Part shown: in pieces, positions 1 to 33,225 of the stretch
Numbering within the stretch: the stretch's first letter is position 1
Layout: the number at the start of each line of letters is the position of its first letter
Source: Bacteroidaceae bacterium
Lineage (GTDB): Bacteria > Bacteroidota > Bacteroidia > Bacteroidales > Bacteroidaceae
Direction of reading: 5' to 3'
DNA: 33,225 nt
Assembly: GCA_024401165.1 (NCBI GenBank)
Contig: JAKSLN010000016.1
Location: 1-33,225, forward strand
Made by a program: the position numbers and the translations under genes
Notes under the pieces: model-generated
The model's database searches: none
What the model was told of the DNA's origin: nothing
What the model saw: the letters and a program-made list of their open reading frames with translations, nothing else

Positions 1-674
1 TGGCCTTCCTCATGTTCGGAGGCCTGTTCCTCGCTTCATGTAGCAAGGACGAAGAAATTGACCCCACCATCACCATCGACTTCGAGGGCGAGTACTGGAA
101 CAAGTTGATTGACAAGGAGCAGTACGGTGGCAAGCTTATCTACAGTGCAGACGAGTACAAGTGGACAGATGCAGCAACCACCCTCAGTTCGGAGGTTGTC
201 AAGGAAGACTGGGGCGAATATGGCATTGGTTGGAAACATGGCTTTGCCATCTCTAATTATGTTAACCCCGATGCCAAGGACTTCAATGAGCAGCTCTCTG
301 TACGCAAGGCTCAAGGCAACTTCGCCGTTGCCTTCGACAACAACAGTACCCTGACATTCGCTGACGGCAAGGAGCACGAGATTGTTTCCATCGACCTGTC
401 GCCCGTTGCCTACGCTTACAATTTGATGAAGAAGGCTTGCGGTCCTGACTATTCATTCCAGGTCATCCTTACCTTTGAGCAGGCTGACGGCAAGAAGATT
501 CAGTCTAAGATCGATATCGCCAAGGACGAGGTCGTACAGGAAGGCTTCCTCAAATACCTCTTCGGCGTAAAGGCAAAGAGCATCGTCTTCACCTTCGATG
601 GATCTGACAAGGGTGAGTGGGGACTGAACACTCCCAAGTACATTGCTATTGACAACATCGTCGTCAAGCCCTAA
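1..674 (+). CDS. DUF4465 surface lipoprotein, BtuH-like (5' end cut by window)
   Basis: The reading frame is open back to base 3, and the first visible residues (AFLMFGGLFLASCSKDEE) are the end of a lipoprotein signal peptide, so the true start lies upstream of the window. The lipobox Cys is at 39-41. It is followed by SKDEE, an acidic stretch like the Bacteroidetes lipoprotein export signal, which suggests display on the cell surface. The mature part (about 200 residues) matches DUF4465: an early GWKHGFAISN segment and a C-terminal block ending GLNTPKYIAIDNI. DUF4465 includes BtuH, a surface B12-binding lipoprotein of gut Bacteroides. The next two genes are BtuG-like and BtuB-like, 6 and 7 bases apart, so one operon is likely. 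Family assignment is strong; B12 as ligand is inferred from context. Confidence 0.8.
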   Translation, partial: AFLMFGGLFLASCSKDEEIDPTITIDFEGEYWNKLIDKEQYGGKLIYSADEYKWTDAATTLSSEVVKEDWGEYGIGWKHGFAISNYVNPDAKDFNEQLSVRKAQGNFAVAFDNNSTLTFADGKEHEIVSIDLSPVAYAYNLMKKACGPDYSFQVILTFEQADGKKIQSKIDIAKDEVVQEGFLKYLFGVKAKSIVFTFDGSDKGEWGLNTPKYIAIDNIVVKP

Positions 675-680
675 GAGTCC

Positions 681-2714
681 ATGCAACTCACTGGATACAA
701 GCATACAGCAAGGCTCATCCTGACACTCGTCGGGATGAGTCTCTTGCTTTCTGCCTGTGACCTGGCAGAGGCAAACTTCCTCGAGGAACATTTTCAGACT
801 ACGGGCAAGGGCGTGCTCGTCCTCTGCGAGGGGAACTTCAACAGTGGAAACGCCTCTCTATCCTACTATGACACCGAGGCGAAGAAGGTCGAGAACGGAG
901 TCTTCCGACGTGCCAACGACCGCAAACTGGGCGATACGGGCCAGTCCATCACCACTTTTGATGGTATGGCCTATATAGCCGTCGAAAACAGCGGCATCAT
1001 CTGGAAGATGAACACTCGAACATTCCGCGTCGAGGGACAACTGACAGCCGGCCAGACCGAGCACATGATCAACCCACGCTATGTCCACCTCGTCACCTCC
1101 GAGAAGGCCTACGCCACCGACCTCTATTCCCCCTACATCACAGTCTTCAACCCCAAGACGATGCAGTACATCGGCAGCATTGCCACGGGGCAGCACCTCA
1201 CGAACGGATACGCCTCGACGGAGGAGATGGTGCAGGTGGGCCACGAAGTCTTCACTAACTGCTGGTCATACAGCCGCAATATCCTCATCATCGACACCGA
1301 GAAGGACTGCGTCACTGACAGCATCCAGCTCCGCAGCTGGCAACCCAAGTCGATGGTCGTGGATGCCAACGAGAAGCTATGGGTCATTACTGACGGTGGC
1401 TACGAGGATGCCGTAAGTCCGTCGACGATAGGAAACGACCGTCCCCACCTCTACCGCATCGACCCTCACACGCGCAACGTGGAACTGGATATCACGATGC
1501 AGACTGACGAGAGTTTGGTGCAGATAGCCCTTTCACCCGACAAGCACAGCTTATACATCTTAAATAACGACGTTTACCGCATGGACGTCACGGTCGCAAA
1601 CTTGCCAGAGAATCCCTTCCTGCTGGCACCACTTGACGACAAGGGCAAGCGCCACAAGCTCTATGGCATCGACGTGAATCCTGTCAACGGTGAGATTTAC
1701 CTGGCTGACGCCGTGGACTACCGGCAGGCAGGCGTTGCCTATCGCTACAGTCCTGACGGTCAGCTTATTGACCAGTTCCGCGTAGGCATCCTGCCCAACC
1801 ACTTCGCCTTCACCGACGCTGCCACCGACATTCCTGGCGAGTGGCATGACAAGGAGGAGGACTTGCTGCAGCTTGCGCTCGTCGACACCGTTTTTGAGTA
1901 CATGCCTGCTCCCGGACACCAAGTGAACGGATACTCCGTGGTGGGCGACTTCATCCACGATGGCGCTACCATGCAGGAGGCGTGCCAAGAGGTCATGCGC
2001 CATTGGCAGAACCAGTGGATGGTCAGTTTGGGTGGACAGGGTGGCTACGTCGTGGCGGGATTCAGCGAACCCGTCCAAAACACCAACGGTGACTACGAGC
2101 TGGCCATGAAGGGCAATCCCTATAGTTACCAGTCAGAACCCGGCATCGTGTGGGTCAGCATGGATGAGAACAACGACGGACTGCCCAACGACCCTTGGTA
2201 CGAGTTGGCTGGCAGCGAATACGGCACCGACAACGAAACCCTAGGATACGCCATAACTTACTATAAGCCAACCACCCCCGGAAGCGACATACACTGGACC
2301 GACAACCAGGGTGGCGAAGGAATCATCCCTTACATGGCAGCCTGGAACGAGCATCCCTCCTATTGGCAAGACTGGGTTCCGACCGAGCAGAACGAGCAGG
2401 GTGAGGAGTACCACACCTACTACGGTTCGCGTCTCAAGGATACTCACACCTATGAGGACGGTTACACATTCGAACCACCCTTCGCCTGGGGATATGCAGA
2501 CAACGACGGTAGCGACTACTTCCGCAATCCTGCCGTCAACGCTTCCGGCATGCTGACTTACTTCAAGATTTCCAACGCCGTCAAAGCCGATGGTTCGTCC
2601 GCCAACCTGCCTTGCATCCACTTTGTCAAAGTGCAGACGGGTCAGACGGGCTGGTCTCCCAATCTGGGTGAGATCAGTACTGAGGTACACGGCATCTGGC
2701 GAATAAAACGATAG
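681..2714 (+). CDS. BtuG-like YncE/DUF5074 beta-propeller lipoprotein fused to a C-terminal surface domain
   Basis: The 677-residue lipoprotein has its lipobox LLSAC with Cys26. Residues about 40-390 form a YncE/DUF5074-type propeller that starts GVLVLCEGNFNSGNASLSYYD and has repeated short blades (for example residues around KSMVVDANEKLWVITDGG). From about residue 403 a second domain begins. It contains GFSEPVQN, then PGIVWVSMDENNDGLPNDPWYELAGSEYG, and ends in a beta-rich block. That second domain is familiar from separate 'cell surface proteins' beside B12 receptors in Bacteroides. BtuG binds cobalamin on the outside of the cell and caps BtuB. The start codon lies 6 bases after the previous stop, and the BtuB-like gene follows 7 bases after this stop. 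The ligand is inferred from the gene order; a different chelate or metal cofactor is possible. Confidence 0.75.
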   Translation: MQLTGYKHTARLILTLVGMSLLLSACDLAEANFLEEHFQTTGKGVLVLCEGNFNSGNASLSYYDTEAKKVENGVFRRANDRKLGDTGQSITTFDGMAYIAVENSGIIWKMNTRTFRVEGQLTAGQTEHMINPRYVHLVTSEKAYATDLYSPYITVFNPKTMQYIGSIATGQHLTNGYASTEEMVQVGHEVFTNCWSYSRNILIIDTEKDCVTDSIQLRSWQPKSMVVDANEKLWVITDGGYEDAVSPSTIGNDRPHLYRIDPHTRNVELDITMQTDESLVQIALSPDKHSLYILNNDVYRMDVTVANLPENPFLLAPLDDKGKRHKLYGIDVNPVNGEIYLADAVDYRQAGVAYRYSPDGQLIDQFRVGILPNHFAFTDAATDIPGEWHDKEEDLLQLALVDTVFEYMPAPGHQVNGYSVVGDFIHDGATMQEACQEVMRHWQNQWMVSLGGQGGYVVAGFSEPVQNTNGDYELAMKGNPYSYQSEPGIVWVSMDENNDGLPNDPWYELAGSEYGTDNETLGYAITYYKPTTPGSDIHWTDNQGGEGIIPYMAAWNEHPSYWQDWVPTEQNEQGEEYHTYYGSRLKDTHTYEDGYTFEPPFAWGYADNDGSDYFRNPAVNASGMLTYFKISNAVKADGSSANLPCIHFVKVQTGQTGWSPNLGEISTEVHGIWRIKR

Positions 2715-2721
2715 GAAAGAC

Positions 2722-4719
2722 ATGAGACAGGGAGTACTGATGTTCCTGACCTTCGTCCTCTCGCTCGGACTTCGGGCGCAGGACCGCGTGCTGAAGGAAG
2801 TGGAGATTGCCGCTTCCCGCCGCATGAAGGACACCGGACTCGAACAAACCGTGCTCGACACTACTGTACTCCACCAGAATCTGGCTTACTCCATGGCCGA
2901 CATTCTGCAGGGAAACACCACCTTATTTATAAAAAGTTACGGAAGGGCGACGGAAAGTACAGCCGAGTTTCGCGGCACCAGTCCCAGCCACACACAGGTG
3001 ACATGGAATGGCATGAAGATCAACTCCCCCATGTTAGGCACCGTCGACTTCTCCTACATTCCTGGGCACTTTGTAGACCAGGCCACATTGCTACATGGAG
3101 CCTCAAGCATCAACCTCACCGGGGGTGGACTAGGCGGCGCCATCGAACTCACCACGCAACCTGAGTGGGGGCGCGGTTTCGGTGCGCAGTTCACTCAGGG
3201 CGTCGGTTCCTACGGCACCTTCGACGAGTTTCTTAAGTTCACCTTCAGCAACGAGCGCTGGAGCAGCAGCACGCGCTTGTCCTACGGGCATAGCAAGAAC
3301 GACTTCTCCTACACAAACTACGACAAGAAGGTCGACGTGCGCGACGAAAGCGGTTCCATCGTTAAAAGTTACCATCCTACAGAGCGCAACCAAAGCGGCT
3401 ACTTCGACGACGTCAATGCCATGCAGGACGTGGTCTACCGCGACGGCAAGGGCAACCGCCTCGGTGCCACCGTCTGGTACGGATACAGCCTGCGCGGACT
3501 TCCCTTCCTTTCCGTCGATTATAAAGATAATAGCGACTTCACAAACGAACACCGGCAGCAAAACGTCCGCAGTGTACTTTCCTGGCGCCACACCCGCTCC
3601 ACCTGGATGCTCGACGTCAAGGGAGGCTACCTCTACCAAGACATCGACTACAACTATTTCACTCAACGCGAGCAGATAAGCAACGAAATAACACACAGCC
3701 GGAGCTACACGCAGACGGCCTATTTGCAGGCAAATTTCGACTGTTTCCCCTCCCAGCGCCTTCAGTTCTGCGCCAGCGCGTCGGGTTACTACAACCACGT
3801 GCGTAGCTGGGACCGTAGCCCCTTCCACATCGGCGACAACTACAACTTGGGACGTGCAGAAGAAAGTCTTGCGCTCTCTGCCAAGTGGCGCCCCCTCAAC
3901 CCGCTCACCTTCAACATCGTGGCACGCGAGGAGGTCTACGGCCAGCGTTTCGTACCCCTCATCCCCGCCATCTTTGCCGACGTGGTCTTATACCGCCCCT
4001 GGAACTTGGTACTGAAGGGCTCCGTTGCCCGCAACTACCGATATCCTTCCATGGACGACCTTTACTTCCAACCTGGGGGAAATCCTTCTCTCCAACCCGA
4101 ACGAGGTTTCACCTACGACGGCGGCATCGAACTGAATGTCAAGAAGAAGAGGCATAGCATACAAGGCAGCATCACAGCCTTCGACTCACACATCAGCGAC
4201 TGGATACTCTGGACGCCTAATCAAAAGGGATACTGGATGCCCTCCAATGTCAAAAAAGTCCACAACTACGGCGTCGAGGCACACGCTGAATCTCACATAA
4301 CCATCTCGCCCGACTGGCACCTCACCCTCAGTGCCAACTACGCCTACACACCCTCCATCAACCGCGGCGAGCAGGTCAACACAAATGATGCCTCCTACGG
4401 CAAGCAGCTCTGCTACGTACCCCTCGTCTCTGCCAACGCCAACGCACGCCTCCAATGGCGCCAATGGACCCTTACCTACCAGTGGATTCACTACGGGCGT
4501 CGCTACACGACCACGAGTAACGAGGTGGAGCACATTACCGGTGAACTGAAGCCCTACTACATGAGCAACGCTTCACTTGAACGAAACTTCCAGTTGCGAC
4601 GCCTGCGCCTTTCTGCCAAGGCCGTAGTAAACAACCTCCTCAACAACCACTACGTCACCGTCCTCTCCCACCCCATGGCTGGCATCAACGGCGAGTTGTT
4701 CTTCGAAATTAGATACTAA
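2722..4719 (+). CDS. TonB-dependent outer-membrane receptor, BtuB-like
   Basis: The 665-residue protein has a short signal peptide ending LRAQ. Just after it, RVLKEVEIAAS could serve as the TonB box, followed by a plug domain (about residues 35-150) with ADILQGNTTLFIKSYG, TAEFRGTSPSHTQVTWNG and INLTGGGLGGAIEL. The remainder is a beta-barrel rich in alternating aromatic strands, ending in FFEIRY with a terminal Tyr as usual for outer-membrane proteins. It lacks the N-terminal carboxypeptidase-like domain of SusC, and its length is that of BtuB/FepA-type receptors. It is the third gene of a tight run with BtuH-like and BtuG-like lipoproteins, which makes cobalamin the most likely cargo. A siderophore or other metal chelate cannot be excluded from sequence alone. 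Confidence 0.8.
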   Translation: MRQGVLMFLTFVLSLGLRAQDRVLKEVEIAASRRMKDTGLEQTVLDTTVLHQNLAYSMADILQGNTTLFIKSYGRATESTAEFRGTSPSHTQVTWNGMKINSPMLGTVDFSYIPGHFVDQATLLHGASSINLTGGGLGGAIELTTQPEWGRGFGAQFTQGVGSYGTFDEFLKFTFSNERWSSSTRLSYGHSKNDFSYTNYDKKVDVRDESGSIVKSYHPTERNQSGYFDDVNAMQDVVYRDGKGNRLGATVWYGYSLRGLPFLSVDYKDNSDFTNEHRQQNVRSVLSWRHTRSTWMLDVKGGYLYQDIDYNYFTQREQISNEITHSRSYTQTAYLQANFDCFPSQRLQFCASASGYYNHVRSWDRSPFHIGDNYNLGRAEESLALSAKWRPLNPLTFNIVAREEVYGQRFVPLIPAIFADVVLYRPWNLVLKGSVARNYRYPSMDDLYFQPGGNPSLQPERGFTYDGGIELNVKKKRHSIQGSITAFDSHISDWILWTPNQKGYWMPSNVKKVHNYGVEAHAESHITISPDWHLTLSANYAYTPSINRGEQVNTNDASYGKQLCYVPLVSANANARLQWRQWTLTYQWIHYGRRYTTTSNEVEHITGELKPYYMSNASLERNFQLRRLRLSAKAVVNNLLNNHYVTVLSHPMAGINGELFFEIRY

Positions 4720-4792
4720 CTCTATTACATGAAAAAAAGTCCCCATAACACATTTTTGTTAATGGACATGCTGAATTTCACAGAAAAAAGTG

Positions 4793-4800
4793 TAAATTTG
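4793..4800 (+). promoter_or_regulatory. Bacteroidetes -7 promoter element for the GH20 gene
   Basis: TAAATTTG matches the Bacteroidetes -7 consensus TAnnTTTG and lies 27 bases before the GH20 ATG. No good TTTG is found 19-21 bases upstream (GCTG is there instead), so the -33 half is weak. The element sits in a 108-base AT-rich gap after the receptor gene and suggests that GH20 is transcribed separately from the B12-type genes. Confidence 0.55.
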
Positions 4801-4827
4801 TAGCGTCAAACCACAACATACTCAATC

Positions 4828-6471
4828 ATGAAAAAGACAGCACTTTTGCTCACCCTCCTATGCCTCACATTAGGAACCCTCGCACAAAGAGTTGATTTCA
4901 ACGTAGTTCCCCTACCCCGCTGCATTGAAATCAAAGACACAGTCAACTGCTTTATGCTCAAGGACGGCGACATCGTCAGTTATCCTGCAGGCGACGTCGA
5001 GATGGCACGTAATGCGGACTTCCTCAAGGAATACGTGGAACAGACCTCCGGTCTGAAGCTCCAGACTCTGCCTAACGAAAAGAAGGCTGCCATCACACTT
5101 ACCCTCAGCAACAACGCCAAAAAGAAGGCTGCCGCCATCCTTCCCGAAGGACACGCTGCTTACGCCATACAAATCAATCCCAAGGGAATCACCGTCAGCG
5201 CCACCAGCGGCGAGGGTATCTTCCGTGCAGTACAGACGCTACGCAAAGCCATGCCCCTCGGCAACACCACTGCTGTGCAGTTCCCTCTCGGCACTGTCAG
5301 CGACGCAGCCCGTTTCTCCTACCGCGGTCAGATGCTCGACTGCGCTCGCCACTTCTTCCCCGTCGACTACATCAAACGTCACATCGACATCCTCGCCCTC
5401 CACGGCGTCAACCAGTTCCACTGGCACATAACCGACGACCAGGGATGGCGCTTCGAAGTGAAGTCCATGCCCGAGATGGCCAAAGAGGCCTGCCAGCGCA
5501 AGAAGACTGTCATCGGCCACAATTGCTACAGCCAGGATGCTTACCTGTTCGACAACACGCCTTACGGACTCCTCTGCTACTATACCCAGGCAGAGATACG
5601 TGACATCATCCGCTACGCCGCCGACCGCTACATCAACATCATCCCCGAAATCGACCTGCCAGGACACATGGTTGCCGCCCTCCATGTGCATCCCGAGTTG
5701 GGCTGTACTGGTGGCCCTTACGACGTGCTCCCCATCTGGGGCGTGGCCGACGACGTACTTTGTGCCGGCAATCCTCAGACTCTCGAGTTTCTTAAGACCG
5801 TTTTGGGCGAGCTATGCGATGTCTTTCCCAGCCAGTACATCCACATCGGCGGCGACGAGAGTCCCCGCGTACGCTGGAAGAACTGTCCCAAGTGCCAGGC
5901 CAAGATGAAGGAACTAGGGCTGAAGAAGGAGGCCGAATTGCAAACCTATATCAATAAGGAACTGGACAAGTTCTTAACTCAACGCGGACGCACTCTCATC
6001 GGATGGGATGAGACCCTCGAAGGCGGTCTTTCCGAGAACGCTGTCGTCATGTCGTGGCGAGGTTACGAGGGTGGCATCGAGGCAGCTCGCCAGCATCATC
6101 CCGTCATCATGACCCCCACCAGCCATTGCTACATCGACTACTACCAGCTCAAGGGTGAGACGCAGACCCAGCCACTTGCCATCGGCGGTTACCTGCCACT
6201 CAGCAAGGTCTACAGCATGGAGCCCATGCCTGATGGTCTCACCCCAGAAGAGCAAAAGTACATCTGGGGGCCCCAGTGCAACCTCTGGACCGAGTATGTA
6301 CTCAGTCCCGACCACGTCGAGTACATGCTGCTCCCTCGCCTCGCCGCCATGAGCGAAGTGCAGTGGCTCCTCCCCGACGCCAAGGACTACACTGCTTTCA
6401 AAGCACGCCTCACCCGCCTCCAGCAACTCTACCGCAAACTCGGTTACCGTTACTGCTCAAAGAATGAGTAA
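4828..6471 (+). CDS. GH20 beta-N-acetylhexosaminidase, exported
   Basis: The 547-residue protein has a signal peptide (MKKTALLLTLLCLTLGTLAQ). An N-terminal GH20b-type alpha/beta domain (about 22-150) precedes a catalytic barrel. Recognisable blocks are FSYRGQMLDCARHFFPVDYIKRHID, FHWHITDDQGWRFEVK, IPEIDLPGHM and IHIGGDESPR. Asp343-Glu344 of the GGDE motif is the catalytic pair of GH20, in which the substrate's N-acetyl group acts as nucleophile; later WDE and W-rich motifs line the pocket. It would remove terminal GlcNAc/GalNAc in the periplasm or at the surface. It lies between the BtuB-like receptor and the ABC ATPase but has its own -7 element, so it looks like a neighbour rather than part of cofactor uptake. 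Confidence 0.93.
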   Translation: MKKTALLLTLLCLTLGTLAQRVDFNVVPLPRCIEIKDTVNCFMLKDGDIVSYPAGDVEMARNADFLKEYVEQTSGLKLQTLPNEKKAAITLTLSNNAKKKAAAILPEGHAAYAIQINPKGITVSATSGEGIFRAVQTLRKAMPLGNTTAVQFPLGTVSDAARFSYRGQMLDCARHFFPVDYIKRHIDILALHGVNQFHWHITDDQGWRFEVKSMPEMAKEACQRKKTVIGHNCYSQDAYLFDNTPYGLLCYYTQAEIRDIIRYAADRYINIIPEIDLPGHMVAALHVHPELGCTGGPYDVLPIWGVADDVLCAGNPQTLEFLKTVLGELCDVFPSQYIHIGGDESPRVRWKNCPKCQAKMKELGLKKEAELQTYINKELDKFLTQRGRTLIGWDETLEGGLSENAVVMSWRGYEGGIEAARQHHPVIMTPTSHCYIDYYQLKGETQTQPLAIGGYLPLSKVYSMEPMPDGLTPEEQKYIWGPQCNLWTEYVLSPDHVEYMLLPRLAAMSEVQWLLPDAKDYTAFKARLTRLQQLYRKLGYRYCSKNE

Positions 6472-6485
6472 AGTACCCCTCCTCA

Positions 6486-6557
6486 AAACGACTAAACGAC
6501 CAGTCAACCAAACGACTAAACGACTAGTCAACTAAACGACCAGTCACCCAAACGCCC
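6486..6557 (+). repeat. Tandem 24-bp intergenic repeat abutting a start codon
   Basis: Two 24-bp copies (6486-6509 and 6510-6533), each starting AAACGACTAAACGAC, differ at only two positions. They are followed by a 16-bp partial copy (6534-6549) and an 8-bp remnant (6550-6557). The array ends one base before the ATG of the ABC ATPase, so that gene has no conventional ribosome binding site. A related sequence (AAACGATTAAACGATTAG) occurs at 19984-20001. Confidence 0.75.
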
Positions 6558-6558
6558 A

Positions 6559-7320
6559 ATGAACTACGAACTAAATAACCTCTCCATAGGCTACGGCAAA
6601 ACCGTGGTTGCCCACGGAATCAACACCCAATTAGAGGCCGGCAAAATGACGTGTCTGTTAGGTCCCAACGGGGCTGGCAAGAGCACCCTCCTTCGAACCC
6701 TCAGCGCTTTCCAGCGCCCCCTCGACGGCAACATGCTACTCGACGGCAAATCCATCGACACTCTCAGCGCCCAGGAACTCAGTCGCCTAATTGGCGTTGT
6801 CCTCACCGACCGCATCGACGTGCAAGGCATGACCGTTCGCGAACTCGTTGCCACCGGACGCTCACCCTACACGAACTTCTGGGGGACCCTTACTTCCAAG
6901 GACAACCAGCACATCGACCAAGCCATCGAACAATGCGGCATTCAGGCTCTCGTCAAGCGGCAGAGCGGTACCCTCAGCGATGGAGAGCGCCAGAAAGTCA
7001 TGATTGCCAAGGCTCTCGCTCAGCAGACCCCCATCATCCTCCTCGACGAACCGACAGCCTTCCTTGACTTTCCGTCCAAGGTCGACACCATGCTCCTTCT
7101 CTCCCGTTTAGCCCATGAGCAGCAAAAGGCAATCCTCATCTCCACCCACGATCTCGATCTCGCCCTTCAGACAGCTGACACTCTCTGGCTCATGGCCAAG
7201 GACGAGGAGATGCAGATAGGGACGCCACGTCAGCTTGCCGACAGCGGCGTCCTTGCCCGGTTCTTCCACAGCCCCCACGTCGCCTTCGACTCTGAGGCGC
7301 TACGATTCAAAGTAAACTAG
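6559..7320 (+). CDS. ABC transporter ATPase of the FecE/BtuD type
   Basis: The 253-residue nucleotide-binding subunit carries all ABC motifs: Walker A GPNGAGKS (35-42), Q-loop region, signature LSDGE (139-143), Walker B ILLDEP with Asp163-Glu164, and the switch His197 in STHDLDLAL. The closest type is the ATPase of iron-chelate/haem/cobalamin importers (FecE, HmuV, BtuD). With the BtuH/G/B-like genes upstream, a BtuD role is likely. However, the matching permease (BtuC/FecD) and binding protein (BtuF) are absent here, and GH20 separates it from the receptor. Its start codon directly follows a short tandem repeat. It ends 5 bases from the stop of the convergent gene on the other strand. Confidence 0.85.
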   Translation: MNYELNNLSIGYGKTVVAHGINTQLEAGKMTCLLGPNGAGKSTLLRTLSAFQRPLDGNMLLDGKSIDTLSAQELSRLIGVVLTDRIDVQGMTVRELVATGRSPYTNFWGTLTSKDNQHIDQAIEQCGIQALVKRQSGTLSDGERQKVMIAKALAQQTPIILLDEPTAFLDFPSKVDTMLLLSRLAHEQQKAILISTHDLDLALQTADTLWLMAKDEEMQIGTPRQLADSGVLARFFHSPHVAFDSEALRFKVN

Positions 7321-7325
7321 AAGAT

Positions 7326-8339
7326 TTAGTCTTCAATTCTAAGTTCAAAGTCCACCTTTCCGTACGACTGCACGTTTAGGAAAACGCCCTTGTAGACGCA
7401 ATCCTTCACACGTCCGAAGAAGATGCCAACTTTCAACTGCTGCCCCGGCAGGTAGGCATAAAGTTCCATGTCGCCGGTCTCTGCGTCATAAAAACCAAAA
7501 CGAAGCAGGCGCTTTCCACTCTTTATTTTGTAATACCCATCCTTTTGGGCAATGCACATCACAGCATCCTTGTCACCGCCCAGCTTACCCTTCAGTATAT
7601 AATTACGTTCTGCTGGATCGATGTTGAAGGTTGTTTTCGAGGGGCGGCGCTCCAACGGATAGTAGTAGATCGAGCGCTCCTCGTCAACTAGCTTCTCCCC
7701 ATCCGCGTTAAGTTGTTCAGCCTTTACCCAGTTGTCATAGCGATCACGCTTCGTGTATTTCCATTGATGCAAGGCAGGTTCCTCTGTCTCGTCAGCAAGG
7801 TCTCCCTCCGTACCCGCCATCCGCACCACGTCGCCGTGCTCATCCAACGTGTACTTATACTTCCAGAACGACGACTCCGCCTGGCCTTCTTCGGCCACCA
7901 CATGACCATCTTTCCAGGTATATTCCGTGACCCACTCCCAACCCTCCTCGGCAGAAATGCGGCCCTCGCTGTCGCGCGTCAAATACGACTGCGGATTATA
8001 GGAGCCGCCATCGTAGGCGGCCCCCTCAAACGGGTTATAGTCATCAATCCTCGTCAGGACACCATCCTCCGAGAAGTATATCGTATGGTCGTTTCTGTGC
8101 ATAGCCTTTACCGGTCCACGAAGGTTATAGAACGTCAGGTCTGGCGTCTGGAAGGTTGCTTTCTCCAGGCTGTCAGCCACCCATTTCGCTACTTCTTTTG
8201 CATCGTCTCTCACTGTCGAAGACGTCGACTCCACGTCTGTCAGACTTTGGGAAAACGAAGTTTCCTCCGTCCCCTTCTTTTGGGCACATGCTGTCACCAC
8301 CAAGGTTGCAAGCACAACACAAAAACTCCTATACTTCAT
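7326..8339 (-). CDS. Hypothetical lipoprotein with YD/MORN-like text
   Basis: I do not recognise the family. The 337-residue protein has a lipoprotein signal peptide with lipobox VVTAC (Cys18), followed by a Ser/Thr/Glu-rich linker to about residue 55. The rest is beta-rich and contains phrases resembling RHS/YD-like or MORN-like repeats: YNLRGPVKAM, YFSEDGVLTRIDDYN, EYTWKDGHVV, YTLDEHGDVV and KRDRYDNWVKAEQLNADGE. Such proteins are common envelope lipoproteins of unknown role in Bacteroidales. The C-terminal third (from about 235) lacks these repeats and looks like a separate small domain (FGFYDAETGDMELYAYLPGQ). A clear promoter lies upstream at 8436-8466. Periplasmic or surface location is inferred from the signal only. 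Confidence 0.7.
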   Translation of the reverse strand: MKYRSFCVVLATLVVTACAQKKGTEETSFSQSLTDVESTSSTVRDDAKEVAKWVADSLEKATFQTPDLTFYNLRGPVKAMHRNDHTIYFSEDGVLTRIDDYNPFEGAAYDGGSYNPQSYLTRDSEGRISAEEGWEWVTEYTWKDGHVVAEEGQAESSFWKYKYTLDEHGDVVRMAGTEGDLADETEEPALHQWKYTKRDRYDNWVKAEQLNADGEKLVDEERSIYYYPLERRPSKTTFNIDPAERNYILKGKLGGDKDAVMCIAQKDGYYKIKSGKRLLRFGFYDAETGDMELYAYLPGQQLKVGIFFGRVKDCVYKGVFLNVQSYGKVDFELRIED

Positions 8340-8435
8340 ACTTACACATTTTTAGATATTAAAAAGAAGGAAATGTCAACAATGCCTTTCATCACTCAAC
8401 ATCCATCTTATCATAACGCTTCCCTTATCGTACCC

Positions 8436-8466
8436 CAAAGATAGGGTAGCCGTTTCGTTTGAGCAA
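8436..8466 (-). promoter_or_regulatory. Promoter of the hypothetical lipoprotein gene
   Basis: Reading on the minus strand, ATTG (TTG at 8464-8466), a 20-base spacer and TATCTTTG (8436-8443) form a good Bacteroidetes -33/-7 pair. The gene's ATG is about 97 bases from the -7 element, leaving a leader of about 90 bases in which I see no obvious structure. Confidence 0.7.
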
Positions 8467-8478
8467 TGAGGTACAACG

Positions 8479-9222
8479 TCAGTCGATGAGAGCGACTTGC
8501 ATGGCAATATCCTCTTTGGGGCGGTCGCCACGATCAGTCTGGCAATTCTGAATCTTCTCTACGACTTCAAGGCCGCTTTCCACCTCACCGAAGACCGTAT
8601 ACTGGTTGTCCAGGAAGGGCGTGCCGCCCACGGTCGTGTAAGCCTCCGTCTGCTCGGGCGTGAAGGCAGGCTTGCCCATCTCCATGCTCTTGGCGTGCGT
8701 CTCGGCTTCCAGTTCCTCCTGTAGGGCTTGCAAACCAGCACGGTCGCGGTTACGACGCATCTCCATTATCTCCTTTCGGTGCTCGCCCACCAGTTGGTTG
8801 AAGATGGTCTGCTCCTGCTGCATCGCCATCTGCTTCTCCATCTGCTTCAGTTCCTGAGGCTTGTACACTTTGCCCCACACAATGTAGAACTGGCTGCCGC
8901 TACTCTCACGCTCAGGATTCATCTCGTCGCCCAGGCGAGCTGCACTCAGCGCACCACGCTTGTGAAACAACTGTGGGTAGACAAACTCTGCCGGTATCGT
9001 ATAGTCCGGTCCACCTTGCCCCAGCATCTTGCCGGCAGGCGCGCCCTTGCTATCAGGATCGCCACCTTGAATCATGAAGTCTTTTATTACTCTGTGGAAC
9101 AATGTTCCGTCAAAGTATCCTTCCTTGGCAAGTTTGAGGAAGTTATCGCGGTGAAGAGGTGTCTCGTCATAGAGGCGCACGATGATGTCGCCGAGTGTAG
9201 TTGAAATCTTAATCTTTGGCAT
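8479..9222 (-). CDS. Cyclophilin-type peptidyl-prolyl isomerase with a long charged insertion
   Basis: The 247-residue protein has a cyclophilin fold: TTLGDIIVRLYDETP, FHRVIKDFMIQGGD (catalytic Arg44, with Phe49 and Gln52), SSGSQFYIVWG (108-117) and FLDNQYTVFGEVESGLEVV. It has no signal peptide, so it is probably cytoplasmic. Between QFYIVWG and the LDNQYTVFG strand lies an insertion of about 80 residues (119-197). This insertion is rich in Glu, Gln, Lys, Met and Arg and reads as two amphipathic helices (KQMEKQMAMQQEQ, EEMRRNRDRAGLQALQEEL-like). Most bacterial cyclophilins have only a short loop there. It lies 32 bases downstream of the SGNH hydrolase gene on the same strand and may be cotranscribed with it. 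Confidence 0.92.
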   Translation of the reverse strand: MPKIKISTTLGDIIVRLYDETPLHRDNFLKLAKEGYFDGTLFHRVIKDFMIQGGDPDSKGAPAGKMLGQGGPDYTIPAEFVYPQLFHKRGALSAARLGDEMNPERESSGSQFYIVWGKVYKPQELKQMEKQMAMQQEQTIFNQLVGEHRKEIMEMRRNRDRAGLQALQEELEAETHAKSMEMGKPAFTPEQTEAYTTVGGTPFLDNQYTVFGEVESGLEVVEKIQNCQTDRGDRPKEDIAMQVALID

Positions 9223-9254
9223 GGTTGATTATTTTGTATTTATTAATTTGAAAA

Positions 9255-10400
9255 TTAAAGTATGAAAACAGCATCAGGCACGACGTCGGCCATGGTCTTG
9301 TAGGCAGCCTCACTGGGATGAAGATGGTCGCCAGAATCGAACCCAGGGGCGAAGGCGGCGGGCTGTTCGGGATGGCGAACAGCCTTGTCGAAATCGACGC
9401 AACCATCGAAGAGGGGTGACTGCCGCAACCAGTCGTTGAAAGCAGAGCGCATCTGTTCACGTTCTTTGCTGAAGGTACGCCACCCGTAGATGGGAAGCAG
9501 CGTTCCGCACCAGACTTTGAGGCCCAATGCGCGTGCGTGCTTTACGTAGAGATCCTCTATGCCAGTCTGCATTTCTTTCAGCGTTGGCATGTCGCTCCAA
9601 GGACGGAAGGGATTGACCTCTACACCTACAGGATGGATGATATCATTGATGCCATGCTGAATAATGACGGACGAGGCACCCGCAACGTTGAGCTCGATCG
9701 GAAAGCGCGTGGATCCTTTCAATCCATAGGCTTGATAGGTAATGCAGTCGTATTGACGCAGGATACGTGTGCCACTGACAGCCCGACGAATGACGGCCAC
9801 GTCGTGTCTACCCTCTTCCCAGAGTCGAATGGCCAAGTAGTCTGGCCAACTCTGTGCCGTAATGCTGTCACCGTAGCACACAACAGCATGATTTTTCTCC
9901 TCTGTGAGGATATCTATCGTGTTCAGGAAATAGAACCAATTGGTATTGCGCGTGAGGTTGAGCGGTAACGTCTCCTCGTCGGCAAAATCACCATAGCTAT
10001 ACTGTCCCTTCGACAAAGGACCTGTGATAAGTGTACCAGCATTTAGTTGAGTAAAATCTGCAAAATACATACTAACAAACAACTGTTCGCCAGCATCAAC
10101 AGAAAAGGCAATGGCGTCGCTCTCCACTTCGCTTCCAGGAGGGATGACAACGTCGCGAGCACCGTCAAAGGTAATTACACAAAGAGACGTCGAGGAGTCT
10201 TTGCCACGTCGCACAGATGCTTTGCTGACGTGTACATCCTCAGTTCCCGTCAGATTTGAGAAGCGGAGACGCAGATGACTACCCGAAAAGACGATGCGAA
10301 CGGGATAGCGAAGCGTAAGATTCTTTGCAAAGGTTGCTTCGCGACGATCTGTGATAGATGTGGCATTGCCCCAGCATGCCACCCATTTGGAATAGGTCAT
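9255..10400 (-). CDS. SGNH/GDSL hydrolase (esterase/acylhydrolase)
   Basis: The protein has 381 residues from the chosen ATG at 10400 (MTYSKWVACWGNATS). The frame stays open 18 codons further upstream, but that stretch holds a full promoter (10419-10451), so the longer start is rejected. An N-terminal beta-sandwich-like part (about 1-165) precedes an SGNH domain. Block I is VVCYGDSIT with nucleophile Ser179; a GINDI block supplies the Asn; the C-terminal SGDHLHPSE supplies Asp358 and His361. No signal peptide is visible, so it probably acts in the cytoplasm. SGNH enzymes remove acetyl or acyl groups from sugars or lipids; the substrate here is unknown, although deacetylation of imported glycans would fit the general lifestyle. 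Confidence 0.85.
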   Translation of the reverse strand: MTYSKWVACWGNATSITDRREATFAKNLTLRYPVRIVFSGSHLRLRFSNLTGTEDVHVSKASVRRGKDSSTSLCVITFDGARDVVIPPGSEVESDAIAFSVDAGEQLFVSMYFADFTQLNAGTLITGPLSKGQYSYGDFADEETLPLNLTRNTNWFYFLNTIDILTEEKNHAVVCYGDSITAQSWPDYLAIRLWEEGRHDVAVIRRAVSGTRILRQYDCITYQAYGLKGSTRFPIELNVAGASSVIIQHGINDIIHPVGVEVNPFRPWSDMPTLKEMQTGIEDLYVKHARALGLKVWCGTLLPIYGWRTFSKEREQMRSAFNDWLRQSPLFDGCVDFDKAVRHPEQPAAFAPGFDSGDHLHPSEAAYKTMADVVPDAVFIL

Positions 10401-10418
10401 AGTGATAAGTTTACAGCA

Positions 10419-10451
10419 CAAAAGTACACAATTTCGATTGAACCAGCAAAA
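10419..10451 (-). promoter_or_regulatory. Promoter of the SGNH hydrolase gene
   Basis: On the minus strand, TTTTG (10447-10451), 20 bases, then TACTTTTG (10419-10426) is a near-perfect Bacteroidetes promoter. Transcription should begin about 12-14 bases before the ATG at 10400, which fixes that start codon. Confidence 0.8.
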
Positions 10452-10754
10452 CAATGGGAGAAAAACTTCAAGAAAAGGGATAAGGTTTGAGGATTCATGG
10501 TTTTATGGATTTGAAGAAAGAAGGATAGGAACGGAGGAGGACTTTGAGAAAAGCTCTAAGAGGACAGTTCTCCTACTACACTCCTTATATAATATAGTCG
10601 CTAAACTTTATAGCCTTGTACAATACGACATAATGTTTAAAAAGCCAGATAGCATTCAGTCCGACAACCTTATATCACCCAAAACATAAAAAACTAAAAA
10701 GTCTACCTTCTTCGTACCATTTGTTGACGTTTTGAAAAGAAAAGAGACGGATTA
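10452..10754. other. Intergenic stretch without recognised gene
   Basis: About 300 bases lie between the divergent promoters of the SGNH hydrolase and asnA. The sequence is AT-rich with purine-rich runs. Short open frames exist, but none has a recognisable product, promoter or plausible start. I see no tRNA, riboswitch or strong hairpin. Confidence 0.6.
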
Positions 10755-10786
10755 TTTGGAAAATTGTATGCAAAATCGTAACTTTG
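10755..10786 (+). promoter_or_regulatory. Promoter of asnA
   Basis: TTTG (10755-10758), a 20-base spacer and TAACTTTG (10779-10786) fit the Bacteroidetes consensus exactly. Transcription would start near 10792, about 22 bases before the asnA ATG. The leader is A-rich (AAAGAAAGAA), as is common for these bacteria, which rely little on Shine-Dalgarno pairing. Confidence 0.85.
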
Positions 10787-10813
10787 TACCGCAATTTGTA
10801 AACAAAGAAAGAA

Positions 10814-11851
10814 ATGAGCAAACTTTTAAAGCCAAATGGCTACAAGGCTGTGCTGAATCTGAAGGAGACAGAACTGGCCATCAAGAATATCAAAGACTTT
10901 TTTCTGTCAAGCCTGAGTACGGAACTCCGCCTGCGTCGTGTGACTGCACCCCTCTTCGTTTTGCGCGGTCTGGGTATCAATGACGACCTGAACGGAATTG
11001 AGCGCCCTGTGGCATTCCCCATCAAGGACATGAACGAGGCAACTGCTGAGGTGGTTCACTCTCTGGCAAAATGGAAGCGCCTGACTTTGGCTGAGTACGA
11101 GGTAGAATCTGGATTCGGCATCGTAACTGACATGAACGCCATCCGCGCCGACGAGGAACTAGACAATATCCATTCGCTCTACGTTGACCAGTGGGACTGG
11201 GAGCGCACTATGACTGCCGAGCAGCGAAACATTGCATTCCTCAAGAAGATTGTCAACAAAATCTATAGTGCCATCCTGCGTACTGAGTTTCACATCTGTG
11301 AGACATACCCCAAACTGAAGCATTTCCTACCAGAGGACGTCTTCTTCATCCATTCAGAGGAGCTGGTAAAGATGTACCCCGAAATGACTCCCAAGGAACG
11401 CGAGGACGCCATTTGCAAGAAATATGGTGCCGTGTTCATCATGGGTATCGGTGGCAAACTGAGCGACGGCGTTGAGCATGACCTTCGTGCCCCCGACTAT
11501 GATGACTGGTCGACAGAGAACGAGGACGGATTCAAGGGACTGAACGGCGACCTGCTCATCTGGTATCCCGTACTTGGACGTGCCATCGAACTCTCGTCAA
11601 TGGGCATTCGTGTTGATAAGGCAGCCCTACTCCGTCAGTTGGAAATCCAAGGCAAGGAGGAGCGCAAGAGCCTTTATTTCCACAACCGTCTGCTCAACGA
11701 CCAGTTGCCCCTTTCCATTGGTGGAGGTATTGGTCAGAGTCGTTTGTGCATGGTACTTCTCCACAAGGCGCACATCGGCGAGACCCAGAGTAGCATCTGG
11801 CCCGACTCCATGCGTCAAGAGTGCAGTGAAGCAGGCATGACACTGATCTAA
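10814..11851 (+). CDS. asnA: Aspartate--ammonia ligase (asparagine synthetase A)
   Basis: The 345-residue enzyme makes asparagine from aspartate, ammonia and ATP in the cytoplasm. It is related to class II aminoacyl-tRNA synthetase catalytic domains. Diagnostic segments are RLRRVTAPLFV, DDLNGIERPVAFPIK, SLAKWKRLTL, IRADEELDNIHSLYVDQWDWE, FIMGIGGKLSDGVEHDLRAPDYDDW, NGDLLIWYPVLGRAIELSSMGIRVD and PLSIGGGIGQSRLCM. The length is close to the E. coli enzyme (about 330), with slightly longer ends. It is a single-gene unit with its own promoter upstream and a strong terminator 50 bases downstream. Confidence 0.97.
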   Translation: MSKLLKPNGYKAVLNLKETELAIKNIKDFFLSSLSTELRLRRVTAPLFVLRGLGINDDLNGIERPVAFPIKDMNEATAEVVHSLAKWKRLTLAEYEVESGFGIVTDMNAIRADEELDNIHSLYVDQWDWERTMTAEQRNIAFLKKIVNKIYSAILRTEFHICETYPKLKHFLPEDVFFIHSEELVKMYPEMTPKEREDAICKKYGAVFIMGIGGKLSDGVEHDLRAPDYDDWSTENEDGFKGLNGDLLIWYPVLGRAIELSSMGIRVDKAALLRQLEIQGKEERKSLYFHNRLLNDQLPLSIGGGIGQSRLCMVLLHKAHIGETQSSIWPDSMRQECSEAGMTLI

Positions 11852-11900
11852 AAAAGTCCCTTTCAGAACGCAAAAGCAGTTCTGGCCAAATTATAACAGA

Positions 11901-11937
11901 AAAACTCCATTCAACCTCAAATTGAATGGAGTTTTTT
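11901..11937. terminator. Strong, probably bidirectional rho-independent terminator after asnA
   Basis: A 14-bp perfect stem (11901-11914 with 11922-11935, core ACTCCATTCAA/TTGAATGGAGT) encloses a 7-base loop. It has T6 on the right and A4 on the left, so it can end transcription from asnA and also stop read-through from the opposite strand. Confidence 0.9.
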
Positions 11938-11953
11938 GCCATGAAAACGTGAC

Positions 11954-12016
11954 AAAAAAGTTACGCGGATCTCACAGCCATCCTTCAAAGGGAAAGAATT
12001 GTGAAATCCACGTAAC
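11954..12016 (-). terminator. Terminator of the secG operon, 17-bp stem with two G-U pairs
   Basis: Arms 11960-11976 and 12000-12016 pair over 17 positions. The two non-Watson-Crick positions are A-C mismatches in + strand RNA but G-U wobbles in - strand RNA. A run of six T's (minus strand, 11954-11959) follows the hairpin. This identifies it as the terminator for secG on the - strand. The 23-base loop holds a small CCTT/AAGG inner stem. Confidence 0.85.
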
Positions 12017-12041
12017 TAGAACTTAACTTACTATCGCAAGT

Positions 12042-12446
12042 TTACTGAGCCTCCTCAGCTGCAGGTTCTTCAGCAGCAGGCACCTCAGTTGCAGCAGACT
12101 CTTCTGCAGGAGTTGCATCCTGAGTTGCTGAAGTCTGAGGAACGCCAGGCATGTTGTTAGGATTAACAGCCTGCTCAACAGCTGACTGGTTCTCCATTAC
12201 AGAACCAGCGTTTTCGCTTGCTTTGGGAAGAACGAAAACAGTGATAACGCTCAGCACTACCATAGCACCAGCGAGAGTCCAGGTTGCCTTCTCGATGAAG
12301 TCAGTTGTCTTGCGAACACCCAACAGAGAGTTGTTCTCTGCAAAACCGCTGGCTAGACCACCACCCTTTGACTCCTGTACAAAGACGATTGCGCACATCA
12401 GAATGGCTGCGATAACAATCAAAATTACAATTACAGTGTACAACAT
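12042..12446 (-). CDS. secG: Preprotein translocase subunit SecG
   Basis: The 134-residue inner-membrane protein of the SecYEG channel has two membrane helices (about residues 1-22 and 53-75). Between them is the family's cytoplasmic signature (VQESKGGGLASGFAENNSLLGVRKTTDFIEKAT). The tail after residue 80 is low-complexity and rich in Ala, Glu, Pro and Thr (ending AAEEPAAEEAQ), an extension common in Bacteroidales SecG. It is the last gene of the sigma-54 activator–LptE–TPR–SecG series, 78 bases after the TPR gene, and is closed by the hairpin at 11954-12016. Confidence 0.95.
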   Translation of the reverse strand: MLYTVIVILIVIAAILMCAIVFVQESKGGGLASGFAENNSLLGVRKTTDFIEKATWTLAGAMVVLSVITVFVLPKASENAGSVMENQSAVEQAVNPNNMPGVPQTSATQDATPAEESAATEVPAAEEPAAEEAQ

Positions 12447-12524
12447 TGTTTTAAATTTTTATTTGTTTTTATTTATTTCCACTTTTTACTTGCAATCCTA
12501 TTTCCCGTAAGAAATCCATACATT

Positions 12525-13331
12525 TTAGCGCTTCAGGACATTCTGATTAGCTATTAATTTCTCAAGGAAACGTATTTGATCTGCAAAGTAACGATTTTTT
12601 TTCGGATTTTTCAAGGAAAGTCGACGAATAATTTCAATTGCTTGCTCAAATTTGCCTTGTTTAATATAAATTCGGGCTAAAGTCTCCGTAAAAGTGTCCG
12701 TATTCGATGATTCTCCGACATCAAGGACAGGTTTTTGCAATTCGTTGTCTGCCTTATCCTGCAAACGAATGCGGCGTTCGCCAGCATTTTGAATAAAATT
12801 GTCAATCAAAGCCTCACTTTCTGACACAGGCAGAGTTGTTTGGGGGAGGATTTCCTCAGAAACATTTCTAGCGTTCTCTTCTTCCTCGGCCAACATATAA
12901 GAGATGTAGTCAACGGTAGCATCGACTCTTCCACGGCGGATGGGAGCACTCTCGATAGATTTCTGAGCGGGCGTATTACTGCTGAGAAACGAGTCAATAA
13001 GCAGTTCAACGCGATTACCAACCTCATTCAAGGACTCGTTTTCCTTGCGGGACTGCGTCGCACCAAAGAAAGTGGACTCGGCAGGAACCTTGGGTTTCAT
13101 CTTTTCACCTTCAACAAAGTCGAAGATGGTTTCACGCGAAGGAACAAACAAAGCAGACCGACGCAATTCATCATTGAAGGCAGGATCACGCTGCAGAAAA
13201 AGCATGCGGAGCAACATAAGGCGTGCCTGATGATAATAGGGGTACTCCTCAACAAGAGATCGTAACTGAGGAATGTCCAACTCATTAACTGACATACATC
13301 CGTTGTGCAAATTGCTTATGTACTGTTGCAT
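12525..13331 (-). CDS. TPR-containing hypothetical protein of the lptE-secG cluster
   Basis: The 268-residue soluble protein has no signal peptide. Residues 1-50 look helical (LRSLVEEYPYYHQARLMLLRMLFLQRDP). The middle (about 75-205) is acidic and low-complexity. The C-terminal part (about 210-260) is one clear tetratricopeptide-like unit (TFTETLARIYIKQGKFEQAIEIIRRLSLKNPKKNRYFADQI). Such a protein is regularly found between lptE and secG in Bacteroidales, so it probably serves envelope biogenesis as a scaffold, but no function is established by sequence. It is 20 bases downstream of the LptE-like gene and very likely cotranscribed. Confidence 0.8.
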   Translation of the reverse strand: MQQYISNLHNGCMSVNELDIPQLRSLVEEYPYYHQARLMLLRMLFLQRDPAFNDELRRSALFVPSRETIFDFVEGEKMKPKVPAESTFFGATQSRKENESLNEVGNRVELLIDSFLSSNTPAQKSIESAPIRRGRVDATVDYISYMLAEEEENARNVSEEILPQTTLPVSESEALIDNFIQNAGERRIRLQDKADNELQKPVLDVGESSNTDTFTETLARIYIKQGKFEQAIEIIRRLSLKNPKKNRYFADQIRFLEKLIANQNVLKR

Positions 13332-13351
13332 GGGGTTGTGTGTTTTCGTGG

Positions 13352-13882
13352 TTACCAGTTGGCTACGGTTGAATTGAAAATCTGATCGGTTATGTCCTTC
13401 ACCATTTGTGTTACGAGCTCTTCCTGAACGGCGGTCAACTGCTGCGTAGCGTCGTAATCGGCGGTAGCGGAGAACTGCCTTTCAAAACTCTCGTTCGACT
13501 TGACGGTATTGGTATAGCGCACATTGACCGTCATTTTCAACTGCACCTGTGAGCTGTATCCGTCGGCGGCAATCCCCTTATTAAACTGGTCAAAGCCAGT
13601 AATCTCGCCTGCCAAACGAAGGTCGCCGTTACGGTTCACCAATTTAAGTTTAGTACGTGAGGCAAAGATATCATTCAACCTATTTTGGAAGATGCTCTGC
13701 ATGGGAGCCCACACATAAGAACTGCGAATGGGAAAGTTATCAATCTGAATGGTCTTGATCTTAGTGTAATCAATACTGGCGCTATTGAACTTATACGAAA
13801 CCTTACAAGCCGACAGTACAATGAGTACTATCGAAAAAAGAGAGGTAATAAGCGCGCGATGCTTCCTAATCGTCGAGACCAT
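13352..13882 (-). CDS. lptE: LptE-like LPS-assembly lipoprotein
   Basis: The lipoprotein has a signal peptide ending VLSAC. The chosen ATG at 13882 gives 176 residues (MVSTIRKHRALITSLFS...) and is preceded by AAGGATT. An ATG at 13915 is also in frame but would extend further into the upstream gene. Even the preferred start overlaps the end of the sigma-54 activator gene by 17 bases, implying translational coupling. The mature part has the Bacteroidetes LptE pattern: CKVSYKFNSASIDYTKIKTIQIDNFPIR, ELTGEI-like strand LRLAGEITGFDQF, and a helix near the end (LTAVQEELVTQMVKDITDQIFN). LptE plugs the LptD barrel that inserts lipopolysaccharide into the outer membrane. Confidence 0.85.
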   Translation of the reverse strand: MVSTIRKHRALITSLFSIVLIVLSACKVSYKFNSASIDYTKIKTIQIDNFPIRSSYVWAPMQSIFQNRLNDIFASRTKLKLVNRNGDLRLAGEITGFDQFNKGIAADGYSSQVQLKMTVNVRYTNTVKSNESFERQFSATADYDATQQLTAVQEELVTQMVKDITDQIFNSTVANW

Positions 13883-15182
13883 AATCCTTAATTTTTCTAT
13901 ATAGAGTTCGTTCACTGATACCTAGTTGCTCGGCAGCTACCTTACGGCGATTATGCGTTCGCTTCAAGGCTTTCTCAATGGCCTGACGTTCCAACTTGTC
14001 GAGACGGAGATCCTCGGCTTCGTCGAATTCATCAAAATCATCCACTTCGTAAGAAGGTTCAAAATGATTGGAAGACGGACGAGTGGGGGCAAAAACGGGA
14101 TGCTCTGTCCTGAAATTAACAACTTGCGCTTCATCGAGGACTGGCGCGTAAACGGTCTCACCCGTGCCATTCGTGGTAGCAGGAGTTGTCAGGACGGAAG
14201 GCACGCCAAGCAGATTACCACCCAGGAGCGGCGTATCTGAGGTATGGAGATTCGTCCCTTCTTTGAGCGCCTTGACGTCCTGGGCCAACTGATTGAGCAA
14301 GGCAAAGATGATGGTACGTTCTTTATTATAATCGTGAAGTGGTTCCTCGCTCAAACCAACCGTAGCCATTTCGGTACTGCTTCCATTCGGAACGATGCCA
14401 TACTGAGCAAGTACCTCGGGGGTGACAATACGTTCGTCGCGGCAGAGTATGCTCATCTGCTCCACTACGTTGCGAAGCTGACGGATGTTGCCGGGCCACT
14501 TGTATGACATAACCACCTGCTCAGCCTGTTCGTTGAGACGGATGGGAACGGGAATGTTGTATTTTGCCGCCGTATCAAGAGCAAACTTCTTGAAAAGACG
14601 GACGACGTCGGAATGTCGCTCGCGTAGAGGAGGCAGTTTGACGCTAATAGTGCAAAGTCGATAATAGAGGTCCTCGCGGAAACGACCTTCGCGAATAGCC
14701 CTCTGCATTTTGACATTCGTAGCCGCCACAATACGCACGTTGGTCTTACGTGGCGTGTTGCTGCCAACACGGATGTATTCACCCGATTCGAGAACGCGCA
14801 ACAAACGGGCTTGCGTTGAGAGGGGTAGTTCCCCCACCTCATCTAGGAAAAGCGTTCCGCCATCTGCTGCTGCAAAGTAACCATCGTGCTCTGCTACAGC
14901 GCCGGTAAAGGCACCGCGTTCATGACCGAAGAGTTCACTGTCTATCGTCCCTTCCGGTATGCTGCCGCAGTTGATAGCAAAATAACGCTTGTTGCGACGG
15001 GGCGAATGATCGTGGATAATACGAGGCAGAACCTCCTTACCAACACCGCTCTCACCCTCGATAAGGACGGAGAGATCTGTAGGCGATACCTGCAGGGCCG
15101 TGTCGATGGCTTGGTTCAGCTTCTCGTCGGCACCCACAATCTGGTACTTGAGTTTTATCTGTTCTATCTCGCTTGTTTTCAT
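13866..15182 (-). CDS. Sigma-54-dependent transcriptional activator (AAA+ with Fis-type HTH)
   Basis: The 438-residue bacterial enhancer-binding protein lacks an N-terminal receiver or GAF domain. The AAA+ core starts almost at once: Walker A GESGVGKE (Lys49), GAFTGA loop (90-95) that contacts sigma-54, Walker B GGTLFLDEVGELP, and sensor/R-finger region FREDLYYRLCTISVKLPPLRER. After the core comes a variable region of about 100 residues (about 275-385) rich in Pro, Thr, Asn and Glu. A C-terminal Fis-like helix-turn-helix (TNRRKVAAEQLGISERTLYRKI) follows. With no sensor domain, activity is probably set by expression or by a partner. It is the first gene of the lptE–TPR–secG operon. Its targets are unknown. 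Confidence 0.92.
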   Translation of the reverse strand: MKTSEIEQIKLKYQIVGADEKLNQAIDTALQVSPTDLSVLIEGESGVGKEVLPRIIHDHSPRRNKRYFAINCGSIPEGTIDSELFGHERGAFTGAVAEHDGYFAAADGGTLFLDEVGELPLSTQARLLRVLESGEYIRVGSNTPRKTNVRIVAATNVKMQRAIREGRFREDLYYRLCTISVKLPPLRERHSDVVRLFKKFALDTAAKYNIPVPIRLNEQAEQVVMSYKWPGNIRQLRNVVEQMSILCRDERIVTPEVLAQYGIVPNGSSTEMATVGLSEEPLHDYNKERTIIFALLNQLAQDVKALKEGTNLHTSDTPLLGGNLLGVPSVLTTPATTNGTGETVYAPVLDEAQVVNFRTEHPVFAPTRPSSNHFEPSYEVDDFDEFDEAEDLRLDKLERQAIEKALKRTHNRRKVAAEQLGISERTLYRKIKDYGLDD

Positions 15183-15236
15183 TCTACAGAAAGAGTTTCA
15201 AAACTTTTACGCACACACCAACGTACGTTTAGGTTG

Positions 15237-15244
15237 CAAAGTTA
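15237..15244 (-). promoter_or_regulatory. -7 element upstream of the sigma-54 activator operon
   Basis: On the minus strand TAACTTTG fits the Bacteroidetes -7 consensus, 55 bases before the ATG. No clear TTTG is found 19-21 bases upstream, so the -33 half is weak or replaced. Confidence 0.55.
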
Positions 15245-15340
15245 CAAAATAATTCATAATCCGAGGTTCACATTTCAAAATTATTTTGCAAATCATGTAT
15301 CAAATAAATCGAAGAACCTACGCAGTCGCGCCTCGCTGCC

Positions 15341-18300
15341 TCAGACTTGTTCAAGCAATTCAATGGCTTCCCTCACGCTCTTGATGTCACGTGCATAGAA
15401 GCACTGGTTGCCATTGTAGGCTTCCATTCCACACTGATGACCATGCGAAAAGGTAAAGCTGATCATTCTTCCAAAGACATCGCCTTGATAGAACGGACTA
15501 TCTTGATTACTAACAAAGAAAAGACGCATTCTACTGTTTTTCAAAACAATGCGTTCAGCACCGAAATAACGACCAAGCCGGCGAAGCTTTACCACACGGA
15601 TTAGTTCCTCCCCTTCCTCCGGAACAGGACCGAAACGATCCAACATGCGCTTGTGGAACTGTTCTATCTGCTCGTCAGTCTCCAGACCATCCAGTTCACG
15701 ATACAGTAACATGCGTTCAGTGCTAGTTGGCACATATTCTTCACTGAAAAAGGCTGGAAGATCGCTCTCCAACTGACATTCGTCAACAAACTCAGTTCCG
15801 CTCAGTTCTTCTCCTCGCTTCATCTGGTCTTCAAAGAGTTCCTGGAACTCGTCGTTTCGTAACTCTTTCACGGCCTCGTTCAATATCTTGTGATAAGTCT
15901 CGTACCCCAAGTCGCTAATGAATCCGCTCTGCTCGGCACCCAGCAAATTGCCAGCTCCACGAATATCGAGGTCCTGCATGGCAAGGTGAATTCCACTGCC
16001 CAAATCTGAAAAATTCTCCACAGCCTGCAATCGGCGACGTGACTCCTGAGGAAGTCCGCTCAAAGGCGGTGCCAGCAGATAGCAGAATGCCTTCTTGTTG
16101 CTACGACCAACACGGCCTCGCATCTGATGCAAATCGCTTAGTCCAAAGTTATGAGCATGATTGATAATGATGGTGTTGGCATTGGGAATGTCGATTCCAT
16201 TCTCGATGATGGTTGTCGAGATAAGCACGTCATAGTCGTAGTTGGCAAAGTCGACGATGACTTTCTCTAACTCATCACTCGGCATACGGCCATGCCCCAC
16301 ACAAACACGGGCATCCGGAACATGCTTGTTGACAACTGCCACCAAGTCTGGCAATGACGAAATACGGTCGGTAACGATGTACACCTGGCCATTGCGGCTC
16401 ATCTCGAAGTTGATGGCATCGGCAATGACGTCAGCAGAGAAGGTATGCAACTCGGTCTGAATGGGATAGCGGTTGGGTGGAGGCGTCTGAATGACACTTA
16501 GGTCGCGGGCACCCATCAAACTGAACTGCAAGGTGCGCGGAATGGGCGTTGCGGTCAATGTCAGCGTATCAACACTCGTCTTCATCTGTCGCAACTTCTC
16601 CTTCGTACTAACGCCAAACTTCTGTTCCTCGTCGATGATGAGCAGCCCCAAATCCTTGAACTTGACCTTCATACCCAACAGCTTGTGTGTACCAATGACG
16701 ATGTCCACGCTGCCATCAGCCAGACCTGCCAAAACTTCTTTGGTCTGGGCAGCTGTGCGGGCGCGACTCAAGTATTCAATCTTTACGGGAAATTCCTTCA
16801 AGCGTCCCATGAACGTGTGATAATGCTGATAGGCCAACACTGTGGTTGGCACAAGAACGGCAACCTGCTTATCGTCTGCACAAGCCTTGAAGGCGGCACG
16901 TATGGCAACTTCCGTCTTACCAAAACCAACATCACCACACACAAGGCGGTCCATGGGGCGGTTTTTCTCCATGTCCGTCTTCACATCAAGTGTTGCACGG
17001 CTCTGGTCGGGTGTATCTTCATAGAGAAATGATGCCTCCAGTTCATGTTGCAAATAGCTGTCGGGAGAGAATGCAAATCCCTTGTCCTCGCGACGTTTTG
17101 CGTAAAGCCGGATGAGATCGCGGGCAATGTCCTTGATTTTCGTCTTGGTGCGCTCCTTCATGCGCTCCCATGCCCCCGACCCCAACTTGCTAATCTTGGG
17201 CGGTTCGCCCTCCTTGCCCTTGTATTTGCTTACCTTATGTAAAGAATGGATGCTGACGTAGATGCTGCCGCTGCCAGCATAGTCAATCTGAATAACCTCC
17301 TGCACGCCGCCCCCTTGGTTCATGCGTCGCAAACCTGCAAAACGGCCCACGCCATGGTCTACATGCACCACATAGTCGCCCAATTCGAATTGTTGCAACT
17401 CTTTCAGCGTCAACGCCATTTTAGCAGAGCGCGCCTTCTCGCTGCGGAGATTGTACTTGTGAAAACGATCAAAGATCTGATGGTCTGTGAAGATGCATAG
17501 TTTCAAATCTGCATCAATAAAACCGGCATGCAACGTATACTGAACGGGAATAAAGGGAACTGCGCGGCCCTGATCCTCAAAGATGTTCTTCAGGCGCTCC
17601 GTCTGTTTCTGCGAATCAGCCAACACACAGATGCGATAACCGTCGTTTGTGTAACGGCGGAAAGTATCGTGAACAAGGTCGAAATTCTTATGAAAGATAG
17701 GCTGAGGCTTGATATTGAAGCGTATCTTCATGCCTTCCTCCGAATTGGAATGTGACAGGACCTCGACCCGGCGAAAACCACTCACTTCGCGCACAAACTG
17801 ATCTCCCTGAACCAAAAGTTCAGACTTCTCCCACACCTTCTGTTCGCCCGTTGCGTCTTGCTCCATCACGGCTTGCGAAGAAAATCCGTCCTCATAGATG
17901 TGCGCCACCGACTGACAAAGAAAGTTCAAATCGCGCATGACAAGAATGGTGTCTTCGGGCATGAAACCCAGCACGCTCTCTTGGCGCTGCCGCGTATGGC
18001 GCAACTGAGGCACGATGGTGATTTCGTCCTTCTTCGAGAGCGAGAGTTGAGTCTGCACCTCGAAGGTTCGGATACTATCTATTTCATCACCAAAGAAGTC
18101 AACACGATAGGGGTATTCCGAAGAAAAACTGTAGATATCCACGATGCTGCCTCGCACGGCAAACTGACCAGGTTCATACACATAGTCTGTGCGTTGGAAT
18201 CCAAAGTCGACCAACACATCCTGCAAGAAAGTGATATCAATGCGCTCGCCTCGGTGCAGCACCTGCGTCTGGTCCTGCAACTCTTCGTGCGAGACAACCA

Positions 18301-18706
18301 TCTCGCATAAAGCATCAGGGAATGTCACGACAAAAAGAGGCAACCGACCGCTGGAAATACGGCTCAGCACCTCCGTTCGCAAAATCTCGTTGGCAGCATC
18401 CTTCTGTCCATAACGCACGGCACGGCGAAAGGAACTGGGAAAGAATAGAACGCTCTCCTCGCCCAGCATCTGCACCAGGTCGTGATACAAATAGCCCCCT
18501 TCTTCCTGGTCGTCGGCAACGAACAAAAAAGGCGCGTTCAAGGACTGAGGTTTGGCCACGCAAAGCGAGGCAAATACCAACGATGCAGCCGAAGCCTGCA
18601 TGCCATCGAGGCATATCTGCCGACTCTTGCCATCACACAAAATGCGCCCCAGCGCTTTGACGCCGGGGTGCTTTGCGTACTGATTTACGAGTTCTTTTAT
18701 CTCCAT
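15341..18706 (-). CDS. mfd: Transcription-repair coupling factor Mfd
   Basis: The 1121-residue protein has the usual full length. It displaces RNA polymerase stalled at DNA damage and recruits UvrA. Seen in order: a UvrB-like N-terminal region (about 1-300); the RNA-polymerase interaction domain starting near ELQQFELGDYVVHVDHGVGRFAGL; and a RecG-like helicase with Walker A GDVGFGKTE (Lys597), motif II DEEQ (Asp692), TATPIPRTL, TTIIENGIDIPNANT and QMRGRVGRSNKKAFCYLL. A C-terminal TRCF domain follows. It is a single-gene unit with a perfect promoter. The stop lies about 160 bases upstream of the sigma-54 activator's start on the same strand. Confidence 0.97.
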   Translation of the reverse strand: MEIKELVNQYAKHPGVKALGRILCDGKSRQICLDGMQASAASLVFASLCVAKPQSLNAPFLFVADDQEEGGYLYHDLVQMLGEESVLFFPSSFRRAVRYGQKDAANEILRTEVLSRISSGRLPLFVVTFPDALCEMVVSHEELQDQTQVLHRGERIDITFLQDVLVDFGFQRTDYVYEPGQFAVRGSIVDIYSFSSEYPYRVDFFGDEIDSIRTFEVQTQLSLSKKDEITIVPQLRHTRQRQESVLGFMPEDTILVMRDLNFLCQSVAHIYEDGFSSQAVMEQDATGEQKVWEKSELLVQGDQFVREVSGFRRVEVLSHSNSEEGMKIRFNIKPQPIFHKNFDLVHDTFRRYTNDGYRICVLADSQKQTERLKNIFEDQGRAVPFIPVQYTLHAGFIDADLKLCIFTDHQIFDRFHKYNLRSEKARSAKMALTLKELQQFELGDYVVHVDHGVGRFAGLRRMNQGGGVQEVIQIDYAGSGSIYVSIHSLHKVSKYKGKEGEPPKISKLGSGAWERMKERTKTKIKDIARDLIRLYAKRREDKGFAFSPDSYLQHELEASFLYEDTPDQSRATLDVKTDMEKNRPMDRLVCGDVGFGKTEVAIRAAFKACADDKQVAVLVPTTVLAYQHYHTFMGRLKEFPVKIEYLSRARTAAQTKEVLAGLADGSVDIVIGTHKLLGMKVKFKDLGLLIIDEEQKFGVSTKEKLRQMKTSVDTLTLTATPIPRTLQFSLMGARDLSVIQTPPPNRYPIQTELHTFSADVIADAINFEMSRNGQVYIVTDRISSLPDLVAVVNKHVPDARVCVGHGRMPSDELEKVIVDFANYDYDVLISTTIIENGIDIPNANTIIINHAHNFGLSDLHQMRGRVGRSNKKAFCYLLAPPLSGLPQESRRRLQAVENFSDLGSGIHLAMQDLDIRGAGNLLGAEQSGFISDLGYETYHKILNEAVKELRNDEFQELFEDQMKRGEELSGTEFVDECQLESDLPAFFSEEYVPTSTERMLLYRELDGLETDEQIEQFHKRMLDRFGPVPEEGEELIRVVKLRRLGRYFGAERIVLKNSRMRLFFVSNQDSPFYQGDVFGRMISFTFSHGHQCGMEAYNGNQCFYARDIKSVREAIELLEQV

Positions 18707-18734
18707 CGTACCGTAACACCTAAATTTTGAGATG

Positions 18735-18766
18735 CAAAGATACGACTATTTTCTGAAAAGACAAAA
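18735..18766 (-). promoter_or_regulatory. Promoter of mfd
   Basis: On the minus strand TTTTG (18762-18766), 19 bases, TATCTTTG (18735-18742) matches the Bacteroidetes consensus. Transcription would begin about 20 bases before the ATG at 18706. Confidence 0.85.
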
Positions 18767-18783
18767 TCTTCAATTTTCAATTT

Positions 18784-19971
18784 TTATCGTGCCATCTTGT
18801 AAATCTCTACCATATCAGCCATGCAGAGTGCTTTCAAACCACCAACGGTGTGAGTATCACCTGTGCTGCACTTATCGGCCATATCGGCAATCTCAGCGTC
18901 GCTGATCTCCTTGCCAATGAGGTCGTGTATGTTGGTAGGCATACCGATGCTGCGGAAGAACTGCTCCATAGCCTGGATGCCAGCCTCTGCAGCATCCAAA
19001 TCAATCAGGCCGGCAGTGTCGACACCCATCACGTTCTTGGCAAAACGAGCAAAGCGAGGCATGTTCTCGCCACGAGTATAACGTGCCCAGCTGCCCCATA
19101 CGGCTGCAAGACCGGCGCCATGGCTCACGTCGAACATACCTGATAGTTCATGTTCCAGGCAATGTGTAGCCCAGTCGCCCGAGGTGCCACAACCCGTGAG
19201 GTCGTTGTGAGCCAACGATCCGGCCCACATGATCTGAGCACGGCTGTTGTAGTCGGTGGGATTCTCCAGCACCTTCTTACCTTCTTGCATACAAGTACGC
19301 AGCAGAGCCTCTGCCAGAGCGTCGGTAATCTCCATGTCATCATCCTTGCTGAAATAACGCTCCATCGTGTGCATCATCATGTCAGTAATGCCGCAAGCGG
19401 TCTGCCATGCGGGCAGCGTGTAGGTCAGTTCGGGATTCATGATTGCAAACTTGCAGCGGAACTCATCCACGCAATAGTCCTTCTTCAGCCAACCTTCTAC
19501 CTCATCGTTGGTGATGACGCTGCCGTCGCTCGTTTCCGAACCAGCAGCAGGGATGGTCAGGATGCAGCCGATGGGCAGGTACTTCGTGGCGTGGTCCTTA
19601 TGTTCGTAGAGCGTCCACACGTCACCCTCGTAGAAGCGTCCCGAAGAGATGGCCTTGCACGAGTCGATGACCGAGCCGCCACCAACGGCCAAAAGGAAGT
19701 CAACGCCTTCCTGCTTACAGACTTCAATGCCCTTGCGGACCATCGAGAGGCGGGGATTGGGCACTACGCCACCCAGCTTGACGTACTCGATGCCAGCCTC
19801 GCTGAGAATCTTCTCAACCTTAGGCAGCAAGCCGCTCTTGATGGCGCTCTGACCACCATAGTGAAGCAGCACCTTCGTACCACCATACTTCTTTACCAGT
19901 TCGGCAACTCTGTTCTCTGTGTCACGACCAAATGCCACATAGGTCGGAGCGTAATACTTAAAACTCTGCAT
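18784..19971 (-). CDS. Iron-containing (group III) alcohol dehydrogenase, YqhD/BDH-like
   Basis: The 395-residue cytoplasmic enzyme reduces aldehydes or oxidises alcohols with NAD(P)(H). The nucleotide-binding half has LLAVGGGSVIDSCKAI and ILTIPAAGSETSDGSVIT. The metal ligands are visible as Asp197 and His201 in GITDMMMHTMERYF, His270 in GDWATHCLEHELS and His284 in DVSHGAGLAAVW; this spacing matches the YqhD/butanol dehydrogenase branch. It probably disposes of reducing power or detoxifies aldehydes during sugar fermentation. It follows the GH2 gene on the same strand after a 94-base repeat-rich gap in which I find no consensus promoter, so it may depend on read-through or an unseen promoter. 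Confidence 0.95.
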   Translation of the reverse strand: MQSFKYYAPTYVAFGRDTENRVAELVKKYGGTKVLLHYGGQSAIKSGLLPKVEKILSEAGIEYVKLGGVVPNPRLSMVRKGIEVCKQEGVDFLLAVGGGSVIDSCKAISSGRFYEGDVWTLYEHKDHATKYLPIGCILTIPAAGSETSDGSVITNDEVEGWLKKDYCVDEFRCKFAIMNPELTYTLPAWQTACGITDMMMHTMERYFSKDDDMEITDALAEALLRTCMQEGKKVLENPTDYNSRAQIMWAGSLAHNDLTGCGTSGDWATHCLEHELSGMFDVSHGAGLAAVWGSWARYTRGENMPRFARFAKNVMGVDTAGLIDLDAAEAGIQAMEQFFRSIGMPTNIHDLIGKEISDAEIADMADKCSTGDTHTVGGLKALCMADMVEIYKMAR

Positions 19972-19983
19972 AGTTATTTTTTA

Positions 19984-20064
19984 AAAACGATTAAACGATT
20001 AGACGGGTATTCGAGGAGTCGAGAGTTCGATACTTCGGCACCTCGATTATTCGATGCTTCGATT
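19984..20064. repeat. Intergenic repeat patch (AAACGATT units and TCGA-rich units)
   Basis: The segment begins with AAACGATTAAACGATTAG, which resembles the tandem repeat at 6486-6557. It continues with many TTCGA/TCGAG/TCGATT words at roughly 8-16-base spacing. On the minus strand it includes AATCGAAGCATC, also present at 23797-23808. It fills nearly the whole gap between the GH2 and alcohol dehydrogenase genes. No function is evident. Confidence 0.55.
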
Positions 20065-20065
20065 A

Positions 20066-22483
20066 TCACTTCCTCCCCTTGATGACGACATCTGCGTCTT
20101 CGAGTAGGGGACTGCTGAAGACGACATGGATATCGCCGCCGCGTCCCGCACTTTGCACGTAGGCCAAAAGTTGACCGTTGCGAACACGCTCACGGTTGTC
20201 GCGATGGCTACCCATGTCAGAGTTGTCGCTATTCTCCAGTCCAAGGAGTCGACCACCGCCCTGCACACGACAGGTTATCTCGTTGTCTGCCAAGCGAACG
20301 AGCACATCGTTCTCATCCTTGACCTGCACGGTGATGTGGGCAACACTACCCTCAACCGTCAATTCTTCCTTGTCCACCATTGCCACGATCTTGTAGGGAC
20401 GTCCACTTGTCGTTATGCTATACTGACTTTGCGCTTTGCCATCCTTGTCCAGACCTTCGCAGGTAAGCGTACCTTTCTCAAATGGAATGTCCCAATAGAT
20501 GATGCCGTTTGAGTCATCGTACGGTTTTATCTCGCCCACTTCCTTTCCGTTGAGCAAAAGGCGAGCTTGGGGAGAATTGGTATAGCAAACCACACGAATG
20601 ATCTGTCCATCACGGTAGTTCCACGTATCCAACGCCTCGGCACTGACGGGTGTTTGGCGACCACCTCTGCGACCGTTCTGCTGCCCGACACTGTAGGTTC
20701 CGATGTAGCATATGGGGGCCTCACTCCATAGCGAAGCACGGAACCAGCCACGAGGTTTCTTGAACGAGCCGAAATCTAACAGACCAGTTCCCAGTCCACG
20801 CGAAGGCCAACGACCACTCTCGCCCAGATAGTCTGTGCCGGTCCAGATGAACTGGCCAAAGATGTGCTTCTTGTCGCGCACGTCTTTCCAGTTGCCAAAG
20901 CCAACGCCCGTTTCGCTGCCATAAATGATGCGATTGGGATAGAGGCGGTGATCCTCGTCGTAGCGGTTCTCCGTATAGTTATAGCCCACCACGTCGATGG
21001 CCTCGGGATATTCAGTCTGATTGCTCATCACAACACCTGCCAGAGCACCCGTAACTGGGCGCGAAGGATCAATGCTGCGCACTACGGCCGAGAGTCGCTT
21101 GGCAATCTTACCAATACGTTCGGCGTTCGGTGCATCCTTCTTATAGCCGCCGAACATGGGTTGATTGATGGCAGCGTTGTTGCCATCCAGCACGGGATGC
21201 GAATAAGGATCGTTGGGATAGTCCACCTCATTACCGATACTCCAAAGGAAGACGCAAGGGTGATTGCGGTCGCGGCGCACCATGTCGGCCACGTCGCGGT
21301 CGATCCATTCTTCAAAGAAGTCGAACGTGCCCTGATAGGCAGGTTTGCCCTGGTTCCAGCCTTCTACCCACTTGCGCTTGGGGAACTCCCACTCGTCGCT
21401 GGCCTCGTCCATGACCAGCAGACCCAGTTCGTCACATAGGTCGTAGAGGTCGGGAGCCTGCGGATTGTGACTCATGCGGATGCCGTTGGCACCCATCTCC
21501 TTCAGGTTCTCCAAACGACGACGCCACACGTCCTTGGGCACAACGGAGCCCAGTGCTCCGGCATCGTGATGCAGGCAGACTCCCTTCACCTTCATGTTGC
21601 GGCCATTGAGGGCAAAGCCCGTGTTTGCATCAAACTGCAGGGTGCGCAGACCCACGCGACACGAGGCCTTGTCAATCTCCTTGCCATCTTCGAGGAGCTG
21701 CGTATAAAGTGTATATAAATAAGGTGTGTCGAGATCCCACAACTGAGGTTTGCTTACCTTCAACTGCACATTCTGCTTGTCTGCCTTGGCATTGTAGGCA
21801 CGTGTGGTCGTGGCCACCCTGTTACCACTGGCATCTACAAGCGTAGCCACCAACTTCAGGTTACCCTTCGCCTCCTTGGCACCGTCCACTTGCATCTCCA
21901 CCTCTACCGTGGCCGACGACTTGGTGATGTTCATTGCCTTCCATCCCAGTCCCCACTGACTGAAGTGTGTTTTGCCGGCGCCTACCATCCACACGTCGCG
22001 ATAGATGCCGCTACCCGTATACCAACGGCTGTCAGCTTGCTGACTGTGGTCCACCTTCACCATCAGTTCGTTCTCCCCATCCTTGAGATAAGGCGTCATG
22101 TCGTACATGAAACTGGCAAAGCCATTGGGGCGATGGCCCAACTTGATGCCATTGAGATAGACGGTAGAACGACAGTACACACCCTCGAAGTAGATGTAGT
22201 GAAGGGGGTACGTGTCGCTAATCGTGAATGACTTGCGATACCAACCGATGCCGCCAGGCAGATATCCCTGACAACTGGCCAACGACGTACTTGCCGTTCC
22301 TTCGATGCTCCAGTCATGCGGCAACGTCAAGCGTCGCACGTTCTGCTGCTTTTTGAAGACAAGACTGTCGTCACCCAGCGAGAACTGCCAGTCCTCGTTA
22401 AACTTATGGGCATTACCAAAAGATACCTGGGCACTTGCCGACAGTGTCGAAGCTGCCAAAAGCAGCGTTGCTAAAAATTTCAT
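20066..22483 (-). CDS. GH2 glycosidase (beta-galactosidase-like), exported
   Basis: The protein has 805 residues from the ATG at 22483, which begins a proper signal peptide (MKFLATLLLAASTLSASAQ). The frame extends 20 codons upstream, but that part covers the promoter at 22514-22544 and is rejected. Domains: sugar-binding jelly roll (about 25-190, with LPHDWSIEGTAS and GYLPGGIGWYRK), immunoglobulin-like domain, TIM barrel with acid/base Glu419 (IGNEVD) and nucleophile Glu524 (YGSETG), then DUF4982 and a C-terminal GH2 domain (from about 610). This architecture is typical of Bacteroidetes beta-galactosidases and related beta-glycosidases; exact specificity is open. It is divergent from the PL9 gene and shares a 127-base regulatory gap with it. 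Confidence 0.93.
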   Translation of the reverse strand: MKFLATLLLAASTLSASAQVSFGNAHKFNEDWQFSLGDDSLVFKKQQNVRRLTLPHDWSIEGTASTSLASCQGYLPGGIGWYRKSFTISDTYPLHYIYFEGVYCRSTVYLNGIKLGHRPNGFASFMYDMTPYLKDGENELMVKVDHSQQADSRWYTGSGIYRDVWMVGAGKTHFSQWGLGWKAMNITKSSATVEVEMQVDGAKEAKGNLKLVATLVDASGNRVATTTRAYNAKADKQNVQLKVSKPQLWDLDTPYLYTLYTQLLEDGKEIDKASCRVGLRTLQFDANTGFALNGRNMKVKGVCLHHDAGALGSVVPKDVWRRRLENLKEMGANGIRMSHNPQAPDLYDLCDELGLLVMDEASDEWEFPKRKWVEGWNQGKPAYQGTFDFFEEWIDRDVADMVRRDRNHPCVFLWSIGNEVDYPNDPYSHPVLDGNNAAINQPMFGGYKKDAPNAERIGKIAKRLSAVVRSIDPSRPVTGALAGVVMSNQTEYPEAIDVVGYNYTENRYDEDHRLYPNRIIYGSETGVGFGNWKDVRDKKHIFGQFIWTGTDYLGESGRWPSRGLGTGLLDFGSFKKPRGWFRASLWSEAPICYIGTYSVGQQNGRRGGRQTPVSAEALDTWNYRDGQIIRVVCYTNSPQARLLLNGKEVGEIKPYDDSNGIIYWDIPFEKGTLTCEGLDKDGKAQSQYSITTSGRPYKIVAMVDKEELTVEGSVAHITVQVKDENDVLVRLADNEITCRVQGGGRLLGLENSDNSDMGSHRDNRERVRNGQLLAYVQSAGRGGDIHVVFSSPLLEDADVVIKGRK

Positions 22484-22513
22484 CGATTTATTTTGGATTA
22501 GATTTTTCACGTG

Positions 22514-22544
22514 CAAAGATAGTATAAAAAATGTATAATGCAAA
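22514..22544 (-). promoter_or_regulatory. Promoter of the GH2 gene
   Basis: On the minus strand TTTG (22541-22544), 19 bases, TATCTTTG (22514-22521) is a consensus Bacteroidetes promoter. Transcription would start about 24 bases before the ATG at 22483. Confidence 0.85.
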
Positions 22545-22597
22545 GAAACAATGCGTATTTATTATCCAAAATGGATGGCAGACTGGCATTTTTTGTT

Positions 22598-22605
22598 TAT
22601 CTTTG
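22598..22605 (+). promoter_or_regulatory. -7 element of the PL9 gene, almost touching the start codon
   Basis: TATCTTTG ends four bases before ATG at 22610. Bacteroidetes transcription starts usually fall about 5-8 bases after this element, which places the 5' end on or just before the ATG pair at 22610 and 22616. The -33 half is weak (no TTTG at 19-21 bases). Confidence 0.65.
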
Positions 22606-22609
22606 CGAC

Positions 22610-23776
22610 ATGAAGATGTTTCTCACCGCCCTACTCTGCTGCTGCAGCCTTGCCAATGCCACGGCAAGGTCATGGCACGCCGCACCATCGGGAAGGGCTA
22701 ATGCAGTTGGCAATCAGACCGATCCCATGGACATCTACACAGCGGTTCACCAGCTACACGGCGGCGATTCGCTACTACTCAGTCCCGACACTTTCTACCT
22801 CAGCCAAGGCCTTGTCATCAACGTAAGTTCCACGAACGATTGCCCCACGTACATCGGCACCAGCCAAGGAGAAGGACACGCCGTTCTCGACTTTCGCAAC
22901 CAACCCCACTTTAAGAATGGGGTGACGCTCAAAGGCGACTACATCCACCTAACCCGTCTGAACATCTGCTACGCTGGTTATAAAGGGTTACTCAACGAAG
23001 GATCTCACAACAGAATGGAGCAACTTGACATCTATGGAAACTGTGACTCGGGCATGCAGCAAAAAGGTGGGTACGACAACCTCATCATCGACTGCGACTC
23101 ACACGACAATTTTGACTACATGACAGGTTCCCTCGAAGCGGCAGACTGGGGCGGCAATGCCGACGGTTTTGCAGACAAGCAGTATGCGGGTTCACCGGGA
23201 AACACTTACATCCGTTGCCGCGCCTGGAACAACTCGGACGATGGTTGGGACTTCTACCAACGTGTCGGTGGGACAACTCGGTTCATTGAATGCGAATGCC
23301 GGGACAATGGGCCCCGTGAGTACGATCTCACTCTCCATCCACGTCGTCATACCGACCGTGCCTTCCTCGACCAGTTTGCAGGCAAAGGTATTGTCATCAA
23401 ATTAAAACCCAACAAGAATCAACCGGAAGCGCAACAGAAGGAAGTTTGCTGCTCACTTGCACACTTCTATAACAACGGAAATGGCAATGGTTTTAAACTG
23501 GGAGGCGCCGGCACCAAGCACGACGTGGAACTTACCCATTGTGTGGCGCAAGGCAATTCCACGAAGGGGTTTGACCAAAATAGTAATGCGGGCCACATGA
23601 CACTTCTCGACTGCCAAGCAGAAAAGAACGGACAGAACTACGGTTTCTACAACGACAACGGTTACACGTTAACCATCAAGAATTGCATAAGCACAGATGG
23701 AGGGAAACCAGACACCTTTAAAGGAAGAAAAATCGAGCAGGTAGGTAATTCGTGGCAGAACACGCCTAAATTATAA
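22610..23776 (+). CDS. PL9-like pectate lyase, right-handed parallel beta-helix, exported
   Basis: The protein has 389 residues from the ATG at 22610; a second ATG at 22616 is also possible. The frame is open 24 codons further back, but that part overlaps the -7 element. A signal peptide (FLTALLCCCSLANATA) is followed by a beta-helix. The PL9 calcium/catalytic pattern is visible: GGNADGFADK (Asp185), SDDGWD with Asp210, Asp211 and Asp214, and GNGFKLGG with Lys296, the expected Bronsted base. The Asp-Asp-x-x-Asp spacing equals that of the characterised PL9 enzyme Pel9A, but the stretch before the Lys is longer here by an insertion. Pectate lyases cleave polygalacturonan by beta-elimination. 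GH43 and GH2 neighbours fit pectin use. Confidence 0.8.
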   Translation: MKMFLTALLCCCSLANATARSWHAAPSGRANAVGNQTDPMDIYTAVHQLHGGDSLLLSPDTFYLSQGLVINVSSTNDCPTYIGTSQGEGHAVLDFRNQPHFKNGVTLKGDYIHLTRLNICYAGYKGLLNEGSHNRMEQLDIYGNCDSGMQQKGGYDNLIIDCDSHDNFDYMTGSLEAADWGGNADGFADKQYAGSPGNTYIRCRAWNNSDDGWDFYQRVGGTTRFIECECRDNGPREYDLTLHPRRHTDRAFLDQFAGKGIVIKLKPNKNQPEAQQKEVCCSLAHFYNNGNGNGFKLGGAGTKHDVELTHCVAQGNSTKGFDQNSNAGHMTLLDCQAEKNGQNYGFYNDNGYTLTIKNCISTDGGKPDTFKGRKIEQVGNSWQNTPKL

Positions 23777-23817
23777 AGACTCTTCACGCCGTGAAAATCG
23801 AAGCATCACATTATTTT

Positions 23818-23890
23818 AAAATTTGTGCTGCAGTAATTCAAATTTTGCGCAGCAGTAATTCAGATTTTACGCAGCGGTAGTTCTAATTTC
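23818..23890. repeat. 22-bp tandem repeat, about 3.3 units
   Basis: Units at 23818-23839, 23840-23861 and 23862-23883 are each 22 bases with the shared pattern AnATTTTnnGCnGCnGTAnTTC. A degenerate partial unit runs to about 23890. The array occupies most of the 129-base gap between the convergent PL9 and GH43 genes. It has no unique spacers, so it is not a CRISPR array. Confidence 0.8.
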
Positions 23891-23905
23891 GCCTAGCAAC
23901 CTCAC

Positions 23906-24991
23906 TTACCGTCCAAGCAGGCGATCAGCCTCCTTCTTGGTGAGCCAGATGACAGAACCATGCTTCTGCTCGCTGAAATTGGTGCGAACCATAGGACTTT
24001 CCTTGGCGTCGAAATAACCAATGGGGGTAAACGTGCGGAAATCCTCGGTCTCCACGAAACCAAAGTTGTGCGGATTACGACGGTAGTTGTCGAACATCAA
24101 AACGTACTTATTCTGGCGGAAACGCTTCCAGCAGTTTGGAGCCTCGTGTCCTTGCTTCTCACCATCATCGTACAGATTGTCTACCTCGTATGGTCCCGTA
24201 ATGCACTTACTTGTAGCATGAACGGGACGTGCCGTGTTTTCATGACTTACGTAAAAGAAGTGATACGTGTCACCCACTTTGATGATATCACTATCGATGA
24301 CGTCATACTTCTGGCCGGGCGCTTCGAAGAGCAACTTGGGCGTGCTGACCATTTCTGTAAAATCATCGTTCATATAAACATAAAAGATGCGATTGCGACC
24401 AGCACCCTCACGCATGGTGAAGTGAACCATCAACTGCTTGCGCTCTTCGTCATAGACTGTCTCGGGAGCCCAGACACAACCGACCTCACTCCAGTTGACA
24501 CCCTCGGAGGCAGGAAGTTTGGAGAAGTCGATATTGGTGCGTGTCCAATGCACGAGGTCGAAACTCTTCATCAGGACAAGCCCCTTGTTGTTACCCCATC
24601 CATATGCCTTGCCATCGCGATCCCACTCCGTCTCGCGGTACTCCGACACGGCACGCACCCTGTTGTTGCCTTCGTATTTGCTGCGTTGGGTAAAGAGATG
24701 CAAGTCGGTCATAGCCAGATAGAAACCGCCGTCAGGACCACGAAAGATATGCGGGTCGCGAATGCCATGCTGTACAGCAATCGTGTCACCCCAAATGACA
24801 GCTCCGTCGTTGTTTAGTGCAGTCCACTCGTAACCATCGTAGCTGACAGCCATGTGCAGACTGTGATCAAAATCTTTGTGGTATACCATAAGGTAAGCAC
24901 CAGCCTTCTTGTCTGTTAGTGCCTTATGCTTCTTTGCGCTCAAAGATACCATGGCCAGCAGAGCCATCAAGGTTAGGAATATCTTCTTCAT
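23906..24991 (-). CDS. GH43-family glycosidase (five-bladed propeller), exported
   Basis: The protein has 361 residues from the ATG at 24991 (MKKIFLTLMALLAMVSLSAK, a signal peptide); an ATG at 25003 is a possible alternative. The GH43 active-site pattern is present: general base Asp79 in GIRDPHIF, WAPE motif in VGCVWAPETVYD, pKa-modulating Asp235 in VIDSDIIK, and general acid Glu283 in GHEAPNCW. GH43 enzymes remove arabinose, xylose or galactose units from plant polysaccharides; I cannot assign the subfamily. It has its own consensus promoter and converges with the PL9 pectate lyase gene, suggesting arabinan or galactan side chains of pectin as target (inference). Confidence 0.85.
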   Translation of the reverse strand: MKKIFLTLMALLAMVSLSAKKHKALTDKKAGAYLMVYHKDFDHSLHMAVSYDGYEWTALNNDGAVIWGDTIAVQHGIRDPHIFRGPDGGFYLAMTDLHLFTQRSKYEGNNRVRAVSEYRETEWDRDGKAYGWGNNKGLVLMKSFDLVHWTRTNIDFSKLPASEGVNWSEVGCVWAPETVYDEERKQLMVHFTMREGAGRNRIFYVYMNDDFTEMVSTPKLLFEAPGQKYDVIDSDIIKVGDTYHFFYVSHENTARPVHATSKCITGPYEVDNLYDDGEKQGHEAPNCWKRFRQNKYVLMFDNYRRNPHNFGFVETEDFRTFTPIGYFDAKESPMVRTNFSEQKHGSVIWLTKKEADRLLGR

Positions 24992-25019
24992 ATCAGTTTT
25001 CATTTTAACATTGACCTAG

Positions 25020-25052
25020 CAAAGGTACGAATAAAGTGGGAGGAAAACAAAA
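25020..25052 (-). promoter_or_regulatory. Promoter of the GH43 gene
   Basis: On the minus strand TTTTG (25048-25052), 20 bases, TACCTTTG (25020-25027) fits the consensus exactly. The predicted start is near 25013, about 20 bases before the ATG at 24991. Confidence 0.85.
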
Positions 25053-25066
25053 TAAAGGAGAATTAA

Positions 25067-25098
25067 TTTGCTTTTTCTTCCCTTATTTCGTAACTTTG
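25067..25098 (+). promoter_or_regulatory. Promoter of the predicted small RNA upstream of susC
   Basis: TTTG (25067-25070), a 20-base spacer and TAACTTTG (25091-25098) form a perfect Bacteroidetes promoter. It is followed within 135 bases by a terminator and not by a gene. It lies only 15 bases from the divergent GH43 promoter. Confidence 0.8.
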
Positions 25099-25103
25099 TG
25101 CCG

Positions 25104-25232
25104 GATCAGAGAAGAGGATGCATATGGCATAACCTCGCTGAATCCTAGTATTATTTTTAAATCCTAACTCGCATCTTGCAATGCGACTCCCAATCAGTCC
25201 TTTAGGAATTTGGTTGGGAGTTTTCGTTTTTT
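25104..25232 (+). ncRNA. Predicted small RNA or terminated leader upstream of susC
   Basis: A promoter at 25067-25098 would start RNA near 25104, and a rho-independent terminator ends it near 25232, giving about 125 nt. Two further hairpins can be drawn inside. One is at 25114-25136 (GAGG+ATGC pairing with GCAT+CCTC, AA bulge). The other is at 25170-25185 (CGCAT/ATGCG, six-base loop). Between them is a U-rich single-stranded stretch (25137-25169). The only start codon makes a four-residue peptide, so it is unlikely to be coding. It could be a stand-alone sRNA acting on the adjacent glycan locus, or an attenuated leader of susC. I do not recognise a known RNA family. Confidence 0.6.
25186..25232 (+). 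terminator. Rho-independent terminator upstream of susC
   Basis: The 8-bp outer stem ACTCCCAA (25186-25193) pairs with TTGGGAGT (25214-25221), with an inner TCC/GGA stem, followed by TTTTCGTTTTTT. It sits before the susC promoter, so it ends the upstream short transcript. Confidence 0.85.
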
Positions 25233-25243
25233 ATCGAAAGCTT

Positions 25244-25276
25244 TTTTGGTACTATAAATAAAAAGATGTATATTTG
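25244..25276 (+). promoter_or_regulatory. Promoter of susC
   Basis: TTTTG (25244-25248), a 20-base spacer and TATATTTG (25269-25276) match the Bacteroidetes consensus. The predicted start is near 25282, leaving a short A-rich leader of about 36 bases before the ATG at 25318. Confidence 0.8.
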
Positions 25277-25317
25277 CGCCATCAATACGCAATAAGATAA
25301 AAAACAATTCAAAAAAG

Positions 25318-28300
25318 ATGAAAAAGAACTTTATCTGTCTGTTGGGACTGGTTGCCATGACCGTAACTCCAACCATTCCCGCACAAGCTGCAGGCAGCCA
25401 AACCACCGTGTTGGCTCCTCAGAACACGAAAAAAGTAAAGGGCCGCATCGTCGACGCTGACGGACAGCCCATACCAGGTGTCAACATTTTGGTGAAGGGC
25501 ACACAGACCGGTGCCTCGACCGACATGAACGGAGGCTTTAGCGTCGACGTGGCCGACGGTGCCATGCTGCGCATCAGCTGCATTGGTTTTGCCACACAGG
25601 AGCTTAGAGCGCTTGACGGAATGATTGTCACCCTGGAAGAGGACGCCAAGTTGATGAATGAGGTTGTCAGCGTGGGTTACGGCAGCATGCGCCGCAAAGA
25701 CGTTACCAGCGCCATCACTACCGTACAGGCAGAGGACTTGAACAAGGGTGTCTTCACCGACCCCGCGCAGATGTTACAGGGCAAGGTGCCCGGACTCGTT
25801 GTGAGTTCGACAGGCGACCCCAATGGTGGTGCCACCATCACCCTGCGCGGTGCTAGTTCGCTTCGCACCGGTGCCATGAGTCCCTACTACGTCATCGACG
25901 GCATCCCAGGCGTTGACATCTCCATGGTTTCGGCCGACGACATCGAGAGCATTGACGTGCTGCGCGATGCTACAGCAACCGCCATCTACGGTTCGAAGGC
26001 TGCCAACGGCGTCATCATCATCAACACCAAGAAGGGAAGCAAGGACCACACCAACGTGACCTACAATGGTTACGTGGGATTTGACAACGTGCTGAAGACC
26101 TACGACATGGCCAATGCTCAGGACCTGCGCGACTACGCCAGCAAGAATGGAGTCTCCTTGAAGGATGGAGGTGCCAACACCAACTGGCAGAATGAAGTGC
26201 TCCGCACCGGCATCAGCCACAACCACAATTTGGGCATCAACGGCGGCAATGGTACAACGACCTACATGGCAAGCGCAAACTATATGGACCGCCAGGGTGT
26301 AATCAAGGAGACCGGCATGCAACGCTTCAACCTGCGTTCTTTGGTTAGCACCAAGATTCTGAAGGATCACCTGGAACTGGCTATCGGTTCTAACTCGATG
26401 TACGGTCGCCATTTCGGCGTTCCCTACAACAACGAGGGTGGTTCTGTCCTGGACGCGATGAACTACTTCTCGCCCACCAACCCCATCAAGAACAATGATG
26501 GCAGTTGGTCCACCGGTTCGGGATCGAAGAACTACAACCCTCTTGCCCTGATGTACGAGGACACTTCGGAGAACATCTGGAAGCGCAACCAATTCACAGG
26601 CAAGGCTAAGGTGAACATCGTGGAGGGCTTATCGTGGACAACAGACTATAGTTGGAGCAACTACCAGAACAACTATAGCGCCTACGACACACGCCACTCT
26701 CAGTTGGAGGGTGTCGGCAACAAGAACGGACAGGCAACCCGCAGCACCCGCTTTGGCAAGGAGCAGAGTTTGGAGACCTACATCAACTGGGATGTCAAGT
26801 TCGGCTTGAACAAATTGGGTGTGATGGCAGGTTACTCGTGGGAGGAGATGAACCGCAACGAGGGCTTCGGCGTTACCGTTCAGGAGTTCTACAACGACAA
26901 ACTAGGATGGAACAACCTCTCATACGCCAGCAACATTCTGGGCATCAATTCCGTCAGCAGCGGTTTCGTTGAGAACATACGCAACATATCATTCTACGGT
27001 CGTATCAACTATTCATGGAACAGCCGCTACAACATGCAGGCCACCATCCGCCGCGACGGTTCATCCGTATTTGGCGAGAACAATCGTTGGGGAACCTTCC
27101 CCTCGGTAAGTGCAGCTTGGAACATCACCGAGGAGGACTTCATGAAGGAGCAGGAGATTCTGACAAACCTGAAGTTGCGCGCTGGTTACGGTATCAGCGG
27201 TAATGCCATGGGCTTCGACCCCTATTCAAGCAGTGTTACCTATGGTGCTACTGGAATCTTCGAGTATGACGGCCACAAGTACCGCACCTACGGAGCTACC
27301 AAGAACGCCAATCCCGATCTGAAGTGGGAGAGCACCGGCATGCTGAACATCGGTCTTGACTATGCCTTCTTGGGTGGCCGCATCAACGGCAGCATCGAAT
27401 TCTACAACAAGAAGACTAAGGACCTCATCTGGACCTACCCTGTCAGCACCACCGTATATCCATATGGTTGGATTGACGCGAACGTAGGTGAGATTACTAA
27501 CCGCGGTATTGAGTTCAGTATTAATGCTGACGTCATCAAGACCAAGGACTTCACTTGGAACACCACGCTGAATCTCTCCCACAACATGAATCGAGTAGAC
27601 AAGCTTTCTAACGACGTATATAAGACCACAACCTTTACCCAGGGAGACCCCATGGTGGCTGGCATTTCTGCCGGTGGATGGACTCAGCGCATCATCGAAG
27701 GTGAACCTCTCGGTACCTTCTACACCTATGAGTTTGCAGGCATCGTAAATGGTCGTTCTGAATATTATGTGCACGATGCTGAGGGCAACCGCACAGGTGC
27801 GACGACCAACAATCCGCAGATTACAGACCGCGTCATCACCGGTTGCGCACAACCTAAGTTGAACGCAGGCTGGAACAACACTCTCACCTACAAGAATTGG
27901 AGTCTGAACGCCTTCATCACTGGCGTATTCGGCAACGACGTCTACAATAGTGCACGTGCTCACTACACCAGCGCCCAGATGTTCTCGGACGGCAAGAACG
28001 TGATGAAGGAGTTCCTCGACATGCCAGGCGGCGATGCTACCAGTTCTCTGCCTTCGGACAGATGGATCGAAAAGGGCACTTACATCCGTCTTCAGACTCT
28101 GTCGTTGAGCTACACCTTCCGCGACTGTTTTAATGGTTGGATCAACGACCTGACTCTGTACGGAACAGCCAACAATCTGGCGACCATCACCGGTTACAAG
28201 GGTCTCGACCCCGAAGTAAACATGGGTGGCATCGATCCCGGTATCGACTACCGCTGGAGCCGCTATCCTCATGCTCGCACCATGATGGTGGGCGTGAAGA

Positions 28301-28689
28301 TTAACTTTGGCGCAAACAACAAGAAGAAGGCGGCTCAGCCAATCATTGTGGAGCGCGAGGTGATCCGCGAGGTTCCTGTTTCAAAGGAGGTTGTTAAGGA
28401 GGGGGCATCAAGCCTCGTGCAGAAGACCTACGTTGTAACCTTCGAGGTTAACAAGTCTGAGATTGCCAACCCTGCTGAGTTGGACGGCATCCCCGCAGGT
28501 GCTACCGTCGACGTTGTAGCCTATGCCTCTCCCGAGGGTGCTGCGGAGTACAACATGGCTCTTTCACAGCGCCGTGCCGATGCAGTTGCCGCCTACCTAA
28601 GAGCAAAGGGCGTAAAGGTTGACCGCGTAGAAGCAAAGGGTGCTGACAGCGAGCATTCAAACCGCATCACCATTGTAACTGTCAAGTAA
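25318..28689 (+). CDS. SusC/RagA-type TonB-dependent transporter with a C-terminal OmpA-like domain
   Basis: The 1123-residue protein has a signal peptide ending PAQAAG. A carboxypeptidase-D-like domain (about 40-120, KGRIVDADGQPIPGVNILVKGTQTGASTD) leads to a plug domain (VVSVGYGSMRRKDVTSAI, VIDGIPG, IYGSKAANGVIII) and a large barrel. The barrel ends near VGVKINFG (Gly998), where SusC proteins normally stop. Here the chain continues with a basic/charged linker (1002-1036, including EREVIREVPVSKEVV) and an OmpA-like domain (1038-1123: TFEVNKSEI, VDVVAYASPEG, NMALSQRRADAVAAYL, NRITIV). In that domain the diaminopimelate-binding Asp of E. coli OmpA (D241) is replaced by Ser1071, while the matching Arg (R256) is kept as Arg1086. 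SusD follows 51 bases downstream. Confidence 0.93.
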   Translation: MKKNFICLLGLVAMTVTPTIPAQAAGSQTTVLAPQNTKKVKGRIVDADGQPIPGVNILVKGTQTGASTDMNGGFSVDVADGAMLRISCIGFATQELRALDGMIVTLEEDAKLMNEVVSVGYGSMRRKDVTSAITTVQAEDLNKGVFTDPAQMLQGKVPGLVVSSTGDPNGGATITLRGASSLRTGAMSPYYVIDGIPGVDISMVSADDIESIDVLRDATATAIYGSKAANGVIIINTKKGSKDHTNVTYNGYVGFDNVLKTYDMANAQDLRDYASKNGVSLKDGGANTNWQNEVLRTGISHNHNLGINGGNGTTTYMASANYMDRQGVIKETGMQRFNLRSLVSTKILKDHLELAIGSNSMYGRHFGVPYNNEGGSVLDAMNYFSPTNPIKNNDGSWSTGSGSKNYNPLALMYEDTSENIWKRNQFTGKAKVNIVEGLSWTTDYSWSNYQNNYSAYDTRHSQLEGVGNKNGQATRSTRFGKEQSLETYINWDVKFGLNKLGVMAGYSWEEMNRNEGFGVTVQEFYNDKLGWNNLSYASNILGINSVSSGFVENIRNISFYGRINYSWNSRYNMQATIRRDGSSVFGENNRWGTFPSVSAAWNITEEDFMKEQEILTNLKLRAGYGISGNAMGFDPYSSSVTYGATGIFEYDGHKYRTYGATKNANPDLKWESTGMLNIGLDYAFLGGRINGSIEFYNKKTKDLIWTYPVSTTVYPYGWIDANVGEITNRGIEFSINADVIKTKDFTWNTTLNLSHNMNRVDKLSNDVYKTTTFTQGDPMVAGISAGGWTQRIIEGEPLGTFYTYEFAGIVNGRSEYYVHDAEGNRTGATTNNPQITDRVITGCAQPKLNAGWNNTLTYKNWSLNAFITGVFGNDVYNSARAHYTSAQMFSDGKNVMKEFLDMPGGDATSSLPSDRWIEKGTYIRLQTLSLSYTFRDCFNGWINDLTLYGTANNLATITGYKGLDPEVNMGGIDPGIDYRWSRYPHARTMMVGVKINFGANNKKKAAQPIIVEREVIREVPVSKEVVKEGASSLVQKTYVVTFEVNKSEIANPAELDGIPAGATVDVVAYASPEGAAEYNMALSQRRADAVAAYLRAKGVKVDRVEAKGADSEHSNRITIVTVK

Positions 28690-28704
28690 GTCCATCCCTC
28701 GAAC

Positions 28705-28735
28705 ATTGAAAACTGAAGATTGAAAACTGAAAATT
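28705..28735. repeat. 14-bp tandem duplication between susC and susD
   Basis: Two 14-base units (28705-28718 and 28719-28732) reading ATTGAAAACTGAA(G/A) are followed by ATT. They lie in the susC–susD gap, six bases before the chosen susD start. AT-rich direct repeats of this kind are frequent between genes in Bacteroidales. Confidence 0.7.
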
Positions 28736-28740
28736 ATACA

Positions 28741-30357
28741 ATGAAAAAGAATAAATTGTTCATCACCGCCGGACTCATGGCACTTGTCCTGACCGGCTGT
28801 ACAAACCTCGATGTCAACATTGACTCACAGTACACCGAGGACCCCAGCAAGGAAGGTGGCGTTGACCCCATGCTGGTCGTTGAGGCTAAGATGGCCGACG
28901 TATATTTTCACCTGAGCGGATGCCTTGGACGTCGCTACATGGAGGCACAGGCCCTCTCATCTGACGAGTTCACAGCACTGGCATTCGATGGTGGATACTA
29001 CGACGATGGTACCTACGCACACACCGCCCTGCATTGCAACACCGCCGAGGATGCCACACTGGACTGGTACTCTGACGTTACCGCCGGCATCACCAAGGCC
29101 AACCAGATCCTGGAGGAGCTGGGCAGCGGAGCATCTCCCCAGATGACGGCACCCGCACGTGCCATCCGTGCCTACTTCACATGGATATTGATGGATAGCT
29201 TCGGCGACACTCCCATCCTGGACAAGATTCCCGCCGAGGGAGAGGTCGTACAGCGTTCACCCCGCAAGGACGTGGCCCTGTGGCTTGAGAAGGAGCTGAA
29301 CACCGTCATTCCACAGCTGACTACCGATGTTAACGCCAACACCTATGGCAAGCCCACCCGTTGGATGGCCGAGGCTCTGCTGGCTAAGATCTACATCAAC
29401 TGGCCCGTATACACCGCCGACGCTGTCGAGAACTACGATGCAGCAACTGCCGTAAACGAGAAGCTGGAGGACTGTAAAGCCCTCTGCGACGACATCATCG
29501 AGTGTAAGGAATTCAACCTAGGATCTATGGAGTACCGCTTCAAGTTCGCTCCCGACAATGGTCCCCAGGTCAAGGACTTCATCTACGCCATGCCTTACGA
29601 CGCCATCGACCGTCAGGGCATGCAGTATGCACGCCCCCGCAGTTTCAAGCAGCTCAAAAACATGCTGCCCAACTACTATGGATCGAGCGAGAAGTTCACA
29701 CAGTCGTTCGGTGGCAACATGGTGGTTACTCCTGAGTTTGCCGAACTCTTCTCACTCGAGGGCGACCAGCGCAACCTGAGCGTGCTGGCAGGTGACGTCT
29801 TCAATCGAGACCCCAAGACTTTGCTCCCCACCGACGAACCCTTCATGTACGAGGGCAAGCAGGTTAACTTCAGCAAGAAAATAAACCTCATCAAGCAAGA
29901 CAACACCATCGATGTAGGTGGCGACGGCATCCAACAGGGTTACCATTCTATCAAGTGGTTCATCGTGCCTAACGACTACAACAACGGCCGTAACCAGAGT
30001 AACGACGTGCCCATCTTCCGCTATGCAGACATCTTGCTGACCAAGGCTGAGGCATTGGTTCGCAACGGTGAGACTGGTGCCAAGGAACTGTTCAACCTGG
30101 TTCGCGCCTATGCCAAGGCTCCCTTGCTCACAGCCGAACCCACTCTGAAGGACATCCTCGACGAGCGTGGTCGCGAGCTCTTCGACGAGAACTGGCGTCG
30201 TAACGACCTCATCCGCTTTGGCGAGTTCGAGGGTCAGTTCTTCCCCCACTACACCAGCTTCCCCGATGCCAACTTCGACAAACGTCACCGTATCTTCCCC
30301 GTGGAGAAGGAGATGCTCGACCTAAACGAAGGATGGAAGCAGAACCCTGGCTACTAA
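28741..30357 (+). CDS. SusD/RagB-type outer-membrane glycan-binding lipoprotein
   Basis: The protein has 538 residues from the ATG at 28741 (MKKNKLFITAGLMALVLTGC, lipobox with Cys20). An upstream in-frame ATG at 28720 lies inside a simple repeat and is rejected. SusD hallmarks are helical TPR-like segments, the N-terminal TNLDVN, the internal AIRAYFTWILMDSFGDTPI, the RWMAEALLAKIYINWPVY region and the C-terminal IFRYADILLTKAEALVRNG, ELFDENWRRNDLIRFGEF and RIFPVEKEMLDLNEGWKQNPGY. It caps the SusC barrel and binds the incoming oligosaccharide on the cell surface. The pair shares an operon that ends at the terminator 30438-30474. The sugar specificity is not readable. Confidence 0.96.
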   Translation: MKKNKLFITAGLMALVLTGCTNLDVNIDSQYTEDPSKEGGVDPMLVVEAKMADVYFHLSGCLGRRYMEAQALSSDEFTALAFDGGYYDDGTYAHTALHCNTAEDATLDWYSDVTAGITKANQILEELGSGASPQMTAPARAIRAYFTWILMDSFGDTPILDKIPAEGEVVQRSPRKDVALWLEKELNTVIPQLTTDVNANTYGKPTRWMAEALLAKIYINWPVYTADAVENYDAATAVNEKLEDCKALCDDIIECKEFNLGSMEYRFKFAPDNGPQVKDFIYAMPYDAIDRQGMQYARPRSFKQLKNMLPNYYGSSEKFTQSFGGNMVVTPEFAELFSLEGDQRNLSVLAGDVFNRDPKTLLPTDEPFMYEGKQVNFSKKINLIKQDNTIDVGGDGIQQGYHSIKWFIVPNDYNNGRNQSNDVPIFRYADILLTKAEALVRNGETGAKELFNLVRAYAKAPLLTAEPTLKDILDERGRELFDENWRRNDLIRFGEFEGQFFPHYTSFPDANFDKRHRIFPVEKEMLDLNEGWKQNPGY

Positions 30358-30367
30358 ACCGAAGGTT

Positions 30368-30418
30368 AATTGATAACTGATAGTTGACAATTATAATTGA
30401 TAATTATCATTAAAATTA
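30368..30418. repeat. AT-rich imperfect repeats after susD
   Basis: Variants of AATTGATAA/CTGATAGTTGACAATT recur four times with some inverted symmetry (AATTGATAATTAT). It is simple-sequence type intergenic DNA similar in style to the repeat at 28705-28735. No gene or regulatory site was recognised. Confidence 0.5.
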
Positions 30419-30437
30419 TTACCAAAGTACAACACAC

Positions 30438-30474
30438 AAGGTGCGAACATCGACAAGGTGCCCGCACCTTTTTT
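30438..30474 (+). terminator. Terminator of the susC-susD operon
   Basis: AAGGTGCG (30438-30445) pairs with CGCACCTT (30463-30470), followed by TTTTTT. A second copy of AAGGTG at 30455-30460 could pair with the same right arm to form a tighter hairpin (loop CCCG), so two alternative hairpins compete for one arm. Confidence 0.8.
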
Positions 30475-30484
30475 ATGCCTTTTC

Positions 30485-30515
30485 TTGCTCATTACAAAGA
30501 AACTTAGTAAATTTG
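30485..30515 (+). promoter_or_regulatory. Promoter of the GH92 gene
   Basis: TTG (30485-30487), a 20-base spacer and TAAATTTG (30508-30515) fit the Bacteroidetes consensus. The predicted start is near 30521, about 18 bases before the ATG at 30539. GH92 therefore has transcription independent of susCD. Confidence 0.75.
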
Positions 30516-30538
30516 CAAATCATTGACAGACTAACAAC

Positions 30539-33154
30539 ATGTTGACACAAGAAGACAAAGGGACGAATCATGACAAGCATGCACGTTACCACAACACGCT
30601 ACTACACGATTGGCTCGTACTCCTCACTCTTTGCCTTTCGATTACCAGTTCCTTTGCTCAGCAAACTACGGACTATGTCGACCCACGCATCGGAAGCGAG
30701 GGACTGGGACGCGTGTTCATCGGTCCCTGCATGCCTTTCGGCATGGCCAAGCCAGGACCAGACTGCGGTGTGGGCAACAACGCCGGATGGGCACCGATGC
30801 CGGCACTGGTCTCGGGCTTCTCCCAAACGCATGTCAGCGGAACGGGAGGAGGCCCCAAGTACGGCAACATACTCATCCGTCCCTTCAAAGGCGAAGACCA
30901 GCACCGTGCCACGGAACACATCGAATTGGGCAAGTACACCTGCACTTTCGAGGAAAGCGGCATCAAGGCAGAGGTGACAGCAGGGCGCAAGGTTTCGTTC
31001 TACCGCTTTACCTTCCCCGAGGGAATGAAGCCGTACGTCGAGGTGGACCTGCAGCACTTCCTAGGACGCAACCCTGTACCCAAGGTTCGCGAAGCACAGC
31101 AATTCGAGGGGGCAAGCATGGACTCCACGCAACAAGCGGATGGCCTCTATGCCTACCACGGTCAGCAGATCATCAGCGGCGGTTGGAACAACGGCAAGCC
31201 CTATACGGTGTATTTCTATCTTGCTCAGCACAAAGCCGATGCACACACCTTACTTTGCCGCGTAGGCATCTCCTTCATCAGCGAGGAGCAAGCCAAGCAG
31301 AACTGCCAGATGGACCTCCCAGGATGGGACTTCGATGGCACCTATCAAGATTGCCTCGGCGAGTGGCAGGCACTCCTCTCACGCCTTCCCATCAGCAACG
31401 AGGCAAGTGAACGCGTAAAGCGCATGTACTACACCGCCCTCTACCACATGTGCCTGATGCCTACGGACAGAGAGGAAAGTCTCAAGCCTACGGGTAGGAA
31501 AGAAAGCTCCACACATGCTCCCCGAGTGGAAGACTACGACGACTATTATGCCATATGGGATACCTACCGCACCTCCACCCCATTGCTAAGCCTCCTGGCA
31601 CCAGAACGCGCAACGGCCATAGCCCAGTCGCTCCTCAACATCTACAAGAAAGACGGCTTCCTGCCCGATGCCCGGAGCGGCAACTCGAACGGCAGGACGC
31701 AAGGTGGCAGCAATGCCGAGATAGTTCTGTGCGACGCCCTGGCACGCGGCCTCGACATCGATGCCGACCTGGCTCTTGAAGCCATGCTCAAGGATGCCAC
31801 CGTTGCCCCCGAAGACGACGAAGCCGAAGGCCGAGGTGGACTGGCAGAGTACAACAGCCTGGGCTACATACCCTATATAAATAGAGGGGAGCGCATCCCC
31901 CGTGCCGGCAACCGTACCGTGGAGTACGCCTTCTGCGACTGGGCCATTGCCGAAGCTGCCAAGATAATGAAAGAGCGCAAGCTATCCAACCGTTGGAGCG
32001 ATGCCGAGCTCGACGCCATTTACAAGCAATACATGCTGCAGAGCCAACGCTGGAAGAACCTCTGGCGCAGCGACTACGAGCATGATGGCGCACGTGGCTT
32101 CATCATGCCGCGCGACGAGCAAGGCAACTGGCTTGACGACCTGCCCTTCGGCCACAGCAAGGCACGTCCGATGACCTTCCGCTATACGCCCGACGTCTCG
32201 TACGAAGGCCCCTGGTACTGCAAATGGTGGGACTGCTTCATGTACGAAGCCTCATCATGGGAGTACTCCTTCAGCATCCCTCACGACATCCCCGGCCTCA
32301 TCGAACTATGCGGTGGCAAGGAGGCGTTCGAGACTCGTCTGGACACTTTCTTCGCCCATGGTTACTACAACGTTGCCAACGAGCCGTCCTTCCTCACGCC
32401 CCTACTCTACCACTGGGTAGGCAAGCCCGAGAAGTCGACAGCCCTTGTCCGCAAGATCATCGAGGAGAACTTCAACGACCAGCCCAACGGCCTCCCTGGT
32501 AACGATGACGGAGGTGCCATGAGCTCGTGGCTGGCCTGCCATCTGCTAGGCATGTATCCCCTGGCCGGAACCAAAGAATGGATCAAGTATGAGCCCTTGT
32601 GGAAGGGCGTCTGCATCAGAGACAGCGTCAACACGCCCGACCCAGAACCTGCAAAGCCCAACACCTTCCTGGCAAAGTTCTCCTTGCACGGCCAGACGCG
32701 ACGCTTCTACCTCGACACACGTTACGACCTGGAGACCAAGCAAGCTATCGTGGACTGGCGCATCCAGCGCAACCTCAAGTGGTGGAAGGGCAGCTATACG
32801 ATGCGCAGTTCCTCTATCCATAACGGCCGGCGTCTGTGCTATGAGCAGCCCTTCGACGGACAGCATATCCTGGTGCCAGATGACCAGACTTTCCTCTTCC
32901 TATCCGATCTTGCCTTGGCAGACCTGCGCCGCGTAGACGGCGTGCTGCAGGGCACTATGCAATACGATGACGTCCGATGGACATTGATTGACGAGGACAC
33001 CCTTCCGTCATGGAGCGACCGGGCCTCCACACTCCATTTCCGCAGCGAAGAAGGTGCAGAGATGTGGGTGGTTGTGGGACTCTTCTGTCCCTTGGTAGTC
33101 AAGATGCAAGACAATCCCCATGAGATAGATTGGGAGATAACCTATAACCCATAA
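30539..33154 (+). CDS. GH92 alpha-mannosidase, exported
   Basis: The 871-residue protein has GH92 signatures: YVDPRIGSEGLGRVFIGPCMPFGMAKPGPD, GFSQTHVSGTGG near the N-terminus; IWDTYRTSTPLL; RTVEYAFCDWAIAE; NEPSFLTPLLYHWVGKP; and LPGNDDGGAMSSWLACHLLGMYPLAG, where Asn655-Asp656-Asp657 corresponds to the catalytic-base/calcium loop. GH92 enzymes are calcium-dependent, inverting exo-alpha-mannosidases that trim mannan or N-glycans. The signal peptide is unusual: about 25 polar residues, including His-rich HDKHARYHN, precede the hydrophobic core (LVLLTLCLSITSSFAQ). No nearer ATG is available, and the promoter position supports this start. Its position behind susCD suggests that the imported glycan contains alpha-mannose. 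Confidence 0.93.
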   Translation: MLTQEDKGTNHDKHARYHNTLLHDWLVLLTLCLSITSSFAQQTTDYVDPRIGSEGLGRVFIGPCMPFGMAKPGPDCGVGNNAGWAPMPALVSGFSQTHVSGTGGGPKYGNILIRPFKGEDQHRATEHIELGKYTCTFEESGIKAEVTAGRKVSFYRFTFPEGMKPYVEVDLQHFLGRNPVPKVREAQQFEGASMDSTQQADGLYAYHGQQIISGGWNNGKPYTVYFYLAQHKADAHTLLCRVGISFISEEQAKQNCQMDLPGWDFDGTYQDCLGEWQALLSRLPISNEASERVKRMYYTALYHMCLMPTDREESLKPTGRKESSTHAPRVEDYDDYYAIWDTYRTSTPLLSLLAPERATAIAQSLLNIYKKDGFLPDARSGNSNGRTQGGSNAEIVLCDALARGLDIDADLALEAMLKDATVAPEDDEAEGRGGLAEYNSLGYIPYINRGERIPRAGNRTVEYAFCDWAIAEAAKIMKERKLSNRWSDAELDAIYKQYMLQSQRWKNLWRSDYEHDGARGFIMPRDEQGNWLDDLPFGHSKARPMTFRYTPDVSYEGPWYCKWWDCFMYEASSWEYSFSIPHDIPGLIELCGGKEAFETRLDTFFAHGYYNVANEPSFLTPLLYHWVGKPEKSTALVRKIIEENFNDQPNGLPGNDDGGAMSSWLACHLLGMYPLAGTKEWIKYEPLWKGVCIRDSVNTPDPEPAKPNTFLAKFSLHGQTRRFYLDTRYDLETKQAIVDWRIQRNLKWWKGSYTMRSSSIHNGRRLCYEQPFDGQHILVPDDQTFLFLSDLALADLRRVDGVLQGTMQYDDVRWTLIDEDTLPSWSDRASTLHFRSEEGAEMWVVVGLFCPLVVKMQDNPHEIDWEITYNP

Positions 33155-33196
33155 CACGAAAGTTGAGCTTGCGAAACTTGAGTAAATAAATAAGAT

Positions 33197-33225
33197 ATGA
33201 AATACAAACTGATTACTTTGCTGTT
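33197..33225 (+). CDS. Start of a further exported protein (cut by window end)
   Basis: An ATG at 33197, 42 bases after the GH92 stop, opens a frame reading MKYKLITLL up to the window edge. A basic start followed by hydrophobic residues is the beginning of a signal peptide. It is probably the next gene of the glycan locus; nothing more can be said. Confidence 0.5.

Follow-up and report, generated by a model that had tools for sequence, protein, structure and literature searches.

What does an OmpA-like domain do at the end of a SusC-type importer, and is the fusion of the two real? SusC-SusD importers are a main route of glycan intake in gut Bacteroidota, and to our knowledge it is an open question in the field how they are positioned within the envelope with respect to TonB and the cell wall. 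The window, i.e. the whole stretch of 33,225 nucleotides analysed, is a complete contig of a Bacteroidaceae draft genome with a completeness of 80.7%.

The SusC gene and its neighbours

The susC-like gene occupies a single open reading frame on the forward strand (25318-28689, 1123 codons) ending with the stop codon TAA at 28687-28689, just as the original prediction of a continuous frame with one stop had it; the coordinates and residue numbers given there were correct, too. Residues 38-997 match the NCBIfam SusC/RagA model TIGR04056 over its entire length (positions 1-981 of 981) with 743.9 bits, compared to a cut-off of 368.25, confirming the assignment as SusC-type transporter. Judged by eye, residues 1-25 (25318-25392) are probably a signal peptide. 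They are followed by a CarboxypepD_reg extension (residues 40-117, 25435-25668; PF13715, above cut-off), the TonB plug domain (residues 126-232, 25693-26013; PF07715) and the remaining, mostly barrel-forming SusC part (26014-28308; PF00593), for which TIGR04056 and the stop position of two unfused orthologues indicate an end at Phe997. Plug and barrel both score above the Pfam cut-off. The protein continues for another 126 residues beyond the last barrel strand. These comprise the postulated charged linker (about residues 998-1035, 28309-28422), resembling the linker of stand-alone OmpA-type proteins, and an OmpA-like domain (about residues 1036-1123, 28423-28686), delimited by Pfam match and profile comparison.

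The gene for a SusD-like lipoprotein (28741-30357, forward strand; PF07980, 106.3 bits) starts with an ATG 51 bases past the susC stop codon and precedes, on the same strand, a GH92 glycoside hydrolase gene (30539-33154; PF07971 and PF17678). All tested sequence features of the SusC/RagA family (full-length TIGR04056, plug and barrel, SusD downstream) were found, and TonB-dependent glycan import is the family-based prediction for this protein. As the importer genes sit together with a GH92 gene, the substrate is probably a mannose-containing glycan. By eye we detected a promoter-like element of the form TTTG, 20 bases, TATATTTG at 25245-25276 (forward strand), ending 41 bases upstream of the susC start codon; its form is that of Bacteroidota promoters.

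The OmpA-like domain and the SPEG site

In a search of the tail against OmpA-family models, residues 1062-1110 matched PF00691 significantly (35.3 bits compared to a cut-off of 27.2, E 1.5e-8), this match spanning positions 32-80 of the 98 in the profile. The predicted in-frame C-terminal OmpA-like domain is thereby supported. A comparison of the tail profile with ten OmpA domains of related genomes yielded 97.9% over 62 columns; this set was chosen by us, mostly from motif matches and leaving aside two rows with Ser at the site discussed below (L133 and L138), and all ten members carry Asp there. Residues 1082-1094 form the motif LSx2RAx2Vx3L, which a published study describes as the motif of peptidoglycan-binding OmpA_C domains (PMC5053529). 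By Pfam score and motif, the tail is a member of the OmpA_C domain family.

The putative binding site deviates from the canonical form. Ser1071, in the motif SPEG (residues 1071-1074, 28528-28539, forward strand), occupies the column of the peptidoglycan-contacting Asp, whereas the conserved Arg of the OmpA_C site is retained as Arg1086 (28573-28575, forward strand). SPEG and Arg1086 are invariant in all 34 fused tails aligned, SPEG also being read in L081 and L096, which were left out of this alignment. The Glu of this motif, Glu1073, lies two positions past Ser1071; further invariant residues of the tails are Lys1107, Asp1110, His1113, Asn1115 and Arg1116. According to work on Acinetobacter OmpA, diaminopimelate binding depends critically on both the Asp and the Arg (PMC6572160). 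Because one of these two site residues, the Asp, is missing, we do not file the tail under the peptidoglycan-binding OmpA/Pal type. It shares with E. coli OmpA, Acinetobacter OmpA and Pal the OmpA_C domain by sequence profile and the conserved Arg, but differs by the Ser and by a shorter first part and last loop.

Ser at this column is a rarer form among OmpA domains. Among 30 other OmpA-domain matches from eight genomes, none of them a fused SusC and ten of them rows of the ten-domain profile, 26 have Asp and four Ser at the site, and all 30 keep the Arg. Hence Ser is not unique to the OmpA subfamily of the tail. The three matches from the window's own genome have Asp. The original prediction of an altered peptidoglycan-binding site applies in so far as Ser1071 stands in the Asp column with Arg1086 kept; an alteration arising with the fusion is ruled out, since SPEG is also present in 28 of 28 stand-alone relatives. 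As these and all 34 aligned tails read SPEG, Ser is the standing form of this OmpA subfamily.

The region between the first strand and the site had been predicted to be shorter than in OmpA, and this was observed, too. With the Phe of the first strand matched by eye, its distance to the site is 30 residues in the window (Phe1042 to Ser1071), 36 in a canonical domain of the same genus (L113) and 32 in L005, one of the stand-alone relatives. A short loop likewise precedes the last strand. Since the domain is small, with a shortened first part and a short last loop, its pocket may differ from that of OmpA.

Stand-alone relatives of the tail

Apart from SusC, the closest of the matches listed for the tail are proteins from the same genera, about 360-395 amino acids long, in which an N-terminal part of their own is followed by an EK/EV-repeat linker and an OmpA domain with SPEG (45-57% identity to the tail). 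Profile comparison of the tail with the nearest stand-alone family aligned linker and domain together (99.7% over 109 columns). The N-terminal part, which stands in place of SusC, looks like a small barrel; it gave one sub-threshold Pfam match in one of two proteins. A tree was built from 36 fused tails and 28 stand-alone ones, the latter being the best non-fused matches listed in the search of the window's genus that became loci; it separated the two kinds with 100/100 support. Judged by these comparisons, the closest kin of the tail is an OmpA-type family of stand-alone proteins found in the same bacterial family. Replacement of a stand-alone OmpA by the tail is not supported, as three of ten fusion genomes of one genus (G957, G1027 and G1078) also hold a stand-alone match.

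Recurrence of the fusion in named genomes

When named genomes were scanned for the same extension with a tail profile, 37 loci were obtained, all from records that bear the name Prevotella, Segatella, Prevotellaceae, Bacteroidaceae or Bacteroidales. According to the names, many of these records originate from rumen, omasum or faeces. The scan reached close relatives only, because two short peptide patterns were used. A readable ORF with the tail was present at 35 of the loci, in 31 genomes (the exceptions being L069 and L100). These 35 ORFs comprise 27 orthologues of the window gene, seven tails on divergent SusCs and one cut tail at a contig edge.

In the SusC part, 25 full orthologues show 70-74% identity to the window gene, and two cut ones 77% and 81% over part of SusC. 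A susD gene follows directly in 25 of the 27 orthologues, the locus ending just after the gene in the other two, and a GH92 gene was found in the fetched stretch around 13 of them. The seven divergent proteins exhibit an identity of 24-29% to the window SusC, and SusD adjoins all six that were checked. The OmpA domain scored above the Pfam cut-off in eight of eight proteins (these seven and the Segatella copri protein). The latter belongs to S. copri strain iA622, whose record is not labelled as a metagenome-assembled genome (MAG) and is taken to be an isolate. A second species of the window's genus (G028) carries the same fusion with different upstream genes and again SusD behind it, and the fusion was also found in other genera.

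That the fusion is an artefact of assembly, or a frameshift joining susC to an ompA-like gene, might be suspected because the window comes from a draft genome of 80.7% completeness. The frame is open around position 28310, where a stop codon or frameshift had been considered, and the fusion recurs in the 35 ORFs. Its occurrence in many separate assemblies, among them the record not labelled MAG, refutes an artefact and equally rules out a chance match; we regard this explanation as practically negligible.

Frequency of the fusion

In the window's genus, at least two of 139 genomes had the tail on a SusC-length or contig-end-cut frame; for its family the count was 3 of 399 genomes. The genus of G499 yielded 10 of 200 genomes, including one contig-end-cut copy and one more divergent copy on a putative SusC. 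For the genus of G413 the value is 1 of 58, plus one genome with the tail behind a gap (two with this cut copy). Among the matches listed for 393 genomes of the order (E 1e-14) and 395 genomes of the phylum (E 1e-8), the window's own fusion was the only fused SusC; one other frame above 900 in the phylum search turned out to be a repeat protein. The counts for genus (139 genomes), order and phylum are lower bounds for weak matches, those for order and phylum referring to the best 10 or 11 candidates per genome. Several assemblies are common to the genome survey and the named-genome scan, and their counts are therefore not independent.

In the window's genome, one of eight SusC genes (one of them split in two rows) carries the tail. 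A stop at the barrel end was seen for six SusC matches; for the matches C95 and C126, followed to a point before their ends, the tail search of this genome gave no second tail on a SusC. G1003 has three fused copies among 16 SusC matches and G499 one among 29. Long frames with an OmpA match in G117, G045 and G1378 were, by eye, not SusC. Among 40 pattern matches in viral contigs there was no relative. Two plasmid records showed 39% identity over 60% of the query and are annotated as OmpA family protein.

Orthologues without the tail

Two orthologues from the same genus (G061 and G115; 66% and 63% identity, same susC-susD-GH92 order) are unfused. Their SusC proteins end with ..AKINF and ..AKIAF, respectively, i.e. 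with the last barrel strand and its terminal Phe, followed by the stop codon, whereas the window SusC reads on after ..GVKINF at the same strand. Two more distant unfused orthologues (48%) also end at the last strand. The window protein resembles SusC/RagA members in CarboxypepD_reg extension, plug, barrel, adjoining SusD and nearby glycoside hydrolase gene and differs from them by its additional residues. As closely related importers do without the tail, import itself presumably does not depend on it.

In a careful barrel tree, the fused rows fell on one side of a branch supported at 51/76; placing the window gene together with the two orthologues that lack the tail was not rejected (p-AU 0.546). 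In an earlier quick tree, two changes were needed to account for presence and absence of the tail.

Probable exchange of the tail between susC genes

Three genomes contain several fused SusCs, whose barrels are 25-36% identical and whose tails are 81-89% identical in DNA (pairs L064/L065, L068/L070 and L090/L098; the barrel value of 36% covers 305 residues only). In these pairs, the matching DNA begins 119-122 residues from the end of the protein, inside the linker, and extends to the stop codon or up to five bases beyond it. L090 and L098 have two further short DNA matches in the barrel, and between L064 and L066 the match runs 38 bases past the stop codon. By its barrel, L090 is one of the window gene's orthologues (73%), but in the DNA tree its tail clusters at 99/99 with both other tails present in that genome, where the barrels share 29-30% identity. 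In the protein tree, the tails of L090 and L098 are joined with 100/97. Our reading is that linker and domain have repeatedly been copied, or have undergone gene conversion, between susC genes, probably as a cassette. Since UBA1746 has three tails that fall into more than one group in the DNA tree, exchange within a genome is not the whole story. This tree was based on an alignment; the direct tail identities for L184 (0.07) reflect a register shift by one residue at the end.

Median dN/dS values were 0.13 for the OmpA domain, 0.16 for the linker, 0.11 for the N-terminal part with plug and 0.073 for the barrel (25 sequences, i.e. the window gene and 24 orthologues, in 300 pairs, with L096 and the cut rows excluded and synonymous changes close to saturation). 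The tail is under purifying selection, which is weaker than that on the barrel.

Possible functions of the tail

SusC barrels have their C-terminus in the periplasm. From this known topology a periplasmic position of the tail follows, as originally proposed. The barrel would direct the C-terminus into the periplasm, the linker of about 38 residues would be long enough for the OmpA-like domain to arrive at the layer of the cell wall, and the domain would hold the importer there, the most likely contact being peptidoglycan via a non-canonical site formed by Ser1071, Glu1073 and Arg1086. A flexible linker with an OmpA_C-type domain in the periplasm provides a link to peptidoglycan in other cases. 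Two-domain OmpA proteins have a small barrel where the window protein has SusC, and the proposed tethering is alike. The NCBIfam models TraB, TpgA and PorE and a photosystem I PsaB chain (7f4v_aB) likewise represent proteins of membrane or envelope that contain an OmpA-like part, but none is a SusC importer and the match concerns the OmpA part alone. According to a review, ExbD binds peptidoglycan, which may give TonB an anchor for its work (PMC11658791). It would make sense for an importer held at the wall to lie beside an ExbD that is held there as well.

Judged from sequence, the best reading overall is a periplasmic tether, be it to peptidoglycan or to a protein partner. The motif LSx2RAx2Vx3L, the retention of Arg1086 together with SPEG, and the nearest relatives being OmpA-domain proteins with the same type of linker argue for peptidoglycan; against it stands that the Asp critical in Acinetobacter OmpA is Ser in every tail inspected. 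We give a peptidoglycan tether for a GH92-linked glycan importer about an even chance. Alternatively, the tail might dock on a periplasmic protein that serves more than one importer, be it TonB-ExbBD, a second OmpA-like protein or a factor involved in assembly, the loss of Asp having freed the site. The invariance of Ser in fused and stand-alone proteins alike (34/34 and 28/28), the further invariant residues of the tails (SPEG, Lys1107, Asp1110, His1113, Asn1115 and Arg1116) and the occurrence of the tail on several unrelated SusCs of one genome would fit such docking. As Arg1086 and the OmpA_C motif are kept, the closest relatives are OmpA-type proteins and the partner is hypothetical, we consider it possible but rather unlikely.

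The similarity of tails within a genome, their rather sharp borders and their patchy distribution (at least 2/139, 10/200 and 1/58 genomes of three genera, the last being two with the cut copy) could also be expected from a passenger cassette that spreads among susC genes by recombination and has little function of its own. Low dN/dS, the invariant residues and retention in 27 orthologues speak against this, and tail matches lacking a SusC-length frame in the genera of G499 and G413 sit at contig edges or a gap, so that we judge it improbable. A role in barrel biogenesis, in which the tail moves the last strand away from the C-terminus and assembly is delayed or routed as for OmpA, would be in line with the unfused orthologues ending at the last strand with a terminal Phe. 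For the window tail this is purely hypothetical, we know of no such role of the periplasmic domain of OmpA, and the idea appears very improbable.

Returning to the tether, the linker and the SPEG-type OmpA domain may constitute an exchangeable anchoring cassette on up to three unrelated SusC-SusD systems per genome, its copies kept alike by gene conversion, so that the importers would share one fixed periplasmic site. From the sequence comparisons, we hold this tentatively, at somewhat less than even confidence.

In the literature searched, which left most subscription papers outside, we found no publication describing a SusC that ends in an OmpA-like domain, no whole-word pairing of SusC with 'OmpA domain' or 'OmpA-like domain', and nothing on strain iA622 or on Gloeobacter PsaB; a prior mention is possible in a review reported to cover the domain structures of Bacteroidetes TonB transporters. 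If true, the shared-anchor cassette would represent a level of glycan-uptake organisation lacking a description in that same literature, within the same limits. The tail illustrates that a module may pass from one importer to another within a genome. Some orthologous importers have a wall-type tail and others lack it; together they form a natural set, with one member in a named strain, by which the placement of SusC-SusD in the envelope becomes directly testable.

The search profile made from the OmpA-like tails of SusC proteins also matches residues 786-832 of a photosystem I PsaB chain (PDB 7f4v chain aB, 872 residues), which is, like the tailed SusC, part of a membrane complex with an OmpA-like end. 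At locus L069 (JAUNIC010000057.1) a run of N precedes the tail, and the assignment of this tail to a barrel was not possible.

OmpA domains were also detected in other long frames. A single frame of 1343 aa (L145:1894-5925, genome G117, contig 17) has a start which we take, by eye, to be topoisomerase-III-like and a remainder named in the same way as PorE-like, containing the OmpA domain. This frame seems to join the two. The joining itself may be due to a lost stop codon or to misassembly. At another locus, L146, two genes of these kinds adjoin each other. A repeat protein of the EIPAEY..DKPAET type (1213 aa, L199:1225-4866, genome G1378) carries an OmpA-like domain at its C-terminal end, and this domain retains the Asp.

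In the window itself, the stretch 12-4719 holds genes encoding DUF4465 and DUF5074 proteins and, after them, one for a TonB receptor (665 aa); such sets are presumably found in vitamin B12 uptake loci.

Outside the SusC tails, four OmpA-domain proteins of related genomes (L128, L133, L136, L138) carry Ser at the position of the peptidoglycan-contacting Asp and keep the conserved Arg. The Ser variant seems to be recurrent in this group.
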